Part shown: positions 1 through 64,000 of the stretch, piece by piece
Layout of the letters: each line of letters begins with the position of its first letter
How positions within the stretch are numbered: position 1 is the stretch's first letter
Assembly: GCF_034262375.1 (NCBI RefSeq)
Contig: NZ_CP139558.1
Coordinates: 3,224,001 to 3,288,000, forward strand
Direction: 5' to 3'
Source of the DNA: Mucilaginibacter sabulilitoris
Lineage (GTDB): Bacteria > Bacteroidota > Bacteroidia > Sphingobacteriales > Sphingobacteriaceae
DNA length: 64,000 bases
Translations under genes and position numbers: made by a program
Notes under the pieces: generated by a model
What the model was told of the DNA's origin: nothing
Database searches by the model: none
What the model saw: the letters and a program-made list of their open reading frames with translations, nothing else

Positions 1-1
1 C

Positions 2-292
2 GGATACGATGCCTCAACAGGTGTGCCTTTCTGGCAAATTAAAGGTAAACTGCATGCTGATGTACCTAATCTTACCTTTTCAGGTAAAGATGTTGCCAAT
101 CAGTACTACGAAAGTACATTTACCGTTAGAAATGCTAAAATTATCCCTAAAGCGGCAACGGCTCCTGGTACCAAGCTAAAAACAGATTCAATTTATTTTG
201 AAATATCATTTAGCGATGATGCTGATCCTTCAGTGTTTCATAAAGCCGGAGGCTACGCCAGAACCCGCTTTGATGCAGATGATCATTATTAA
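2..292 (+). CDS. C-terminal part of an unknown protein (5' truncated by window)
   Basis: The reading frame is open from base 2, so the visible 96 codons are the tail of a longer gene; the GTG at 23 is probably an internal valine rather than a start. The peptide is polar, rich in Thr, Lys and Asp, has no membrane segment, and ends in an acidic/His-rich tail (DADDHY). I do not recognise a family. The gene is closed by a strong intrinsic terminator 24 bases after the stop, which supports it as a real transcription-unit end. Confidence 0.6.
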   Translation, partial: GYDASTGVPFWQIKGKLHADVPNLTFSGKDVANQYYESTFTVRNAKIIPKAATAPGTKLKTDSIYFEISFSDDADPSVFHKAGGYARTRFDADDHY

Positions 293-315
293 TAGTTAAT
301 AATCAAAATGTACTT

Positions 316-349
316 AACCCGGATCATGTAAAATGATCCGGGTTTTTTT
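316..349. terminator. Intrinsic terminator after the first gene
   Basis: A perfect 12-bp stem (AACCCGGATCAT at 316-327, its complement at 333-344) closes a 5-base loop and runs into seven T residues. It lies directly behind the truncated gene ending at 292. Confidence 0.9.
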
Positions 350-445
350 ATGTGATATAATATTATACAGGTTTTTAACAATAGACTAATTATAAACACC
401 TATATTATGGGTGATTTTCACATATCCCATTTTTGATTTACGTAT

Positions 446-453
446 TATGTTTG
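446..453 (+). promoter_or_regulatory. Promoter-like -7 box (TAnnTTTG)
   Basis: TATGTTTG matches the Bacteroidota -7 consensus TAnnTTTG. No well spaced TTG -33 element is visible (the nearest, 433-435, is only 10 bases upstream), so this is tentative. A start near 460 would give a short transcript ending at the hairpin at 509-538. Confidence 0.25.
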
Positions 454-502
454 TAAGAACCAGATAGTTTCGTTAAGATATTTGGTCAGTTAATAGTTAA
501 TT

Positions 503-538
503 AAAAAAGTCAGTAACGCGAGGTCACTGACTTTTTTT
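503..538. terminator. Orphan intrinsic terminator
   Basis: AAAAAAGTCAGT (503-514) pairs with ACTGAC plus the T-run at 526-538 across an 11-base loop. A-run and T-run flank the stem, so it could act in both directions. No open reading frame lies immediately upstream on the + strand, which is why it is called orphan. Confidence 0.7.
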
Positions 539-682
539 GTGTAATACTATCAGGATCAACGTGTTTAAAAGCATCAGTAGGAGAGGGCTTGCGTTTATCT
601 TAATAGGTGAAAATCACTTTTTTGATTTTTTTTGTAACGTTCTGCTGGTTTAGTCCGTCATAGATAAACATATATCTTTATC

Positions 683-886
683 ATGAAAATATTTACTTTA
701 TTGGCGGTAACCGGTGGGCTTTTTCTTAGTTCACTTTGCATAGACGGCAAAAACGTGAGACATGTATCAAATGCTTGTGTAAAAAGCTATGCCAGGCACT
801 GCGTAAAAAAATGCTGTAACAATACCAAAAAAACAAAAATTGCTAACGCAAATATCAGCGCCAAAGCAGGTCATGTCCGTAGTTAG
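683..886 (+). CDS. Small Cys-rich secreted hypothetical protein
   Basis: 67 codons. A plausible signal peptide (MKIF followed by a hydrophobic stretch to about residue 20) precedes a basic mature part with five cysteines, including an adjacent CC pair, and a Lys/Asn-rich tail. No family recognised and no clear ribosome binding site. It stands alone between a 12-bp operator-like motif at 606-617 and the convergent FUSC gene. Low confidence because short AT-rich frames arise by chance; the clean signal-peptide shape is the main argument for it. Confidence 0.35.
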   Translation: MKIFTLLAVTGGLFLSSLCIDGKNVRHVSNACVKSYARHCVKKCCNNTKKTKIANANISAKAGHVRS

Positions 887-897
887 CCAACGTTGCA

Positions 898-3045
898 TCA
901 TTGCAATATATTATCGGTAATTTTTGCTATATCGTAGCTTATTTTATTGATAAAACCCAGTTGCTCTTTCAGCAAATTATCCTCTGCTAATAATTCAGGC
1001 TTTTCAATATTGATAGCGGCAACAGGTTTGCCTATATTAAATTCAATGCCCGGCCCGGCAAGTTTTTTATTACTTTCGTTTAAAACAGATATGCTTTTTT
1101 TAACCAGTTTAAGCGCTTCGGCGTGAGGCTGTAATGTTTCTTTTTTAACCAGGCCCGATGCTATATTGGCTATGTACGATGATAAGATATGGTTAAGTAC
1201 AACAAACTTATGCACATCTTTTACTTTGCGTTGCTTGCTTTTGGGTTCGGATGTCATGCGTTCAAATGCGGCCGATAAATTGGCCGATTTTACATATACT
1301 TCCTTACGGGCCAGTTTATACATGGTGGTGCCTGTTACTTTACCCGAAAGACTTTCGGCAATAGTGATCAGGTAATTAATATTGGCAACTATTACATCGC
1401 GCAGCGTCTCCTGAATTTGCTCAAACTCCCAGGTTGGGAATATAATATAGCTGGCAATAAACGCAATAGACGAGCCTATAAGTGTATCTATTATACGCTC
1501 CTGCGCTATGTTTAACAATCCTACTCCTAAAAACTTAAACAGGATAAGTACAAATGGCGTAGTGAAAATTACACTTACCACATAGTTTAGCCTTTGAAAG
1601 CTATATGCCCCAATCATAAATATCATCAGGAAAATAAATTGAACGGTAACATTGGGTATAAAACTTAGTATAAGTATACCAATGGTACCGCCCCCTATAG
1701 TACCAATAAGGCGCTGGTAATTGCGTTGTTTTGAAAGGCTGAAACCTGGTTTCAGGATCACAATAATAGTTAACAATACCCAATAACTATGATGGCCCTG
1801 TGCTATTGTTTTAGCCGTGATAAAACCTACTAAACAAACCAATGCTACCCTTAATGCGTGTTTAAACACGCCCGATTCAAATGTTAAGTTGTCAAAGAAA
1901 ATATGCGGCGTGTAGTCCTGGTGCGTTACAAACTGTGAATATTCAATATCGCCCCGCACCTCGGTTGATTTAGAAGCGGTTTTAGAGTTGTAATAAACAT
2001 ATATATTATTAATGCTTTCGCTTAGCGCACGCAGGTTAATGAGTATTTTTTTTAATACCAGGGTGCTTGTTTCCTGATTGTTTTTGCCAATGTCATCAAT
2101 TTTTAACTTTAGTTTTTCAAGCTCAATATTAAAATCTTTCAGGTGTTTGTGCTTTGTGTTGGATAGTATGAGATAAGCGATATCATCAAGTTCATCGGCC
2201 ATGTGGTGCAGTATGCGGGCAATTTCATTCAGTATGCCGGTGTCTTTAAATTTTTCACGTATATAACCATAGTCATAATGTGTGGCCATGATCTGTTCAA
2301 ACATATCAACCAGATCAACAAACGTGAGTACCAGCAGCCTGCTGGCCGCGGTTGATTCCCTTACCAGCAACCTGCTTTTAAACAACAGTTCGCGCACTGC
2401 GTCCTGGTGCTGGCTCACCTGTATCTGCCGGGATACCAGTTTCCGGTAATTTTCGTCAATGTCGGTATCTATCAAATAAAAATCGGCCTTGATACGCAAA
2501 AATTTGGCAATATCGGCTACGTTTTCGCCCAGCGCCTGCTGCGCCGCTCGGTAAGGCCTTATGCCAAAAAACACAATACTGAACAGCATATACCATATAC
2601 CACCTGCTAAAATAATAGCGCTATAGCCAAGTACGCCGCTGGCAGGTAATGCCTTGTCCATCATAAATATCATAATGAGTAGCGAACAGGTACCCACCGA
2701 TGCCGCCCGGTTACCATAAACGGTGAACATGGAAAAAAGGAATGAGAACAGTGTGATTTCCAGCCCCAGGGTGAAAATATTAAGCCGGGCAAAGCCTGTA
2801 ATAGCCGCCACCAGGAAAAGGCATAAATTACCAATTGCCATGGAGTTACGCTTGTGGCTTACCGGGCCGGGGCTGTCAATAACACAAATACAAAGCGCCC
2901 CCAATGATAAGGTAAGGCCTAGGTCAAACTGGTTAAACTCTAACAACACCAACGATGGCAGTAGTATCCCCGCTGATATGCGCAAGCCGTCAGAAAAATA
3001 CTGGCTGTAAAAAAAGCTTTTTATTTCCCTGGTATTAATATTCAT
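898..3045 (-). CDS. FUSC-family (YccS-like) inner-membrane protein
   Basis: Large polytopic membrane protein with the duplicated layout of YccS/YhfK and aromatic-acid exporter (FUSC) proteins: an N-terminal block of about six membrane segments, a soluble helical middle of roughly 200 residues, a second membrane block beginning near the HALRVALVCLVGFITAKTIA stretch, and a C-terminal cytoplasmic helical domain. The frame extends 33 codons further to 3144, but that extension is polar and unlike the family; the Met at 3045 gives MNINTREIKSFF and the expected N-terminus, so I chose it. Transport substrate is unknown. Transcribed alone, divergent from the PEP carboxylase gene. Confidence 0.85.
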   Translation of the reverse strand: MNINTREIKSFFYSQYFSDGLRISAGILLPSLVLLEFNQFDLGLTLSLGALCICVIDSPGPVSHKRNSMAIGNLCLFLVAAITGFARLNIFTLGLEITLFSFLFSMFTVYGNRAASVGTCSLLIMIFMMDKALPASGVLGYSAIILAGGIWYMLFSIVFFGIRPYRAAQQALGENVADIAKFLRIKADFYLIDTDIDENYRKLVSRQIQVSQHQDAVRELLFKSRLLVRESTAASRLLVLTFVDLVDMFEQIMATHYDYGYIREKFKDTGILNEIARILHHMADELDDIAYLILSNTKHKHLKDFNIELEKLKLKIDDIGKNNQETSTLVLKKILINLRALSESINNIYVYYNSKTASKSTEVRGDIEYSQFVTHQDYTPHIFFDNLTFESGVFKHALRVALVCLVGFITAKTIAQGHHSYWVLLTIIVILKPGFSLSKQRNYQRLIGTIGGGTIGILILSFIPNVTVQFIFLMIFMIGAYSFQRLNYVVSVIFTTPFVLILFKFLGVGLLNIAQERIIDTLIGSSIAFIASYIIFPTWEFEQIQETLRDVIVANINYLITIAESLSGKVTGTTMYKLARKEVYVKSANLSAAFERMTSEPKSKQRKVKDVHKFVVLNHILSSYIANIASGLVKKETLQPHAEALKLVKKSISVLNESNKKLAGPGIEFNIGKPVAAINIEKPELLAEDNLLKEQLGFINKISYDIAKITDNILQ

Positions 3046-3202
3046 CAAAATAGTTTTATTTCCTGGTTGAGGCGATGTAAAAATAATCAAAGGCAAGTTA
3101 TTAAAATCTTTCTGCCTGCCTTTGCTGAATTTTTTTAATAACACTTTGAACAGAAATTTAGAGGTAAATTTACAATAATTAAATTTTTGTTGCTTTTTTT
3201 AG

Positions 3203-3210
3203 TAAATTTG
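3203..3210 (+). promoter_or_regulatory. Possible -7 box upstream of PEP carboxylase
   Basis: TAAATTTG fits TAnnTTTG. It lies about 130 bases before the ATG at 3339 and has no TTG at the usual 19-23 spacing, so it is a weak call. Confidence 0.25.
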
Positions 3211-3338
3211 GTATCAATATCATAATACTTTTATTAAATTAATTGCTTATAGCTGAAATTTAATTTTAGATAATTAAATTCACCCCCGGTTTTGTGCAGT
3301 AGCCAGTACCACTTAGTTTCACCCAATTATTTTAAACT

Positions 3339-5909
3339 ATGTCGTTAACCTTAAAACTCAGTCAAAGAGAAACAATCTTTAATAACGAGGTTGTAACCAG
3401 GTTTGAGTTATATAATAGTTTATTTCAAACATTACCCTTTTACCAGGTAAAGGATACCGGTATTTTACTTCCGTTTTTTAGTTCACACTGCGAAAAAGGT
3501 GCTATAAAGCAGGCATCGCCTACTGATATCATTGAAACTTTTTTTAAAAAGTACGTACCCGATATCGATCATCGTGAACAAATAAACCGCATGTTCAGGT
3601 TTATACAATATATTGAACGCCAGGTGGTTTTGTTTGATGCTATTGAAGATTCGTCTTTTAATAAATTGGGTAAGTTTGATGATTCAGGTACGTTGCAAAG
3701 CATGCTGCAGCAAGCTGCCATAAGCGATGAAACCCGCAATAAGATTAGCGAAAAGTTGAAGGATTTTTCGTTAAGACTGGTGCTTACCGCGCACCCAACA
3801 CAGTTTTACCCGGGTACAGTGCTCGGCATCATGACCGATTTAATTGAGGCAGTAAAGGTTAATGATATTCCAAGCATTGATGAGTTGCTGCAACAATTGG
3901 GTAAAACGCCGTTCTTTAATAAAACATCGCCCACACCGGTTGACGAAGCCGTTAGCCTGTCGTGGTTCCTTGAAAATATATTTTATCATGCGGTATCGGG
4001 TATCCAGTCAAAACTGGAAGAGGAGTTTGATATTGATGTAACTAACCAGGTATTGGAGCTGGGCTTTTGGCCGGGCGGCGATAGGGATGGTAACCCCAAC
4101 GTAACCACACAAATTACAAAGGATGTTGCCAGCTTTTTAAGGCAGCGCCTGTTTAGGTGTTATTACCGCGATTTTAGGGTGCTCAAACGTCGTATCACCT
4201 TCAGAGGGGTTGAAAAGGCAATGGACAAACTTGAAAAATTGCTGTATAAAAATGCCAACGAGCACCCCGATACTAAGAATTTGCAGGGCGAGTTGCTGGG
4301 TTTGCTGCAATCTATCAAACAAACCATTATAACAGACCACGACAGTTTGTTTGTTGACATAGTTGAAAACCTGATCCAGAAGGTACGTTTATTTGGTTGT
4401 TATTTCGCTACGCTTGATATAAGACAGGACAGCCGTGTACTGCGCAGTGTGTTTGATTATTGCTTAAAGAATATTAAAACCGACACAGTTAAAGGTTATA
4501 AAGATTTAGAAGAAGAAGAAAAGCTAAAACAGATCAGTTTTAACGAAGCTGATTTTCATTGCCCGGATGAAGCTGATGACATGACCCGAGATACCCTGAA
4601 CACCATCAGGCTGATGCAGGAAATTCAGCGCAGCAATGGCGAAAAGGCATGTCAGCGCTTTATCATCAGCAACTGTCAGCAAGCCTCTGATATATTACAG
4701 CTTATTGATTTGTTTTTATGGAGCGGATGGAAAAAAGACAGCCTGAGTGTTGATTTTATGCCGCTGTTTGAAACCGTGAACGATTTGGCCCGCGCCGGAG
4801 AGATCATGGAGCAACTGTACACACATCCGTATTATGCCGAGCATTTAAAAAAACGCGGTAACAGGCAAACCATTATGCTCGGTTTTTCTGACAGTACCAA
4901 AGATGGTGGTTACCTGATGGCCAACTGGTCTATATATAAAGCCAAGGTCGAACTCACCAGCATGGCCCGTAAATATGGCATAAGCCTGGCGTTTTTTGAT
5001 GGCCGCGGAGGCCCGCCTGCACGTGGTGGCGGTAAAACCCACCGCTTTTACGCGTCAATGGGTAACGAGATTGCTAATGAGCACATACAGCTTACCATAC
5101 AGGGACAAACCGTAAGCTCACAATATGGATCGGTAGAAACCGCAAGGTTTAATATGGAGCAATTGATTAATGCTGGTATTATATCGGCTTTACACCCTAA
5201 CCATAACGACCTGCTTGATACCCGTCATAAGGACCTGATATCGCAAATGGCCACCGAAAGTCATAAGTTATTTATGGCGCTGCGTGAGCATCCTTTATTT
5301 GTAGATTATCTGGAGAAATTTAGTCCGCTTAAATTATTGTCGCGCATCAATATCAGTAGCCGGCCAACCAAAAGAAATGCCGGAGCGCCTTTAAAGCTCG
5401 AGGATTTGCGTGCTATTAGTTTTGTAACTTCCTGGAGCCAACTGAAGCAAAATATCCCCGGATTTTATGGAGTGGGTACTTCCTTGAAAAAGATGAAAGA
5501 CGCTGGTAACTGGCTCGAAATAAAAGAATTGTACAGAACATCTGGGTTCTTTAAAACCATGCTGGATAATTGTGCCATGTCTATGTCTAAGTCAGATTTC
5601 AGGGTAACTGCTTATCTGGGAAAAGATGAAAAATTTGGCAAGTTCTGGAAAATGCTTAAAGACGAATACGAGCTTACCCGTGAAATGCTGCTTGACCTAA
5701 CCGGAAGCACCGTACTGATGGAAGAATACCCGGTTGAACGTCGTTCTATAGCCATACGCGAAAAAATTGTATTACCGCTGGTGATCATACAGCATTATGC
5801 CTTACAATGCTTAAATAACAGCAAGGACAGCGAACTTACTGAAGTATACCATAAGCTGGTGATCAGAACCGTTTACGGTATTGTAAACGCCGGCCGAAAC
5901 CTGGCATAA
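3339..5909 (+). CDS. ppc: Phosphoenolpyruvate carboxylase
   Basis: Cytosolic enzyme that carboxylates phosphoenolpyruvate with bicarbonate to oxaloacetate, refilling the TCA cycle. At 856 residues it has family length. The first signature VLTAHPTQ places the catalytic His at residue 152; the second appears as GFSDSTKDGGY followed by FFDGRGGPPARGGG near residues 550-565, carrying the essential Arg/Gly loop. The C-terminus reads RNLA instead of the common NTG ending, a small departure at a site that normally helps bind allosteric effectors. It is monocistronic: divergent from the FUSC gene and followed by a 28-bp perfect palindrome at 5931-5958. Confidence 0.97.
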   Translation: MSLTLKLSQRETIFNNEVVTRFELYNSLFQTLPFYQVKDTGILLPFFSSHCEKGAIKQASPTDIIETFFKKYVPDIDHREQINRMFRFIQYIERQVVLFDAIEDSSFNKLGKFDDSGTLQSMLQQAAISDETRNKISEKLKDFSLRLVLTAHPTQFYPGTVLGIMTDLIEAVKVNDIPSIDELLQQLGKTPFFNKTSPTPVDEAVSLSWFLENIFYHAVSGIQSKLEEEFDIDVTNQVLELGFWPGGDRDGNPNVTTQITKDVASFLRQRLFRCYYRDFRVLKRRITFRGVEKAMDKLEKLLYKNANEHPDTKNLQGELLGLLQSIKQTIITDHDSLFVDIVENLIQKVRLFGCYFATLDIRQDSRVLRSVFDYCLKNIKTDTVKGYKDLEEEEKLKQISFNEADFHCPDEADDMTRDTLNTIRLMQEIQRSNGEKACQRFIISNCQQASDILQLIDLFLWSGWKKDSLSVDFMPLFETVNDLARAGEIMEQLYTHPYYAEHLKKRGNRQTIMLGFSDSTKDGGYLMANWSIYKAKVELTSMARKYGISLAFFDGRGGPPARGGGKTHRFYASMGNEIANEHIQLTIQGQTVSSQYGSVETARFNMEQLINAGIISALHPNHNDLLDTRHKDLISQMATESHKLFMALREHPLFVDYLEKFSPLKLLSRINISSRPTKRNAGAPLKLEDLRAISFVTSWSQLKQNIPGFYGVGTSLKKMKDAGNWLEIKELYRTSGFFKTMLDNCAMSMSKSDFRVTAYLGKDEKFGKFWKMLKDEYELTREMLLDLTGSTVLMEEYPVERRSIAIREKIVLPLVIIQHYALQCLNNSKDSELTEVYHKLVIRTVYGIVNAGRNLA

Positions 5910-5930
5910 GGTTATGTTATTTCTTATCAG

Positions 5931-5958
5931 ACTTACGAAGTTTTAAAACTTCGTAAGT
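5931..5958. repeat. 28-bp perfect palindrome after ppc
   Basis: ACTTACGAAGTTTT followed directly by its reverse complement, with only TTT after it. It can fold as a hairpin with a 4-base loop and may serve as a weak terminator for the PEP carboxylase gene, but it lacks a proper T-run. Confidence 0.6.
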
Positions 5959-5972
5959 TTCCTATAAAAAAA

Positions 5973-6055
5973 GGCCTGTCATCCTGAGCCTGTCGAAGGA
6001 TCGTTCGGAAAGGGCTGTCCGCTATGCTTTGACAGCCTTAGCGTGACAACCTTAG
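5973..6055. repeat. Dispersed imperfect palindrome, GTCATCCTGAG type
   Basis: The left arm begins TGTCATCCTGAGCC and contains GTCGAAGGATC; the right arm, read in reverse complement, is TGTCACGCTAAGGC followed by TGTCAAAGCAT. The arms match with scattered substitutions. Other copies in the window lie at 6828-6914, 26706-26780 and 41695-41778. Confidence 0.75.
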
Positions 6056-6078
6056 ATCTTATACAAAAAAAAATAGAT

Positions 6079-6112
6079 ATGTCATTGCGGGGCACGAAGC
6101 AATGACATGTGT
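6079..6112. repeat. Short palindrome, GTCATTGCG type
   Basis: ATGTCATTGC pairs perfectly with GCAATGACAT around a 10-base loop ending in cacgaa. It is a miniature version of the longer GTCATTGCGAG palindrome at 51158-51254, placed at the convergent 3' ends of ppc and the YdeI-like gene. Confidence 0.65.
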
Positions 6113-6118
6113 TTTATC

Positions 6119-6778
6119 TTACTTATCCGTCGGATTCTTCTTTTTGTTCTGTAGCATCGTAACCATCTTAGCTAAACGATCCTGGCGGGTTTTTTCCTGT
6201 TTGGCGGTTAGTATCCATAACACATACTCCTTTTTATGGCTGTAGGCCAGTTGCCGAAACCAGTCGAGTACACCCGGATACTTTTCAAGTTCAGCTTTAA
6301 CATAATCGGGTAGGGTTACTATTTTATTATCTACATCAATAAAAGCGCTGTACTCATTGGTCCGGATTACATCTTTGCGGCCTTCCGAAACTTTAGTTTG
6401 ATCAATAGAGCGAAAACGGAGGGCTGTCCATACCTCGTTTACAGCAGCAGCTGCGACCGGGCGAAGCCCGTAACTGCCGGGAGCGTCCCAACTGCTCATC
6501 ATTTCCAGATCGGAGGGGATACCCGAATTTTTTTTCGGATAAATGATCCAGAAAACTGTATCATCCTTTAATAAAGGGGCAATGATTTGAAGACTGGTAG
6601 CCAATTCGGTACTGTTGGTGACAAATAGTTGTATGCCATTAAAGTTCCCCTCGGTATTAAATACTACCTCAGCACCATTGGGCAAAGGGTTTAAGCTATC
6701 CGGATATCCGGCTGGTGAATTATAAATTAACCAGCGGGAATTTGGTTTTATTTGCAGTTTTTTGGCAAGAGCATTCAT
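6119..6778 (-). CDS. YdeI/OmpD-associated (OmdA) family protein
   Basis: 219 residues. The C-terminal 60 residues (ALA-like helix, then YVLWILTAKQEKTRQDRLAK) show the pattern of the bacteriocin-protection YdeI/OmpD-associated domain: a W-I/L-x-x-AK-x-x-x-TR core followed by a helix. The N-terminal part has a two-strand/helix module with a conserved tryptophan-rich stretch (VFWIIYPKK) seen in DUF3052-like proteins. The exact biochemical role is unknown; family members are linked to membrane stress and peptide resistance. The start at 6778 is the only Met giving the full N-terminal domain. It is followed by the TrmH gene on the same strand, with a palindromic repeat between. Confidence 0.75.
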   Translation of the reverse strand: MNALAKKLQIKPNSRWLIYNSPAGYPDSLNPLPNGAEVVFNTEGNFNGIQLFVTNSTELATSLQIIAPLLKDDTVFWIIYPKKNSGIPSDLEMMSSWDAPGSYGLRPVAAAAVNEVWTALRFRSIDQTKVSEGRKDVIRTNEYSAFIDVDNKIVTLPDYVKAELEKYPGVLDWFRQLAYSHKKEYVLWILTAKQEKTRQDRLAKMVTMLQNKKKNPTDK

Positions 6779-6827
6779 GGTTTACAGCAAGGGATTAGCT
6801 AATTTAATAATAATTAGCAAAAAACTG

Positions 6828-6914
6828 CGTCATGCTGAACACAGTGAAGCATCTGTTTTTAAAAGGAAGGTTTACGAAATAGATTCTTCGTTCCTCAGAA
6901 TGACAAGGCTGTTT
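6828..6914. repeat. Dispersed imperfect palindrome, GTCATnCTGA type
   Basis: Left arm GTCATGCTGAACACAGTGAA; right arm in reverse complement GTCATTCTGAGGAACGAAGA. Intervening bases are unrelated. It abuts the 3' end of the TrmH-like gene at 6918. Confidence 0.7.
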
Positions 6915-6917
6915 AAC

Positions 6918-7448
6918 CTACATTGTCATTTTGGCGAAAAAATCCCAGAGCACAATCCCTGCAGATACTACAATATTAAAAGAATGCTTGGTGCCAAACT
7001 GGGGTATTTCGATACAGCCATCAATGTTCTGCATTACTTCGTCACTTACGCCATTTACTTCGTTGCCGAATATCAGGGCATACTTTTCGTTTTCGGCAGG
7101 GGTAAACTCGTTAAGCATTGTGCTGTTTTCGGCCTGTTCGACGGCTATGATGCGATAACCATCATTACGTAATTGTTCAACGGCCTGTAAAGGTGTTTCG
7201 TAATAAGTCCAGCTGACGGATTGGGTGGCGCCAAGGGCAGTTTTCTCAATTTCGCGATGAGGAGGCTGGGCGGTTATACCGCAAAGACAGATCTGTTCAA
7301 CAGCGAAACCATCTGATGTACGGAAGATAGAACCGATGTTGTGCATGCTGCGCACATTATCAAGTACTACAGCTACCGGCAGCTTATCCTGTGTTTTAAA
7401 TTCATCAACCGAGGCCCGGTTCAGCTCATCTAACTTTAGTTTACGCAT
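6918..7448 (-). CDS. TrmH-family (SpoU) RNA 2'-O-methyltransferase
   Basis: SPOUT-fold enzyme that transfers a methyl group from SAM to a ribose 2'-OH in tRNA or rRNA. All three SpoU motifs are visible: NVRSMHNIGSIFRTSDG (residues 31-47, catalytic Arg in RT), IFGNEVNGVSDEV (126-138) and IEIPQFGTKHSFNIVVSAG (146-164, SAM-binding knot). At 176 residues it lacks the N-terminal substrate-binding domain of RlmB and so resembles the short TrmH/TrmL-type proteins; the target base cannot be read from sequence. It lies downstream of galK with a 66-base gap that carries a GTCCATGG word repeat. Confidence 0.9.
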   Translation of the reverse strand: MRKLKLDELNRASVDEFKTQDKLPVAVVLDNVRSMHNIGSIFRTSDGFAVEQICLCGITAQPPHREIEKTALGATQSVSWTYYETPLQAVEQLRNDGYRIIAVEQAENSTMLNEFTPAENEKYALIFGNEVNGVSDEVMQNIDGCIEIPQFGTKHSFNIVVSAGIVLWDFFAKMTM

Positions 7449-7455
7449 CTTTTTT

Positions 7456-7487
7456 GTCCATGGTCCATGGACAACAGACCATGGACT
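7456..7487. repeat. GTCCATGG word repeat between galK and trmH-like gene
   Basis: GTCCATGGTCCATGGAC is itself a palindrome and is followed, six bases on, by another CCATGGAC. It fills the short gap between two minus-strand genes; similar gap-specific word arrays occur at 43500-43556, 52010-52129, 52745-52880 and 62885-63018. Confidence 0.6.
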
Positions 7488-7514
7488 TTATTGCGCAAAA
7501 GTATTAAAAAGCGT

Positions 7515-8681
7515 TTAATTAACGGCTACGCTCAGTAAGCCTACGCCGTTGCCTATTAAAGAGCTGTATACCGATGGTTCATAACCTATCTTTTGGGTGT
7601 AATAATCGCTTACAGCCTGGCTGTAAGCGTCAAATGAGTCGCGTTTAACCAGTGCTATGGCACAACCGCCAAAGCCTGCACCGGTCATGCGGGCGCCGGC
7701 AACATTAGGGTCGGTTTTGCTGTATTCGGCTATCGTGTCGAGCTCAATACCACTTACCTCGTACTGATCGCGCAGGGAGTTGTGAGAAGCATACATCAGT
7801 TTGCCAAATTCGGTAAGGTCATTATTAGCCAATGCCGCGGCAGCCAGTTTTACACGGTCGTTTTCTTCAATAACGTGTTTGGCGCGCTTTAACACCACCG
7901 CATCGGTAATCAGGTGCTCATGCTTTTTAAAGATATCGGCATCAATATCGCACAGGTAGTTGATTTTAAGTTCGGTTTGTAAAGCTGCCAACGCCTGCGC
8001 ACATTCCTGCACACGTTCGTTATATTTTGATTCGGCCAGTTTACGGGGTTTGTTGGTATTGATGATAGCCAGCACATAATCGCCCAGGTTGCTATCAACT
8101 GCCTGGTAATCCAGTGTGTCGCAATTAAGCATCAGGGCTTTGTTCTTTTCGCCAAAGGCAACTGCAAACTGGTCCATAATGCCGCAGTTTACGCCAATAA
8201 AATTATTCTCAACAGATTTTGCAAGTTTTACCAGGTCAAGCTTGCTGTAACCGGCGTTAAAAATATCATTCAGCGCGTAAGCAGTAACAACTTCTATAGA
8301 AGCAGATGACGACAGACCAGAACCGATAGGTATATCACCATAAAAAAGCATGTCTAAGCCCTTCAGCTCGTGGCCATCCCTTGTAAAATGCTCAATTACA
8401 CCAATAGGGAAGTTAAACCAGTTATCGCCTTCTTTTTCATAATGCTGCTGCACAGGAACATCCTGCTTTTCAGAAAAATTAAGGCTCCTGAAACGGAACA
8501 CACCATCTTCATTTGGCGATGTTAGCAAATAGGTGCCAAAAGTAATGGCGCATGGCATAACCAATCCGCCGTTGTAATCAATATGTTCGCCAATGAGGTT
8601 TACGCGCCCGGGTGAAAAATAAGCGTTGTCGGCCTCTTTGTTATAAAGCTTGTTAAATTCCTGGTGTAAGGTATTCTTCAT
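7515..8681 (-). CDS. galK: Galactokinase
   Basis: GHMP-family kinase that phosphorylates galactose at C1 with ATP, first committed step of the Leloir pathway. At 388 residues it is full length. Seen: the galactokinase signature GRVNLIGEHIDYNGG (residues 25-39), the GHMP ATP-binding motif PIGSGLSSSAS (118-128), the catalytic Asp in NCGIMDQFA (Asp170) and the third GHMP motif GARMTGAGFGGCA near 330. No galT, galE or transporter is next to it; it sits upstream of a methyltransferase gene on the same strand and is divergent from yciI-like gene 8888. Confidence 0.97.
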   Translation of the reverse strand: MKNTLHQEFNKLYNKEADNAYFSPGRVNLIGEHIDYNGGLVMPCAITFGTYLLTSPNEDGVFRFRSLNFSEKQDVPVQQHYEKEGDNWFNFPIGVIEHFTRDGHELKGLDMLFYGDIPIGSGLSSSASIEVVTAYALNDIFNAGYSKLDLVKLAKSVENNFIGVNCGIMDQFAVAFGEKNKALMLNCDTLDYQAVDSNLGDYVLAIINTNKPRKLAESKYNERVQECAQALAALQTELKINYLCDIDADIFKKHEHLITDAVVLKRAKHVIEENDRVKLAAAALANNDLTEFGKLMYASHNSLRDQYEVSGIELDTIAEYSKTDPNVAGARMTGAGFGGCAIALVKRDSFDAYSQAVSDYYTQKIGYEPSVYSSLIGNGVGLLSVAVN

Positions 8682-8820
8682 TATTACAGGTTTGTTATAT
8701 GGGAAACAAATATTGTAAAAATTGTCATATTTACAGTTATAAAATTAATTTTTATTCAAAAAAATTTAATAATTCTATTTTTTTAGCTGTTTTTGCTGGT
8801 GTTTTCAATCAAATGGCTTT

Positions 8821-8852
8821 AAAAACCGTAATTTGAAACAGAACGGTTTTTT
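8821..8852 (+). terminator. Terminator-like hairpin between divergent genes
   Basis: AAAAACCGT (8821-8829) pairs with ACGGTTTTT (8843-8851), then TTGCC. It lies between galK (minus) and the YciI gene (plus), 36 bases before the ATG at 8888, where no coding sequence ends. It may be a leader hairpin or attenuator. Confidence 0.45.
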
Positions 8853-8887
8853 GCCTGTTGCTTTAATACAACATAATTATTTATAAA

Positions 8888-9178
8888 ATGAAACAATACC
8901 TGGTTACCGGCTACGACTACACAGACCCAGATGCACTGCAACGCCGCATGAATGTTCGCCCGCATCATTTAGATAGCAGTAAAGCCTTAAAAGAAAGCGG
9001 GAATTATGTAACAGGGGGCGCTATCCTGAACGACGAAGGTAATATGATTGGCTCGGTAATGATCATGCAGTTTGAAACCGAAGAAGAACTGGAGGCGTGG
9101 AAACAAAATGAACCGTACATTACCCAAAAAATATGGGAATCGGTTGATGTGAAGCCGTTTAGAGTGGCGCCTGTTTAG
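8888..9178 (+). CDS. YciI-family protein
   Basis: 96-residue single-domain protein with the ferredoxin-like dimeric alpha/beta fold of YCII proteins. Recognisable features are the N-terminal strand YLVTGYDYTD, the RRMNVRPHHL helix with the family's conserved His, GAILNDEGNMIGSVMIMQF and EELEAWKQNEPY. Family members are putative enzymes with a His/Asp pair, but function is unproven. The 3' end overlaps the convergent GrpB gene by 20 bases. Confidence 0.85.
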   Translation: MKQYLVTGYDYTDPDALQRRMNVRPHHLDSSKALKESGNYVTGGAILNDEGNMIGSVMIMQFETEEELEAWKQNEPYITQKIWESVDVKPFRVAPV

Positions 9179-9701
9179 TTACAGCAGTCCGGGCCTCGGT
9201 GAGCAGTGCGGCTATAAATTGAGTTTTATGGTTTGAATAAGCAATTAATGTATCTATTCTCTGTGCAATCGCTTCTTCCTTAATTTGGGCGTATTTTTTG
9301 GCTGCCTCCGGCTGGCTTAGAAGATAGTCTCTTAAAAGGATATTGTTACGCCAAAGCTCACTGTCACTCAACATAATGTGTACGTTGAAAGCCTGTGCTC
9401 TGCGCTTTCTGAAATATTCCCTGCCAGGTACCCCGGCTTCTCCAAGATATTCATAACCCAGAGCTATTAAACCGGATTTGATTTCAGGCAATGATTTCCA
9501 TGAGGTTGGGCCAAGCATAATATCGACAACAGGTTTCGCACTTAACCCTATAACCGCAGTACTGCCAATGTGCTCCAGTTTGAATTTAACCGGCGAAAGC
9601 ACATTATGAATTTCGAAAGCCTCCTCCTTAAATAATTCCGGCCACTGCGGATTATAATCGCTAACGGTGATTTTTTCATCAATGATACCCGGTGTAGTCA
9701 T
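9159..9701 (-). CDS. GrpB/UPF0157 family protein (nucleotidyltransferase fold)
   Basis: 180 residues with the GrpB pattern: YNPQWPELFKEE near the N-terminus, LEHIGSTAVIGLSAKPVVDIML (residues about 42-63; the GS and D-x-D-like residues of the nucleotidyltransferase fold), and the C-terminal HIMLSDSELWRNNILLRDYL. No established substrate; the fold suggests nucleotide transfer. It is convergent with and overlaps the YciI gene by 20 bases, and lies just downstream of another minus-strand gene (12-base gap), so it may be co-transcribed with it. Confidence 0.88.
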   Translation of the reverse strand: MTTPGIIDEKITVSDYNPQWPELFKEEAFEIHNVLSPVKFKLEHIGSTAVIGLSAKPVVDIMLGPTSWKSLPEIKSGLIALGYEYLGEAGVPGREYFRKRRAQAFNVHIMLSDSELWRNNILLRDYLLSQPEAAKKYAQIKEEAIAQRIDTLIAYSNHKTQFIAALLTEARTAVTKQAPL

Positions 9702-9713
9702 TTACCTATAGTT

Positions 9714-10127
9714 TTAAACAAGTTCAATCCATTTGTTCAGCTGCCAGTAACCCGAGGCATCTTTTGCATAAAAAGCCGTATAACTCTTACCCTGCATGGT
9801 AAAATCAAACGACAGCTCTTTTACCGAACTGTCGCTGGGTAAAAAGTTGGGTAAAATGCTATCGGCCACCAGTGCTATCGATTCATCGAGCAGGTTGCGG
9901 TTTTCCTGCGCTTTTTGTGCCATAAGGGCGGTATGGTTTGCATAATCGGCATAGGTGGAAAACTCATAGCCATTATCATTTAGCTTACGGGCGGAGTTAA
10001 AAGCATCTTCGGCAACCTGGTCCTTATAGGCCTCCATGGCATTTAACAAATCACCGGCAGATATTTCGGGCATACCGTCTCGTCCTGTGGTATAAAAGCT
10101 GTTCAGTATTTCTTCTTTACTTTTCAT
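9714..10127 (-). CDS. Hypothetical protein, 137 aa
   Basis: Soluble, mostly helical protein with no recognised family. The middle contains an Ala-rich helix with ADYANHTALMAQKAQENRN, and the C-terminus a short strand segment ending WQLNKWIELV. The frame opens at 10154, but the first ten codons (MHCLHQQQN) run into the upstream terminator stem, so the Met at 10127 (MKSKEEIL) is the likelier start. It is 12 bases upstream of the GrpB gene and probably forms a two-gene unit with it. Confidence 0.75.
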   Translation of the reverse strand: MKSKEEILNSFYTTGRDGMPEISAGDLLNAMEAYKDQVAEDAFNSARKLNDNGYEFSTYADYANHTALMAQKAQENRNLLDESIALVADSILPNFLPSDSSVKELSFDFTMQGKSYTAFYAKDASGYWQLNKWIELV

Positions 10128-10153
10128 GTTTTGCTGTTGATGCAAGCAGTGCA

Positions 10154-10195
10154 AAAATAAAAGGATGCCATAACATCATGGCATCCTTTTATTTT
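10154..10195. terminator. Intrinsic terminator after aldo/keto reductase gene
   Basis: Perfect 18-bp stem: AAAATAAAAGGATGCCAT (10154-10171) and its complement (10178-10195) around a 6-base loop, A-rich on one side and T-rich on the other. It closes the minus-strand gene ending at 10214. Confidence 0.92.
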
Positions 10196-10213
10196 ATTTA
10201 ACTGTCCTGGTGA

Positions 10214-11071
10214 TTATTGCCCGCCGTTCAGCGCTTCCAGCTCTGTTAAATCATTTTCGGTTAATGAGATGTTCGCGGTTTTCATATTCTCTTCCAGGTG
10301 TTCAACGCTTGATGTGCCCGGTATCAATAAAATATTGGACGAATGGTGCAGCAGCCAGCTTAAAGCTATCTGTTGAATGGTAGCCTCATATTTATCGGCC
10401 ACGCGTTGAAGTATCTGCTCACCCTGTACATTGCCGCCACCCAGCGGGTACCACGGAATAAACGCAATATTATGCTCCCGTGTGTAAGTCAGTTCTTCTT
10501 CCCACTTCCGATTGTCAACACTGTACATATTTTGTACCGATACCACCTCAAAAAACTCCTGCGCCTTTTTTATATCGGCTACACTAACCTCAGATAAACC
10601 TATGTGTTTGATCTTACCTTCCTGTTGCGCTTTTTGTAAAAATTCAAATGATTTTTCAGCAGGTACATTAGGGTCGATGCGGTGCAGCTGATACAGGTCG
10701 ATATGATCCTGTTTCAGGCGTTTTAGGCTGCCTTCAAGCGCTTGCTGTAAATGAGCGGGTGAGGCATCAATAGTCCATACGTTGGGGCCGCTACGAAGAA
10801 AGCCGCCCTTTGTGGCAATGAGCAGGTTGGCAGGGTAGGGTGCAAGTGCTTCCGCAATTAACTCTTCAGACACATTAGGGCCATAACTATCGGCTGTATC
10901 AATAAAGTTAACGCCCAGTTCAACCGCTCGTTTTAATACGCGTATACATTCGTCCTTATCTTTTGGCGGTCCCCAGATACCCTGACCTGTGATACGCATG
11001 GCGCCATAACCTAAACGATTTATGGTATACTCGCCACCGAGGGTGAAAGTTTTTTCAAATGTGTTTGCCAT
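10214..11071 (-). CDS. Aldo/keto reductase
   Basis: 285-residue TIM-barrel NAD(P)H-dependent oxidoreductase reducing aldehydes or ketones. The catalytic tetrad is readable as Asp58 and Tyr63 in FIDTADSYGP, Lys88 in LLIATKGG and His130 in YQLHRID. The C-terminal part carries SWLLHHSSNILLIPGTSSVEHLEEN, typical of the NADP-binding end of the AKR family. It resembles the YdbC/pyridoxine-reductase-like subgroup, but the substrate is not fixed by sequence. It is a single gene with its own terminator. Confidence 0.92.
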   Translation of the reverse strand: MANTFEKTFTLGGEYTINRLGYGAMRITGQGIWGPPKDKDECIRVLKRAVELGVNFIDTADSYGPNVSEELIAEALAPYPANLLIATKGGFLRSGPNVWTIDASPAHLQQALEGSLKRLKQDHIDLYQLHRIDPNVPAEKSFEFLQKAQQEGKIKHIGLSEVSVADIKKAQEFFEVVSVQNMYSVDNRKWEEELTYTREHNIAFIPWYPLGGGNVQGEQILQRVADKYEATIQQIALSWLLHHSSNILLIPGTSSVEHLEENMKTANISLTENDLTELEALNGGQ

Positions 11072-11168
11072 GATGATAGTTGTTATTAAAATTGTAACTC
11101 AAATATGGCCGCATTGTTTACACTTGTATAAGCAAATTGTAATATTGATAAGCTAATGCCAATCATAT

Positions 11169-11573
11169 TTATCTCCAGGCACCGATAATAGTACCCATCA
11201 GCGTTAAGGAAACAAGGCTGTAGCCTCCGTTTATAAATATCAGCCGCCAGCTTTTAATCTCAAATAAACCTTGTATGGCTATAGCGCCAAATGTCCAGAT
11301 ACCGGCCAGGAAACCCGCCATGGCTCCCCATGTAATGTCGGTTTTAGAATCGGCCAGGAAAAAACCCAGGTTAATGGCCATAATAACAGAAAATATAAAC
11401 GAAAAACCAAATGTGCGGGCCTTGCTCGATGCCTTTAATTCGTCGGCATTAAGTTTATTATCAGCCATCCACGCTTTTGCAAAAAGGGCAGGGGAATACC
11501 AGATACCGCCAACTAAAAATGCGGATAGACCAGCCACAATAACGGCCAGCCAATTGATTTGTGAAGGATCCAT
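11169..11573 (-). CDS. DUF1761 membrane protein
   Basis: 134 residues with four predicted membrane helices. The opening INWLAVIVAGLSAFLVGGIWYSP-ALFAKAW is the typical DUF1761 start, and the middle helices carry the NLGFFLAD and AGFLAGIWTFGA segments. Function unknown; homologues are small membrane proteins scattered in bacteria. It sits alone between the reductase and the 907-aa secreted protein. Confidence 0.85.
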   Translation of the reverse strand: MDPSQINWLAVIVAGLSAFLVGGIWYSPALFAKAWMADNKLNADELKASSKARTFGFSFIFSVIMAINLGFFLADSKTDITWGAMAGFLAGIWTFGAIAIQGLFEIKSWRLIFINGGYSLVSLTLMGTIIGAWR

Positions 11574-11632
11574 GATGATAAGTTTATGTGTATAATAAAA
11601 ATAAGAAAATAAATCCTTATTTAATTACAACA

Positions 11633-14356
11633 CTACTTCACCTGGAAATGTATCACCTGCCGGCCTAAATTACCTTCGCCATCCAGGCCTTCAATAATGG
11701 CCCGGTATGAGCCGCGAGCATCACTGTTAAAGAAGTTGAAGGATGCCGTGCCCGTTTTATCGGTTACGATTTTAGGGTTCCAGTAAATGGTATTACGCAA
11801 ATCGGCGCCAAGCGCACCGCTTTTGTTTACATCATACTTTGGCATATAAAACTCTTTGGCTTTATTATAGCCCTGTATGCCAAAGGTAACCACGTTTTGT
11901 TTAGGTATAAGCGCCTGCAATTGGGCAAGTGTTATTTTTTCCTTTTTTACTACCCTTTTATTGATGACTAAAACACCATTTGTTTGGTTCATACGGTTAA
12001 TGCCGCTCACACCATCGGTTAAAAATATCTCAACAGATGCTACTTCCGGCCCTGTAATGGTTGATAAAAAGTTAACATCCACCGGCATGCTGCCAACGTA
12101 AATCTGTACCGGCACTTTTTTACCGGCATTATAATCGCGGGTAATGTAAAAGTTATTGTCAACGTAAGTTAAGCCAAACGCCATGGTGCTTAAACAATTT
12201 ACCAATAGCGGACAATCCTTTAACTGGTCGCCGGATATTTCATGATCTGCCTGTGCCGGCAGCCCCGAGAATGTACCGAAATCATTATGGCTTGGTTTTT
12301 TCTCAAATTTGGTTGACTTAATTACTACCTCTTTCAGCACGCGGGAGTTTTGATATTGTTTGCGGGCGTTATCAAGATAGGGGCGCATAGCGCTGTCTAC
12401 GTTTACAATTTCATCGGGGGTATTAGGATTTTTAGTTAATTTCTGATACAGTTCACCGTTAACATTTATGACCAGGTTTTTGCTGTTTACGTTATTACGG
12501 GCACTCAGGGTAATTTTTGAGGTGTCCATCACCGTTACATTAGAGAACTTGAAGTTACCGGAAAGGTCGGTTATGGTTTCGGCCGAATAGTTACGGTCTG
12601 GTATCAGCAAACGTATGTTGGCTTTGCCCACGGGCAGGCCGGTAGTTGTTCTTAATATACCGGATACTTCAATACCTTGTTCCGGCATTATGTAAACAGG
12701 CGGGTTTTTATCGGCGAGTATATCCTCGTAAGAGAAACGGCGATACCCTTGGGTAAGCATCAATATATCCAGGTTATCGAGCTTTTCCTGGTCGGGCTTG
12801 TTAAAATAATAGTTGGGTTTTTCTATATATCCCTTCAAATCAGATGTTAGCAGCAGGTAACTCAATATGGTTGTTTCCGAGTCTTCATTGGTAGGTACAC
12901 TTGTATCATCCAGTACGGCTACGGAAAAACTCCCTACAACCGGGGCAGCATTGTTTTTTGCTGAAACAGACATTCTTACGTTTTGCCGGGTAGTGTATGA
13001 TGGCTTATCGGTTTTTAAACCCAGGTTTAACTGATCATTATGCTGTATAAATACCACACGCTCACATAAGGCATAGCCGCCCGATGAGAACAGCGTGAGC
13101 TGTACAATGCCGGTTGGGAATTTACTTTTGGGTATATTGGCAGTATAACTAAGGTTCTGCATTACGGTTTGCGCCGCGTAGTAAACCACACCGCCGCTTT
13201 GCGCTACCAGGTAGAAGCTTTTATTTTGCTTGCGCTGTAAAAACAGTTCATTGGCCGATATTTTAACCGTGAGGTTATCGGCATCGGGACTAAATGCTGA
13301 TAAGTTTATACCCATGGCCTGTACGCGCGGCAGTTTATAAGTAGCCGTTGAGCCGTCGGGAAAAGTTACGTTGGCGGTATAGGCTTTACCGGTTTCGGGG
13401 GTTAAGGCAAATATACCCATCCCTAAGTGCGAGGTTGTAATGTTGGCCATAGCGGTACCCTGATCGTCGGTAATGGTGCCTTTAATATCAACCCCTAAAC
13501 CTTTGGAGTTGATGGCCTTAAACGCAATTTTTGAGCGGATGCCGTTGGTTAACTGCCCGCTTTCGGGGAAAAACTGAACGTCATAGGCTGTTACCGCACC
13601 CTTTAACGAAAAGGAATTGGTAACCGTTTTCCGTTCGCCCATATCAATGGCTGTTACCAATGATCCGGTGGTTATGGTGGATGCCTCGTTTTCCGGAATA
13701 TCAACCAGTAAGTGGCCTTTTTCGTCGGTACGGCCTGCACCTTTACTTACCGGGTCGCCGTTACGCATTAACTGCCAGCTTACCCTTCGGTTGGCATAAG
13801 GGGTATTCGACGGATCTTTATACAATATATCGGCATCAACCTTTACGGCTCCGGTTTTTTTAGATGAGCTTTTGTAAGTTATAAAAGTATTTACCTGGTT
13901 ATCAATGGCATTTCCTATATTAATGGTATGATCGTAAAAGTAATCGGCATCAAAATTTCGCATCCAGTTGGTATATGCCCTGATGCGGTAAGGGCCCTGC
14001 TTATATGTATCTCCGGTCAGGATAATGTTGCCATTGGCAGCGCCGTTTTTTACAGGTAACCGCAGGTTTTCCATTACAGAATCCTGGCCGTTTATTACAT
14101 CGACATAAACCACCCCGCTTAATCCCGACGGCTGGTGTTTTTCAACCGTTACATAGGCTTTAAACCAAATAGTATCGCCAACGGCATAATAAGGCTTATC
14201 CATGTGCAGGTAAACCTTTTCAATAGGATAACTGCTTTGAAATTTGGCAGTTTTTTGAATAAGTGTAGTTAAGGGGATGCTATCCTGCTGTGCCAAAGCG
14301 GCTAAACTGAAAGAAAGCAACAGGGAAATTACGAGTAAAAATTTTCTTGATATCAT
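11633..14356 (-). CDS. Secreted MG2-like / carboxypeptidase-regulatory / TonB-plug protein
   Basis: 907 residues, exported by a signal peptide (hydrophobic run, cleavage near ALAQQ, residue 22). After it comes YPIEKVYLHMDKPYYAVGDTIWFKAYV, the macroglobulin MG2-type opening seen in many Bacteroidota proteins, then several beta-sandwich repeats, a carboxypeptidase-regulatory-like segment (GILRTTTGLPVGKANIRLL near 560), and a stretch resembling a TonB receptor plug (around 690-790, with ASVEIFLTDGVSGINRMNQ). It ends with a beta-rich domain finishing VIHFQVK. There is no TonB barrel, so it is probably a periplasmic or surface-tethered protein rather than a transporter. It is monocistronic. Confidence 0.75.
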   Translation of the reverse strand: MISRKFLLVISLLLSFSLAALAQQDSIPLTTLIQKTAKFQSSYPIEKVYLHMDKPYYAVGDTIWFKAYVTVEKHQPSGLSGVVYVDVINGQDSVMENLRLPVKNGAANGNIILTGDTYKQGPYRIRAYTNWMRNFDADYFYDHTINIGNAIDNQVNTFITYKSSSKKTGAVKVDADILYKDPSNTPYANRRVSWQLMRNGDPVSKGAGRTDEKGHLLVDIPENEASTITTGSLVTAIDMGERKTVTNSFSLKGAVTAYDVQFFPESGQLTNGIRSKIAFKAINSKGLGVDIKGTITDDQGTAMANITTSHLGMGIFALTPETGKAYTANVTFPDGSTATYKLPRVQAMGINLSAFSPDADNLTVKISANELFLQRKQNKSFYLVAQSGGVVYYAAQTVMQNLSYTANIPKSKFPTGIVQLTLFSSGGYALCERVVFIQHNDQLNLGLKTDKPSYTTRQNVRMSVSAKNNAAPVVGSFSVAVLDDTSVPTNEDSETTILSYLLLTSDLKGYIEKPNYYFNKPDQEKLDNLDILMLTQGYRRFSYEDILADKNPPVYIMPEQGIEVSGILRTTTGLPVGKANIRLLIPDRNYSAETITDLSGNFKFSNVTVMDTSKITLSARNNVNSKNLVINVNGELYQKLTKNPNTPDEIVNVDSAMRPYLDNARKQYQNSRVLKEVVIKSTKFEKKPSHNDFGTFSGLPAQADHEISGDQLKDCPLLVNCLSTMAFGLTYVDNNFYITRDYNAGKKVPVQIYVGSMPVDVNFLSTITGPEVASVEIFLTDGVSGINRMNQTNGVLVINKRVVKKEKITLAQLQALIPKQNVVTFGIQGYNKAKEFYMPKYDVNKSGALGADLRNTIYWNPKIVTDKTGTASFNFFNSDARGSYRAIIEGLDGEGNLGRQVIHFQVK

Positions 14357-14692
14357 TAATATAATATAAAGCAGCTAAAGGGGCTAATATAAACATTTAG
14401 GGTTGTTGCATACCGAAGCCGCAAATGTTTTAACACTTTTTTACAAACCATATAAATTTGAAGAAGCTTAAAACAGCGACGGTTATGTACCACCAGGCAA
14501 ACAAAAATATTGCTTTTTGCTTATCAAACGGAAAGTTATAATCAATATGTTGTAAGGGAAACATAATAACATGATTGTTACTTTTTGGAAAACGTTGGTC
14601 GTATATATTTTGCTTCTAAAAGCGCATTTCATGAGTTGGATAAAATATACGCCACCTGCCGCTTTTACGTTCAATAAACATTAACTTTAATT
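14357..14692. other. 336-bp divergent intergenic region
   Basis: Separates the 907-aa secreted protein (minus) from the AraC regulator (plus). AT-rich. I see no terminator and no clear TAnnTTTG box; the nearest is a TATATTTTG stretch around 14606 with wrong spacing. A 63-codon frame on the minus strand (14483-14674) looks like chance. Confidence 0.5.
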
Positions 14693-15505
14693 ATGCAATT
14701 AACGCCATCACCGTATCTTTTCCATATAGTAAAGCACTATTTGATATTGGAGAATAAACATGATGCCCCATCTAAATACCGGCTATTCTCCGATGGCAAT
14801 CCCGGGATAGTTTTTTATTTTAATACACCGTTAATGCAGTACACTGATCAGCATCTGTACGCACATCCATCCAGTTTTGTATACGGGCAGTTAACTCAGT
14901 ATAAAGACCTTGTTTCTGTTGGGAAATTAGGGATGCTAGTAGTGGTGCTACAGCCCTACGCTATTTACGCGTTATCGCGCGTTGCAGCCTATGAATTAAA
15001 TGATGACATCGCTAATTTAAGCGATGTTTTTGGTGCTGTAGCTACTGATCTGGAAGATCAGGTTTTAGGCGCTGCAAGTACCCAGGATAGGATAAATCAT
15101 ATCGAAAGCTTTCTGCTCAAAAAACTTAGTATAGTATCTTATACTGAAGGTATATTTAGCAATGCCTTAAAGCTGATCAATGATTATAAAGGGAATATCT
15201 CCGTTGCCGGTTTGTTGAATATTTTGCCGGTAACAGAGCGTCAGCTGGAACGAAAGTTCAAACAATTTATTGGTGTAGGACCAAAACGCTTTGCCGATAC
15301 GGTTAAATTACAGCATTTTTTGAAGCTACTGCAAAAACAATCTCCCTGCAATAATATTGCTGATACCGTTTACGAGGGTGGTTACTATGACCAGGCCCAT
15401 CTGAATAACTATTTTCGAAAAAATACGGGCATTACCCCATCGCAATATAAAGCCAACAGCAATCCGCTCGCCATTAATTTTATATCGGTCCCGGCGGTTT
15501 TATAA
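14693..15505 (+). CDS. AraC-family transcriptional regulator
   Basis: 270 residues. The N-terminal half resembles the DUF6597-type sensor seen in many Bacteroidota AraC proteins (YLILENK, FSDGNPGIVFYF, FVYGQ). The C-terminal 100 residues form the two helix-turn-helix DNA-binding domain: first HTH around VAGLLNILPVTERQLERKFKQFIG, second around IADTVYEGGYYDQAHLNNYFRKNTGITPSQY, the latter being the classic AraC signature. The nitrilase-family gene starts 67 bases downstream on the same strand and is a plausible target; the ligand is unknown. Confidence 0.92.
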   Translation: MQLTPSPYLFHIVKHYLILENKHDAPSKYRLFSDGNPGIVFYFNTPLMQYTDQHLYAHPSSFVYGQLTQYKDLVSVGKLGMLVVVLQPYAIYALSRVAAYELNDDIANLSDVFGAVATDLEDQVLGAASTQDRINHIESFLLKKLSIVSYTEGIFSNALKLINDYKGNISVAGLLNILPVTERQLERKFKQFIGVGPKRFADTVKLQHFLKLLQKQSPCNNIADTVYEGGYYDQAHLNNYFRKNTGITPSQYKANSNPLAINFISVPAVL

Positions 15506-15572
15506 TTGTCGGTTTTTTACAAGGACAACACTTTTTAGGCAGCTATGTTTGTTAAACATTAAAATTTGATAC

Positions 15573-16520
15573 ATGAAAAACCTGAAAATAGCAACCGCTC
15601 AATTTGAAAACAAAAGCGGCGACAAAGCCTATAACCTGTCGGTAATTAAAGACCTATCTGCAAAAGCGGCACAGCAGGGGGCAGATGTGATAGCCTTTCA
15701 TGAATGCTCAATTACCGGTTATACTTTTGCCCGGCATTTAGATAAACAACAAATGCTTGATGTAGCGGAGCTTATTCCTGATGGGCCAAGCATACGGGAG
15801 CTTACCACTTATGCCCGTGAATTTGACATTGCTATATTAGCCGGATTGTTTGAGAAAGATGCTGATGATAATCTTTTCAAGGCCTATGTATGCGTTGATA
15901 AAAGCGGACTGGTTGCCAAACACCGCAAGCTTCATCCTTTTATAAACCCGCACCTAACGCCGGGCAATAGCTATACCATATTTGACCTGAAGGGCTGGAA
16001 ATGCGGTGTCCTGATATGTTATGATAATAACGTTATTGAAAATGTACGGGCAACTAAATTGCTGGGCGCCGATATTATTTTTATGCCGCACGTAACAATG
16101 TGTACGCCATCAACCCGGCCGGGTGCCGGTTTTGTTGATGCACGGCTATGGCTGAATAAAGAGGCCAACAGAGAGTTGCTGCGTTCGGAATTTGATGGGC
16201 TTAAAGGCCGTAGCTGGCTCATGAAATGGCTGCCTGCCCGTGCCTATGACAATGCCATATATGCAGTGTTTTCAAACCCGATTGGCATGGACGATGATCA
16301 GCTGAAAAATGGCTGCTCCATGATTGTTGATCCGTATGGTGATGTGATAGCTGAATGCAGGTCACTGGACAATGAGATAGTTATTGCCGAAGTAAGTGAG
16401 GATAAATTATCACTGGCCGGCGGGTACCGTTATATTAAGGCCCGTAAACCTGAACTGTATGCCGATATTATTGGCAAGCCGCACGAAAGTGAGCAAAAGG
16501 TGGTATGGTTAAATAAATAA
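15573..16520 (+). CDS. Nitrilase-family (C-N hydrolase) amidohydrolase
   Basis: 315-residue carbon-nitrogen hydrolase. The catalytic triad is readable: Glu44 in AFHECSITGY, Lys119 in KHRKLHPF and Cys149 in VLICYDNN. The CN-hydrolase fold fits carbamoylputrescine amidase, aliphatic amidase or nitrilase subgroups; substrate cannot be assigned. A long insert with a WLNKEANRELLRSEFDGLKGR segment follows the catalytic Cys and may form a substrate lid. A TAnnTTTG box (TATGTTTG, 15544-15551) lies 22 bases before the ATG. It follows an AraC regulator on the same strand. Confidence 0.88.
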   Translation: MKNLKIATAQFENKSGDKAYNLSVIKDLSAKAAQQGADVIAFHECSITGYTFARHLDKQQMLDVAELIPDGPSIRELTTYAREFDIAILAGLFEKDADDNLFKAYVCVDKSGLVAKHRKLHPFINPHLTPGNSYTIFDLKGWKCGVLICYDNNVIENVRATKLLGADIIFMPHVTMCTPSTRPGAGFVDARLWLNKEANRELLRSEFDGLKGRSWLMKWLPARAYDNAIYAVFSNPIGMDDDQLKNGCSMIVDPYGDVIAECRSLDNEIVIAEVSEDKLSLAGGYRYIKARKPELYADIIGKPHESEQKVVWLNK

Positions 16521-16537
16521 CCCGCGCTTAGTCAGCC

Positions 16538-16570
16538 TTGTGTAAAAACGCGTGTATAGTAATATCTTTG
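16538..16570 (+). promoter_or_regulatory. Promoter for msrB-msrA
   Basis: TTG at 16538-16540, 22 bases, then TATCTTTG at 16563-16570, matching the Bacteroidota TTG/TAnnTTTG promoter. The expected start near 16577 leaves about 20 bases before the ATG at 16597, which also argues for that start codon over the one at 16552. Confidence 0.5.
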
Positions 16571-16596
16571 AGTGCGTTTTTGACGTAAGTACTGAT

Positions 16597-17082
16597 ATGC
16601 GAAAATTAATCATTGCACTATTGTTCCTGCTACCTTTTGTGGTAACCGGTTGCAAGCAAAAAACCGAAGCCCAGGAAGCCCCAAAAGCTAAGCACAACTA
16701 TAATAAATTAACGCCTGAACAAGAAGCTGTTATCGTAAATAAAGATACAGAGATGCCTTTTACAGGTAAGTATCTGAAAGATATGGGCAAGGGTGTTTAC
16801 GTTTGCGCGCGCTGTAATGCGCCGTTATACAACTCCGGCAGTAAATTCGACTCTCACTGCGGCTGGCCCAGTTTTGACGATGAGATCAAAGGCGCCGTTA
16901 AACGCGTTCCCGACCCGGATGGTATGCGTACCGAAATTGAATGCGCCCATTGCGGCGGTCATTTGGGCCACGTGTTTTTAGGCGAGGGCTTGACCCCGAA
17001 AGATACCCGGCATTGTGTAAACTCTTTATCGTTAAAGTTTGTGCCACAGGCCGATGTTAAAAACATTAAAGTACTTCAATAA
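16597..17082 (+). CDS. msrB: Peptide-methionine (R)-S-oxide reductase MsrB, lipoprotein form
   Basis: Reduces methionine-R-sulfoxide in proteins. 161 residues from the Met at 16597, which begins a lipoprotein signal peptide with lipobox VTGC; the upstream Met at 16552 lies inside the promoter and would spoil the signal. The MsrB core is complete: zinc-binding CARC and CAHC pairs, [24 protein letters not shown], and the catalytic Cys in RHCVNS (about residue 140). Export as a lipoprotein places it in the periplasm. It is followed 27 bases later by exported MsrA, so both stereoisomers are repaired in the same compartment. Confidence 0.93.
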
Positions 17083-17109
17083 ATTATCAATCAGTTTTAA
17101 GTCAATAAT

Positions 17110-17733
17110 ATGTATCGTAATAAAATTTTTCTGTTCTTTTTTGTGGTGTTATTTAGCCCGGCCGCTTTTGCGCAAAAGCAGGCTGCTTTGCCCGCAGGTA
17201 CGCAAACCGCTACTTTTGGCATGGGATGTTTCTGGTGTTCAGAAGCTATTTTTACCCGGTTAAGGGGCGTAACAAAAGTAGAATCGGGGTTCTCTGGCGG
17301 CACAGTGAAAAACCCAACCTATGAGCAGGTTTGTACCGGCGAAACCGGTCACGCCGAAGTAGTGCAGGTTTATTTCGATCCTAAACAGATCAGCTATGCC
17401 GACCTGCTGGAAGTGTTCTGGAAAATGCACGATCCAACCACCTTAAACAGACAAGGGGAGGATGAAGGCACTCAATACCGTTCGGTAATATTTTATCGTG
17501 ACGACGCGCAAAAAGCCGAAGCCGAAAAATATAAGGCAGCACTGAACAGTGCCAAAGCTTACCCTAACCCGATAGTTACCCAAATTGTACCGTTTAAGGC
17601 CTTTTACAAAGCCGAAGATTACCACCAGAATTATTTTGCCCTTAATGGCAGCAAACCATACTGCCGCCTGGTAATATTGCCCAAAGTACAAAAGCTGGAA
17701 GAGGTTTTTAAAGGCAAACTAAAAAGCAACTAA
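17110..17733 (+). CDS. msrA: Peptide-methionine (S)-S-oxide reductase MsrA, exported
   Basis: Reduces methionine-S-sulfoxide. 207 residues with a signal peptide (residues 1-21, ending FAQ) and the MsrA active-site motif GMGCFWCSEAIF with catalytic Cys40. Later blocks GFSGGTVKNPTYEQVCTGETGHAE, DPTTLNRQGEDEGTQYRS and the YHQNYF segment are all family hallmarks. It forms an operon with msrB (27-base gap) and is closed by a terminator at 17787-17811. Confidence 0.96.
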   Translation: MYRNKIFLFFFVVLFSPAAFAQKQAALPAGTQTATFGMGCFWCSEAIFTRLRGVTKVESGFSGGTVKNPTYEQVCTGETGHAEVVQVYFDPKQISYADLLEVFWKMHDPTTLNRQGEDEGTQYRSVIFYRDDAQKAEAEKYKAALNSAKAYPNPIVTQIVPFKAFYKAEDYHQNYFALNGSKPYCRLVILPKVQKLEEVFKGKLKSN

Positions 17734-17786
17734 GCCCGGATACTTGCTGAAGCAGCCACCGTTTTAATGCCGTTATCAATTTGTTA

Positions 17787-17811
17787 AAACCTAAACATGA
17801 AGTTTAGGTTT
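17787..17811 (+). terminator. Intrinsic terminator of the msrBA operon
   Basis: AAACCTAAAC and its complement GTTTAGGTTT around a 5-base loop, followed by ATTTATT. Perfect 10-bp stem, modest T-run. Confidence 0.7.
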
Positions 17812-17843
17812 ATTTATTAAGGTAATAATTAAAACAGATGGTT

Positions 17844-18251
17844 ATGTTAAGTACATATTATAAAATATGGGTTGATGCCATTGTACTGGAAAAAGGCAAA
17901 AAAGGCGAGCAGGGAAACTGGAAAGCATTTACCCTAATTCCGATGTCGCTGCTGCAGGGCGTTAACCTGTTGACGCTTATTTTTGTGATCAGGATGTTTA
18001 CCCATCAACAAGTGCCGGTAGTGTTGAGCTTTGATATATTCAGGGAAAGGGTCTTCAATACTTTTTTTGCCGGCGCGCTTACATTTTTTATCCCCTTTGT
18101 GATACTCAACTACCTGCTGGTGTTTTACAACCAGCGTTATAAGTATCTCATGAAAACCTATACCGGCAGTAATGGTAAATTATACCGCAACTACTTTTTT
18201 ATAACTGTTGGCGTAATTGTGGTTCCCCTGGTTTTGAAACTGATATTCTAA
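17844..18251 (+). CDS. Hypothetical membrane protein, about 136 aa
   Basis: Starts MLSTYYKIWVDAIVLEK (Met at 17844; another Met lies two codons upstream at 17838). Three hydrophobic segments are visible (around residues 34-52, 72-92, 115-135) separated by basic loops such as YNQRYKYLMKTY. No recognised family. It is a single gene between two transcription units, with nothing on either side that hints at a role. Confidence 0.7.
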   Translation: MLSTYYKIWVDAIVLEKGKKGEQGNWKAFTLIPMSLLQGVNLLTLIFVIRMFTHQQVPVVLSFDIFRERVFNTFFAGALTFFIPFVILNYLLVFYNQRYKYLMKTYTGSNGKLYRNYFFITVGVIVVPLVLKLIF

Positions 18252-18423
18252 AAGTAGTTTCTGTAAAATAAAGCTGAAGTTAATGATTTGTTATTTCTAA
18301 ATACCGATATGGTATTTGGTATAAAAATAGTCTTAATTTGTTTTTTAATATGGTTTAATTGCTTATACTTGTGATGTGTGAAACCTAATAACAAAAAAAT
18401 AAACTTAAATCCACATATCACCA

Positions 18424-19008
18424 ATGAATCAGGAAATAAAACAAGCCTATCCGAAAGCTTACGAGGCTATTGATAAAGCCACCATCGAATCGGGGTTTAC
18501 TATGGCCTCAGATGCCTTAACATGTTCATTACTGAAAACGCTTGCTGCCTCAAAACCCAATGCACGATTTTTGGAGTTAGGCACAGGTACCGGCTTATCT
18601 ACCTCATGGATACTTGAAGGAATGGATGCTGCATCAACACTGGTTTCTATAGATAATGATGCCCAATTTCTGGCCATCGCACAGCAATTTTTAGGAGATG
18701 ATAAGCGGCTGGAGTTAGTTTGTACCGATGGTGACGACTGGTTTGGACAAAATAAACACCTTAAGTTTGATTATATTTTCGCTGATACCTGGCATGGCAA
18801 ATACTTACTGCTCGACGAAGCTATAACCATGCTTAACCCGGGTGGGCTATATATTATAGACGATATGCTACCCCAGCCCAACTGGCCCGATGGTCACCAT
18901 GAAAAAGCCCTGAAGCTGGTAGAAGTTCTGGAACAACGGACCGACCTGGTGCTCACCAAACAATGCTGGGCAACCGGAATTGTTATAGCGGTGAAAAAGG
19001 TGGTGTAA
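18424..19008 (+). CDS. Class I SAM-dependent O-methyltransferase-like protein
   Basis: 194 residues with a Rossmann methyltransferase core: SAM motif I FLELGTGTGLSTSWI (about 48-62), an acidic residue at the end of strand 2 (VSIDNDA), and post-motif FDYIFADTWHG and GGLYIIDDML. The arrangement, with an N-terminal helix pair and the D-D after the third strand, is like catechol/caffeoyl-type O-methyltransferases, but the metal-binding set is incomplete, so substrate is open. A possible TTTG-N23-TATACTTG promoter lies at 18337-18371. Confidence 0.8.
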   Translation: MNQEIKQAYPKAYEAIDKATIESGFTMASDALTCSLLKTLAASKPNARFLELGTGTGLSTSWILEGMDAASTLVSIDNDAQFLAIAQQFLGDDKRLELVCTDGDDWFGQNKHLKFDYIFADTWHGKYLLLDEAITMLNPGGLYIIDDMLPQPNWPDGHHEKALKLVEVLEQRTDLVLTKQCWATGIVIAVKKVV

Positions 19009-19124
19009 ATTATTGCGGCGGTGTAATCATCCTATATCAAAGAAGTTAAATAACCAAAAACTGAAACGTTTAAGTTTTCCTGTGCAGGGTTGGCAATAAA
19101 AATAAAGGATAATAAAAAACCAAA

Positions 19125-19147
19125 CCTGCTGAAATTCATTCAACAGG
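19125..19147 (-). terminator. Imperfect terminator after DUF3892 gene
   Basis: CCTGCTGAA and TTCAACAGG pair with one mismatch around five bases; read on the minus strand it runs into a T-rich stretch (AATAAAAAAC on the plus strand at 19111-19120). Confidence 0.5.
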
Positions 19148-19174
19148 TGGAGAATGCAAAGTTAATTATACAGC

Positions 19175-19468
19175 TTATGCACTTTGGGGCAAGGCAAGCA
19201 GATGATCGGGTTCCGATTCGTCATTAACTGTTTTAACATATTTATTGCCTTCGGGACAAACTGCTGGGATGAGGCTGGTCTTTTTACCGTATTGATCAAT
19301 AATATAAGCTTCACCATCACCGTCTTTTATCCAGTCGTAAAGTTTATCCCGCTCAGTTATTCCCTTAACGTTGATGCGCTCATTTACCCACTCCAGCGAA
19401 TCTATCGCTACGTAGGGATTTTGATGAAGGCCCGCATCGGTTTTTATGCAAAGTATTCGAACTGACAT
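19175..19468 (-). CDS. DUF3892 domain protein
   Basis: 97 residues. The layout (short strand VRILCIKTDAG, DSLEWVN, then a W-I-x-D-G turn and VYIIDQYGKK) matches the DUF3892 family, small proteins of unknown function. It has its own terminator at 19125-19147 and the motif GGTGTTTTCACC at 19530-19541 about 60 bases upstream of its start. Confidence 0.75.
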   Translation of the reverse strand: MSVRILCIKTDAGLHQNPYVAIDSLEWVNERINVKGITERDKLYDWIKDGDGEAYIIDQYGKKTSLIPAVCPEGNKYVKTVNDESEPDHLLALPQSA

Positions 19469-19529
19469 TGTTTATGTGTTTTAATTAATAGGTCCATAAA
19501 ATTAAAACAAATAAAAAAACGAGAAAATA

Positions 19530-19541
19530 GGTGTTTTCACC
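19530..19541. promoter_or_regulatory. GGTG-N4-CACC motif (putative operator)
   Basis: GGTGTTTTCACC is a 12-bp inverted repeat. Similar elements occur at 410-421 and 606-617. It lies upstream of the DUF3892 gene on the minus strand. Operator function is only inferred. Confidence 0.35.
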
Positions 19542-19674
19542 CATTTGTTATTGCGTAAAATTACACACAAAGGTTGTGAAGCTAAGGGGCTGAAACTTGA
19601 AGAAAAGCTTAAAAGCTACGAAAAGTTTAAAAATTGGCGCCGGATGGGCAAGAGGAAAAGATACAATAAATATA

Positions 19675-19704
19675 CCCTGGTTTACGCAAGAACTTAAACC
19701 AGGG
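19675..19704 (-). terminator. Hairpin after the 71-aa gene
   Basis: CCCTGGTTTA and TAAACCAGGG form a perfect 10-bp stem with a 10-base loop, starting 10 bases past the stop codon of the minus-strand gene at 19714. The following T content is weak. Confidence 0.5.
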
Positions 19705-19713
19705 CATTATAAT

Positions 19714-19929
19714 TTACCAGCCAGTGCCTTTTTTGGCATTACCGTTTTTAATATGCTCTTCGGCTGTTGCTTTTCCCATGATGGCTGCCATTTTATTGCC
19801 AGCGCTATCTTTACCTGTTGCAATATACCTGCCCGATTTTACGTCGATAACCGGATCAATCATTGGTACGTTTTTAGTTTTTGTTTTTACTGAATACGCG
19901 GTAATACCGCTTCCTTTTTCTGTTGCCAT
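19714..19929 (-). CDS. Small hypothetical protein, 71 aa
   Basis: Soluble basic protein with the pattern VKTKTKNVPMIDPVIDVKSGRYIATGKDSAGNKMAAIMG; similar small proteins with a KTKxKNVPM core exist in Sphingobacteriaceae from general memory, but no function is known. Support comes from the ATG start, a hairpin right after the stop, and non-random composition. It is isolated between two minus-strand genes. Confidence 0.65.
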   Translation of the reverse strand: MATEKGSGITAYSVKTKTKNVPMIDPVIDVKSGRYIATGKDSAGNKMAAIMGKATAEEHIKNGNAKKGTGW

Positions 19930-20070
19930 GATAAGTTCTTTTGTTTTTAATTGTTAACCCCATTTAAACCGAATTGTTTTCGGCCTTAGCTATAATTGGT
20001 ATTTATGCTGTAAACATGCATTAAAATTTTTTAATTCAAAATACCCAAGGTAAATATTTTGTTAACACAT

Positions 20071-20622
20071 TTAATTTTTTGTTAACAACGTATATACTGC
20101 GGTATCGGCAAAAGCACCGTTATGAAAATGGTCTTCTTTAAAGTATGCCTCGCGCACAAAGTTGTTTTTTTCGAGTAATTTTATGGAAGCGGCATTGCCT
20201 GGGCTTACATTGGCTTGTATGGAGTGCAGGTTCATAACCCCGAAACCATATTGTATAACCGTTTTTATGGCTTCCTGCATAAGACCGCTACCCTGAAATG
20301 CGGGGTTCAACAGGTAGCCAATCTCAGCTCGGTAGTTTTCTTTTTCTATCCTCCAAAAGCCTATGCTGCCAATAAATTCATTGCTGTTTTTAAGGCTGAT
20401 GCACCAGGTGATGCCGTTGTTGCTGTTTAACAGATCGTTAATAACTTTTATCAGGTCAAGGGCATCATTTGTGGTTTTTGCCAGCGGACGGGCTATATAT
20501 TGCATTATTTGAGCATTGCTGCGCACTTCAAAAAAGGCAGGCACATCGGTGTATTCAAATTTTCGCAGTACCAAACGCTCGGTAGTTAAAACAGGAAAGG
20601 GATTAAAATTTAATTCAAGCAT
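20071..20622 (-). CDS. GNAT N-acetyltransferase (RimJ/RimL-like)
   Basis: 183 residues. Hallmarks: LTTERLVLRKFEYTDVPAFFEVRSN at the start, the acetyl-CoA-binding strand/helix around EIGYLLNPAFQGSGLMQEAIKTVIQYGF (the Q-x-x-G-x-G/S pattern), and NVSPGNAASIKLLEKNNFVREAYF in the C-terminal part. This is the RimJ/RimL subfamily, which acetylates N-terminal or small-molecule amines; the substrate is unknown. It starts on the last base of the M28 peptidase stop codon, so the two genes are translationally coupled. Confidence 0.93.
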   Translation of the reverse strand: MLELNFNPFPVLTTERLVLRKFEYTDVPAFFEVRSNAQIMQYIARPLAKTTNDALDLIKVINDLLNSNNGITWCISLKNSNEFIGSIGFWRIEKENYRAEIGYLLNPAFQGSGLMQEAIKTVIQYGFGVMNLHSIQANVSPGNAASIKLLEKNNFVREAYFKEDHFHNGAFADTAVYTLLTKN

Positions 20623-21797
20623 TAGTTGGCAGATGATAGGGTTACCGGTCTTTTTTTCATGAGACTTGTATTAAACTTTACAATCAATTTAAACAGATGA
20701 TTATATTCGTTGAGCGGGAGCGTGGCGCTGATGTCGTAAATATCATGGTATGCTTTTATACCGCCCAGCGTGTAAATAAAAAAAGCGGGCACTCCCTTTT
20801 CGGTGAAATAATAATGGTCGCTGTTGGCGGCTTTTCCCCTCGGGTTCACCTTTATGAGGTAATTATTTTCACTGTTGATTTGTTTTAGCGCGGCAAATTC
20901 ATGTGGATAAATAGTTGCGTTTACTACAGTAATACCTTCAATTCCGGTACCGTTCAGGTCTAAATTAATCAGGAAACGGATATTTTTCAGGGGGATGAGC
21001 GGGTTACCGGTAAAATATTTAGAACCTAACAGGCCGGCTTCTTCGCCCGAAAAGCAAATGAAGGCCATACTGAATGGTTGCGGGTGCGCTGCGTAATACT
21101 TAGCCAGGCTCAGCAGTTGTGTTACCCCGCTGGCGTTATCATTAGCTCCCGGGAAGTATATACTGCTGCCCATACCACCCAAATGGTCATAATGAGCGGT
21201 AATTACAATAACCGAATCAGGTTTGGCAGTTCCCTTTACTATGCCGCAAATGTTGGCGGTTTTAAAATCGGGGATCAACTGGTTCTCTATATCGGTGTAG
21301 ATGCTGTTAAACGGCTGCTTTACTGCTTTTTTATCCAGTTGTATCAGTGTATAATCAAGCGCCTTGCTTTCAACCGACCAGGTGAGCTTGTCTTCCAGAG
21401 AAAGCACAACGCGGTTTTGCCTGTCAACAAAGTGGGTGCTATCCATCTGTTCCAGTTTTCCTGCTCCGGTTACCCCTTTACTGTCCGGACTCACAATGTA
21501 ATCTTTTCCAGGTACCAGTTCCGCGCCGTTTATAATCACCTTCATTTTACCCGGAAATGTGTTTACGGGGTAGCTAAATTCCTGCAGGTAATTTTTCCCA
21601 TCCATGGGTTTTACACCATAAGCCTTAAACTGTGCCGATAAAAAAGCGGCTGCCTTATGCACACCATCATTGGTATAACCACGGCCCCAAAAGTAGGGCG
21701 ATGTAAGGGTATCAACCATTTTGCGGGCAAACAGGCTGTCCTGCGCCAGCAAACAATTGGTTGTTAGCAACAATGCAATGGTAAGTTTAAATTTCAT
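20622..21797 (-). CDS. Exported M28-family metallopeptidase
   Basis: 391 residues with a signal peptide (residues 1-18, ending LLAQ). Di-zinc aminopeptidase fold: His202 in VITAHYDHLGG, Asp220 in GANDNASG, Glu252/Glu253 in CFSGEEAGLL, an aspartate in LINLDLNG, and a C-terminal HDIYD providing the last metal ligand. Cleaves N-terminal residues from peptides, probably in the periplasm. It overlaps the GNAT gene by one base and is preceded by the TIM-barrel gene with a 21-base gap, suggesting a three-gene unit. Confidence 0.92.
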   Translation of the reverse strand: MKFKLTIALLLTTNCLLAQDSLFARKMVDTLTSPYFWGRGYTNDGVHKAAAFLSAQFKAYGVKPMDGKNYLQEFSYPVNTFPGKMKVIINGAELVPGKDYIVSPDSKGVTGAGKLEQMDSTHFVDRQNRVVLSLEDKLTWSVESKALDYTLIQLDKKAVKQPFNSIYTDIENQLIPDFKTANICGIVKGTAKPDSVIVITAHYDHLGGMGSSIYFPGANDNASGVTQLLSLAKYYAAHPQPFSMAFICFSGEEAGLLGSKYFTGNPLIPLKNIRFLINLDLNGTGIEGITVVNATIYPHEFAALKQINSENNYLIKVNPRGKAANSDHYYFTEKGVPAFFIYTLGGIKAYHDIYDISATLPLNEYNHLFKLIVKFNTSLMKKRPVTLSSAN

Positions 21798-21818
21798 TTA
21801 TGAGGGAAATAAATAGGG

Positions 21819-22733
21819 TTATATAAAGCTGTCTGCCTCGCGGTAGGCTTTAATGAGTGCCAGCTCACCTTCTTTGCCTTCGCCTGCAGTACCGTGTTCC
21901 ATCCCCATAACACCTTTATAACCTTTATTATAAATGTGTTTAAATATGTTTTTATAATTCATTTCGCCGGTACCCGGCTCTTTACGGCCCGGGTTATCGC
22001 CAATCTGGTAATAGCCAATCTCATCGTAAACCCAATCAAGGGTTGTTATAATATTGCCCTGGTTGCGCTGTACATGGTACATATCATACAAAATTTTGCA
22101 TGATGGGCTACCCACCGCCTTGCAAATGGCATAAGCCTGGTCGGGTGTGCGTAAAAACAGGTTAGGGTTGTCGCTCAACGGCTCCATTACAATGATAAGG
22201 CCGTGCGGCTCAACAATAGCGGTGCCTTTTTTCATGGCCTCAATAACATTGCCTGTTTGTATACCTATGGGCAGGTTGCGCACAAAATCGCCGGGTACAA
22301 CGGTAACCAGTTTACTGTTGATGCGCTTGGCAACTTCTACGGCTTCCTTACAGCTGGCAATAAATTTATCCAGGTACTCGGCCTTGCCCGACGCCAGCAT
22401 ATTGGTATCATTACCTAAACCGGGCTGCACAAAAACACCCATAACCATACCCAGTTTGGCCAGTGTATCGCCAATTTTCTTTTGCTGTTCAACAGGGCGG
22501 CCAGCCATACCATTATCTTCAATGGCGCGGAAGCCATTATCATAAGCAAACTTTATCTGGTCAATAAAATCGGCGCCGGCATGGCTTTTAAACATGCCAT
22601 CGTGTATGCCATAATTTAAATGGAAAGGTTTGGTGCTGTCGGTTGCAGTAGTATTAGCTGCTTTTAAAACACCTGTTGTAAGTAATGATGCACCTGCAAG
22701 CACCGAGCTTTGCACAAAGTTTCTGCGTTTCAT
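21819..22733 (-). CDS. TIM-barrel sugar isomerase / hydroxypyruvate isomerase-like protein, exported
   Basis: AP endonuclease family 2 TIM barrel, related to hydroxypyruvate isomerase and myo-inosose catabolism enzymes. The start at 22733 gives MKRRNFVQSSVLAGASLL, a twin-arginine-like signal peptide; the frame extends nine codons further but without function. Barrel motifs include GFRAIEDNGM, KLVTVVPGD, LIIVMEPLSDN (Glu ligand), ILYDMYHVQRNQG (Asp/His) and GVMGMEHGT. Metal-dependent sugar isomerisation is the likely chemistry, acting in the periplasm. Confidence 0.82.
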   Translation of the reverse strand: MKRRNFVQSSVLAGASLLTTGVLKAANTTATDSTKPFHLNYGIHDGMFKSHAGADFIDQIKFAYDNGFRAIEDNGMAGRPVEQQKKIGDTLAKLGMVMGVFVQPGLGNDTNMLASGKAEYLDKFIASCKEAVEVAKRINSKLVTVVPGDFVRNLPIGIQTGNVIEAMKKGTAIVEPHGLIIVMEPLSDNPNLFLRTPDQAYAICKAVGSPSCKILYDMYHVQRNQGNIITTLDWVYDEIGYYQIGDNPGRKEPGTGEMNYKNIFKHIYNKGYKGVMGMEHGTAGEGKEGELALIKAYREADSFI

Positions 22734-23088
22734 ATAGGCTATTGATTTTTGAGGAAGCAAGATAAGGCAAATTCAATTAAAAATTCAAAAGTCAAAAATG
22801 GACATTTGGATGAGGGTATAGTGGTGGCCCCGATAAGATATTTGGAAAAAATATCGTATATTTGTGCTACAAACGGAAAATTTATTGCTATTTCCCATAT
22901 AGCCACCTTGTTAACCGGTCCTTGTTGATCAGGGTTCATTTTATCCCCGCTGATACCGTTGCTGCCCGGAAATTAATTGATGATCCTCTTCATGTATAAT
23001 CACTGCCTTATCAGGCTCCGTTGATTGGTTTTTTATAGGTTGAGCCCGCGGGAAAGGCATATTGTTTAACTAAAATTTTTTAATAAAC
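22734..23088. other. 355-bp intergenic region with probable long leader
   Basis: Between the isomerase (minus) and the 62-aa gene (plus). A TAnnTTTG box, TATATTTG at 22857-22864, would start transcription near 22871 and leave a 5' leader of about 215 bases before the ATG at 23089. The leader is GC-mixed with several short complementary blocks (for example around AGGGTTCATTTTATCC) but no obvious terminator. A long leader fits cold-shock-type regulation; this is inference. Confidence 0.4.
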
Positions 23089-23277
23089 ATGGCTAAATCG
23101 CAAGCAACCTTCATGAAAAAACAACTGGAAAAAAATAAACAAAAAAAGAAAGAAGATAAAGAACAACGCAAACTGGAACGGCAGCAAAACAGCACAGGCG
23201 GCGACCTGGAAAGCATGATGGCTTATGTTAATGAATTTGGCGAAATAGTTTCAACTCCTCCCGAAAAGAAAGCTTAG
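23089..23277 (+). CDS. Small Lys/Glu-rich protein of the cold-shock-associated type
   Basis: 62 residues: MAKSQATFMKKQLEKNKQKKKEDKEQRKLERQ, then GGDLESMMAYVNEFGEIVSTPPE. This highly charged helix followed by a short 'MMAYVdExGe' tail is found next to or fused with cold-shock domain genes in many Bacteroidota. No CspA gene adjoins it here. RNA or ribosome binding is plausible from composition but unproven. It is preceded by a probable long leader. Confidence 0.85.
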   Translation: MAKSQATFMKKQLEKNKQKKKEDKEQRKLERQQNSTGGDLESMMAYVNEFGEIVSTPPEKKA

Positions 23278-23440
23278 CTTTCAATTTACAATTTATGTAG
23301 TGTAACAGACGAGTGTTTACACTACATAAAAGTGTATTTTCATACCTTGTTAAAGGGTCAGAAATCCTGAATTACTTTTCCTTTCCTGCTTGAAATAACA
23401 GCTTCATTAAATAACTTTACTGTAACAAACATTTATTTGT

Positions 23441-23626
23441 ATGAAACCAGTTTATATTTTAGTAGCAGGCTTGTTCGCATTATCAGCAAGTTTACTTATC
23501 GGATTTTATTTTCCGGCTATATCGGATACTGCAAAGGGTTTTTTAATGGGTATGAGCATAGGTATACTGGTAGTAGGCTTAATTAAATTACCGCATGCCC
23601 GCTCATCTGCAGAAAAAACGGTTTGA
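23441..23626 (+). CDS. Small membrane protein, 61 aa
   Basis: Two hydrophobic helices (residues about 4-24 and 32-50, the second ending GILVVGLIKLPHAR) joined by FYFPAISDTAKG. No recognised family. The ATG at 23441 is preceded by an AT-rich leader without Shine-Dalgarno, usual for this group. Confidence 0.6.
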   Translation: MKPVYILVAGLFALSASLLIGFYFPAISDTAKGFLMGMSIGILVVGLIKLPHARSSAEKTV

Positions 23627-23716
23627 AAGATATCGAGTACATATTTATTTAATTTTGGAGGTATTGAACCTTTTACCATTTAAATTGTCATAACCAATAT
23701 TGATTGATAAATGGCC

Positions 23717-24202
23717 ATGAAAATAAAACTATATGCCCTGCTTTTGTCAGGAGCGCTTTTTGCCTCGTGCGCAGGCAATCGCAGTAATAGCAATACTGAT
23801 ACCTTAAGTAAAAAAGATACAGCGCAGGCCAACGCAGCCGATGCACCCCCTGTAAATATGCAATATTGCTTTTACCATACCGATGGCACACAGGCTCAGG
23901 ATACCACTATGGTTAATATGCTTATAAATGGTGATAAGGTAACCGGTAAAATGAGCTGGATACCCAAAGAAAAGGATGCGCGCAAGGGCGATATTACAGG
24001 TATACTTAAAGGTAATGCCATAAAAGCAGTATGGACTTTTATGCAGGAAGGGGCTAAAGATACGGTAAGCGTTGAGTTTCAATTAAGGGGTAACGCACTT
24101 GCGCAAAAGCCTTATCAGTATGATGCCAAAACAGGCAGGCAGCAAACCAACACCAATGCAGATTACAGCGTGATTTATAGTATGAAAAATTGTACTAATT
24201 AA
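23717..24202 (+). CDS. Lipoprotein of unknown function, about 161 aa
   Basis: MKIKLYALLLSGALFASC-AGN: a lipoprotein signal peptide with lipobox FASC (start at the Met at 23717; the frame opens two codons earlier at 23711). The mature part has an Asn/Thr/Asp-rich linker and then a beta-rich domain with NMLINGDKVTGKMSWIPKEKDARKGDITGILKGN, a pattern reminiscent of small META/lipocalin-like lipoproteins. A TAATTTTG box at 23650-23657 lies about 60 bases upstream. Confidence 0.75.
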   Translation: MKIKLYALLLSGALFASCAGNRSNSNTDTLSKKDTAQANAADAPPVNMQYCFYHTDGTQAQDTTMVNMLINGDKVTGKMSWIPKEKDARKGDITGILKGNAIKAVWTFMQEGAKDTVSVEFQLRGNALAQKPYQYDAKTGRQQTNTNADYSVIYSMKNCTN

Positions 24203-24259
24203 CGTTGATTTGTTACATTAGCTTCAGCATACTATAAACCATAAGCCTCTTATATTAAT

Positions 24260-24460
24260 ATGATGAAAAAAAGAGAAACCAGTATATTGTACCTCGTATT
24301 AGGCCTTTACACCCTCATGATTAGCTGGTATTATAACCACTCGGTAATATTGCTGCTTATCCACTATATATTCTGGCCCGTTTACCTAGTGTACGAGTTA
24401 TTAATTGGTCACCTTGCCAACGGCATGTGGAAAACCATTCCGCTGTCGTACTTTAACTGA
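24260..24460 (+). CDS. Small membrane protein, 66 aa
   Basis: Two adjacent hydrophobic segments (residues about 9-26 and 28-50) with a short basic start MMKKRETS and polar end. No recognised family. It ends 14 bases before the left arm of a terminator that is split by the first IS element. Confidence 0.55.
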   Translation: MMKKRETSILYLVLGLYTLMISWYYNHSVILLLIHYIFWPVYLVYELLIGHLANGMWKTIPLSYFN

Positions 24461-24474
24461 TATTACCTTTTAAT

Positions 24475-24486
24475 AAAAAACACCCG
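24475..24486. terminator. Left arm of a terminator split by the IS1182-like element
   Basis: AAAAAACACCCG pairs perfectly with CGGGTGTTTTTT at 26228-26239; without the IS the two arms would enclose a 10-base loop containing a single CTATTTAA and form a bidirectional terminator for the convergent genes at 24460 and 26261. Confidence 0.8.
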
Positions 24487-24487
24487 A

Positions 24488-24495
24488 CTATTTAA
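24488..24495. repeat. Target-site duplication of IS copy 1, left (CTATTTAA)
   Basis: Identical 8 bases follow the right end at 26219-26226. Together they mark the insertion. Confidence 0.85.
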
Positions 24496-24535
24496 GAGGG
24501 CACTGAAAAAGTAGCTTAATAAGCTGAAGTATTTG

Positions 24536-24578
24536 AAGCGAGCAATAGAAAAGGCAACTTTTACTTGGTCGCTTTTTT
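24536..24578 (+). terminator. Inward-facing terminator-like hairpin, left end of IS copy 1
   Basis: AAGCGA and TCGCTT close a long loop and are followed by TTTTTTATTTT. Weak 6-bp stem, so low confidence, but positioned to stop read-in from the upstream plus-strand gene. A short palindrome AGCTTAATAAGCT lies just before it (24513-24525). Confidence 0.35.
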
Positions 24579-24661
24579 ATTTTAGGGGATGGGGTGATTT
24601 GTTAGGGCTGATATGAGCCGAAGGTGCAATTGATGACAAAGCAGCCGCTTTAACTTGGCAC

Positions 24662-26119
24662 TTAGCTTATCAGCTTGATGATTCTCTTAAGATTTACTGT
24701 AAAGATGGCCAACGCACCCTGCATCTGCATATTTTCGATACCGTAAGCTATTGCCCGGTCATAACCATGAACGTTTTTTAGCTCACTGTTCTTCGCTTCG
24801 ACCTTATATCTGTGTTTGATACTTTCTTTATACTCTGCCGTTTCCTGGAATGCCATCTGCTGCAGGTGCATGTCTGATTTAATGCTGACCGAATAGGTTT
24901 TAGCCTTCGCGCCGGGCTTATAGCAATGCTCTCTTAATGGGCATATCTTACATTTTTCAACATCAAAGTAATAGGTGTCTACCTGATTCTCGCCGATATT
25001 CTTTTTCCCGCCGCGTGCTTTTCGGATAGCCAGATGCCCTGCCGGGCAGACGAACATGCCTGCATCCTTATTATAGTCAAATCTGTCCTCATCCTTTCTG
25101 AAACCCTGAGTGATGGAAGGGTTTAGTTTGGCTACAATCTTTATCTCTTGAGTGCTCGTCAGTTCAAGATTGTCTTTTCCTGAATAAGCTGAATCGCCGA
25201 TAATCTTTTCTACGTTGATCCCATTGTTTTGGCTGATTTCTAAAAGTTTGGGAAGCTCCGGACCATCACCTTTTTCACCCGATGTGATTACCGCAGCGGT
25301 AATGATGCGTTCCTCTGTCATCGCCAAATGGGTCTTATAACCAAAGAATGAGCTATCAGCTGATTTATGGCCGGTTTTGGCATCCTTGTCTTTAGATTTA
25401 GATACTATATAGTGCCCCTGAGTATCTGCTACTGTCTCTTTCAATAGATTCAGTTTTTCTTTTACCGCAGGTATCTGGCATAACGGTTGATCGGCTTCAA
25501 TATACTTTTCCAATGCACTGCAATAAGCCAGTTCTTTTTCCAATTCGTCGGCTGTGTTCTTTTCGGGCATGCCTGCCTTCATATCTTCATCTATCGCATA
25601 AACAGCTTTGCGGAGTAACTTTGAACGTTCCCGCAATACTTCCAATGCTGAATACGGGTTGGATCTCGACAGGGAATGGGTAGCATCAACAATAATGGAT
25701 TTTGAGCGGATGAGCCCTTTTTCAATAGCTATGGTCACCGTTTTACCAATAAGCAGGTTTAACAGATCATTATCCTTTAGCCGCAGCTTTCTGAACTTGG
25801 TCAATGAACTCGGATCGATAGTTCCTTCTTCCGGTGACATATCCAGGAAATATTTGAAAGACATATCATACTGCGAACGCTCAACAACATCTACATCTGA
25901 AACCGTATAGATCGTTTTCAACAACAGATACTTGAACATCCGTACAGGGCTTTCCGCTGCCCGGCCGTTAGTAATGCTGTATTTGCTGATCAGTTCATCA
26001 TAGATAAATGTAAAATCTACCAGGTCATTGATCTTCCGAAGAAGATTGTCTTTAGGAACGATCAGGTCATAAAGACCTGAAAACGCGCTAAACTGTATCT
26101 GTTGTTGTTGGTTAAGCAT
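24662..26119 (-). CDS. IS1182-family transposase (copy 1)
   Basis: 485 residues. N-terminal DUF772 domain (VPKDNLLRKINDLVDFTFIYDEL, with SPVRMFKYLLLKTIY), then a DDE core: Asp145 in SIIVDATHSLSR, Asp309 in IIGDSAYSGKD and Glu441 in YKVEAKNSELKN. A Cys cluster near residues 390-399 (CKICPLREHC) may bind zinc, as in related enzymes. No frameshift or stop is visible, and both ends of the element are intact, so it looks capable of transposition. Confidence 0.93.
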   Translation of the reverse strand: MLNQQQQIQFSAFSGLYDLIVPKDNLLRKINDLVDFTFIYDELISKYSITNGRAAESPVRMFKYLLLKTIYTVSDVDVVERSQYDMSFKYFLDMSPEEGTIDPSSLTKFRKLRLKDNDLLNLLIGKTVTIAIEKGLIRSKSIIVDATHSLSRSNPYSALEVLRERSKLLRKAVYAIDEDMKAGMPEKNTADELEKELAYCSALEKYIEADQPLCQIPAVKEKLNLLKETVADTQGHYIVSKSKDKDAKTGHKSADSSFFGYKTHLAMTEERIITAAVITSGEKGDGPELPKLLEISQNNGINVEKIIGDSAYSGKDNLELTSTQEIKIVAKLNPSITQGFRKDEDRFDYNKDAGMFVCPAGHLAIRKARGGKKNIGENQVDTYYFDVEKCKICPLREHCYKPGAKAKTYSVSIKSDMHLQQMAFQETAEYKESIKHRYKVEAKNSELKNVHGYDRAIAYGIENMQMQGALAIFTVNLKRIIKLIS

Positions 26120-26159
26120 CTTTAGTGTCTTTCTTTCGACACTTTAAAATACAAAAAAC

Positions 26160-26187
26160 GGGGTAGAAAACCCTCGTCTTCTACTCC
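26160..26187 (-). terminator. Inward-facing terminator, right end of IS copy 1
   Basis: GGGGTAGAA and TTCTACTCC pair with one mismatch; on the minus strand it runs into TTTTTTGTATTTT. It would stop minus-strand transcription entering from the YbjQ gene side, substituting for the split terminator. Confidence 0.55.
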
Positions 26188-26218
26188 TTTTGTCCATTTG
26201 GACTTTTTCAGTGCCCTC

Positions 26219-26226
26219 CTATTTAA
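26219..26226. repeat. Target-site duplication of IS copy 1, right (CTATTTAA)
   Basis: Second copy of the 8-bp duplication, immediately outside the right inverted repeat. Confidence 0.85.
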
Positions 26227-26227
26227 C

Positions 26228-26239
26228 CGGGTGTTTTTT
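26228..26239. terminator. Right arm of the terminator split by IS copy 1
   Basis: CGGGTGTTTTTT, complementary to 24475-24486. Confidence 0.8.
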
Positions 26240-26260
26240 TATGAGTTTACGTAACTCCGT

Positions 26261-26590
26261 TTAAACCTTTTCAACCACAACAGCGGTACCATAGGCCAGT
26301 ACCTCGGTTATGCCCTGCATTACCTCGTTGGCATCATAACGCATGTTAATAATGGCGTTGGCGCCCAATGCCTGCGCGTGTTGTATTAAAAGCTGGTATG
26401 CCTCTTCGCGGGCATTTTCGCAAAGCTCTACGTAAATAGATAGCCTGCCACCAAAAAGCGATTGAAAACCACCTGCTATATTGCCCAGGGCGCTGCGGCT
26501 GCGTACGGTAATTCCGCGTACAACGCCTAAATGTTTAATCACATGATAGCCCTCTAATGAGGTGCTGGTTGTAATAAGTGAAGTATCCAT
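26261..26590 (-). CDS. YbjQ/DUF74 family protein
   Basis: 109 residues with the heavy-metal-binding-domain-like fold of YbjQ: opening LEGYHVIKHLGVVRGITVRSR, then ELCENAREEAYQLLIQHAQALGANAIINMRYD, the conserved G-A-N-A-I-I stretch, and TEVLAYGTAVVVE. Forms decameric or pentameric assemblies in homologues; biological role unknown. It sits immediately right of the split terminator. Confidence 0.92.
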   Translation of the reverse strand: MDTSLITTSTSLEGYHVIKHLGVVRGITVRSRSALGNIAGGFQSLFGGRLSIYVELCENAREEAYQLLIQHAQALGANAIINMRYDANEVMQGITEVLAYGTAVVVEKV

Positions 26591-26705
26591 CTGTTTTTAA
26601 TTATTGGTATGATGTTTTATTTGTGTTTATAGTATAATTAGATGTTTTATTGGCCATGTAATTACACGCAATGCCTCATTTATTTCAAAGTACTTCAAAA
26701 TTATT

Positions 26706-26780
26706 TTGTCATCCTGAGGAACGAAGGATCTATTTGGCACTTGCTTGCTGATGAATAGATGCTTCACTGTTCAGCATGGT
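26706..26780. repeat. Dispersed imperfect palindrome, GTCATCCTGAG type
   Basis: Left arm GTCATCCTGAGGAACGAAGG; right arm in reverse complement CATGCTGAACAGTGAAGCAT. It fills the gap between YbjQ and PpnP genes, both on the minus strand. Confidence 0.7.
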
Positions 26781-26790
26781 ACTTGTTTTC

Positions 26791-27072
26791 TTACCTGTAC
26801 TTACAAAGATATGAGCTTTGTACGTTGGTTTTTACCTTGAATGAAGTATTTGCCTCTACCTCAAACGATTGGCCGGCTGTAAATGTTTGCCAGTTCTGCT
26901 CTCCAGGTAGCAAAGCTTCCATCTGGCCCTCAATAATGGTCATGGTTTCGTGGCTTGAGGTGCCAAATTCATATTCGCCTTTTTCAATAACGCCAATGGT
27001 TGATCGGCCTTCGGCTGTAGTATAGGCAAGTGATTTAACAGCTCCTTCAAAGTATTCGTTTACATTAATCAT
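26791..27072 (-). CDS. ppnP: Pyrimidine/purine nucleoside phosphorylase (PpnP, DUF1255)
   Basis: Small cupin (93 residues) that phosphorolyses various nucleosides to base and ribose-1-phosphate. The opening MINVNEYFEG, then GRSTIGVIEKGEYEFGTSSHETMTIIEGQMEALLPG and WQTFTAGQSFEVEANTSFKVK are the PpnP pattern nearly from end to end. Cytosolic, nucleotide salvage. It is monocistronic by spacing. Confidence 0.94.
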   Translation of the reverse strand: MINVNEYFEGAVKSLAYTTAEGRSTIGVIEKGEYEFGTSSHETMTIIEGQMEALLPGEQNWQTFTAGQSFEVEANTSFKVKTNVQSSYLCKYR

Positions 27073-27184
27073 TGTTTTATAATTTTAGGGCCTAATATGC
27101 TCAAATAAAATCATTTGTTTAATAAATACAGCGCACATATTACATATGTCAAAAAAAGCATAATGTTAAAATATGTGAAAAAAG

Positions 27185-27192
27185 TAACTTTG
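27185..27192 (+). promoter_or_regulatory. -7 box of the 188-aa lipoprotein gene
   Basis: TAACTTTG matches TAnnTTTG; no TTG at the expected -33 position. Predicted start near 27199 gives a 42-base leader. Confidence 0.4.
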
Positions 27193-27240
27193 GTTGTAAT
27201 TATTACTTCTTAAAGAGCGTTATTTGCATAAAATTTATAT

Positions 27241-27807
27241 ATGAAGAAAACTCAACTAATTATGCTGCTGCTTTTAACAGCTATAGGTTTCCAAAGCTGT
27301 AAAAAAGACGCAACTACTTCTGCTTCTACCACTTCTGATAAAATTCTGTCTGCTAATATTAATGGTAACGCCTGGAATCCTGATACCGTGCGCGCCGCCA
27401 TTACCTATAACGATGCTGCCAAAACTAAAGCTTTTACTGTGGTTGGTACTGCCAATCAACAACAGGTGAGGATCAATATAACCCTGCCAAACAGCACCAA
27501 TGACAATGATTTCCCTTTAGCTACTTATAAAGTTGATGCAACCACCAGGGTGGTATTAAATTATGACGAATATAAACAACTTCCTGATGGCTCATATGAT
27601 TATGTGCCCGTTGGCACGGTTGAGGCCGGTTCAGGTTCGGTTATTATAACCGCTATTGATAAAGACAAAAAACTGATAACCGGTACCTATTCGTTCTCTA
27701 CCAGGCACATTGATAAAGATGAAGAGGGCAATATTATATCAATAACAACAGTGAATGTGTTACTGGGTACCTTTACCAATTTGCCCTATTCATTTGTAGC
27801 TAATTAA
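27241..27807 (+). CDS. DUF6252-like lipoprotein
   Basis: 188 residues. Signal peptide with lipobox FQSC-KKD. The mature protein begins with a Ser/Thr linker and has ANINGNAWNPDTVRAAITYND, the family-like 'NGxxWxA' opening, then beta-strand rich segments (FTVVGTANQQQVRINITLPN, TGTYSFSTR). It resembles DUF6252 surface lipoproteins of Bacteroidota; role unknown. Followed by a strong bidirectional terminator shared with the convergent Pro-rich gene. Confidence 0.8.
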   Translation: MKKTQLIMLLLLTAIGFQSCKKDATTSASTTSDKILSANINGNAWNPDTVRAAITYNDAAKTKAFTVVGTANQQQVRINITLPNSTNDNDFPLATYKVDATTRVVLNYDEYKQLPDGSYDYVPVGTVEAGSGSVIITAIDKDKKLITGTYSFSTRHIDKDEEGNIISITTVNVLLGTFTNLPYSFVAN

Positions 27808-27851
27808 CGGGCTTATTTTAGCTGCCGGTATACATATATAAAGTTAAAACG

Positions 27852-27889
27852 AAAAAGCCCTGCTGTAATTAATTACAGCAGGGCTTTTT
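27852..27889. terminator. Perfect bidirectional terminator
   Basis: A 19-bp stem with essentially no loop (AAAAAGCCCTGCTGTAATT and its complement), A5 and T5 at the ends. It separates the lipoprotein gene from the convergent Pro-rich gene. Confidence 0.92.
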
Positions 27890-27910
27890 ATGTTAAAACC
27901 TAAATCCTGT

Positions 27911-28303
27911 TTACTGACCGGGAGGGGTAGGTGTTGGCGATGGACTTGGACTCGGGCTTGGTGTTGGACTCGGACTCGGACTTGGTGTTGGCGTAGGAGT
28001 CGGGCTTGGATTCGGGTTAGGATTTGGTGACGGTGTAGGGCTTGGACTTGGCATAGGGGTAGGTGTTGGCGTAGGAGTAGGCGACGGATTTGTTGGGTCT
28101 GTTGGTGTTGGCGTAGGCACCGGTGCCGGTTCCGGAGTTTTCGGCGCTTTTTTCTTCTTCTTTGTCGTATCCGTTTGCAGGACCGTTTTTTTAATATTCA
28201 AACCGCTAGCTTGCTGGTCATCTGCTTTATGAGTGCCTGCAAAAACAATTGAACCGGCAAATGTCAATGCAATTGCTGCAGCTGTTATTCTTAAATTTTT
28301 CAT
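27911..28303 (-). CDS. Secreted Pro/Thr/Ser repeat protein, 130 aa
   Basis: Signal peptide (residues 1-23, AGSIVFAG), a short Lys-rich segment [14 protein letters not shown], then about 65 residues of alternating Pro with Thr, Ser or Asn and a final PPGQ. The Pro-X repeat suggests an extended rod, as in cell-surface stalks or O-glycosylated linkers. The DNA repeats are not identical: third codon positions vary (CCnACn), so the protein is conserved rather than the nucleotide tract. No anchoring domain is visible. Composition differs strongly from its neighbours. Confidence 0.8.
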
Positions 28304-28559
28304 GATGTTTTTTCTTTAGATGTTTTAAAATTTAATTATAATGATAACATGGTGTAGTTGTAATAGTTTTGATTAATTGAAACTATGGGGTGTATAATGT
28401 TGATAACGAGTTATTTGTTAAGCAAGTAATGCCGGTCTGAAAAAAGGCTGAATGTAGGGCGTCCGCCCCTTGATATCTGAGTTGAATCGCTGTCCAACTG
28501 TCCTTTTATCTTCTTTCAATTCAAACAAATAAGGTGCTAATGCACTTTGGTTTTATGAC

Positions 28560-29495
28560 ATGGCATCATCAAATAAATCCATCTACAGCGCACTGGCGGC
28601 AAACCTGCTTATTGCTGTTACCAAATTTATAGCCGGTTTTATAAGCAATAGCGCCGCCATGATTGCCGAAGGAGTGCATTCGGTAGTGGATACGGCAAAC
28701 CAGCTGCTCCTGTTGCTTGGCCTGCACCGGAGCAAAAAGAAGCCCGACGCCCGGCATCCTTTTGGTTATGGCAAAGAGCTGTATTTTTATTCGTTTATCG
28801 TATCTATACTTATTTTTGGTTTGGGTGGCGGTGTTTCTGTTTACCAGGGCATTGCACATATTATACATCCTGATGTACCGGGCAACCCCACCTGGAGCTA
28901 TGTGGTATTATGCTCGTCGGTGGTGTTTGAGGGTACTTCATTAGTAATAGCGACAAAGGAATTTAACAAACTCCGCGGCGACCAAACCTGGTGGCAGGCT
29001 ATTACTAACAGTAAAGACCCATCAACCTTTCTGGTATTGTTTGAAGATGGGGCTGCGGTAATAGGTTTATTTATTGTGATGATCTGTTTGTTTATAGGGC
29101 ACAGGTATCACCTTGATTATCTGGATGGTGTTGCCTCCCTGCTGGTTGGGCTGTTGCTTATAGGCGTATCCATCATACTGGCGCGCGAAAGCCGCAGTTT
29201 GCTCATGGGCGAGGGTATAAGCAAACAAACCAAAGCCCGGATAACCGAAATTGTAGAGCAGGACGCCGACGTGCAAAAGCTGATGCATATTCTTTCAACC
29301 TATCAGTCGCCAAGCGAAATTTTGCTGATGCTGATCATCGCTTTTGAGCAGAATAGGGACACACAACAAATCAACGATGCCATTTCACGTATACGTAACG
29401 GGGTAAAGGATGAATATAGCCTGATCCATTTTGTAATCATTCAGCCTGATATTTACATGGATAAGATAGACCCCAATGTGCAGACCTATATTTAA
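28560..29495 (+). CDS. Cation diffusion facilitator (CDF) transporter
   Basis: 311 residues, six membrane helices. Metal-site residues are recognisable: His40 and Asp44 in AEGVHSVVDTANQ, and a second pair near FEDGAAVIGLFIVMI (Asp) and HLDYLDGVASLLVGLLLIG (Asp), consistent with a zinc or manganese exporter. The C-terminal cytoplasmic domain is short. It probably exports divalent metal ions. Nearby gene at 29524 follows after 28 bases on the same strand. Confidence 0.92.
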   Translation: MASSNKSIYSALAANLLIAVTKFIAGFISNSAAMIAEGVHSVVDTANQLLLLLGLHRSKKKPDARHPFGYGKELYFYSFIVSILIFGLGGGVSVYQGIAHIIHPDVPGNPTWSYVVLCSSVVFEGTSLVIATKEFNKLRGDQTWWQAITNSKDPSTFLVLFEDGAAVIGLFIVMICLFIGHRYHLDYLDGVASLLVGLLLIGVSIILARESRSLLMGEGISKQTKARITEIVEQDADVQKLMHILSTYQSPSEILLMLIIAFEQNRDTQQINDAISRIRNGVKDEYSLIHFVIIQPDIYMDKIDPNVQTYI

Positions 29496-29523
29496 TTTTT
29501 ATATTTAGGCACAAAACTACCTC

Positions 29524-30081
29524 ATGATAAAAACTGAACTTCAAAAAATGCTCGATGGTGAACTTTATGACGCGAGCGACGCCGAACTTACCGCAGGCCG
29601 GTCAAACGCGCGAAAGTTGTTTATGGAGTATAACGCCTTAGATTACGACGATAAGGACGGCAAGAAAGCTATTTTAAAACAATTGCTGGGCAGTTTTGAA
29701 AATAACATCGATATACAATCGCCATTTTACTGCGATTACGGGTTTAATATTTTTGCCGGCGATAACCTGTTCCTGAACTTTAATTGTATTATACTGGATT
29801 GCGCCCGGGTAACTTTTGGTGACAACGTATTTCTGGCGCCGAATGTACAGATCTATACTGCCTATCACCCCGTGTTAGCTGCTGAACGCATTAAGGGGCC
29901 CGAATATGCGGCGCCTATTACCATTGGCAGTAATGTATGGCTTGGAGGCGGGGTAATTGTATGCCCTGGAGTAACCATAGGCGATAATACCACCATTGGC
30001 GCAGGCAGCGTGGTAACTAAGAGCATACCTGCCAATGTGGTTGCAGCAGGTAACCCCTGCCGCGTAATAAGAGAGTTGTAG
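29524..30081 (+). CDS. Sugar O-acetyltransferase (maltose acetyltransferase-like)
   Basis: 185 residues. N-terminal MAC domain MLDGELYDASDAELTAGRSNARKLFMEYN, then left-handed beta-helix hexapeptide repeats (from about residue 75) with the catalytic His in YTAYHPV and the loop GSNVWLGGGVIVCPGVTIGDNTTIGAGSVVTK. It acetylates sugars with acetyl-CoA; substrate could be maltose, galactoside or a nodulation-type sugar. Cytosolic trimer. It follows the CDF gene closely (28 bases) and may be co-transcribed with it. Confidence 0.93.
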   Translation: MIKTELQKMLDGELYDASDAELTAGRSNARKLFMEYNALDYDDKDGKKAILKQLLGSFENNIDIQSPFYCDYGFNIFAGDNLFLNFNCIILDCARVTFGDNVFLAPNVQIYTAYHPVLAAERIKGPEYAAPITIGSNVWLGGGVIVCPGVTIGDNTTIGAGSVVTKSIPANVVAAGNPCRVIREL

Positions 30082-30092
30082 ATGGAGGATGA

Positions 30093-30476
30093 TTAATCAG
30101 CGGGTTGCTTATTAACCTTGCTAACCCATTTTACAGCCTTATCCAGTTCCGTAAGCGGGAAACCTTTTGATTTGCCTGGAATAGCGAAATTCACCGCATC
30201 AGTAAACCATTCAACTCCTTTTTGGTCGGATACGATGGCTATCCGGTTCCAGTCGGTAAAGTGTTTTAGCCCGGCTTTAATGTCTTCATACCAGGCACCG
30301 GCCGTAAAATTCTGTACGCCGGTTTCAAGCACCAGCAAATAATTGATTTCGCCTTGTTTTTTGGCCAGATCATCAAGGCGTGGTATTACTACTTTGTCCA
30401 GATCGGTTTTGGTGACTTCACCAGAGGCATGTATACCAACTACATGTTGCGGTAAATTATTTATAATTCTTAACAT
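30093..30476 (-). CDS. STAS/SEC14-like (SpoIIAA-like) protein
   Basis: 127 residues. The pattern VVGIHASGEVTKTDLDKVVIPRLDDLAKKQGEINYLLVLETG, followed by the W-x-D-x-K-x-G-LKHFTDWNRIAIVSD segment, matches the SpoIIAA-like family (PF11964). Its role is unknown; the fold resembles anti-sigma-antagonist domains. Convergent with the acetyltransferase gene (11-base gap). Confidence 0.88.
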   Translation of the reverse strand: MLRIINNLPQHVVGIHASGEVTKTDLDKVVIPRLDDLAKKQGEINYLLVLETGVQNFTAGAWYEDIKAGLKHFTDWNRIAIVSDQKGVEWFTDAVNFAIPGKSKGFPLTELDKAVKWVSKVNKQPAD

Positions 30477-30559
30477 AATCTTTGTTTTTCCTTATGGTTA
30501 CAAATATTATTCCATTGTTAAAAATGTGAGTTTTTTATAATGAATAAAATGTAACGAGT

Positions 30560-31360
30560 TTATGACACAGGCGTAGCCGGCGTTAATGGGACACTTTGTT
30601 TAACACCCTGTTTCAGCATTTTGAGTTCGGCTACAATAATAAAGCTTACAATCACTAAGAAGCCCCATGAACTTATTTTTTGATAATCTACCATGGTCCA
30701 GCCGTGGTGCTGGTAGGCATATTTCCATGCGCCAAGACGCGTAGCTATGTTTTCTGCCAGCCATATAAAAAAACCTATGAGCATAAATGATAATACAGTG
30801 GGCATACGATAGGCACTGCCATCTAAATGAAACACCACTACCGACCGCCTGAAAAAATATAGGATAAGCAAGCCTATCACGTACCGCACATCATAAATAA
30901 ATTTATTGCTGAAAAAGTTAAGGTAAATGAGTACGCCTATTACGCGCGCCGTATTGTGGTGCGGCCAATGCAATATTTGTATATCAAGCCGTCGCCATGC
31001 CTGGCACAGGTAGCTGGCCACACTGGCGTACATAAAACCGCTGTACAGCGGTACACCGAAAATCTTAGTATAAGCAAATTCCGGATAGGCCCATGAGCCA
31101 TAATGTACCTTAAAAAGCTCCATTGCTAAACCCAGCAGGTGAAATATACATATTACCAGCACCTCGTCCTTGGTTTCAATTTTGGTATAATACATGGCTG
31201 CCTGTATGGTAAGGCAGGTCAGCAGCATAAAATCATACCGGGGAATAATATCTTTAAACAAGTGCGATACGGCCAGCATGGTAAAAACCAACACCGGGAA
31301 CAAGCACGATAAAGCCTCCTGGCTAACAAAAATAAAGAAGTGACGGATGCCAGTTTTCAC
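30560..31360 (-). CDS. DUF817 membrane protein
   Basis: 266 residues, about eight hydrophobic helices. Segments such as FKVHYGSWAYPEFAYTKIFGVPLYSGFMYASVASYLCQAWRR and NFFSNKFIYDVRYV are typical of DUF817. The family lacks a known function. It is the last gene of a minus-strand unit with DUF2809 and DUF2236 genes; spacing to the previous gene is five bases. Confidence 0.88.
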   Translation of the reverse strand: MKTGIRHFFIFVSQEALSCLFPVLVFTMLAVSHLFKDIIPRYDFMLLTCLTIQAAMYYTKIETKDEVLVICIFHLLGLAMELFKVHYGSWAYPEFAYTKIFGVPLYSGFMYASVASYLCQAWRRLDIQILHWPHHNTARVIGVLIYLNFFSNKFIYDVRYVIGLLILYFFRRSVVVFHLDGSAYRMPTVLSFMLIGFFIWLAENIATRLGAWKYAYQHHGWTMVDYQKISSWGFLVIVSFIIVAELKMLKQGVKQSVPLTPATPVS

Positions 31361-31365
31361 AGTTT

Positions 31366-32136
31366 TCAGGATTGTATGTATAAATGGTCAAGGTTTTTTA
31401 TTTGTGATTTATAGGCTACCGGCAGCAGTCCGTCGCGCAGAAACTTTTCCAGCCTGATGAGCCTGAATAATTTATAAACCCATAAAACCGGCAGCAGCCA
31501 GGGCACCCGGCCTAAGCTCAGGTGTTTGCGTACCAGGGGCGATATAACCAGCAACTGCGCCTGCTTTAATATCTGGTAACGGACAGGACCCAGATGTTTG
31601 CGGTATTGTTTGTAAAGATCGGCGGTTAGCGCACTGTTCACCAGGTTTTGCTGCAAGTGTTCATTACGCGCGTGCAGGTATGCGGTATAGCTGGCCGGTA
31701 AATCATGAAGCTGCATCCGCGTGCCCACCCGCTTAAAAACTGCAAAAACCTGAGCTTTTTCCATATCAGTAAGCGGGCGCTCCAGCAGTTCATAAGAGCG
31801 TACGGAAAGATCGATAAGCAGGAACAGCACATCGCGATAGGCCCAGTCTGGTATCTGCATGCCGCGGCTGGCCTCAACACCTTTATGAATGGCTGTAATT
31901 TTATCAATGGATTGCAATGCCGCTTCCCGTTCCGAAAAAATGATCTGCCTTGAATAGGCCACAGTAGAGAACAGGCGACCCAGCGGATCGGCAGGGAGCC
32001 GCCCTGTAAAATAGAGCCAGTCGGCCGCTTTATTTAAAGCAAATTCGGCACCGGCACCTGCAAAAATAAACAGGATATTATCTGCCTTGCCCCATATTTT
32101 ACGTACAATCGAATCTTCAGCAACGAAATACTCCAT
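31366..32136 (-). CDS. DUF2236 / MpaB-family oxygenase-like protein
   Basis: Related to latex-clearing protein and mpaB-type b-type heme oxygenases, which cleave rubber or tailor natural products; here the substrate is unknown. The N-terminus MEYFVAEDSIVRKIWGKADNILFIFAGAGAEFALN is the DUF2236 pattern, and the middle has YSRQIIFSEREAALQSI... and RDVLFLLIDLSVRSYE. The Met at 32136 fits; the frame runs nine codons further upstream into the previous gene's stop. It starts two bases after the DUF2809 stop codon. Confidence 0.8.
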   Translation of the reverse strand: MEYFVAEDSIVRKIWGKADNILFIFAGAGAEFALNKAADWLYFTGRLPADPLGRLFSTVAYSRQIIFSEREAALQSIDKITAIHKGVEASRGMQIPDWAYRDVLFLLIDLSVRSYELLERPLTDMEKAQVFAVFKRVGTRMQLHDLPASYTAYLHARNEHLQQNLVNSALTADLYKQYRKHLGPVRYQILKQAQLLVISPLVRKHLSLGRVPWLLPVLWVYKLFRLIRLEKFLRDGLLPVAYKSQIKNLDHLYIQS

Positions 32137-32138
32137 AG

Positions 32139-32534
32139 TTATATAACTTGTATTGAGGCACATTTGGTTTTGTACCTTAATCTTATTTTTTCAACAATTA
32201 TTACCAGTGCAATACCCAAAGTATAGCAAAACATATCCATCCATGAAAAAGCGCTTCCAAGTACCATCAAAGCTGTTGCAGAATGCTGCAGGTGAAGCAG
32301 CGCCACTAAGTGAAAATATTGCGAAACCTCAACAGCATAAGCGAACAGCAGCACAAGAGCTGCGGCTTTGATCACCGGGGCATTCCAAAAACTTTTAACC
32401 ATACAGTAAATCAGTATCACCACCAGGAAATCGCCGCCGTAAGGCCTGATTAGATTGTCGTGGGCATACTTGCCTATACATACTTCAATAAGCAATAGCA
32501 GCAGGGCGGAAATGAAATAATTATAAAATTTCAT
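32139..32534 (-). CDS. DUF2809 membrane protein
   Basis: 131 residues with four hydrophobic helices (about 8-26, 34-50, 56-72, 100-118) matching the DUF2809 pattern (YFISALLLLLIEVCIGKYAHD..., RPYGGDFLVVILIYCMVKSF). Its role is unknown. First gene of the DUF2809-DUF2236-DUF817 operon; the next gene starts two bases beyond its stop. Confidence 0.85.
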   Translation of the reverse strand: MKFYNYFISALLLLLIEVCIGKYAHDNLIRPYGGDFLVVILIYCMVKSFWNAPVIKAAALVLLFAYAVEVSQYFHLVALLHLQHSATALMVLGSAFSWMDMFCYTLGIALVIIVEKIRLRYKTKCASIQVI

Positions 32535-32640
32535 ACATTAAAAGTACTTTGTTATGCAAAGTAAATAATAAAAAATAGGATTTACAAATTCATTTCTGCA
32601 ACATAAGGCAACAAGGGGAGTATTTTAGGTATATAATAGC

Positions 32641-32666
32641 ACGGACTCCCAAGTTTGAGAGCCCGT
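32641..32666 (-). terminator. Minus-strand hairpin after the OmpA-like gene
   Basis: On the minus strand ACGGGCTCTC and GGGAGTCCGT pair over ten positions including two G-U pairs, around a 6-base loop; on the plus strand two A-C mismatches break it. There is little T after it, so termination is uncertain. Confidence 0.4.
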
Positions 32667-32706
32667 TACTATAAACAATAAACACATCAATAATAGGAGG
32701 GAGAGT

Positions 32707-33192
32707 TTAATTAAGGCTCAAGTTATTATTCACGTCCTTTATTAAAATTTCTACTCTGCGGTTTTTTTGCCTGCCCTCGCGGGTTTTATTGGTAGCAATA
32801 GGTACAGTGCTGCCCAGCGGGGTAGTTATTATTTTTTGTTCCTGCACGCCCAGTTTCATGAGGTAATCCCTTGCGCTGTCGGCCCGTTTTTGCGATAGTT
32901 TCCAGTTGCCAACATAAGTGCCGATAGAATCTGCATGGCCGCGAAGTATCACGGCATATTTTCCTTCAATCAATACTTTCGCAAGCTGGTTTAACTGCTC
33001 ATCATATTTTGCATCAAGGTTGGCCTTAGCAAAGGCAAATTGCAGGTTTTTAGTCATCGCAGATATTGACATCTTACGATCGGAGCGGTGCGCACTTTTA
33101 GGAGCCGGGACAAGGGGTGTGGTAAACGCGTATAGGTTAACCGTCAACAATAATAAAATAATTGAGGTTGATGTGATGATTTTTGCTTTCAT
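32707..33192 (-). CDS. OmpA-like peptidoglycan-binding protein
   Basis: 161 residues. Signal peptide (residues 1-22, ending LYAF) and a C-terminal OmpA-like domain: the LDAKYDEQLNQLAKVLIEGKYAVILRGHADSIGTYVGNWKLSQKRADSARDYLMKLGV block contains the conserved Asp and the downstream NRRVEIL segment contains Arg, which together bind diaminopimelate in peptidoglycan. Anchors the outer layers to the wall. No beta-barrel precedes the domain. Starts with ATG at 33192. Confidence 0.9.
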   Translation of the reverse strand: MKAKIITSTSIILLLLTVNLYAFTTPLVPAPKSAHRSDRKMSISAMTKNLQFAFAKANLDAKYDEQLNQLAKVLIEGKYAVILRGHADSIGTYVGNWKLSQKRADSARDYLMKLGVQEQKIITTPLGSTVPIATNKTREGRQKNRRVEILIKDVNNNLSLN

Positions 33193-33470
33193 GAGTGAAT
33201 AGATTAAGTGAATAAGCTGTATCGGTATAATACTACCTGTTGCACTTTGTTTGGCAGGATAAAGCGGTTATACACTTAATTGTGAAATAGTGCACACAAA
33301 TTGAGTAATATAATATTCCTTAAGGTTGTAATTAATTGTTTTTGTGATTTTAGAACAAGCTGATAAATTAATCGGATAAACCGGAGAAATAATAAAACCG
33401 TAATACTGACAGTAAATAATTTGGTTTTTTGTATCGGTTTTGTTACTTTAGGTGTTCCACAAACCTAATA

Positions 33471-33926
33471 ATGAATACTATTACTTACAGATGCAGCAAA
33501 GCGTTATGGCTTGTTGGTATTGTTATACCATTTGCCCTGACATTTATTTGCATTGCCAGCCTTGATAGCTACAACTGGCCCAGTTTATTGCCGGTAATCA
33601 CTATTCTTTCGGCGGTGGTGGTTTATTATTGCAGGCAATGCTTCACTTATGATTTAAAAGATAAGGCCGCCTTGCTGCTCGATGACGAAAAGCTGATTTA
33701 TTATATTGACAATACCGTAATTTACTGGAAAGACGTAATTGACATTAGCTACGGCAAGGTATGCGGTCAGGGCTTATCTATATTTTTTACCATAAACAAA
33801 GAGGGTATTCGCGAAAAGCGCGTTTGTGTGTCAACCGATCTGGTTGCGGGTTGCGACAGGGCTATATATAATGACATCATAGCCCGGTATGTGAAAATGA
33901 GGCGTAAAGCTTTTCCGGCTGTGTAG
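33471..33926 (+). CDS. Membrane protein with PH-like domain (STM3941-like), 151 aa
   Basis: MNTITYRCSKALWLVGIVIPFALTF: two membrane helices (residues about 10-30 and 40-55), then an all-beta/helix domain with LLLDDEKLIYYIDNTVIYWKDVIDISY, SIFFTINKEGIREKRV and a final helix. The layout resembles STM3941-type proteins, but this is an uncertain family call. Start at 33471 is preferred; the frame opens 14 codons earlier (33429) in a stretch that overlaps likely promoter sequence. Confidence 0.55.
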   Translation: MNTITYRCSKALWLVGIVIPFALTFICIASLDSYNWPSLLPVITILSAVVVYYCRQCFTYDLKDKAALLLDDEKLIYYIDNTVIYWKDVIDISYGKVCGQGLSIFFTINKEGIREKRVCVSTDLVAGCDRAIYNDIIARYVKMRRKAFPAV

Positions 33927-33967
33927 ATTTAGAGGGGGATAAAGTATCAGATTAATTCGTTTGGTAT

Positions 33968-34675
33968 TTATACTCTATTCCTAACCTTTGGCCGGGGTAA
34001 TATCTTAGGTTCAAAATGCTTTCGCCCGGTGATGGTCACTTTCTTTTTTGCTTCTGCTAATTGTATTTTTAGAAGTTTATCCTGTGGCCTTTGAATTTGG
34101 AAGTACCACAGCAATAAACCCGGGAAAAATAGTAGAAGCCCCGCATGCGCTAAAAGCTCAAAAGTTCGCTCTTGCAACTCGAGTTTGCTTGAATAGAACT
34201 CATATTCGTTTATAACTTTTTCATTCTTTTCCCAAAGTACACTATTGATTCTTGAACAAAATTCTTTAAAATTCTGAAGATAGGGCATTGTAACTCCTAT
34301 AGGGTAAATCGCGTGTATAGTTGTATCTGTTTCTTGTTTGTAAATTTTAGCGGCTTTCCGATCATCCAAAATAAATGGATATTGATTTACAAGATCATTC
34401 AAATCCTGTATAATCATTTGTTGTGTTAATAGATTAGCTTTTGTTTTAGATTCCAAATCAGCTGTATAACCTTTCATTACATCACTATCTACCGATAGCT
34501 GAAAATTACTATCATCTTTAACTTTCTCTAATGAATCAACTTGATAAATAACCTGGTGTTTATCATATTCATCTAATTGCCTATCTCTGTAATAAAAAGA
34601 GAATACAATTAACAGTAAACCAAACATAAACGCAAATTTATAGAGGCTATCGGTGGGTATTGGTAGATTGAACAT
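33968..34675 (-). CDS. Unknown membrane protein, 235 aa
   Basis: Two membrane segments: residues about 12-26 near the N-terminus and about 175-192 (LLFFPGLLLWYF). The region between is charged and helical with some coiled-coil character (QLDEYDKHQVIYQVDSLEKVKDD). C-terminus is basic (KKKVTITGRKHFEP). No recognised family. It lies directly downstream of the 34779-36233 unit but behind its terminator, so it may have its own promoter. Confidence 0.65.
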   Translation of the reverse strand: MFNLPIPTDSLYKFAFMFGLLLIVFSFYYRDRQLDEYDKHQVIYQVDSLEKVKDDSNFQLSVDSDVMKGYTADLESKTKANLLTQQMIIQDLNDLVNQYPFILDDRKAAKIYKQETDTTIHAIYPIGVTMPYLQNFKEFCSRINSVLWEKNEKVINEYEFYSSKLELQERTFELLAHAGLLLFFPGLLLWYFQIQRPQDKLLKIQLAEAKKKVTITGRKHFEPKILPRPKVRNRV

Positions 34676-34711
34676 AGGGGTAAGGTTTTGATTTGTAGTT
34701 AAATATAAAAA

Positions 34712-34739
34712 GTAAAGGCATCACTAAGGATGCCTTTAC
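34712..34739 (-). terminator. Terminator of the 34779-36233 gene unit
   Basis: GTAAAGGCATC and GATGCCTTTAC form an 11-bp perfect stem around six bases; the plus-strand sequence AAATATAAAAA before it becomes a T-rich tail on the minus strand. Confidence 0.8.
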
Positions 34740-34778
34740 ATATATCGTATACTATTTACCGCAATAAAGTTTGTGTTA

Positions 34779-35165
34779 TTATTGATTACCCCAGCTCGAT
34801 GAGCCCAAAGCTATAAGGCCCACAATGGCAACAACAGCTACTGATATTCCACCTATTAATAAAACAGAATGCCCGGTTGTGCGGCGGTGCAGAGTTTTGT
34901 TATAAGCCAGTTGCCTGAAGGTTTTTACATAAGTAGAATCTTTAAGGAAGGTGGTATCACTTACATTTAACGGAGTAGGTTTAAAATAATCGGAAGTAGC
35001 CGGAAAATGATGGGCCTTGAATTTTTTAAAGTTGCTGCCGTCAAGTTTAAAATTTTTGGCATCGGTGCTGGCGCTTTCCACCATAGCCGAATCGCGCGAG
35101 ATAGTTTGCGCGCCCGATACGGATGCGGCCAGGATTATAAAAAATGTAAATAATAATATTCTCAT
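34779..35165 (-). CDS. Exported hypothetical protein, 128 aa
   Basis: Signal peptide (residues 1-18, ASVSGAQ), a middle with FKAHHFPATSDYFKPTPLNVSD and then a C-terminal hydrophobic helix (LLIGGISVAVVAIVGLIALG). No recognised family. It is the last gene of a minus-strand unit with the two genes at 35213 and 35562. Confidence 0.65.
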   Translation of the reverse strand: MRILLFTFFIILAASVSGAQTISRDSAMVESASTDAKNFKLDGSNFKKFKAHHFPATSDYFKPTPLNVSDTTFLKDSTYVKTFRQLAYNKTLHRRTTGHSVLLIGGISVAVVAIVGLIALGSSSWGNQ

Positions 35166-35212
35166 ACCATTACGGAGTTAAAGAGATAAGCTGGCATATA
35201 TTAAACTAATAT

Positions 35213-35551
35213 TCAGGTAGAAATTACCGGTATGTCCTGGTAATATTGCGGAGCAAGGTTTTGTATAGTTAGTGGTTGCTGAGGTGGATAATAATGACCA
35301 AATACGGAAATACAAAATATGGTGTTAGGGGCGCAATTAATAAAAAAATAGAAACCATCATTACCGGTTATAGCATATGAAGCATCAATCCAGCTTTGAC
35401 CATTCCACACCATCAGGTCAACCCTTACACCCCCAAGCGGGTAATAAACGCCATTAATATTTCTTACCAGTTGCCCGCGTAAATTTGTACCAAATGCGGT
35501 ATGTGCTATAAAAACGAACGCCAGTGTGAAAACTAATGCTAAACGTTTCAT
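35213..35551 (-). CDS. Exported beta-sandwich protein, 112 aa
   Basis: Signal peptide (residues 1-21, HTAFG) followed by a single domain RGQLVRNINGVYYPLGGVRVDLMVWNGQSW... with DGFYFFINCAPNTIFCISVFGHYYPPQ. The opening resembles a carboxypeptidase-regulatory or Cna-B-type beta-sandwich, a common extracellular module in this group. Two cysteines may form a disulfide. It sits 47 bases before the next gene of the unit. Confidence 0.65.
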   Translation of the reverse strand: MKRLALVFTLAFVFIAHTAFGTNLRGQLVRNINGVYYPLGGVRVDLMVWNGQSWIDASYAITGNDGFYFFINCAPNTIFCISVFGHYYPPQQPLTIQNLAPQYYQDIPVIST

Positions 35552-35561
35552 GATAAAATGG

Positions 35562-36233
35562 TTAGGGGTTTGTAACAGCGGGTGGCATTATGTTATTCGC
35601 CATTTTAAAGTGTCGAACTCCGGTGTCCCGAACGCTTTTTAAAGATGCATAATCATTAGTGTGTGCTTTATAAAACTTTTTAGTTATAGTAATTGTCCTG
35701 TTTTTGAGATTTCGACAGTTTTTATCAATAATAAAATTGCAGGTACCAAAACCATTTCTGAGCACCAAAGTACCCGCAACCTGACCTTCTGATTGCTGCA
35801 GCACATCGTTGTCAATATAAAAGCTGAGCGTTTGCGTTTGATAATCAAAGCGCATGGGCCTTGGCGACGACATGATAGAATCTTGCTTAATATATTTTTC
35901 ATAATCAAGTGTGCTGATAGCTGAGGTATCATTCATCAGTTGAACTTTGAAGTAAACCTTCCAGGGTAAATTAACCCGCTCATTCTGCATTTGCTGATAG
36001 GCATCTATCGAAGTAAAAACAGTGTCTATTTTAGGATATAAAGCGGCGAACAGGATGATGAATGTAGCAGTTGCACCGGTAGCATTGATGTTAAACCCGG
36101 CAAAATTACCTTTGCCCAATATTTTATCTTGCGGGGCAATTTTATATAACAAATAGGCAGGTAAAACCGGGCCTAAAATAAAGAAACCAAGAGTTAATGT
36201 CTTATACAATAAGTTATAGTCGAAATTTTCCAT
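35562..36233 (-). CDS. Unknown membrane protein, 223 aa
   Basis: Two N-terminal membrane helices (residues about 12-30 and 50-68, FIILFAALYP) and a C-terminal periplasmic beta-rich domain (QTQTLSFYIDNDVLQQSEGQVAGTLVLRNGFGTCNFIIDKNC). The C-terminus is soluble and contains two cysteines. No recognised family. It is the first gene of the unit that continues to 34779; a 10-base gap separates it from the next gene. Confidence 0.65.
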   Translation of the reverse strand: MENFDYNLLYKTLTLGFFILGPVLPAYLLYKIAPQDKILGKGNFAGFNINATGATATFIILFAALYPKIDTVFTSIDAYQQMQNERVNLPWKVYFKVQLMNDTSAISTLDYEKYIKQDSIMSSPRPMRFDYQTQTLSFYIDNDVLQQSEGQVAGTLVLRNGFGTCNFIIDKNCRNLKNRTITITKKFYKAHTNDYASLKSVRDTGVRHFKMANNIMPPAVTNP

Positions 36234-36721
36234 GACTATTTAACTATTTGATTTTCAGAAATCTTAAATAAATATAATAAATATATCTATTTAAACTAAT
36301 GATTAATTTAGAATTAATTATTGTGCATTACTATCTACAATAACGGACATAAGTGTAAAGTACTTTTACACTTAACACGCTGTTTTTAATGGCTTATTTG
36401 CATTTGTGTATCCGGGGCGCCTTATATTGTTTGGCATTCGCGTCACTTTACAAATAAACATTAATACCCGGTGCAAGTGATTGTCGATGATCAGTACTGC
36501 ACGTGTTTGGAGGGCGGCTTGTCGTGTTTGCATCCATTCGGTGGAGTCCGCGACTGTTCGCAGGTGTTCCCGATGTTCGCATTTCTAAAAAACGAAAACC
36601 CCCGCACCCCACCACTCGCACCCCGCTCCACACCCCCATAATCCACAATATTCAACTTTTCCACAATTCCGTAAAAAAGCGGTCAATGCATTAACTTAGC
36701 CGATTAATAAAAGGATAACCG
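36234..36721. other. 488-bp intergenic region before mutS
   Basis: Contains an inverted repeat AAGTGTAAA-GTACT-TTTACACTT at 36351-36373 that could be an operator, and a C-rich, repetitive tract at 36600-36645 (CCCCGCACCCCACCACTCGC type words). No promoter box of confidence. A 64-codon frame at 36503-36694 overlaps the C-rich tract and is likely chance. Confidence 0.5.
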
Positions 36722-39331
36722 TTGGCTAAAGATACTACCAAAGAAACCCCCTTAATGCAGCAATACAATGCCATAAAGGCTAAGTACCCTGGTGCTTTGC
36801 TGCTATTCCGCGTGGGCGATTTTTACGAAACCTTTGGCGAGGATGCCGTTAAAGCGTCGGGCATACTGGGCATTGTGCTCACCCGCCGGGCCAATGGCGC
36901 CGCCACCCATATTGAGCTGGCCGGCTTCCCGCACCATTCGCTCGAAACTTATTTGCCCAAACTGGTACGGGCCGGGCAGCGTGTAGCCATCTGCGACCAG
37001 CTCGAAGACCCAAAGACTACCAAAACCATTGTAAAGCGCGGCGTTACCGAACTGGTTACCCCCGGCGTGGCTACCAATGATAACATACTGCACCAAAAGA
37101 GTAATAACTACCTGGCCTCGCTCCATTTTGAGAAGAACACTATAGGCATTGCCCTTATTGATATTTCAACCGGCGAGTTCCACACCGCGCAAGGCAACAG
37201 CGACTATATTGACAAGCTGCTGCAAAGTTTTTCGCCCAGCGAGGTGATATACCCCAAAAGCCGCTCGCGCGATTTTAAGGATACCTACGGCGACAGCTTT
37301 TACACCTACGCGCTCGATGAATGGCCCTACAGCGGCGATTATGCCAATGAAACGCTACTCAAGCACTTTGGTGTAAAATCGCTCAAAGGGTTTGGGATTG
37401 ATAAGCTTAACCTCGGTATAATAGCTGCAGGTGTGGCTATCCATTACCTGAATGAAACGGAACACCGCAACCTGCAGCATATATCATCCATCAGCCGTAT
37501 TGAGGAAGACCGTTATTTGTGGATAGACAGGTTCAGCATCCGCAACCTCGAACTGGTAGGCTCGGCCAACGAGAACGCCAAAACCCTGGTTGATGTGCTT
37601 GACCATACCTGTTCGCCCATGGGAGCCCGCCTGCTGCGCCGCTGGATAGTGATGCCTCTGAAAGAGATAAAACCCATCAACGACCGACTTGGGGTGGTTG
37701 AATACCTCATAGCTCAGGAAGAGCTGCGTGAAAACCTGCAGCAATACATTCGCCAGATAGGCGACCTGGAGAGGCTCATTTCAAAAATAGGTTTACAACG
37801 GGCCAACCCGCGCGAAGTGTGCCAGCTTAAAAAGGCGCTGATTGCCATCGGCGAAATTAAAAAAATAGCCGAAACCTCCCCAAGCCAGCCGCTAAGGGCC
37901 ATAGGCGAGCAGCTAAACCCCTGCACACTCATCTGCGAGAAAATAGAAAAGGAACTGCACCCTGAGCCCCCGGTAATGATAGTAAAAGGCTCGGTAATGA
38001 ACGAGGGTATTAATGAGGAACTGGACAGGCTGCGCAAGATCGCTTTCGGTGGTAAGGGCTATTTGCTCGAGATCCAGAAACGCGAAGCCGAGGCAACGGG
38101 TATCCCATCGCTTAAAGTATCGTTTAACAATGTGTTTGGCTACTACCTGGAAGTTACGCATAGCCACCGCGATAAGGTGCCTACCGAATGGATCCGCAAG
38201 CAAACGCTGGTAAATGCGGAGCGATACATTACCCCCGAACTCAAAGAATATGAAGAGCAGATATTAGGTGCAGAAGAAAAGATACTGGCGCTGGAAACCC
38301 GCCTGTACAACGAATTGCTTTATGCCCTTGCCGAATATATTAAGCCTATACAGCTTAATGCCCAGCTTATAGCCCGTTTGGATGTGCTGCTTAACTTCGC
38401 TACCATCTCCATTAAAAACTACTACGTAAAGCCGGAGATGAGCGAAAGCAAACAGCTGGATATTAAAGGCGGCCGCCATCCGGTGATTGAGAAAAACCTG
38501 CCGCTTGGCGAAACCTATATCACCAACGACGTTTACCTGGATTCGGAAACACAGCAAATCATCATTATTACCGGCCCTAACATGGCAGGTAAATCGGCCC
38601 TGTTGAGACAAACCGGTCTGATTGTTCTTATGGCGCAAATGGGCTGCTTCGTACCGGCTAAATCTGCTTCGATAGGTTTGGTTGATAAGATATTTACCCG
38701 GGTGGGTGCATCGGATAACCTGTCATCGGGCGAATCAACCTTTATGGTGGAGATGAATGAAACCGCCAGTATCCTGAATAACCTGTCGGACAGGAGCCTG
38801 ATCCTGCTTGACGAGATTGGCCGGGGTACCTCAACTTACGATGGTATTTCCATTGCCTGGTCCATTGCGGAGTATTTGCATAACCACCCGGCCGCCAAAG
38901 CCAAAACGCTTTTTGCCACACACTATCATGAACTCAACGAATTGAGCAACAGCTTTAATCGCATCAAAAACTTTAATGTTTCGGTAAAAGAGGTTGGCCA
39001 CCAGATCATTTTCCTGCGCAAGCTGATACCCGGCGGCAGTGAGCATAGCTTTGGTATCCACGTGGCTAAACTTGCCGGTATGCCGCCAAAAGTGCTTACA
39101 CGCGCCAACGAAATATTGAAGAAACTGGAAAACGAGCGTACCGGTGGGGAGCATATTAAGGAAAGCATCCGTAAAGTGCAAAAACAGGCTGTGCAGATGC
39201 AAATGTTTTCTATAGATGACCCTGTACTGGTGAAAATCCGCGATACCCTGAACAATCTTGACGTAAATACGCTAACCCCTGTTGAGGCCCTGATGAAGCT
39301 GGATGAGATACAGCGGGTTATAAAGAGTTAG
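36722..39331 (+). CDS. mutS: DNA mismatch repair protein MutS
   Basis: Recognises base mismatches and small loops and activates repair by ATP-dependent clamp formation. 869 residues, full length. The mismatch-binding F-x-E motif is FYE (residues 34-36) in [14 protein letters not shown]; Walker [12 protein letters not shown] is near residue 618, and Walker [17 protein letters not shown] near 693. The start is TTG at 36722: it is preceded by AAAAGGATAACC (Shine-Dalgarno-like AAGG, spacing about 7), an in-frame stop lies just upstream, and the resulting [11 protein letters not shown] matches the family N-terminus, whereas ATG starts are too far inside. It is followed by a terminator split by a MITE. 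Confidence 0.97.
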
Positions 39332-39346
39332 ATTAGATGTGCAGAT

Positions 39347-39365
39347 ATAAAACAAAGAGCCGGGT
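39347..39365. terminator. Left arm of the mutS terminator split by the MITE
   Basis: ATAAAACAAAGAGCCGGGT pairs perfectly over 19 bases with 39577-39595. Uninterrupted, the hairpin would have a 5-base loop and serve both mutS and the convergent gene at 39592. Confidence 0.85.
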
Positions 39366-39372
39366 AATAGAC
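39364..39372. repeat. Target-site duplication of the MITE, left (GTAATAGAC)
   Basis: The same nine bases follow the right end at 39570-39578. Confidence 0.85.
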
Positions 39373-39569
39373 GAGGGCACTGAAAAAGTCCCGGAAAATC
39401 CGGCAAAAATGAAGGGGTTGTTCAATAAGCACGAACAACCCCTTTTCCTTGTCTTATAGGCCTACAAGTCTCATCGCCGAGTCGTATAAACGATTCTCAA
39501 CGTATCAAATTGATTTTTTTAAGCCCTCCTTTTTACCTCACATATTAATTGGACTTTTTCAGTGCCCTC
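39373..39569. mobile_element. 197-bp MITE related to the IS1182-like element
   Basis: Inverted repeats GAGGGCACTGAAAAAGTCC (39373-39391) and its complement (39551-39569) are the same as those of the IS at 24496-26218 over the first 17-20 bases. No coding capacity. Flanked by a 9-bp duplication GTAATAGAC. It splits a bidirectional terminator and carries its own strong hairpin at 39412-39444. It is probably mobilised by the IS1182-like transposase. Confidence 0.85.
39412..39444 (+). terminator. Terminator-like hairpin inside the MITE
   Basis: AAGGGGTTGTTC and GAACAACCCCTT pair perfectly (12 bp) around nine bases, followed by TTCCTTGTCTT. It would stop transcription entering from mutS and could replace the split terminator. 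Confidence 0.65.
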
Positions 39570-39578
39570 GTAATAGAC
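39570..39578. repeat. Target-site duplication of the MITE, right (GTAATAGAC)
   Basis: Second copy of the 9-bp duplication, immediately outside the right inverted repeat. Confidence 0.85.
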
Positions 39579-39595
39579 CCGGCTCTTTGTTTTAT
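39577..39595. terminator. Right arm of the mutS terminator split by the MITE
   Basis: ACCCGGCTCTTTGTTTTAT, complementary to 39347-39365; it overlaps the stop codon of the convergent gene at 39592. Confidence 0.85.
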
Positions 39596-40131
39596 TCAAC
39601 TTTCAGTTTGCCTTCAATAGAATCATCAAGCGTTTTACCTATAGCGGCGCCTGCTAATTGTTTTATGAATGCTATGGCATTGCCGTGTTTGTTATCCCAA
39701 TAATAACCTTCAGTTGGTTCAACTTTTATAACAGATATACGCGGATCGTCCTTACCTTCTGTAAACCAGACTTTTAGTATGGGCTCCCAAAGTTCGTCGA
39801 TCTTCTGTTTATCATCGCTAACGGTGGCTATACCATAAATGTTTAGAAAATCAGAATGTGCCGATCCCTGGAATAACAGGTGCACCATTGGGTCGGTTGA
39901 TAGGTCGCTGTTCTTGTGGCTGTCTTTAGCGCTCAAAAACCATAAGTTTCCTTCATCGTCTACCTTTTGCACGGACATAGGGCGTACGGAGGCAGGGATA
40001 CCTGTTTTAATATTGCTCAGGAAAAAACAGCTTTTGGCGCTGTTTACTAATTCTTTGATCTTTGAAATGGCCTCGGGGCCGCCTAAATCTTTAAAATTAT
40101 CTTCGGGTTGTTGTTGATTAATACTGTCCAT
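39592..40131 (-). CDS. Pyridoxamine 5'-phosphate oxidase-family (general stress protein 26-like)
   Basis: 179 residues. Split-barrel flavin-binding fold: the segments FFLSNIKTGIPASVRPMSV, LWFLSAKDSHKNSDL and VHLLFQGSAHSDFLNIYGIATVSDD are the GSP26 pattern. The family binds FMN/FAD and is linked to stress response; enzymatic role unclear. It is convergent with mutS, and the terminator arms of the mutS hairpin overlap its stop. Confidence 0.92.
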   Translation of the reverse strand: MDSINQQQPEDNFKDLGGPEAISKIKELVNSAKSCFFLSNIKTGIPASVRPMSVQKVDDEGNLWFLSAKDSHKNSDLSTDPMVHLLFQGSAHSDFLNIYGIATVSDDKQKIDELWEPILKVWFTEGKDDPRISVIKVEPTEGYYWDNKHGNAIAFIKQLAGAAIGKTLDDSIEGKLKVE

Positions 40132-40228
40132 TTTTATAATGTTTTAATAGGTGATTGTTAAATTAGATAACCCATCAAAACATGAATTGTGTGACTTTTT
40201 TTAACTTTAAAGATAATTATTTACCAAA

Positions 40229-41596
40229 TTAAGGAGCAAACACCACCATTCTATCAGGATAACGCATGGCATAGGTAGAAACAATATTTTTGATATAGTC
40301 ATTGCCCGGATAAGGGGTCAGGTAATTCTTGAGCTGCTGGATATTATCAGCATCAAAATAATGAGATACATATCCCATTCCATAAAACTGACCTTTTTCT
40401 ACGAGTATACAGCTATGTTCATCGCCGGTACGGCCCTCATCGCGGATGGCATAGGTAGGCAAGGCCTGTTTAAGCTCGTCAATAGCGTTATTTACTTTGC
40501 GGTTGTAATCATCAACCGGCTCTATGCCTTCGCACGCGCATGACACGCCCAATGCCCCTGCACAGGGATTATTATTTTTTTGTATAAAACACAGTTTGGG
40601 GCAAAGGCTAAAAGTTTCAATTAACTTATTGAGCAGGTTGTAACCCTCTAAAAGGGAATGGCAGGTATATATAGGGTCGCTGTATTTGCGGTGCTTATCA
40701 ACGGCAAGGCGCAGGTAGCCACGCTGGTCTTCAAAAGCGTAAAGGCAATAAGCGTTTTCGAAACGCTTTAACGACCGGTTATACTTTGGCCAAAGACGTT
40801 TAATTTCAATAGCTTCCAGTACAAAGGCAATAAGCTCGGTGCCGCAAATCTGGTAGCTTACCTGGTGAATATTGCGTAAAAATTCCTGCCGCTGTAAGCC
40901 AGGATTGTTGCCTGTAAAATGGCTGCTTACCCGTTTTTTCAGATTTTTGGCCTTGCCTACATATATCACTTTACCTTTCTGATCATGAAAATAATATACA
41001 CCGGGAGTGTATGGCAATTGGTCCACATCCTTTTTTGGTAAATTAGGGGGCAGTAATTGTTCCTTTGAATTTTGTTTTAAGGCATTTTTAATATGCCCGT
41101 CGCTATCACTGTTGAGCAGCAGGGTAAATAGTTCCGCTGTTGCCTCGGCATCGCCTGCGGCCCGGTGACGGCTTTCATTATCAATACCTAAATGCCGGCA
41201 TAAGCGCCCAAGACTGTAAGACGGTAAGCCGGGTAAAATTTTTCGACCCAAACGTACGGTACATAGTTTATTACTTTGCAGATCGTAGCCGGCAGCAGCC
41301 AGGTGATAGCGTACAAACGAATAGTCGAAATTTACGTTATGGGCTACAAATATTTTACCGTGAATGAGGTGATAAACATCGGCAGCAACATCCTCAAACG
41401 GCGGCGCCTGCTGCACCATTTCGTTGGTAATGCCGGTTAACGCGCTAATATAAATCGGGATCTCCCTGTGTGGATTTACCAGCGACTGGAAACGTTTTAC
41501 CACTTTTTTGCCATCATGTATGCATATGGCAATTTCTGTTATGCCATTAGCGCTGGCATGTCCCCCGGTAGTCTCAATATCAACAATTGCATACAT
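40229..41596 (-). CDS. DEDDh exonuclease / GIY-YIG nuclease fusion (UvrC/Cho-like)
   Basis: 455 residues. N-terminal RNase T-like 3'-5' exonuclease domain: Asp6 and Glu8 in AIVDIETTGG, Asp in NFDYSFVR, and His/Asp in HRAAGDAEATAEL. Then a GIY-YIG domain (about residues 190-225) with YTPGVYYFHDQKGKVIYVGKAKNLKKRVSSHF, as in UvrC and Cho. The C-terminal region has three cysteines close together (CAGALGVSCACEG) and resembles the UvrC middle. A repair or recombination nuclease is likely; no uvrA or uvrB is nearby. It is isolated, with a palindromic repeat and an IS upstream. Confidence 0.9.
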   Translation of the reverse strand: MYAIVDIETTGGHASANGITEIAICIHDGKKVVKRFQSLVNPHREIPIYISALTGITNEMVQQAPPFEDVAADVYHLIHGKIFVAHNVNFDYSFVRYHLAAAGYDLQSNKLCTVRLGRKILPGLPSYSLGRLCRHLGIDNESRHRAAGDAEATAELFTLLLNSDSDGHIKNALKQNSKEQLLPPNLPKKDVDQLPYTPGVYYFHDQKGKVIYVGKAKNLKKRVSSHFTGNNPGLQRQEFLRNIHQVSYQICGTELIAFVLEAIEIKRLWPKYNRSLKRFENAYCLYAFEDQRGYLRLAVDKHRKYSDPIYTCHSLLEGYNLLNKLIETFSLCPKLCFIQKNNNPCAGALGVSCACEGIEPVDDYNRKVNNAIDELKQALPTYAIRDEGRTGDEHSCILVEKGQFYGMGYVSHYFDADNIQQLKNYLTPYPGNDYIKNIVSTYAMRYPDRMVVFAP

Positions 41597-41694
41597 ATTT
41601 CAAATGTAATACAAGTTTGCTAAATATTTTAGTGTTTTTTGGATTTTTTGGTGCGGAGTGCGGGGAGAGCGGAGTGTGAGTTAAAACTAAGAGT

Positions 41695-41778
41695 AGGCCT
41701 GTCATCCTGAGCTCGTCGAAGGATCGCACTTAGAGGCCACCCACCATGCTTCGACGGTGCTAAGCATGACAGCCAATG
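41695..41778. repeat. Dispersed imperfect palindrome, GTCATCCTGAG type
   Basis: Left arm CTGTCATCCTGAGCTCGTCG; the right arm read in reverse complement begins TGTCATGCTTAGCACCGTCG. It lies next to the left terminator arm of the second IS insertion. Confidence 0.75.
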
Positions 41779-41796
41779 AAAAGACAAAGCCCGGAA
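41779..41796. terminator. Left arm of the yidC terminator split by IS copy 2
   Basis: AAAAGACAAAGCCCGGAA pairs perfectly over 18 bases with 43481-43498. Restored, the hairpin would have a 7-base loop TATTATA. Confidence 0.85.
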
Positions 41797-41803
41797 TATT
41801 ATA
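41797..41803. repeat. Target-site duplication of IS copy 2, left (TATTATA)
   Basis: Same seven bases at 43474-43480. Because the sequence is nearly symmetric, the exact length of duplication (3, 5 or 7) cannot be fixed. Confidence 0.6.
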
Positions 41804-41837
41804 GTGCCTGTTGCACAAGAAAGCATGAGGGCTAAAG

Positions 41838-43373
41838 TTAACGGGCAAATGACCAAAAGGTTGTTTGCCCGTTTCTGTTGAAGGGGAGCAGAGTCGCTAT
41901 AAAGGCATTTGTAGTTCTGTGAAATCGAGTTATAAGATTATAAAACGGATTATCAAGACTCCCCGATGGTTTTGTTTTGCTATTTTTATTTGGCGAGGGC
42001 TTTAGCTTCAGTAGTTTTTTGAGGTTATAAGCAACGGCAGCCATAATCATACACTTGTTTGCCATCGCAATACCCTTTGTATTTACTTTTTTCATTCCGG
42101 TGAAATTGACCAGGGTACCTAATACCGGCTCGACGGTACCTTGCCTTACTTTCCGCATCTTCCGGCCTTTGCTGCTTTGTACACGCTGCTGCATCTGCCT
42201 GTATATATCCTTAATGGCAGACTCTCTGATGACCTTTGTACCTGTAGATGGATTGGTGCAGCTATCTTTGAGAGGACAAGTCGCGCAATCGCTAACCGAA
42301 GTTTTATAAAGCTTATGCAGGCCATTGCCTTTGGCTCTGAAATGTCGGAAGGTAAGGTATTTTCCCTGTGAACAGATATACCGGTCATGCTCTTTATCAT
42401 AGGTGAACCCTTCCCTGTCATCTTTGTAGCCTGAGCGGTTGGGTATATACCCTTCGATCTGATGTTCGATCAACGCTAAGAGCCCCGGCTCACTGCTATA
42501 GCCTGAATCCGCCAGGACTTCATGCACTGTCAATCCATTCTCTTTAAGGGTGTTTACCGTCTGCGTTAATATCTCGGGGAGACATTGCCCATCGCCTTTA
42601 TCGGCATGGAATGCTTGTATGTGGGTAATTACGTGATTTGAGGTATCCACACTCACCTGGCTTAGGTAATTTAAGGCCAATACTTTGCCCGGCTTGTAAG
42701 ATATGCGGGCATCAGTGTCGGATGGGCTTACCCTGGCTTGATTTACCGGCTTGGGTTTTTGTTTGGCAGAAGCCTGGCTGGCTGAAAGATGATCAGGCAG
42801 GTGAATGATATTATCCGAAGATAGCTTTTCAGTGTGTGCATCCAACTCCTTGCCATAGCCTGCAGCATCATCCAATATCTGACGTTCGACCACACTGGAC
42901 AGGGCGGCATTGGCTTTCACCAGCACACTATCTACAGCCTGTCGCCGACCAGCGACCAAACCGTTATCGATACATTGTTTCAGTACCGTTTTGAAAATGG
43001 CAGTAAACGTTTCCTCCCCGTAAAGTTGGCGTGTCCGGCTCAGGGTGGAATGCCATGGTAGTTCTTCATCCAGGTCATAGCCGATAAAATAAAGAATATC
43101 CATGCGCATCCGTGATGTGATGATAATACGTCGGTCGCTATTCATGTTTTCCAGATAACCCACCAGCATCAGTTTAAAGAACACGACAGGGTCAATGCTC
43201 TTTTGGCCTTCGTTGCCATAATACTTCGCGGTCGAATCATAAAGGAAAGAGAGATCAAGTATGCTTCTTAACCGCCTGTAGAAATTGTCAGCCGGAACGT
43301 AATCGGAAAGCTGAAATCGGATGAATAGCTTCTCCTGGTAATCTTTTTTGCCTTGCATGCCTTTAATATACAA
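41838..43373 (-). CDS. IS1182-family-like transposase (copy 2)
   Basis: 511 residues (a Met five codons downstream, MQGKKDYQEK, at 43358 is also a possible start). N-terminal DUF772 pattern (YVPADNFYRRLRSILDLSFLYD, KSIDPVVFFKLMLVGYLENMNSDRR) and a DDE core with Asp148 in QAVDSVLVKA, Asp289 in VLADSGYSSE and Glu415 in RQGTVEPVLGTL. A Cys pair with a third Cys (CATCPLKDSC) lies between the second and third acidic residues. Reading frame and both element ends are intact. It is clearly different in sequence from the first transposase. Confidence 0.92.
   Translation of the reverse strand: MYIKGMQGKKDYQEKLFIRFQLSDYVPADNFYRRLRSILDLSFLYDSTAKYYGNEGQKSIDPVVFFKLMLVGYLENMNSDRRIIITSRMRMDILYFIGYDLDEELPWHSTLSRTRQLYGEETFTAIFKTVLKQCIDNGLVAGRRQAVDSVLVKANAALSSVVERQILDDAAGYGKELDAHTEKLSSDNIIHLPDHLSASQASAKQKPKPVNQARVSPSDTDARISYKPGKVLALNYLSQVSVDTSNHVITHIQAFHADKGDGQCLPEILTQTVNTLKENGLTVHEVLADSGYSSEPGLLALIEHQIEGYIPNRSGYKDDREGFTYDKEHDRYICSQGKYLTFRHFRAKGNGLHKLYKTSVSDCATCPLKDSCTNPSTGTKVIRESAIKDIYRQMQQRVQSSKGRKMRKVRQGTVEPVLGTLVNFTGMKKVNTKGIAMANKCMIMAAVAYNLKKLLKLKPSPNKNSKTKPSGSLDNPFYNLITRFHRTTNAFIATLLPFNRNGQTTFWSFAR
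41840..41873 (-). terminator. Hairpin at the transposase 3' end in IS copy 2
   Basis: AACGGGCAAA and TTTGCCCGTT form a perfect 10-bp stem with a 14-base loop that overlaps the last codons of the transposase. It may terminate transposase transcription before the host sequence. Confidence 0.5.
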
Positions 43374-43405
43374 AACAAATAGCTGATTAACAAATACTTA
43401 TAAGA

Positions 43406-43442
43406 AAAAAACACAATTGCCAAATTAGCAATTGTGTTTTTT
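43406..43442 (-). terminator. Inward-facing terminator, right end of IS copy 2
   Basis: AAAAAACACAATTGC and GCAATTGTGTTTTTT pair perfectly over 15 bases around seven. On the minus strand it runs into a T-run, so it would stop transcription coming from yidC before it reaches the transposase. Confidence 0.7.
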
Positions 43443-43473
43443 GAAAGACCGCTGTTAGTTGTGCAACAGGCAC

Positions 43474-43480
43474 TATTATA
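43474..43480. repeat. Target-site duplication of IS copy 2, right (TATTATA)
   Basis: Immediately outside the right end. Confidence 0.6.
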
Positions 43481-43498
43481 TTCCGGGCTTTGTCTTTT
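43481..43498. terminator. Right arm of the yidC terminator split by IS copy 2
   Basis: TTCCGGGCTTTGTCTTTT, complementary to 41779-41796. Confidence 0.85.
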
Positions 43499-43499
43499 A

Positions 43500-43556
43500 T
43501 CTTAAAGTCTTTCGTCTCAAAGTCCTAAAGTCCAATAGTCTAAGGTCCAACAAAAA
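43500..43556. repeat. AAAGTCC word array after yidC
   Basis: The words AAAGTC and AAGTCC/AGTCT/AGGTCC repeat five times between the right terminator arm and the yidC stop codon. It resembles the gene-gap arrays at 7456, 52010, 52745 and 62885 in layout but uses its own word. Confidence 0.5.
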
Positions 43557-45389
43557 CTATTTCTTCTTAGCAGCTTGTGCCTGTTGCTGACGCATCATTT
43601 CTTCCATGCGTGCTCCAAAACCTGACTTTTTCTTTTTCGGATCATCAGGTTTCTTTTTGTTTTCCTGTATCTGGGCATGTATCTTTTTATCATCAACCAT
43701 GAATTTAATCAGGTATTGCTGTAAGAAGGTAAGCATGTTAGCCAGGAAGTAATAGTAGTTCAAACCTGATGGATAGCTGTTCAATGTAGCCAGGAATATG
43801 ATAGGAGTAATGTAGCCAATATATTTCATCTGGCCGGTAGCACCCGAAATCTGGTTATTGAAATAAGTATATATCAATGTTGATATAGTCATCAGCAAAC
43901 ACATTAAACTGATGTGATCACCAATTAAAGGAATGTTCGGGAAAGTAACTACCGCGTCATAGGTCGACAGGTCATGCATCCACAAAAAGCTTTCACCGCG
44001 CAACTCAAATAAGCTTGGGAAAAAACGGAAGAACGCGATCACGATAGGCATTTGAATGAGCAATGGTAAACAACCACCTAACGGGTTTACGCCGGCTTTT
44101 TTGTAAAGCTTTAAATATTCCTGTTGTAACAGGGTAGGATTATCCTCACCAACTTTAGTTTTAATTTCATCCATTTCCGGCTTTAGCACACGCATTTTGG
44201 CCATTGACAGATATGATTTGTAGGTAAGTGGCGATAACACCAGCTTAAGCACTATAGTTAATGCTAAAATGATAAGTCCGTAATTCCAGTTAAACTGTTT
44301 CAGGAAGTTAAATACCGGTAATACAGCAAACTGGTTTATATATTTTAATGGTCCCCAGCCCAGGTCTACCAGCTTTTGCAGATCATTACCCTGAGCTTTT
44401 AAAGTAGAATAGCGGTTTGGTCCAAAATAAAATTCTAATGGTACCGTGCCGTCAGTAGCACGCGCAATGGTCAGGTCTGCTTTCATTTGCTTAACATCGG
44501 CCGAATCGGTAACATCAGTACTTACAGCTAAGTTTGATTTGCTGATGCCGCCTTTGGAGATCAGTACGTTAGAAAAGAAGTGCTGCTTAAAGGCAACCCA
44601 TACCATTTTTTTATCACTGATCTCTTTTTGGTCATCTTTAGATACGCTCAGATAATCATCGTGATTTTCGGTATTATAATAATATACTGTTGAGTACTGA
44701 CGCTCTTGTTTAATATCTTTTTCCTGTTTGTGCAGGCTGGCTGCCCAGTTTAGGTTAACAGAACTACTGTTATTGATAACGCCATCAAGCCCGGTAGGTT
44801 TAATGGTAAGGCCCAGTTTATAGCCGGTACCTTTTAAGCTATACACATAATCAATATACTGGGTAGCGCTGTAGCTTAAACGCAACGTAACTGAGGCCGA
44901 ATCATTTTCGGCAACTTTAAGTTCGGGTGCGGTTGATGTAAAGTAATACTCATCGGTATTGATCTTTTTTTCGCCGGCAGAAAAAACTAAACCAAAATGA
45001 GTTTGAGGGCCGCTAAAAAGTACCAGCGGTTTTTTATCAAAAGTTTTAAAGTTTTTCAGTTCAACCGAAGCAACTTTACCACCACGTGTGCTTAGTTTTA
45101 CAATCAGGTCCTTATTCTCCAGTGTTACCAGCTTCTCGCTGCCTATTGAGGCTGCACCAAAAGGGCTTCTTAAAGTGGCCGAATCTGCTACTGTCGGTTT
45201 ACCGTTAGCGGTATCAGCTTTTGCTGCAGCAGGTGTACTTGCTTTGGCCAGACCAGCCTTTTTCAAAGAGTCCTGTTGCTGTACCAGGCGTTCTTTTTTA
45301 AGTTCGGCGTCAGATGGCTTCAGGAAGTAAATTGAGCCAGCTATAATAGCCATAATCAGGAATAATCCTGTAAATGTATTTTTATCCAT
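43557..45389 (-). CDS. yidC: Membrane protein insertase YidC
   Basis: Inserts and folds inner-membrane proteins, alone or with the Sec translocon. 610 residues with the Gram-negative layout: an N-terminal membrane anchor (residues 5-22), a large periplasmic beta-domain (about 90-350) and a C-terminal five-helix insertase core beginning WNYGLIILALTIVLKLVLSPLTYKSYLSMAKM. The C-terminus is a basic tail (KKKSGFGARMEEMMRQQQAQAAKKK) typical of Bacteroidota YidC. It follows pyrG and an SRPBCC gene on the same strand. Its terminator is split by the second IS. Confidence 0.97.
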   Translation of the reverse strand: MDKNTFTGLFLIMAIIAGSIYFLKPSDAELKKERLVQQQDSLKKAGLAKASTPAAAKADTANGKPTVADSATLRSPFGAASIGSEKLVTLENKDLIVKLSTRGGKVASVELKNFKTFDKKPLVLFSGPQTHFGLVFSAGEKKINTDEYYFTSTAPELKVAENDSASVTLRLSYSATQYIDYVYSLKGTGYKLGLTIKPTGLDGVINNSSSVNLNWAASLHKQEKDIKQERQYSTVYYYNTENHDDYLSVSKDDQKEISDKKMVWVAFKQHFFSNVLISKGGISKSNLAVSTDVTDSADVKQMKADLTIARATDGTVPLEFYFGPNRYSTLKAQGNDLQKLVDLGWGPLKYINQFAVLPVFNFLKQFNWNYGLIILALTIVLKLVLSPLTYKSYLSMAKMRVLKPEMDEIKTKVGEDNPTLLQQEYLKLYKKAGVNPLGGCLPLLIQMPIVIAFFRFFPSLFELRGESFLWMHDLSTYDAVVTFPNIPLIGDHISLMCLLMTISTLIYTYFNNQISGATGQMKYIGYITPIIFLATLNSYPSGLNYYYFLANMLTFLQQYLIKFMVDDKKIHAQIQENKKKPDDPKKKKSGFGARMEEMMRQQQAQAAKKK

Positions 45390-45408
45390 TATCTATTGTA
45401 TCCAATGA

Positions 45409-45903
45409 TCAGTTGTTGATCATCACTGTTAAATTTTCGTCTTTATTTCTCAGGTCTATCCCGCCTTCGTATACCGATTTTAAATTAGTAAGATAAAAAG
45501 CCCAGCCATTGGAGCAACCTAACCTTACGTGTTTTTTTGAGTTATCGTCAGTAGGAATATTGTGCTGTTTTAATTCAACTATTGTATATCCGTTCTGCTC
45601 GGTTAAATTAACATCAACCAGGCATTCTCCTTCAAAAGTAAATTGTATCAAATCCTTACCATTTGCCTCTTTAATAAAACCGGGCATAAAATCAGGAAAC
45701 AAATACCAGTACCATTTATAAGAACATCCTTTACTAACCTGATGGTTAGATGCCAGAAGTTCATTTTTGTTAGTGTAAAACTCAGCTTTTTCTAAAAACC
45801 ACCTTTCTATATCAGCAGAACGGGTCCAGGCATTATAAATACCTGCCAGATCTGCTTTAACAGCAATCCGTTTTGTAAACGCGGTCCAGTCGAAATCCTT
45901 CAT
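45409..45903 (-). CDS. SRPBCC-fold (AHSA1-like) protein
   Basis: 164 residues. START/Bet v1-type pattern: N-terminal KRIAVKADLAGIYNAWTRSADIERWFLEKAEF, middle beta strands, and a C-terminal LGCSNGWAFYLTNLKSVYEGGIDLR helix typical of Activator of Hsp90 homologues (AHSA1). Lipid or small-molecule binding is likely; role unknown. It is between pyrG and yidC with gaps of 30 and 19 bases, implying one operon. Confidence 0.85.
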   Translation of the reverse strand: MKDFDWTAFTKRIAVKADLAGIYNAWTRSADIERWFLEKAEFYTNKNELLASNHQVSKGCSYKWYWYLFPDFMPGFIKEANGKDLIQFTFEGECLVDVNLTEQNGYTIVELKQHNIPTDDNSKKHVRLGCSNGWAFYLTNLKSVYEGGIDLRNKDENLTVMINN

Positions 45904-45933
45904 TCTTCTTAGCCAAATTCTTATTCGCTATAC

Positions 45934-47568
<1,635 letters not shown>

Positions 47569-47601
47569 TTATGCCGAAACCAATTGTTTGTGTACGGGAT
47601 A

Positions 47602-47609
47602 CAAAAGTA
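47602..47609 (-). promoter_or_regulatory. Promoter -7 box for pyrG operon
   Basis: Read on the minus strand, TACTTTTG matches TAnnTTTG, giving a leader of about 50 bases. A TTG element at the usual distance is not evident. Confidence 0.4.
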
Positions 47610-47816
47610 AGAAAAATTTTAGGAGTTTGACTGATGAAATTACAATTGTTGAAAAGGATTTGAGCATTAAAAGGTAACTTATTTTCTGTTAACGTGTAAG
47701 GCAATAAAAACGCAAAGGCAATAAGCTATCTCTTGAAAGATTATACGATTAGCAATGACCGTCCGTGTACCGTATTTTGTTTTGATGCTGTAAATGCAAA
47801 TAATTGATTATCAGGG

Positions 47817-47859
47817 GTTCATAAATGTTCATGATGTTCATACATCTGTGAACGTGAAC
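47817..47859. promoter_or_regulatory. GTTCA/TGAAC cluster
   Basis: Three GTTCA words at 47817, 47827 and 47836 and two inverted TGAAC words at 47849 and 47855, spaced by 9-10 bases. The arrangement suggests binding sites for a dimeric regulator or a folded RNA; no protein is known to use it. Confidence 0.35.
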
Positions 47860-48048
47860 ATTGAAGGTTCCCTGGTCCTTTCCCGCTTCAGCGCTATAAA
47901 TGACGAGTTTCTTTTAAAAATTCAATCTTCCGAACACTTAGGATAATAATACTGACAATTGATTGAGATGAGATGTTAAATGCTTTAAATCAATTAGTTA
48001 AATTCTGTTAAAAGTTGTTAAGTAATGTTAATGTGCATGGAGGTTTAG

Positions 48049-48066
48049 CAATTTCGCCCGAAATTG
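48049..48066. promoter_or_regulatory. Inverted repeat before the DUF2723 gene
   Basis: CAATTTCG and CGAAATTG around two C residues, ending 42 bases before the ATG. Either an operator or a leader hairpin. Confidence 0.35.
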
Positions 48067-48108
48067 TAGCACAATTACATATGACTAAACTTTACAACCT
48101 TATTTACC

Positions 48109-51100
48109 ATGAGCTATAATAAAATCAATAACCTGTTAGGCTGGCTATGCCTGTTGATAGCCTTTGGCACCTATGTTTTAACCCTGGAACCATCTGTTAG
48201 TTTTTGGGATTGCGGCGAGTTTATTTCCTGCGCTTACCGGCTGCAGGTCTCGCACCAGCCGGGTTACCCTATGTTTGCCATGCTGGGTAAACTCTTTTCG
48301 CTTTTATCCCTGGGCGATAATACTAAAGTGCCTTATTTTACGAATTTGGGCTCGGCCCTGGCCAGCGGTGCAACGGTAATGTTTTTGTTCTGGACAATTA
48401 CCGCGCTGGCCAAAAAAATACTCCTTACCAGAGACGAAACACCAACTACACCCCAGCTGATATCCATCATGGGAGCCGGACTGGTGGGAGCACTGGCGTT
48501 TGCCTATACCGATACTTTTTGGTTTTCGGCAGTGGAAACCATCGTATTCGCCCTATCGTCTTTATGCACAGCAGTAGTATTCTGGGCCATTTTAAAATGG
48601 GACGCCCATGCCGATGAACCGGGTGCGGATAAATGGATAGTGCTTATTGCCTACATCATGGGGCTTTCCATTGGCATACACCTGTTAAACCTGCTCACTA
48701 TTCCGGCTATTACTATGGTTTATTATTTGCGCCGGTATAAAAAACCTTCATGGAAAAGCGGTCTTTTGGCTTTTACGATCAGTATTGTTATACTGGGTTT
48801 GGTTCAGTATGGCATCAGGGAGTACACCATAAAAATAGCTGCCTATTTCGACTTGTTTTTTGTAAATACACTGGGGCTTGGTTTTTGGAGTGGTGCCATA
48901 AGCTTTTTTCTGCTTATTGTGGCGTTACTGGTAGCAGGCATCATTTACAGCATCCGCAACAAAAAGCCTGCGTTGAACCTGGCGCTGGTGTGTTTAGCAT
49001 TTATATATTTTGGTTATGGCTCGTTTGCTTATATACCTATTCGCGCTTCGGCAAATACCGATCTCAACAACTCGCATCCCGATAACGCATTTACGCTTAA
49101 TGGTTACCTCAACCGTGTGCAATACGGCGATAACCCTTTACTATATGGTCCTTATTTTGATGCCAAAGTTATTGATCAGAGCGAAGGCACTGCCATGTAC
49201 CGCAAAGGCCGGAACCGTTATGAAGTAGCCGGTAAAAAGCCAAATTATGTATTTGACCATAACAGCATAATGCCTCGTATGCACAGTACCGAAGGGGATC
49301 AGGATTATACTCAAAATGTGCAGTTCTACAAACAATGGCTACAACTGGCCGATGGGCAAAGGCCAACCTTTGCCGATAACATGAGATGGATGCTGAGCTG
49401 GCAGATGTACCAGATGTATTGGCGCTATTTTATGTGGAACTTTGTTGGCCGCTATAATGATTTGGACGGGCAAACCAGCACTGTAGCTATTGATGGTAAT
49501 TGGACATCGGGTTTATTTGATGGCGGTAAGCATTTACCAAAATCGTTAACCAGTTCAAATTTATACACTCCCTTATACGCACTGCCATTGATTGTTGGTC
49601 TAATGGGCATGTTTTATCATTTTAAACAAAAGAAAGGTGATGCTATAATAATTGCCCTGCTTTGGTTTTTTACCGGACTGGCTATTGTTTTATATGTTAA
49701 CCAGATAAACATACAACCCCGTGAGCGCGATTACTCTTATGTAGGTTCTTTTTATGCCTTTGCTATTTGGATAGGGTTGGGCGTGCTGGCAATTAACGAT
49801 TTTGTTCGGCGCAAAGTGAATGCCCGGGGGGCAGCGCTGGCATCGGTTGGTGTGTGTTTGCTGGCAGCACCTGTTTTACTGGCCAGGCAGGAATGGGGCG
49901 GGCATGATCGCTCAACCAAAACCATTGCGCATGATATGGCTTATAATTTCCTGATATCGTGCCCCAAAAACGCTATCCTGTTTACCTATGGCGATAATGA
50001 TACCTACTCGCTGTGGTATGACCAGGAGGTAGAAGGTGTAAGGCCTGATGTGCGGATAGTATGCAATAGTTTATTTGGCATGGATTGGTACATAAGGCAA
50101 ATGCAGCGGCCAATGAACCAATCGGCTCCTTTGCCTGTTACCATGTCCTTTGATAAATACAAACAGGGTACTCGCGATGTAGTTGCTTATAGCGACGCTA
50201 AAATATCCGGTTATGTTGATGTAAAAGATGTGTTTGATTTTATAACCTCTGATGACAGCCGAACCAAGGTGCAATACCAAAATGGCGAAACCATGAACTA
50301 TTTACCTACCAGAAACTTTAAAATGGCCATCAATCCCGACGAAATAGTGAAAAATGGAGTAATCAGTCCCGGTCAAAAAAACATGTTGACCAAAAGCATG
50401 GAATGGAAATACGATGCCAATTATATGTTTAAAGACGATTTGGCTTTGACGGATATCATAGCGCATAATAACTGGAAACGACCAATTTGCTTTAGTATCG
50501 GATTTAGTCCGGATAATATGAGGGGATTACAGCCCTATTGCTACAAAGAAGGGTTTGTTTATCACCTGATACCGTTTAAGGCCGATACCTCATTGCAAAA
50601 TCAGCTGAGCAAGGTAAATAGCCTGGTTATGTATAATAACGTGATGAACAAATTTAAATTCGGAAATTTTAAACATGCCAAATATTTAGACCCAGTTTCA
50701 AGAACCGAGTTTTATCCGTTTATGGAGACCACTTTCCATGATTTGGCCCAGGGACTTATCAAAGATGGCCATAATGATCTGGCTTTAAACACCCTGCATA
50801 AGTTTGACCGGGAAATGCCGGATATTAATCCCAATATTGATTCGGCACATCGCAAACTGCTTTTGGCGCAGGTAGCCTATAAGTTGAACGATAAAGAGCT
50901 GGCTAACCGTTATGTAAAAGGCATTGATCATTACCTTACCGGTCAGTTGGCATATAACTATGCTTTGTTGCAAAATAAGCCCGAGGCCCTGAACACGGGT
51001 GAGGTACAATACCAGCTTTATGTATTGAATGGTTTGGTTGATACTACTAAAAATTACCAGGAAACAGCCCTGCATAACCGGTTTCAAGCTCAATTGGATG

Positions 51101-51141
51101 ATTATGGGAACAAGTTTGCGGCTTTATTGAACAGAGAGTAA
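48109..51141 (+). CDS. DUF2723 polytopic membrane protein (GT117-type glycosyltransferase-like)
   Basis: 1010 residues. The opening INNLLGWLCLLIAFGTYVLTLEPSVSFWDCGEFISCAYRLQVSHQPGYPMF, with its W-D-C-G-E-F motif, is the DUF2723 signature, related to mannosyltransferase and oligosaccharyltransferase membrane folds with acidic catalytic residues. About ten further membrane helices follow, then a large soluble C-terminal half (from about residue 600) with a tetratricopeptide-like helical end. It probably transfers a lipid-linked sugar to protein at the periplasmic face; this is family inference. Its 3' end is convergent with kdsB behind a palindromic repeat. Confidence 0.85.
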   Translation: MSYNKINNLLGWLCLLIAFGTYVLTLEPSVSFWDCGEFISCAYRLQVSHQPGYPMFAMLGKLFSLLSLGDNTKVPYFTNLGSALASGATVMFLFWTITALAKKILLTRDETPTTPQLISIMGAGLVGALAFAYTDTFWFSAVETIVFALSSLCTAVVFWAILKWDAHADEPGADKWIVLIAYIMGLSIGIHLLNLLTIPAITMVYYLRRYKKPSWKSGLLAFTISIVILGLVQYGIREYTIKIAAYFDLFFVNTLGLGFWSGAISFFLLIVALLVAGIIYSIRNKKPALNLALVCLAFIYFGYGSFAYIPIRASANTDLNNSHPDNAFTLNGYLNRVQYGDNPLLYGPYFDAKVIDQSEGTAMYRKGRNRYEVAGKKPNYVFDHNSIMPRMHSTEGDQDYTQNVQFYKQWLQLADGQRPTFADNMRWMLSWQMYQMYWRYFMWNFVGRYNDLDGQTSTVAIDGNWTSGLFDGGKHLPKSLTSSNLYTPLYALPLIVGLMGMFYHFKQKKGDAIIIALLWFFTGLAIVLYVNQINIQPRERDYSYVGSFYAFAIWIGLGVLAINDFVRRKVNARGAALASVGVCLLAAPVLLARQEWGGHDRSTKTIAHDMAYNFLISCPKNAILFTYGDNDTYSLWYDQEVEGVRPDVRIVCNSLFGMDWYIRQMQRPMNQSAPLPVTMSFDKYKQGTRDVVAYSDAKISGYVDVKDVFDFITSDDSRTKVQYQNGETMNYLPTRNFKMAINPDEIVKNGVISPGQKNMLTKSMEWKYDANYMFKDDLALTDIIAHNNWKRPICFSIGFSPDNMRGLQPYCYKEGFVYHLIPFKADTSLQNQLSKVNSLVMYNNVMNKFKFGNFKHAKYLDPVSRTEFYPFMETTFHDLAQGLIKDGHNDLALNTLHKFDREMPDINPNIDSAHRKLLLAQVAYKLNDKELANRYVKGIDHYLTGQLAYNYALLQNKPEALNTGEVQYQLYVLNGLVDTTKNYQETALHNRFQAQLDDYGNKFAALLNRE

Positions 51142-51157
51142 GGACAATACTTATAAT

Positions 51158-51254
51158 ACTATGTCATTGCGAGCGCAGCGTGGCAATCGCTTATATACAG
51201 ACAGGCCTGTTGGTTTGCGATTGCTTCGTCGTTCCTCCTCGCAATGACATGGTT
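51158..51254. repeat. Dispersed imperfect palindrome, GTCATTGCGAG type
   Basis: Left arm ATGTCATTGCGAGCGCAGCG; right arm read in reverse complement CATGTCATTGCGAGGAGGAA and CGACGAAGCAATCGC. A larger relative of the hairpin at 6079-6112, again between convergent gene ends. Confidence 0.8.
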
Positions 51255-51272
51255 TTATTTATTGTTGCACGC

Positions 51273-52007
51273 CTAAAACATCGTATTCAATTTCTGCAGA
51301 TCTTCAGGCACATCAACGGCGTAGGTTTCCAGGTTGGTTTCGGCAACTTTTATGCGGTAACCGTTTTCAATCCAGCGCAACTGCTCAAGGCTTTCGGCCT
51401 TCTCTAACAATGATACCGGGAGTTTTGTAATTTGCTGCAACACATCGGCCCTGTAGCCGTAGATGCCGATATGTTTAAAAAACGTATGAAATTCCAGCCA
51501 GTTCTCAGGCTCCTGTCCGCGGATATGCGGTAGGGTAGAGCGCGAAAAATAAACCGCTTCAGAAAGTTTATTGACAACCACTTTAGGTGAGTTGCTGTTA
51601 AAAAGCTCTTCAGCTGTTTTAATCCGTTTTATGAGTGTGGCTAACTGAGTGTCAGCATCATTGAAACAGGCTGTTAACTTAGTGATCTGCTGCGGATCGA
51701 TAAAAGGTTCATCGCCCTGTATGTTAATAATTACATCATATTCAGGATGCAGCCGTGCCACTTCGGCACAACGATCGGTACCGCTTTGGTGGGTATCGGC
51801 CGTCATTACGGCTATGCCGCCAAAGGCTTGGGTATGATTAAATATGCGGTCATCATCGGTAGCTACAATTACTTCACTTAAACTGTTGCACTTTTTTGCC
51901 TGCTCGTAAACCCGCTGAATCATGCTTTTGCCCGCAATATCAACCAAAGGCTTGCCCGGAAACCGGGAAGATGCGTAACGGGCGGGTATGATACCAAGGA
52001 TTTTCAT
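51273..52007 (-). CDS. kdsB: 3-deoxy-manno-octulosonate cytidylyltransferase (CMP-KDO synthetase)
   Basis: Activates Kdo with CTP for lipopolysaccharide core synthesis. 244 residues, full length. The N-terminus KILGIIPARYASSRFPGKPLVDIAGKSMIQRVY is the family signature (the AR-S-x-R-x-P-G-K-P stretch binds the nucleotide), and INIQGDEPFI later carries the metal-binding acidic residues. Cytosolic. It lies downstream of the deoxynucleoside kinase gene (122-base gap filled by a word array), on the same strand as trpS. Confidence 0.97.
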   Translation of the reverse strand: MKILGIIPARYASSRFPGKPLVDIAGKSMIQRVYEQAKKCNSLSEVIVATDDDRIFNHTQAFGGIAVMTADTHQSGTDRCAEVARLHPEYDVIINIQGDEPFIDPQQITKLTACFNDADTQLATLIKRIKTAEELFNSNSPKVVVNKLSEAVYFSRSTLPHIRGQEPENWLEFHTFFKHIGIYGYRADVLQQITKLPVSLLEKAESLEQLRWIENGYRIKVAETNLETYAVDVPEDLQKLNTMF

Positions 52008-52009
52008 TT

Positions 52010-52129
52010 TTAAGTTGTACGTTTTAGGTTGTAAGTTATACGTGTGCCTAGTAGAACAATTAATGATTTGTTTTTAATATGTGAATGTACCCAAAACATA
52101 AAACGTGTAACGTCCCACGTAAAACCTCT
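52010..52129. repeat. TACGT/TAAGT word array between dNK and kdsB genes
   Basis: Left half has AAGTTGTACGTTTTAGGTTG and AAGTTATACGTG words; the right half has AAAACGTGTAACGTCCCACG, so the halves are roughly inverted versions of each other. It fills the gap between two minus-strand genes. Confidence 0.5.
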
Positions 52130-52744
52130 TTAAAACAACCCGTTAATTTCCCGTTCAATTAGGTTTACTATTGTAGCCATATCTTCGGTATTGTTTGCAA
52201 AATCAAGATTATCTTTATCGAGTATAAGCAACTTGCCCAGCTTGTAGTTCTTTATCCATTTATCATATTTTTCGTTCAGTTTGGAAAGATAATCTAAACG
52301 AATCCCGATCTCATATTCCCGGCCCCGGCGCTGTATGTTGTTAACCAGTGTAGGCACCGACGCTTTGAGGTAAACTAACAGATCAGGTGGTTTTATAAAT
52401 TCGGTTATATTATCAAATATAGATTGATAATTTTCGTAATCACGGGTAGTCATGAGGCCCATATCGTGCAGGTTTTCGGCAAAAATATAGGCATCTTCAT
52501 AAATGGTACGGTCCTGCAAAATATTGCGACCACTTTTTTGTATATCGACAATCTGGCGGTAGCGGGTGTTCAGGAAATAAATTTGCAGGTTAAAGCTCCA
52601 GCGTTTCATATCGCTGTAAAAGTCTTCCAGATAAGGGTTATTATCAACAGCCTCAAACACTGGGTCCCATCCGTAATTTTTGGCCAGCATTTCGGTAAGT
52701 GTGGTTTTACCGGCTCCTATGTTTCCTACAATAGCTATGTGCAT
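52130..52744 (-). CDS. Deoxynucleoside kinase
   Basis: 204 residues, dNK/dCK/dGK type. Starts MHIAIVGNIGAGKTTLTEMLA with the P-loop GNIGAGKT (residues 7-14). The base-recognition residues appear in NLQIYFLNTRYRQI and the DRx-like motif in QDRTIYEDA. Phosphorylates deoxynucleosides for salvage. Common in Bacteroidota and present beside kdsB in some. Its gaps to trpS and kdsB carry word arrays, so it is probably in the same transcription direction but not necessarily one operon. Confidence 0.92.
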   Translation of the reverse strand: MHIAIVGNIGAGKTTLTEMLAKNYGWDPVFEAVDNNPYLEDFYSDMKRWSFNLQIYFLNTRYRQIVDIQKSGRNILQDRTIYEDAYIFAENLHDMGLMTTRDYENYQSIFDNITEFIKPPDLLVYLKASVPTLVNNIQRRGREYEIGIRLDYLSKLNEKYDKWIKNYKLGKLLILDKDNLDFANNTEDMATIVNLIEREINGLF

Positions 52745-52880
52745 GTATTTGTTAGTTGTTGATAGTTTGATGATAAGTGGTTGATAGCTTTAACGAAAAA
52801 TGCCAATTAAAGTTTAACCAATACTTATGTGCAAGCACTAAAAATACATTTTGAACAATAAACTACCAACAAACTATCAA
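52745..52880. repeat. TTGATAG/AACTATC word array between trpS and dNK genes
   Basis: Left side TTGTTAGTTGTTGATAGTTT and GGTTGATAGC; right side AATAAACTACCAACAAACTA and TATCAATT, which are reverse complements of the left words. Same geometry as the 52010 and 62885 arrays. Confidence 0.5.
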
Positions 52881-53876
52881 TTAAAATTTCTTAAAGCCGA
52901 TGATTTCCCGCACTTCTCTGATGGTTTTTGAGGCACTTTCCCTGGCTTTGTCTGCTCCTTGCTGGGCTACCTTTCTTAAGTATTCAGCATCGCCGGCAAT
53001 GGCATTAATACAATCGCGGATAGGGGCGGTAGCGTTGATCATGTCTTCGGCCAGCTGTTTTTTTAAATCGCCGTAACGGATTGTGCAGCTATTATATAGG
53101 TTATCAAAATGAACTAAAGTATCAGGGGTAGAAACCACTTTCATCAGGTCAAACAGGTTTTGAATCTCTGATGGTTTTTCCTGATTTTCTGCAGTAGGGC
53201 CGCTGTCAGTTACAGCGCGCATTACTTTCTTGCGGATGGCTTCAGGAGTATCGCTCAGGAAAATAGCATTGCCTTCACCCTCCGATTTGCCCATTTTTCC
53301 TTTACCATCAAGCCCCGGAATTTTTACGAGGTTATTACTGAAGTTAAACGCGTAAGGCTCCGGGAAATATTCGTGATTGTAAAGTCTGTTAAAACGATTT
53401 CCAAAAGTACGTGACATCTCCAGGTGTTGTTCCTGATCTTTACCAACTGGCACCTTGGTAGCCCGATGAATAAGGATATCGGCAGCCATTAAAACCGGGT
53501 AGGTAAGCAGTCCGGCGTTTACATTATCAGGTTGGGCGCGTACTTTGTCTTTAAACGATGTACTGCGTTCCAGTTCGCCCATGTAGGCGTTCATGTTCAG
53601 GTACAGGTACAGCTCGGTTACTTCGGGTACATCACTTTGTATATATATGGTAGCCGTATCCGGATTGATACCGGCGGCCAAATATTCTACCAAAACCTGC
53701 TTTACGTTACCGTGCAGATTGGCAGGAGTGGGGTGTGTAGTTAACGAATGCAGATCGGCAATGAAAAAGAAGCAATTGTATTCATTTTGCATCTTTATAA
53801 AGTTTTGCAATGCCCCGTAATAATTTCCTAAGTGTAAATTTCCGGTTGAACGGATGCCACTAACAACAGTTTCCAT
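52881..53876 (-). CDS. trpS: Tryptophanyl-tRNA synthetase
   Basis: 331 residues, class Ic synthetase charging tRNA-Trp. The HIGH-like motif is HLGN in RSTGNLHLGNYYGAL near residues 16-19, and the KMSKS-like motif is KMGKS in GKGKMGKSEGEGN. Strand-helix residues of the Rossmann fold (FFFIADLHSLTT, MAADILIHRATKVPVGKDQEQHLE) are intact. Cytosolic. Start ATG at 53876. A near-consensus box (TACTTTCG read on the minus strand, 53883-53890) lies only six bases before it. Confidence 0.97.
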   Translation of the reverse strand: METVVSGIRSTGNLHLGNYYGALQNFIKMQNEYNCFFFIADLHSLTTHPTPANLHGNVKQVLVEYLAAGINPDTATIYIQSDVPEVTELYLYLNMNAYMGELERSTSFKDKVRAQPDNVNAGLLTYPVLMAADILIHRATKVPVGKDQEQHLEMSRTFGNRFNRLYNHEYFPEPYAFNFSNNLVKIPGLDGKGKMGKSEGEGNAIFLSDTPEAIRKKVMRAVTDSGPTAENQEKPSEIQNLFDLMKVVSTPDTLVHFDNLYNSCTIRYGDLKKQLAEDMINATAPIRDCINAIAGDAEYLRKVAQQGADKARESASKTIREVREIIGFKKF

Positions 53877-53997
53877 AGGTTGCGAAAGTAAGTAATTTTT
53901 CTATTTCTGGTAAGGATGAAAATCATATTGAGAATCAGGGATTACAATATGATGAGCAGAAAATCCAGGCGGTGCCGACAGTTAGTAACAGTTTAGC

Positions 53998-54029
53998 TTG
54001 CGCTTAAGCGAGGAATTTTTCTAATTTTG
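53998..54029 (+). promoter_or_regulatory. Promoter directly before the plsC-gatC operon
   Basis: TTG at 53998-54000, 21 bases, TAATTTTG at 54022-54029. The predicted start would fall at about 54035, on or next to the ATG at 54036, so the message could be leaderless or have only one or two leader bases. Confidence 0.5.
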
Positions 54030-54035
54030 GTCGCC

Positions 54036-54767
54036 ATGAAATTAGCATTGAAAAGAATACACACTTATTTTTACCAGTATAGTGTTGGCTTCTTTTTTAT
54101 ATTATTTTGGCCGGTATTATATCTGCTCAAAAAAAGGCCCTGGCTATATAAGTACATTAACAAAATAAGGCAGTTTATTGCCCTGATAAGCTCAGCAATA
54201 TCCGGCATTTTTTACAGGGCGACATTTGAACAGCCCATCGATTGGAGCAGAACCTATGTAATATGTCCAAACCATACCTCAAATCTTGATGTATCGGCCA
54301 TTAGTACCAACTTGCGCAACAACCATTGCTTTATGGGCAAGGCCGAGCTGCTTGATCATTTTGTACTCAGGTATTTTTTTACCACTATTGATATTACCGT
54401 TAACCGCGAAAGTAAAATGTCGTCATTCCGGGCGTTTAAACTGGCGTCTGAAAAGTTGAAGGACGGGGTAAGTGTAGTAATATTTCCGGAAGCTACTATT
54501 CCCGATGCTTATCCGCCGGTTTTGCACTCGTTTAAGAATGGCCCTTTCAGGCTCGCTATTGAAATGAAGGTGCCTATAATACCCGTAACATCGATGGATA
54601 CCTGGAAAGTGCTTTGGGATACCGGAAAGGAATTTGGCAGCAGACCCGGAATTTGTGATATATTTGTACATAAACCCATTGAAACGGCACATTTGACCTT
54701 AGACGATGCGGACGCGTTACGCGATGAGGTTTATGCCATTATTAAAAAGAAATTGCCACAAGCATGA
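54036..54767 (+). CDS. 1-acyl-sn-glycerol-3-phosphate acyltransferase (PlsC-like)
   Basis: Transfers an acyl chain to lysophosphatidic acid at the inner membrane. From the Met at 54036 the protein is 243 residues; the frame opens three codons earlier (54027) inside the promoter. Membrane anchor (about residues 10-27) and the catalytic HX4D box NHTSNLD (54250-54290), with FPEATIPD as the second conserved acyltransferase motif. The adjacent gene gatC overlaps by four bases (ATGA), so the two are translationally coupled. Which lysophospholipid it uses is not certain. Confidence 0.9.
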   Translation: MKLALKRIHTYFYQYSVGFFFILFWPVLYLLKKRPWLYKYINKIRQFIALISSAISGIFYRATFEQPIDWSRTYVICPNHTSNLDVSAISTNLRNNHCFMGKAELLDHFVLRYFFTTIDITVNRESKMSSFRAFKLASEKLKDGVSVVIFPEATIPDAYPPVLHSFKNGPFRLAIEMKVPIIPVTSMDTWKVLWDTGKEFGSRPGICDIFVHKPIETAHLTLDDADALRDEVYAIIKKKLPQA

Positions 54768-55054
54768 CTATAGATAAAGAAACAGTTGAAAAAGTTGCCC
54801 ACCTGGCCCGTTTGGAGCTTAACGAAACGGAAAAAGAGGAAATGATAAAGGACATGAGCAAGATACTTGACTTTATGGCCAAGCTTAATGAATTGGATAC
54901 ATCGGGAGTTGAACCGCTGGTTTACATGAGCGACGACGTAAATGTGTTACGTGAGGATGAGGTAAAGCAACGCGTTACTCATGAAGAAGCATTAGAAAAC
55001 GCGCCCAAGCATGATGAAAATTACTTCCTGGTGGCTAAAGTGATTGAAAAATAA
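54764..55054 (+). CDS. gatC: Asp-tRNA(Asn)/Glu-tRNA(Gln) amidotransferase subunit C
   Basis: 96-residue helper subunit of the GatCAB complex, which makes Gln-tRNA(Gln) (and Asn-tRNA) by transamidation. The pattern VEKVAHLARLELNETEKEEMIKDMSKILDFMAKLNELDTSGVEPLVYMSDDVNVLREDEV is full-length GatC. gatA and gatB are not in this window, so the complex is split over the genome. The start overlaps the stop of the acyltransferase gene by four bases. Confidence 0.96.
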   Translation: MTIDKETVEKVAHLARLELNETEKEEMIKDMSKILDFMAKLNELDTSGVEPLVYMSDDVNVLREDEVKQRVTHEEALENAPKHDENYFLVAKVIEK

Positions 55055-55146
55055 GCTGAAGGCTAAAATGAATGCAGTAGTAACCTGAATTTTTAATCTA
55101 TCTTGTAACAATCGTACCTAAACCTTAGTCCAAACAAAAAACATAT

Positions 55147-55887
55147 ATGGAGCCGGTAAATACTGCTAAACCACTAATAACTATAAATGATATCGGGCGC
55201 AAGTACGTAATAGGCTCCGAAGTAATTCATGCGCTTAAATCGGTTTCGTTATCTATCAACAAGGGTGAGTTTGTAGCGTTAATGGGCCCATCCGGTTCGG
55301 GCAAGTCAACCCTGATGAATATTTTAGGCTGCCTGGATACCCCGTCAAAGGGTGAATATATATTGAACGGCATCAATGTAAGCCACATGTCTGATAATGA
55401 ACTTGCCGAAGTACGTAACTCCGAAATTGGTTTCGTTTTCCAGACATTTAACTTGCTGCCGCGTAATACCGCCCTTGATAATGTAGCCTTGCCCTTAATT
55501 TACGCGGGCATCAATAAAGAAAAACGTATGCAACGGGCAACCAATGCCCTTAAAAATGTAGGTCTTGGTAACCGTATTGATCATAAACCTAATGAACTAT
55601 CTGGCGGACAAAGACAGCGCGTAGCCGTAGCCCGTGCGCTCATCAATGATCCATCAATTATTTTGGCTGATGAGCCTACTGGTAACCTGGATACCAAAAC
55701 ATCAATTGAAATAATGGGACTGATTGAGGATATACATGCCAAAGGCAATACCATTATATTAGTAACCCACGAAGAAGATATAGCCAAACACGCCCACCGC
55801 ATTGTACGTATGCGCGATGGTCTGATTGAGAATGATTACCTCAATACCGAGATCCAAACTGTAAACCGCAGAACAGAAGAGGTGTAA
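55147..55887 (+). CDS. ABC transporter ATPase, MacB/LolD-like
   Basis: 246 residues. Walker [10 protein letters not shown] (residues 47-55), Q-loop [16 protein letters not shown], signature [15 protein letters not shown] (about 152-166), Walker [17 protein letters not shown] and switch His in ILVTHEED. The 'GNLD' and the A/D-loop pattern match MacB/LolD/FtsE-type ATPases, which power membrane-lipoprotein or efflux permeases. No permease partner adjoins it, so what it energises is unknown. It is 92 bases after gatC. Confidence 0.93.
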
Positions 55888-55943
55888 GAGATACAAACCT
55901 ATAAACGCAGGATATCCGATGATTTGCAAATACATTTTTTACA

Positions 55944-57593
55944 ATGAAACGCTACATCCTCCTTATTCTGACTATTATAGCTACCGGGCAGTTGTTTGCT
56001 CAAACAGCTAATATAATTGAGCCAGATCCGGTTACATCACCCATTCATAAATCCAATTTAGGTAAGGTGGTTTTTATAGGCGATACTATTGCCCTGGAAA
56101 AACTAAGGCAAACCGATTTACTGAGGAGTTTTGAAGCAAGCCCCAGAAATAACATATATATGCGGCTTTTTTTGGCCAATTCCCTCACTAATTATCAACA
56201 CACATTAAATCCTGCTTTAAGTGTTGAGCAATTGAACAAGGGAAATTTTCAGTTTACTTTTTATGTAGACGGCAAGAAAACATATCAGGAGAATTTGAAC
56301 AAGGGCGCTAATTTACCTGCAGTTAAAAATACTAAACTAACTATTGGGGTTCCGTTAATTAGTAACCGCGAAGAAGATTCGTGGGGGCGTTTTCTCTGGA
56401 ACCGTTTTATGAACCACGGAGGAGAGGATGCATTAACAATAGGAACACATTTGTTGAAAATTGAAGTGCGCCCTTATATAGACATTTCGGCTTTAAAGGT
56501 TGGCGATTTGATAGCAGAGGGCGAACTTAAATTTATTGTGCCAACGCTTAATCAAAAGGATGTGGCATTACAGCCTATCAGGCCCAATAGTGGCTGGCCG
56601 GTATCAACAGATGTATTCGATAAAAAGAAGATCATGGAGATGAATGGCATGATAGCTCAAAATAGGTTAAAAGATATCACAAGCGTTATTGTTATTAAAA
56701 ACGGCAAGCTGCTTATTGAAGAATATTTTAATGGCAGCACGCGCGATTCGCTTCACGACCCTCGTTCTGTATCCAAAAGTTTTACATCGGCATTAATGGG
56801 TATGGCTATTCGTGACGGATATATTAAAAATGAAGATCAAACGCTTCATGATTTTTATGATTTAAAACAGTACAAAAATTATTCATCAAAAAAAGATAGT
56901 ATTTCTTTAAAAAGTTTGTTTACCATGAGCTCTGTGTTTGATGCAGATGATAATGACGATAGCTCTCCCGGCAACGAAAATAACATGTACCCTACAGGAA
57001 ATTGGGTAAAGTTTGCTCTTGACCTGCGTGTAGATAGCACCAAAACAGCCGGCAGGCAGTGGCGTTATTTTACAGCCGGTGTTAATGTTTTAGGTGATAT
57101 ATTAAATAAAACAGTTCCGGGTGGATTGGAAAAATATGCCGACGAAAAATTATTTAAACCTTTAAATATTAAGAATTATAAATGGGTATATACCCCACAA
57201 CATGTGGTATTTACTGGTGGTGGCTTACAAATGTGCTCGTTAGATTATGCCAAATTTGGTCAACTTTACAAAAACATGGGCCTGTGGAACGGCAAACAGA
57301 TTGTCCCGCAAAGCTGGGTAAAGCAATCTTTTAGCAAACAGCTTACATTGCCCGAGGATGTGGTTGGAAAGGGTTACTATGGCTACCTGTTCTGGAACAA
57401 GACTTATACTGTAAATAATAAACCTTACGAAACTTATTACTGTACCGGCAACGGAGGCAATAAGATATTCGTTTTTACAAATGAGCCTTTGGTGGTTATT
57501 GTTATGGCTACGGCCTATAACACCCCGTATGCACATCCACAGGTTGACAAAATGATGGAACGTTACATTTTGCCGGCGGTGTTACAACAGTAA
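55944..57593 (+). CDS. Exported serine hydrolase (beta-lactamase/class C-like)
   Basis: 549 residues. Signal peptide (residues 1-19, ending LFAQ). N-terminal part is a beta-rich region of about 230 residues, then a serine beta-lactamase-like domain: S-x-x-K in RSVSKSF (Ser275, Lys278), followed by a tyrosine motif in YFTAGVN and GGGLQMCSLDYAKFGQLY in the C-terminal half. The family includes DD-peptidases and esterases; beta-lactam hydrolysis is not shown. It is convergent with the chitinase gene, with a one-base gap between stop codons. Confidence 0.9.
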   Translation: MKRYILLILTIIATGQLFAQTANIIEPDPVTSPIHKSNLGKVVFIGDTIALEKLRQTDLLRSFEASPRNNIYMRLFLANSLTNYQHTLNPALSVEQLNKGNFQFTFYVDGKKTYQENLNKGANLPAVKNTKLTIGVPLISNREEDSWGRFLWNRFMNHGGEDALTIGTHLLKIEVRPYIDISALKVGDLIAEGELKFIVPTLNQKDVALQPIRPNSGWPVSTDVFDKKKIMEMNGMIAQNRLKDITSVIVIKNGKLLIEEYFNGSTRDSLHDPRSVSKSFTSALMGMAIRDGYIKNEDQTLHDFYDLKQYKNYSSKKDSISLKSLFTMSSVFDADDNDDSSPGNENNMYPTGNWVKFALDLRVDSTKTAGRQWRYFTAGVNVLGDILNKTVPGGLEKYADEKLFKPLNIKNYKWVYTPQHVVFTGGGLQMCSLDYAKFGQLYKNMGLWNGKQIVPQSWVKQSFSKQLTLPEDVVGKGYYGYLFWNKTYTVNNKPYETYYCTGNGGNKIFVFTNEPLVVIVMATAYNTPYAHPQVDKMMERYILPAVLQQ

Positions 57594-57594
57594 T

Positions 57595-58614
57595 TTATTC
57601 ACTATATCTATACGGCTCCATTTTACCGCATGAGCAGGCGCAATTAGCATCGGTAATACCCATTTTCTTTAAAAAGAACTGATAAAAGCCAATACGGTCG
57701 TTCATGTTGTACATGTTGTCGCCTTTATTACATTCCACTTCGCCATTTACGATGTTAATGGTCATACCGAAACCAGGGGTGCGGCCTTTAGCCTTATCAA
57801 CAGCATTAGGCTGCCACTTACCGGTCATTACATCATGGGCCGATGGTTTGTGGCTTTCAGGCGTCATCCAAAAATAAATGGCGGCTTTAAAGGCTACTAC
57901 CGGATCAGTTTCTACGAGGTCGGGGTTGTTTAACAATATCTTCGGGTCACCGAATATACAGTTGGACGCCAGTCCGTAATTGCCATTGTAGCTTAGCTGC
58001 ATTGGGCCGCGGCCATAGTATTTTTTACCGGCAACAGGTGGGTACTCGTCACTTTCGGCTATATAGGTTAAGGCGGTGTTGCTTTCGTGTATCAGCATTA
58101 GTCCATCGGTATAGGTGGCATTTACCCCATGACGGGTTTCATGCGCTATGTGGGCGAAAAATGCTGCTAACTCCTTTTTATTAAGCGTGGCATCAAACTG
58201 GGTGCAAAAGTTACCATAGTCAACAGAAAAGGTGCTGTCGGGTTTCTTCTTGGCCCATTCCTCGTTCCAGTCCACATCCTGCCGTACAACTGCCGATTTA
58301 CCCGTTTTTTTATCGGTACGTATATATTGATAAACAGATAGAGCCCGCCTGGTTACTTTTATCTTTACCTGACCCAGTTCATCGGCTGCTTTTACAAAGG
58401 CGGTGTAAGAGTAAAATTTGTCGCGTTGGGGAAAAAGATCATTAAATTGCTGCTCACTGATAAGGCTAGATATGGAGACCGCTTTTTGCGGAGCAGGAGC
58501 CTTAGCAGCTTGCTTTGAACTGCTATTGTTGCTGTTGCCGCAGCTAAAGGCCGAAATTACCAGGGCCGAAAATACTACTGCGATTAACTTAGATGATGAT
58601 ATGATCGATCTCAT
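57595..58614 (-). CDS. Glycoside hydrolase family 19 chitinase, lipoprotein
   Basis: About 340 residues. The Met at 58614 gives MRSIISSSKLIAVVFSALVISAFSC, a lipoprotein signal with lipobox AFSC; the frame opens nine codons upstream at 58641. The GH19 core has the catalytic Glu in FFAHIAHETRHG, a second conserved acid segment SDEYPPVAGKKYYGRGPMQLSYNGNYG, and RIGFYQFFLKKMG near the end. A Cys-rich tail (CACSCG) closes it. Hydrolyses chitin or related amino-sugar polymers at the cell surface. Surface-anchored GH19 is unusual; most are secreted plant-type or phage-type enzymes. Confidence 0.85.
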   Translation of the reverse strand: MRSIISSSKLIAVVFSALVISAFSCGNSNNSSSKQAAKAPAPQKAVSISSLISEQQFNDLFPQRDKFYSYTAFVKAADELGQVKIKVTRRALSVYQYIRTDKKTGKSAVVRQDVDWNEEWAKKKPDSTFSVDYGNFCTQFDATLNKKELAAFFAHIAHETRHGVNATYTDGLMLIHESNTALTYIAESDEYPPVAGKKYYGRGPMQLSYNGNYGLASNCIFGDPKILLNNPDLVETDPVVAFKAAIYFWMTPESHKPSAHDVMTGKWQPNAVDKAKGRTPGFGMTINIVNGEVECNKGDNMYNMNDRIGFYQFFLKKMGITDANCACSCGKMEPYRYSE

Positions 58615-58733
58615 AATTCTTGACTTTGAATGAAAGGACATATTTCCCCTTTATAAATATTGTAAACAACAATAACGTTATAAGCTATATTGAGTTTTCA
58701 AATATCTCAATAAATATTTCCCCGTATTACATC

Positions 58734-59795
58734 TCATTGTGGGAAAATTTGCTTTAAATCGTTTTTTAAATATTTATTTTCAATAAAATCAAGCAGCTCT
58801 TCCAAGGTTTGGTTTTCGCCGGCATAAATGTCAATATCGCATTTTAAAGCAAAGTCGAGCAAATTATTCTGATCCAGATTAAATCTTTTTTTCTTTAGTA
58901 TCTTCTCAGAAATTTTCCCCAGGTAAAACTCAATCAGATTTGCCTCGTCTGATTGTTTTTTAAATCGTATACTTTTAGTATTAATATTAGTGAGAATAAC
59001 CGCGGTAGTTTCTTTTTCGATATGGATACGTGATAAGTTTATTCTGAGGTCACGGAGGGTTTTATCCCATAAAAGTTGATCGCTGCTGCTTAGTTTTTTA
59101 TCCAGATCAGGTATCCCTAAAAGCCACATCTTTAATCGTTGATGGCCTATTGGCAGCATTATGCTGTGCAAGGTTACTTTATTTATATGCTTAATAGCAT
59201 CAATTTCACTTAAAACTAACTTTGCGTTCGCCGGTAACTGCACAGGTTTACCGTTATTATAAACTACCAACGCAAGAGGATTACCCGAAATCAGGTTATT
59301 GTATATGTATTGATCTCTCAACTTTGCGGCGGTTGAGGCATCTGCATAGCAGGATGCTATATTTTTACCACTTTCAAATAGAGAAACGGGCGGTAAATTT
59401 TTGTTCTTGAAATTTACTTTTAACTGCGATAGGTCTTTTATTGCGTTTTCCAGATTAAAACTATTGCCATTTAATTCATCATAGTATTCCCTATGTTCCA
59501 GGCCTATTTCTAATTTATTCATAAACAGACCATCGGAAAAAAATCTGCGATAAATTGGTTTGGTGTTATTTGATAGCTTACCGAATTGTATAACGCCCGT
59601 TGCATCGCAAAATTTATCCTCGCTGCCCCAATATTCACTACCGCCATTTAAGCGGTCTTTAATGCAACCAAAATTCCTGATAAAGGGGATTTTTTCTTCG
59701 AGTTTCACAATAGGCCATGATGGTTTTTTTAGCTTGTTTGTTTCCGGTAAAACAGGCCTCAGATCAACAATCGGAAATGTGATGGAATAGTGCAT
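58734..59795 (-). CDS. Unknown protein, 353 aa
   Basis: Soluble, no membrane segment or signal. N-terminal segment ITFPIVDLRPVLPETNKLKKPSWPIVKLEEKIPFIRNFGC, a central region with DASTAAKLRDQYIYNNLISGNPLALVVY and a C-terminal helical part ending QTLEELLDFIENKYLKNDLKQIF, which could be a small interaction domain. Composition is AT-rich relative to neighbours. No family recognised. It is divergent from the membrane gene at 59917 with 121 bases between, an arrangement that suggests a functional pair. Confidence 0.6.
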   Translation of the reverse strand: MHYSITFPIVDLRPVLPETNKLKKPSWPIVKLEEKIPFIRNFGCIKDRLNGGSEYWGSEDKFCDATGVIQFGKLSNNTKPIYRRFFSDGLFMNKLEIGLEHREYYDELNGNSFNLENAIKDLSQLKVNFKNKNLPPVSLFESGKNIASCYADASTAAKLRDQYIYNNLISGNPLALVVYNNGKPVQLPANAKLVLSEIDAIKHINKVTLHSIMLPIGHQRLKMWLLGIPDLDKKLSSSDQLLWDKTLRDLRINLSRIHIEKETTAVILTNINTKSIRFKKQSDEANLIEFYLGKISEKILKKKRFNLDQNNLLDFALKCDIDIYAGENQTLEELLDFIENKYLKNDLKQIFPQ

Positions 59796-59916
59796 GGATT
59801 TGTTGAAATTAAGCTTTTACTTACATGGTGCTATTAATTTAATTGGAATACATAAAAATAATAATTTATTAACAAACATATCTGCTAATTTTATATAGCC
59901 CATATCACCATTGTAA

Positions 59917-60537
59917 ATGAAAAGTAAGAACCTCTGGATTTTGGTTTCAATAGTTATAGTTGTTTTGATGGCAACTAAAGCTATTTACTGCCTTTACCTG
60001 GTTGCAGGTACAAAGCAGGATGATGTAAAATTAGAATTGATAAAGATATTAGCAGAAGGGGTAATTTTAGGAATATTGGGATTTTGGCTTAAATACCTTA
60101 TTGACGAGGCTACTAAAAACCGGGAGCGGCTAAGACAGGAAGCTGATGCAAGAGCGCGGTCTGAAAGGGAGAAGAAAAAGAAGCTTTTGAAAATCATGAT
60201 AAATTTGAGAAATGCATGTAAAAAAATGATTAAAGCAGTTGACGATGATAACAGCGTTAAGGCGGAGGAGATGATTACCATTAGCGATGACACTCCATAC
60301 CCTGAATTATTGGATGACTGGAAAATGCACGACTTTGATGATGATATTGATAAAGCAACTGCGTTATATGATGCACTTTATAAACGATTAAAGGAAAATA
60401 ACAGCAGAATAGACGATGCAAAGAAAAGTTTAATAAAACAGGAAGTAAAAAAATGGAATGACTACTATGAAGCGAAAATAAGGGCGCTAAACACAAATAA
60501 TAACAATTACTATTCGGTATCATGGGTACAAGAATAA
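59917..60537 (+). CDS. Unknown membrane protein with coiled coil, 206 aa
   Basis: Two N-terminal membrane helices (residues about 7-28 and 40-60, WLKYLIDEAT), then a highly charged coiled-coil segment NRERLRQEADARARSEREKKKKLLKIM, and an acidic soluble C-terminus with DDWKMHDFDDDIDKATALYDALYKRL. No family recognised. It is divergent from the 353-aa gene at 58734; both are AT-rich, suggesting acquisition from elsewhere. No known defence or signalling signature is visible. Confidence 0.6.
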   Translation: MKSKNLWILVSIVIVVLMATKAIYCLYLVAGTKQDDVKLELIKILAEGVILGILGFWLKYLIDEATKNRERLRQEADARARSEREKKKKLLKIMINLRNACKKMIKAVDDDNSVKAEEMITISDDTPYPELLDDWKMHDFDDDIDKATALYDALYKRLKENNSRIDDAKKSLIKQEVKKWNDYYEAKIRALNTNNNNYYSVSWVQE

Positions 60538-60860
60538 AGGCGTTCAAAAAATAAGAGCCTGGCATAAAAGCCAAACTCTTATATAGCAGTGAATTACAGC
60601 TCGTTAAAGCTATAAAAATTGCATTCCTTAAAACTCCAAATAAGTAACTAAGGATGCACAATACTTTCCAAAATAACTCTCGTCCGCTTCACTTGAATAC
60701 GTTTAAAATTATTTTACTGAAAGAATAATTAAAAATAATGAATTTCAATGACAAACAAAAGCGTGTGGTTTTTTGATTTGATATAGTATTTGACGGTATT
60801 TAAAAGAAAGCATTAGCGGATTTTCTATATTTAAAAAAACAAATTTTGCTCATAATCTAA
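60538..60860. other. 323-bp AT-rich intergenic region
   Basis: Holds an imperfect hairpin ATAAGAG-cct-GGC / GCC-aaa-CTCTTAT at 60558-60589 after the membrane gene, and little else. No box of confidence for the adenosyltransferase promoter was found. Confidence 0.45.
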
Positions 60861-61409
60861 ATGAAAATATATACTAAAACGGGTGATAAAGGGTTTACAT
60901 CATTGATAGGAGGTACCCGCGTGCCTAAGCACCATTTGCGTATTGAAAGCTACGGCACTGTTGATGAACTTAATTCTTATATTGGTCTTATCCGGGATCA
61001 GGATATAGCAGGCCACGATAAGGAGATGTTGAAGCAGATTCAGGACAGATTGTTTACTATTGGCTCCTCACTGGCGTCAGACCCCGAGAAGTCAAAAATG
61101 ATCATACCTGACCTGCATATCGCTGATGTGGAATTGCTGGAACAGGAAATAGATGCCATGAATGGGCAATTGCCTGAATTACGTCATTTTATTTTACCGG
61201 GCGGAAATAATATCATTTCGTTTTGCCATATTGCAAGATGTATTTGCCGTAGGGCCGAAAGGATTACCGTTCACCTGTCGGAAGAAAGTACCGTTGACGA
61301 AAAAGTGAATGTTTATCTGAACAGATTGAGCGATTACCTGTTCACTTTGGCACGTAAAATTGGAAACGAGCGTAAAATACCTGAAAACCAATGGATACCG
61401 CGCATTTGA
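60861..61409 (+). CDS. ATP:cob(I)alamin adenosyltransferase, PduO type
   Basis: 182 residues. Makes adenosylcobalamin from cob(I)alamin and ATP. Family marks: MKIYTKTGDKGFTSLIGGTRVPKHHLRIESYGTVDELNSYIGLIRD, then ILPGGNNIISFCHIARCICRRAERITV and the C-terminal LSDYLFTLARKIG. The trinucleotide-binding stretch (TGDKGFTSLIGG) and the R-R-A-E-R segment are intact. No other B12 genes are beside it. Its C-terminus ends 91 bases before the DUF2795 gene, whose promoter lies in that gap. Confidence 0.95.
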   Translation: MKIYTKTGDKGFTSLIGGTRVPKHHLRIESYGTVDELNSYIGLIRDQDIAGHDKEMLKQIQDRLFTIGSSLASDPEKSKMIIPDLHIADVELLEQEIDAMNGQLPELRHFILPGGNNIISFCHIARCICRRAERITVHLSEESTVDEKVNVYLNRLSDYLFTLARKIGNERKIPENQWIPRI

Positions 61410-61427
61410 AAAATTTGAAAAAAAATA

Positions 61428-61459
61428 TTGATATTCCAATTGAAAATATTATACTTTTG
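61428..61459 (+). promoter_or_regulatory. Promoter of the DUF2795 gene
   Basis: TTG at 61428-61430, 21 bases, TACTTTTG at 61452-61459. Predicted start near 61466 leaves about 35 bases before the ATG at 61501. Confidence 0.6.
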
Positions 61460-61500
61460 CGAAAAAGTTAATTTACTGAAATAAATATAAATAGAGAAAC

Positions 61501-61722
61501 ATGTATTGGACACTTGAACTGGCATCTCACCTTGAAGATGCGCCCTGGCCCGCAACAAAAGACGAATTAATTGATTATGCTATTCGTTCAGGAGCTCCTG
61601 TAGAGGTTATTGAAAACCTGCAGGCGTTGGAAGACGATGGTGAACCATATGAGAATATCGAAGAAATATGGCCGGACTATCCAACAAAAGACGATTTCTT
61701 TTTCAACGAAGACGAATATTAG
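61501..61722 (+). CDS. DUF2795 protein
   Basis: 73 residues, small acidic helical protein: WTLELASHLEDAPWPATKDELIDYAIRSGAPVEVIENLQALEDDGEPYENIEEIWPDY. This is the DUF2795 pattern (P-A-T-K-x-E-L-x-x-Y-A-x-x-x-G-A). Function unknown; widespread and often highly expressed in Bacteroidota. It has its own promoter and a strong terminator. Confidence 0.92.
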   Translation: MYWTLELASHLEDAPWPATKDELIDYAIRSGAPVEVIENLQALEDDGEPYENIEEIWPDYPTKDDFFFNEDEY

Positions 61723-61728
61723 CAACAT

Positions 61729-61759
61729 AAAAAAAGCCCTTTAACTGAGGGCTTTTTTT
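61729..61759 (+). terminator. Terminator of the DUF2795 gene
   Basis: AGCCCT and AGGGCT, extended by A7 and T7, around a 7-base loop, seven bases after the stop codon. Confidence 0.85.
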
Positions 61760-61826
61760 ATGGCATAACATTTTGGAATGATTTTAGTAATAAGCTTAAA
61801 ACATTTATCACTTAAATTATATCAAA

Positions 61827-61976
61827 ATGAGAGGCTTATTGTACATTATCGCTGTAATCCTGGTAATAGGATGGCTATTCGGAGCATTTATTCACCCATT
61901 TGGTGGTGGCTTAATTCACATACTCTTAGTTATAGCTATTATAGCTGTGCTATTGGGAGTAATCCGAAGGGCATAA
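61827..61976 (+). CDS. lmo0937-family small membrane protein, copy 1 (49 aa)
   Basis: Below the usual length cut-off but clear: MRGLLYIIAVILVIGWLFGAFI, then HPFGGGLIHILLVIAIIAVLLGVIRRA, two membrane helices joined by a glycine hinge. This is the lmo0937 pattern of tiny membrane proteins of unknown function. It is followed 41 bases later by a near-identical copy. The tandem arrangement, conserved at protein level but diverged in third codon positions, shows both are under selection. Confidence 0.85.
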   Translation: MRGLLYIIAVILVIGWLFGAFIHPFGGGLIHILLVIAIIAVLLGVIRRA

Positions 61977-62017
61977 TCAATCAGATCCTGGGGAGTTAAA
62001 CTTTAAAACAAATCAAT

Positions 62018-62164
62018 ATGAGAGGTTTATTATATATTATCGCCGTTATTCTGGTAATCGGGTGGGTATTTGGATTTTTTGTTAGCCACCTTGGCGGGCT
62101 TATTCACATTTTATTAGTTATAGCCGTTATAGCTGTACTCTTAGGAATTATCAGAAGAGCATAA
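62018..62164 (+). CDS. lmo0937-family small membrane protein, copy 2 (48 aa)
   Basis: MRGLLYIIAVILVIGWVFGF, then FVSHLGGLIHILLVIAVIAVLLGIIRRA. Same architecture as the copy at 61827; identical over the first 16 residues and most of the last 20, differing mainly in the hinge (one residue shorter). Nucleotide differences are mostly synonymous. The pair probably shares one transcript ended by the hairpin at 62197-62227. Confidence 0.85.
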   Translation: MRGLLYIIAVILVIGWVFGFFVSHLGGLIHILLVIAVIAVLLGIIRRA

Positions 62165-62196
62165 AATCTCTGCCCCGGATTATGAAATTTAAATAG

Positions 62197-62227
62197 AAAC
62201 CACTGGTCTTCAGGCCTGTGGTTTTTT
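62197..62227. terminator. Bidirectional terminator between the small membrane genes and ispD
   Basis: AAACCAC and GTGGTTT with an inner GG/CC pair separated by a T-T mismatch, followed by TTTTTATTT. It overlaps the ispD stop codon. Confidence 0.6.
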
Positions 62228-62932
62228 ATTTAAAAATAGTTCGGCAATGATTAAATCTTCAGGAAAGGTGATCTTTATGTTTTGATGATTACCTTCGATA
62301 AGGTGTATTTCAAAACCATATTGTTCCATCACGCTGGCATCGTCTGTAAATTTATCGCTATAAGGTTGTTCATAAGCCTTTTTTAGCAAATCGGCCCTGA
62401 AGGTTTGCGGTGTTTGTATCAGGTATATCTGGTCTCTTGATAAACTTACCGATTTACCATTAACTAACTGCCTTACTGAATCGCGGCTTTTAACCGCCGT
62501 AACAGCATTGCCATGTTTTTCGGCATACTGATACGATGTTTCGATGATCTGCTTACTGGTAAGCGGGCGTACAGCATCATGGACAGCTATCAGCGAATCT
62601 TTGTCAGGTATTTGATCAATTCCGTTTTTTACAGAATGAAAACGTGTTTCGCCGCCTGCTACCAGCAAATGTGGGGTAGTAAATGAGTGAACATCACAAA
62701 GTTGCTGCCAGTACGCATGATAGGTCAGCGGTAAAACCAGTACAATAGTCGGAGTTACCCATGATTGTTCAAAAGCCCTGATGGTATGCATCAGCACTGG
62801 TAATCCATTAAGTAGCAAAAACTGCTTGGGAACAGCCGATTGCATCCTTGTGCCCGAACCTCCTGCAACTATTACAGCATAGTTTTTTTTAGATGTGAGA
62901 TGTGAGATATGAGATGTGAGAGGAGAAGACAT
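62210..62932 (-). CDS. ispD: 2-C-methyl-D-erythritol 4-phosphate cytidylyltransferase
   Basis: Third step of the MEP isoprenoid pathway: CTP plus MEP to CDP-ME. About 240 residues. Nucleotide-binding start YAVIVAGGSGTRMQSAVPKQF; later AVHDAVRPLTS and FTDDASVMEQYG. The first ATG in frame that leaves the domain whole is at 62932; its 14 following codons (SSPLTSHISHLTSK) are encoded by a GAGATGTGAG word repeat, so the repeat has become an N-terminal extension. An earlier ATG at 62989 is unlikely. It is preceded by queA and its terminator. Confidence 0.93.
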   Translation of the reverse strand: MSSPLTSHISHLTSKKNYAVIVAGGSGTRMQSAVPKQFLLLNGLPVLMHTIRAFEQSWVTPTIVLVLPLTYHAYWQQLCDVHSFTTPHLLVAGGETRFHSVKNGIDQIPDKDSLIAVHDAVRPLTSKQIIETSYQYAEKHGNAVTAVKSRDSVRQLVNGKSVSLSRDQIYLIQTPQTFRADLLKKAYEQPYSDKFTDDASVMEQYGFEIHLIEGNHQNIKITFPEDLIIAELFLNKKPQA

Positions 62933-63018
62933 AGTGCTAATTTTTTTCAAATCTAAAGCAAAAAAAATGAGATATAAGAAAAGTCTCATATCTCAAATCT
63001 AATGTCTCAAATCTAAAA
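62885..63018. repeat. GAGATGTGAG word array around the ispD start
   Basis: Left side GATGTGAGATATGAGATGTG words inside the ispD coding start; right side TCTCATATCTC and ATGTCTCAAATC words up to the queA stop. The right words are reverse complements of the left. Part of it forms a terminator at 62961-62994. Confidence 0.65.
62961..62994 (-). terminator. Terminator of queA
   Basis: GAGATATAAG (62969-62978) pairs with CTCATATCTC (62985-62994); on the minus strand the following seven A residues are a T-run. It sits within the word array. Confidence 0.75.
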
Positions 63019-64000
63019 TTAGATGATCAGCATGGCATCGCCATAGCTGTAAAAACGATATTTTTCTTTTACCGCCACTTCATAAGCATTCATCACATTT
63101 TCATAACCGCCAAACGCACAGATCATCATCAACAAGGTTGATTCAGGAGTGTGGAAGTTGGTAATCATGGTGTTAGCGATGCTGAAATCGTACGGAGGGA
63201 ATATGAATTTGCTTGTCCAGTCGTTAGCCGCTTTAAGTGTTTTGCCTGCAGAAACTGCAGATTCAATAGCGCGCATAGAAGTTGTGCCCACAGCGCAAAT
63301 GCGTTTTTTACGCTCAATGCCCCGGTTTACAATATCAGCCTGTTTTTGCTCAATAATAAACTGTTCAGAATCCATTTTGTGTTTGGTCAAGTCCTCAACC
63401 TCAACCGGGCGGAAGGTGCCTAAACCAACATGCAGGGTAACCTCTGCAAACTCAATGCCTTTTAATTCAAGGCGTTTCATGAGCTCACGGCTAAAATGCA
63501 AACCAGCAGTAGGAGCTGCAACTGCACCTTCGTGCTTGGCAAAAATAGTTTGGTAACGTTCTTTATCTTCGGCGGTGGCTTTACGTTTAATGTATTTTGG
63601 CAGCGGTGTTTCGCCCAGTATCTCCACATTTCTGCGAAACTCTTCTTCGGTGCCGTCAAATAAAAAGCGGATGGTACGGCCACGTGAGGTAGTATTGTCA
63701 ACAACTTCTGCAATTAAAAGATCGTCGTCTCCAAAGTACAGCTTATTACCTACGCGTATTTTACGTGCAGGGTCAACCAACACATCCCATAAACGCAGTT
63801 CTTTGTTTAATTCGCGCAGCAAAAATACTTCAATAGTTGCGCCGGTTTTTTCTTTATTTCCATATAAACGTGCAGGAAATACTTTGGTATTATTCAGGAT
63901 CATGACATCCTGGTCGTCAAAATAATCCAGCACGTCTTTAAATATTTTATGCTCAATTTTGCCAGAATCCTTGTGTAAAACCATTAAACGAGCCTCGTCG
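63019..64000 (-). CDS. queA: tRNA preQ1(34) S-adenosylmethionine ribosyltransferase-isomerase (5' truncated by window)
   Basis: Adds the epoxyqueuosine ring to preQ1 at tRNA position 34 with SAM as ribosyl donor. The frame is open to the window edge, and the bases before the first ATG continue the family sequence (DEARL before MVLHKDSGK), so the true start lies beyond 64000; roughly 30 N-terminal residues are missing. Marks: [47 protein letters not shown] and [18 protein letters not shown]. Queuosine biosynthesis. Confidence 0.97.

Follow-up and report, generated by a model that had tools for sequence, protein, structure and literature searches.

A probable MITE of an IS1182-family insertion sequence at the centre of a split terminator hairpin in Mucilaginibacter sabulilitoris

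The window, by which we mean the whole stretch of 64,000 nucleotides of Mucilaginibacter sabulilitoris DNA that was analysed, carries a mutS gene (36722-39331; NCBIfam, 1032 bits) and, downstream of and convergent with it, a gene for a PNPOx-like protein (39592-40131; Pfam PF16242). An intrinsic terminator between the two genes is split: its 5' arm, ATAAAACAAAGAGCCGGGT, lies at 39347..39365 and its 3' arm, with a T run, at 39579..39595, both read directly on the + strand. The intervening element of 197 bp, GAGGGCACTG...CAGTGCCCTC (39373..39569, + strand), in which no ORF of at least 90 aa was found, is flanked by two copies of a 9-bp target-site duplication, GTAATAGAC (39364..39372 and 39570..39578, both read directly on the + strand). 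It begins with the terminal inverted repeat GAGGGCACTGAAAAAGTCC (39373..39391, + strand) and ends with the opposite repeat (39551..39569, - strand). Inside it are a terminator-like hairpin, GAAGGGGTTGTTC-9-GAACAACCCCTT(TT), which covaries among relatives (39411..39445, + strand), and the motif ACGATTCTCA (39490..39499, + strand), which is conserved in the MITEs of three genera. When the flanks are rejoined, a perfect 19-bp stem with the 5-base loop AATAG is obtained, just as the preliminary description of this DNA had stated, and this hairpin is the mutS terminator. Folding prediction for the inserted copy leaves the split arms paired around the folded element. In the congener G022, mutS and the same neighbour gene are separated by an intact terminator that has no insertion; it provides the only clean empty site with that neighbour, as in most congeners the mutS terminator is unrecognisable or other sequence stands in its place.

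The partner of this element lies elsewhere in the window (24496..26218, - strand), in the centre of another terminator, and is flanked by the duplication CTATTTAA (24488-24495 and 26219-26226). It encodes a transposase of 485 aa (24662..26119, - strand) that scores 360.6 bits against NF033551, for which the cut-off is 270, and it thus belongs to the IS1182 family. The 197-bp element is identical to this insertion sequence (IS) over 19 bases at the left end and over 21 at the right, and 17 bp of these ends are common to the IS copies genome-wide. Being short and non-coding, with 19-bp terminal inverted repeats and ends shared with an autonomous element of the same genome, it has the properties of a MITE, as had been proposed. 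We consider it likely that the element at 39373-39569 is a MITE of an IS1182-family insertion sequence, a judgement made jointly with that on the targeting mechanism discussed below. The IS copies apparently contain two hairpins as well, each with a T run: inside one end the hairpin follows the transposase gene, and inside the other it precedes the start of that gene; these were read by eye in 15 copies, with folds computed for the hairpin after the transposase gene. Two IS copies, L125 and L169, have one end tandemly duplicated (repeat at 1-24 and 88-111), and these resemble the duplicated ends described for IS1272.

A whole-genome search of the 7.55-Mb host genome recovered eight MITE copies, all at least 99% identical, each of the others differing from the window copy at no more than two positions and three of them (L003, L005 and L008) lying in reverse orientation. 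The same genome contains 16 IS copies; their identity to the window copy ranges from 80 to 97%, and they form several sequence groups. All 24 insertions have the 17-bp ends in common. Twenty-two are intergenic, most of them no more than about 50 bp from where a neighbouring gene ends, and 14 lie between convergent gene pairs; L014 and L023, the only two within ORFs and the true exceptions among the 24, have a weak hairpin or none. The usual layout is an A run, a GC-rich arm, the 8 or 9 duplicated bases and the element, followed on the far side by the duplicated bases again, the complementary arm and a T run. A duplication of 8 or 9 bp, in one case with a single mismatch, was found at seven of the eight MITE copies. 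Because GC-rich coding DNA folds well, plain folding energy discriminates weakly, and centred arm pairing was used in its place. By this measure, the arms are complementary at 9 or more of 12 positions in 20 of the 24 insertions, compared with 0.22% of 399,160 background positions taken from stretches amounting to 1.2 Mb (binomial p about 7e-50). Swapping arms between sites lowers the share with such pairing from 83% to 36%. L018 and L024 score low and yet are visibly hairpins, with the loop off-centre or longer.

The same arrangement extends well beyond the host. When species genomes were scanned, related transposases turned up at 76 loci in Bacteroidota and Bacilli; ends, located by the end consensus, and flanks were readable at most of them. 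A pattern search for paired ends at MITE spacing matched 11 of 149 congeners, one of them the host, and 21 of 400 genomes across the order, with hits in three genera. MITE relatives of the same layout, 181-198 bp long, are present in three genera of Sphingobacteriaceae, in about 25 species altogether, and nearly all of the roughly 40 copies read from them sit in terminator-like hairpins with duplications of 8-9 bp. The search of related genomes that the preliminary description had called for therefore found copies in quantity, and its claim that MITE and IS share a target choice stands, both being nearly always in terminator hairpins. After removal of duplicates, the pooled set from Bacteroidota and Bacilli comprised 121 sites. 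Arms paired at 9 or more of 12 positions mark 92 of these as dyads (background 1.4%). The dyad centre coincides exactly with the centre of the duplication in 50 of the 92 and falls within 1.5 bp of it in all 92; an A or T run accompanies every one of these dyads, and 78 have both, as expected of intrinsic terminators. Among the 29 sites below the hairpin cut-off are several clear hairpins that the score missed, for example those with imperfect stems, and the true exceptions are few (L112, L121 and L014). The duplication measures 8 bp at 77 sites and 9 bp at 27, while none is detectable at 15; the 9-bp duplication of the earlier account is correct for the window copy, but as a general length 8 bp is the usual value. 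None of the outcomes which that account had named as speaking against it (no other copies, copies in unrelated sequence, duplications of other lengths without hairpins) was encountered as a pattern, only a few single copies outside hairpins.

Several individual sites deserve mention. In Bacteroides fragilis, L110 and L131 represent one terminator in two strains that carries the IS in opposite orientations, with duplications of 9 and 8 bp, which points to two separate insertions. The flanks of a plasmid copy, L147, are common with those of L110. L144 and L145 are one insertion in two B. fragilis strains, and in one copy an unrelated 10-mer has taken the place of the left flanking bases. At the MITE copies L218, L219 and L235, the flanking bases are inverted rather than direct copies and form perfect inverted-repeat flanks, possibly through quasi-palindrome correction.

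What the target looks like can be described quite closely. Loops range from 3 to 10 bases across targets and the duplication remains at 8-9 bp; as its length is constant while loop length varies, the strands are cut with a constant offset about the dyad rather than at the loop edge. The flanking base profile has an A run that peaks 9-12 bases outside the duplication and elsewhere only weak preference. Measured from the centre, the A and T runs are fixed at 12-14 bp, more sharply than in ordinary terminators: at 13 bp, 42 of 42 positions in the host's own targets are A or T, compared with 75 of 146 in ordinary terminators, i.e., hairpins downstream of ORFs in the same genome that were chosen regardless of run position (p 8e-11). 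Non-hairpin targets keep this spacing, with 12 of 13 scoring at least 5 of 8 against 6.7% of the background. Among intergenic sites having both the A/T spacing and GC-rich arms, dyads make up 31% of the background and 87% of targets. Therefore, hairpin arms and A/T spacing both matter in targeting, subject to selection on the surviving copies, and the split between structure reading and sequence reading is a statistical one. This fixed spacing, as well as the terminator-like hairpins carried by both MITE and IS, goes beyond what had been described for this locus.

Considering the copies, ends, duplications, centring, arm complementarity, A/T spacing and covarying internal hairpin as read from sequence, it is likely that the IS transposase moves both IS and MITE into dyad centres by reading arms and A/T runs. 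The enzyme would bind the ends of MITE and IS alike, and both elements would be inserted at the dyad centre of bidirectional intrinsic terminators, the strands being cut 8 (or 9) bp apart and symmetrically about the dyad. Target choice would be made by the transposase, which appears to read two cues on the DNA: the complementary arms and the A/T runs about 13 bp to each side of the centre. The hairpin that each element carries may then restore termination, so that an insertion between convergent genes would do little harm. In its most specific form, which we put forward tentatively as somewhat short of an even chance, the transposase measures a composite duplex target made up of A/T runs about 13 bp from the dyad centre and self-complementary arms. 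Each insertion of IS or MITE would then exchange one terminator for another, and selection would retain the MITE's own terminator because it renders insertions nearly neutral.

It is also possible, though we regard it as rather unlikely, that the structure recognised is an extruded cruciform or single-stranded hairpin, cut by the transposase at the loop edges as in pathway c of Wan et al. 2017, with the A/T runs merely aiding extrusion. Duplication of the loop was proposed there as a possible outcome (PMC5678879), and the pairing of arms whose sequence varies would suit such a mechanism. However, duplications of 8-9 bp at loops of 3 to 10 bases mean that the cuts are not at loop edges, the A/T runs are not just present but stand at a fixed distance from the centre, and targets without a hairpin retain this spacing.

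The proposal that the MITE is mobilised by the IS transposase had been coupled to the expectation that the MITE tracks the presence of the IS, and this holds in part. A close IS is present in 9 of 24 other MITE-bearing genomes, one of the nine having broken IS copies only, compared with 10 of 172 genomes without the MITE (p 6e-5; the cut-offs differed slightly between the MITE and IS searches), but it is absent from 15 of the 24, and either another helper or fossil copies are needed in those 15. The association is real but loose, and the IS transposase probably mobilises the MITE. Transfer by a different IS1182 subgroup, e.g., the second one of the host genome, seems improbable to us: such a group does exist in at least seven copies and many MITE-bearing genomes are without a close IS, but its ends (GAAGCCGTCTCATAAG) are different and have no visible duplication, and the outer 19-21 bp of the MITE are common to the GAGGGCACTG group.

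The hairpin within the MITE is itself terminator-like. Flanked by A and T runs, it lies near one end in 18 of 18 representative MITEs from three genera, and in an alignment of 17 of these hairpins, changes on both sides occur at 8 of the 12 outer pairs, a number reached in 0 of 500 shuffles; these are compensatory changes. Termination may be retained after insertion by way of the carried hairpin. In the MITEs examined, the motif CGATTCTNAG (39490-39499 in the window) is found with small variations about 70 bases from one end; a search for it in the IS gave nothing except one match, in opposite orientation, in the Bacteroidales IS L112. Conservation of both hairpin and motif across three genera could indicate that the 197-bp unit serves chiefly as a conserved RNA or as a domesticated regulatory element and is not primarily mobile. 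We consider this very improbable, since the unit ends like a transposon, almost every copy is flanked by an exact duplication, unrelated sites contain near-identical copies, and an Rfam search of the MITE returned no credible family, only a chance hit with an E of 0.56. Vertically inherited orthologous positions of the MITE across species were not seen here either. Still more doubtful is the idea that insertion is nearly random and that copies survive only at harmless places just after genes: it accords with the intergenic position of 22 of the 24 host copies, but harmless intergenic space does not account for centring within 1.5 bp of the dyad, for A/T spacing sharper than in ordinary terminators or for dyads 15-fold enriched by odds among intergenic motif sites. 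Selection as the sole cause is refuted; it probably adds to the intergenic bias, as selection against genic insertions inflates the intergenic share and not the centring.

From a broader point of view, these elements suggest a route to a near-harmless transposon, one that lands in a terminator and brings another. A landing rule based on structure, in an element this compact, could be of use for inserting DNA between genes, and the insertions provide an inexpensive means of testing how a transposase locates a safe site.

Group IIC introns insert at intrinsic terminators as well; they are RNA-based retroelements that insert beside the stem-loop. The targets are thus alike, but the introns have neither a transposase nor a central duplication. 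Insertion sequences that enter REP palindromes also have extragenic palindromes as targets (PMC1525189); REPs are repeat families of shared sequence, whereas the arms of the present targets vary in sequence between sites. BOX, RUP and SPRITE MITEs are short, non-coding intergenic repeats, with SPRITE containing a terminator-like sequence (PMC10969869). In the literature searched, we found no MITE that combines targeting of the terminator dyad centre with a covarying terminator-like hairpin.

With the IS1182 family in general, the present group has in common the NF033551 transposase, the terminal inverted repeats and a preference for palindromes. PMC4923244 and PMC5678879 cite Siguier et al. 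2015 for a mention of palindromic targets in this family, and PMC5678879 notes that detailed data are not given there. That passing remark now becomes a measured, testable target rule drawn from more than 100 natural sites. Neither the fixed A/T spacing nor a terminator-carrying MITE was found for the IS1182 family in the literature searched, which took in openly accessible papers and also yielded nothing on this mode of targeting beyond IS1272.

The closest known system is IS1272/TnSha1, an IS1182-family element of staphylococci that targets inverted repeats, several of which are confirmed transcription terminators (Furi et al. 2016, PMC4923244; Wan et al. 2017, PMC5678879). The two groups have one transposase family and hairpin targets alike. 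However, insertion of IS1272 costs the target part of its stem-loop, by replacement or deletion, and leaves no duplication (PMC4923244; PMC5678879), whereas the present group keeps both arms and duplicates 8-9 bp at the dyad centre, with none of the stem-loop replacement typical of IS1272. Wan et al. did draw a pathway that would duplicate the loop, for which no example was given (PMC5678879); the outcome is similar, but the duplication here does not equal the loop. Thus, terminator-hairpin targeting was already known from IS1272, and what is new is the central insertion with duplication in which both arms are kept. The second IS1182 subgroup of the host (L257, L264, L267, L270, L273, L275 and L277; e.g., C1:6908954-6910444) has its ends directly on A/T runs; both ends could be read in six copies, and in three of these the flanks show complementarity over 11-16 bases. 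Like IS1272, members of this subgroup seem to take the place of the terminator stem, and a single genome would then contain two uses of terminators, one in which the centre is duplicated and one in which the stem is replaced.

Follow-up and report, generated by a model that had tools for sequence, protein, structure and literature searches.

An IS1182-family insertion sequence in the predicted yidC terminator hairpin of Mucilaginibacter sabulilitoris: a case for dyad-centred targeting

An insertion sequence (IS) of the IS1182 family splits the loop of the predicted yidC terminator in Mucilaginibacter sabulilitoris, and the evidence supports terminator-loop targeting as a real property of the element. 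The IS lies in the stretch of 64,000 nucleotides analysed here and called the window (contig NZ_CP139558.1, positions 3,224,001 to 3,288,000). Its transposase probably reads the symmetric hairpin and thereby chose the apex, leaving a duplication centred on the dyad, while terminator-like hairpins carried by the IS appear to make up for the loss. The features concerned are as follows, in window coordinates.

24496-26218 (minus strand): lineage B IS1182 element, target duplication CTATTTAA in a terminator loop
39373-39569 (no strand): MITE, 197 bp, with lineage B ends; its target duplication GTAATAGAC is the loop of a 17-bp stem
41779-41796 (no strand): left arm of the split hairpin, AAAAGACAAAGCCCGGAA, perfect complement of 43481-43498
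41797-41803 (no strand): left-hand TATTATA of the 7-bp target duplication (hairpin apex), identical to 43474-43480
41804-43473 (minus strand): insertion sequence, IS1182 family, 1670 bp, with the same boundaries but different flanks in sister copies L002 and L003
41804-41818 (plus strand): terminal inverted repeat, 15 bp, GTGCCTGTTGCACAA, transposase-distal end
41838-43358 (minus strand): transposase, likely ATG start at 43358
41840-41873 (plus strand): second hairpin, 36 nt inside the distal end, overlapping the 3' end of the transposase gene; RNA fold -23.7 kcal/mol, z -6.0
43406-43442 (minus strand): terminator-like hairpin with a T tract inside the IS, 31 nt from the proximal end; RNA fold -18.8 kcal/mol, z -7.3
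43459-43473 (minus strand): terminal inverted repeat, transposase-proximal end
43474-43480 (no strand): right-hand TATTATA of the target duplication, identical to 41797-41803
43481-43498 (no strand): right arm of the split hairpin, TTCCGGGCTTTGTCTTTT, a perfect 18-bp arm
43557-45389 (minus strand): yidC, to which the split terminator belongs (open reading frame, named from its sequence and the original annotation)

As originally predicted, the IS is found between perfect 18-bp arms. It is 1670 bp long and directly bounded by the duplicated apex, and both arms and the apex are retained after insertion. With DNA parameters, the restored site, AAAAGACAAAGCCCGGAA-TATTATA-TTCCGGGCTTTGTCTTTT, has a folding energy of -22.5 kcal/mol; it takes the form of a Rho-independent terminator, with a G+C-rich stem and an arm ending in TCTTTT; 58 nt separate the yidC stop codon from the hairpin. 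In 28 of 29 congeners without an IS at the locus, a hairpin, mostly of terminator type, is found 25-149 nt 3' of yidC. No identical empty site was found in a very close relative. At 41699-41772 the motif GTCATCCTGAG...CGAAGGATC adjoins the IS, and a similar motif flanks L266, a copy of another IS1182 lineage of the genome; the two may be instances of a dispersed intergenic repeat.

The transposase matches NF033551 (IS1182) over residues 10-457 with 316.6 bits against a cutoff of 270 (E 3e-94), together with the Pfam models DDE_Tnp_1_6 and DUF772. Its open reading frame opens at a TTG (43373), and homologues begin with MQGKKDYQ. A full-length IS1182-type transposase in a single open reading frame of about 1.5 kb, enclosed by terminal inverted repeats in an element of about 1.7 kb, places the IS in this family. 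The original prediction assigned this IS (lineage A) and the window's other IS (lineage B) to separate transposase lineages; at 25% identity they are indeed separate, yet both belong to IS1182, a family with published hairpin targeting. It is true, as also predicted, that all three mobile elements of the window lie in terminator loops, but they represent two independent lineages, the MITE having lineage B ends.

Besides the window copy (L001), the genome contains three more complete copies and one truncated copy of the lineage A element. The flanks of the complete sister copies are as follows.

L002: acaaagccccgat-ATTTCT-atcggggctttgt, duplication ATTTCT, 6 bp
L003: aagtaaagccctgcc-GGTATAAC-cgcagggctttactt, duplication GGTATAAC, 8 bp
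L004: aacaacaaaagcccggc-AGTT-gccgggcttttgttgtt, duplication AGTT, 4 bp

Copies in non-hairpin sites, which would have counted against the original prediction, did not turn up: all four complete copies of the genome lie in terminator hairpins, and half of such a hairpin adjoins the fifth, truncated copy. The restored sites of all four reach a stem score of at least 13, a score found at 43 of 398,600 control positions with any loop of 4-9 (400 kb from this genome, sampled as 20 stretches of 20 kb, from which the terminator density was taken). A random position would thus qualify about once in 10^4, and four out of four corresponds to a chance of about 1e-16 if the insertions are independent, so that the targeting goes far beyond chance, as had been supposed. 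Regarding the duplication, its length was predicted to be ambiguous by symmetry; this holds for the window copy alone, where 7, 2 (TA) or 0 bp are permitted, but the ambiguity is settled by the sister copies, whose unambiguous 6, 8 and 4 bp make 7 bp the sensible reading. The elements L001, L002 and L003 are 99-100% identical and carry duplications of 7, 6 and 8 bp, respectively. L003 (positions 5216675-5218342 of the genome) is 2 bp shorter, with its transposase frame broken in two, and was probably inactivated after its insertion.

Hairpin targeting is not confined to this element. Lineage B has 16 complete copies in the genome, 12 of which have a clear centred or near-centred hairpin and a duplication of 8-11 bp, while most of the remaining copies still have recognisable half-terminators; the MITE is present in eight copies, six with duplications of 8-9 bp in hairpins. 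Among 37 distinct complete relatives of the lineage A element, drawn from its own genome, congeners and other Bacteroidota, a hairpin is centred at most 1 nt from the duplication in 26 restored sites, as compared with 134 of 2220 control sites. The IS ends in distant relatives were found through conserved end patterns, a simple inverted-repeat scan being mostly unsuccessful. In 44 sites with a stem of at least 8, covering lineages A and B and the MITE in the own genome and in relatives, the centre of the duplication falls exactly on the hairpin axis in 35 (10.9 on average in permutations that shuffled the lengths, p<1e-4), and the parity of the duplication length, odd or even, matches that of the hairpin in 39. 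Over the pooled sites, longer apparent loops do not come with longer duplications (Spearman -0.15). A strict equation of duplication and loop was accordingly rejected; it is exact for some copies only, and a clean duplication is absent in others. Since duplication length does not track loop size, the rule is dyad symmetry and not loop length. The target preference is narrower than 'terminator loops', the cut being centred on the dyad, and broader in taxonomy: relatives show it too, as does this genome's IS4-family element.

Most likely, the transposase recognises a symmetric hairpin, either as an extruded cruciform or as a folded single strand. The two IS ends would be joined at axis-symmetric points on opposite strands, near the stem-loop junctions, and repair would then duplicate the apex and leave the arms intact. 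Such a course would place the duplication on the dyad and allow its length to vary (4-8 bp), even among near-identical copies. Insertion parts the two halves of the host terminator, a loss for which the inner terminator-like hairpins appear to compensate; these would also shield the transposase from read-through.

The proximal inner hairpin faces transcription arriving from yidC and has a counterpart of different sequence at the corresponding position in L004; the distal one has a weak T tract. All nine terminator-targeting lineage A elements have a proximal inner hairpin 30-33 nt inside the end, with sequences unrelated between members. A strong one occurs in none of 28 lineage A relatives with other targets, and the figure for interior controls is 17 of 424. 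On the transposase tree, this link between target and inner terminator comes from few independent origins (two supported pairs, too few for a phylogenetic sign test). In lineage B, inner hairpins occur at both ends in all 16 copies, set 26-28 nt in from one end and 37-39 nt in from the other, and face incoming transcription. From sequence, we infer that the inner hairpins terminate yidC transcripts and that yidC thus gains from the element a new terminator, some 115 nt beyond its stop codon. We read the terminator-targeting elements as performing a terminator-for-terminator exchange, a function predicted from their sequences.

It is possible, though the less probable reading, that the inner hairpins serve solely to block host read-through into the transposase and that the replacement of the terminator is a by-product. 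The proximal hairpin does separate the transposase start from the IS end, and stopping incoming transcription is a general theme among IS elements. Against this, lineage B has strong terminators at its distal end too, and the lineage A relatives on other palindromes lack inner terminators although their transposases need the same protection.

As to target recognition, structure would be read rather than duplex sequence. That the transposase instead recognises a palindromic duplex through two half-sites, without hairpin extrusion, is unlikely, although part of the evidence favours it. Distant Dyadobacter relatives use a short duplex-like palindrome, and a core AAAGCCC/GGGCTTT is common to many stems of the own genome. 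The stems are otherwise diverse in sequence (CCCTCTCTTCCG, GCCCGGC, GTTGGT and others), and their arms are variably spaced, so that the helical phase changes; both count against duplex recognition. The Dyadobacter clade accounts for most of the exceptions among the relatives: in L070, L077-L079, L081 and L110 the target is AAAC[GGTG/CACC]GTTT, with a fixed 4-bp duplication and no strong inner terminators. Other relatives have sites of yet other kinds. Flavobacteriaceae loci within L056-L122 (43-48% identity) share a conserved insertion site, TTATANNCATT|NATTGTTRT, which is not a hairpin, and in congeners a further branch of the element (L019-L025, L030, L038-L040) occupies the loops of hairpins of the form CCCTCTCTTCCG...CGGAAGAGAGGG; these resemble a palindrome repeated in intergenic DNA of the genus.

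Random insertion followed by selection, with harmless intergenic copies alone surviving, is very improbable. Terminator sites are harmless and terminator-like sites are common in intergenic DNA, as such a filter would require, but neutrality cannot account for duplications centred on the dyad with nucleotide precision in 35 of 44 copies, and two IS3-type copies in the same genome lie outside hairpins; dyad centring led us to reject neutral selection as the sole cause. That the arms are long terminal repeats of the element and not a host terminator was likewise rejected and has next to no probability left: the inverted repeat at the window copy does continue for 40 nt with one mismatch, but the part common to the sister copies extends as far as GTGCCTG while their arms are different, and in congeners the corresponding position downstream of yidC is taken by hairpin terminators.

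Further IS lineages of the same genome bear on how general the preference for structured, hairpin-forming sites is. An IS4-family element (NF033592, 1.5e-43) of 1397 bp is present in four copies (L245-L248) sited in terminator hairpins; two have clean 9-bp apex duplications, and the ends of the element themselves fold as terminator-like hairpins. A third IS1182 lineage (L266, L268-L273) has 6-7 copies in the genome, and related multi-copy elements (L332-L371) are found in eight further genomes from the same genus or family. It has an A tract on one side and a T tract on the other, most copies lacking a duplication and some having long palindromic flanks, and its ends are complete terminator hairpins in several of those genomes. 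By analogy, this suggests a replacement of the stem-loop as in IS1272. The two complete copies of the IS3-type element, a small negative control, are not in hairpins and have no terminal terminators. The chances are about even that lineage A, lineage B with its MITE, the third IS1182 lineage (which may replace the stem-loop) and the IS4-family element specialised independently on terminators, read as structure, and that, with terminators carried at the ends of the elements, each insertion exchanges one terminator for two.

Group IIC introns also use terminator hairpins as landing sites, as does the window IS, but differ in being retroelements, which use RNA-directed reverse splicing and enter downstream of the stem. 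Closer parallels are IS1272 and TnSha1 of staphylococci, members of the same transposase family with hairpin targets that share no sequence (PMC4923244; PMC5678879), several of which were confirmed as transcription terminators by RNA-seq (PMC4923244). The window element resembles them in having a hairpin target of no fixed sequence. IS1272, in contrast, deletes part or all of the stem-loop and joins blunt, without duplication, and the TnSha1 cases likewise lose the stem-loop and show no duplication (PMC4923244; PMC5678879), whereas the four complete copies described here have duplications of 7, 6, 8 and 4 bp and the window copy keeps both arms and apex. Duplication of the loop was drawn as a hypothetical pathway c (Fig 13 in PMC5678879), to which the symmetric end-joining proposed here would correspond. 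That some IS1182 members target palindromes is attributed to a 2015 review by Siguier and colleagues, as cited in PMC5678879 and PMC4923244. IS elements in REP palindromes (PMC1525189) and ISPpu9 (PMC8450116) are further mobile elements selecting a palindromic intergenic target; REPs are sequence repeats, unlike the hairpins of unrelated sequence considered here. In the open-licence literature, no description was found of a terminator insertion that duplicates the loop, nor, for the IS1182 family, of variable dyad-centred duplications or of paired inner terminators. Terminator-hairpin targeting by IS1182 elements is known; as far as the open literature searched shows, what is new is an apex duplication of variable length centred on the dyad, together with the pairing of inner terminators.

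The length of a target duplication is normally taken as a fixed property of the transposase. Near-identical copies with 6, 7 and 8 bp on the hairpin axis point to a transposase guided by DNA structure, and the copies form a ready natural test set for structure-guided transposition. If true, a strategy of exchanging terminator for terminator would make transposition nearly harmless. If the exchange is real, it explains the high copy numbers of such elements in gene-dense genomes and offers a sequence-independent route by which DNA could be placed at gene 3' ends.
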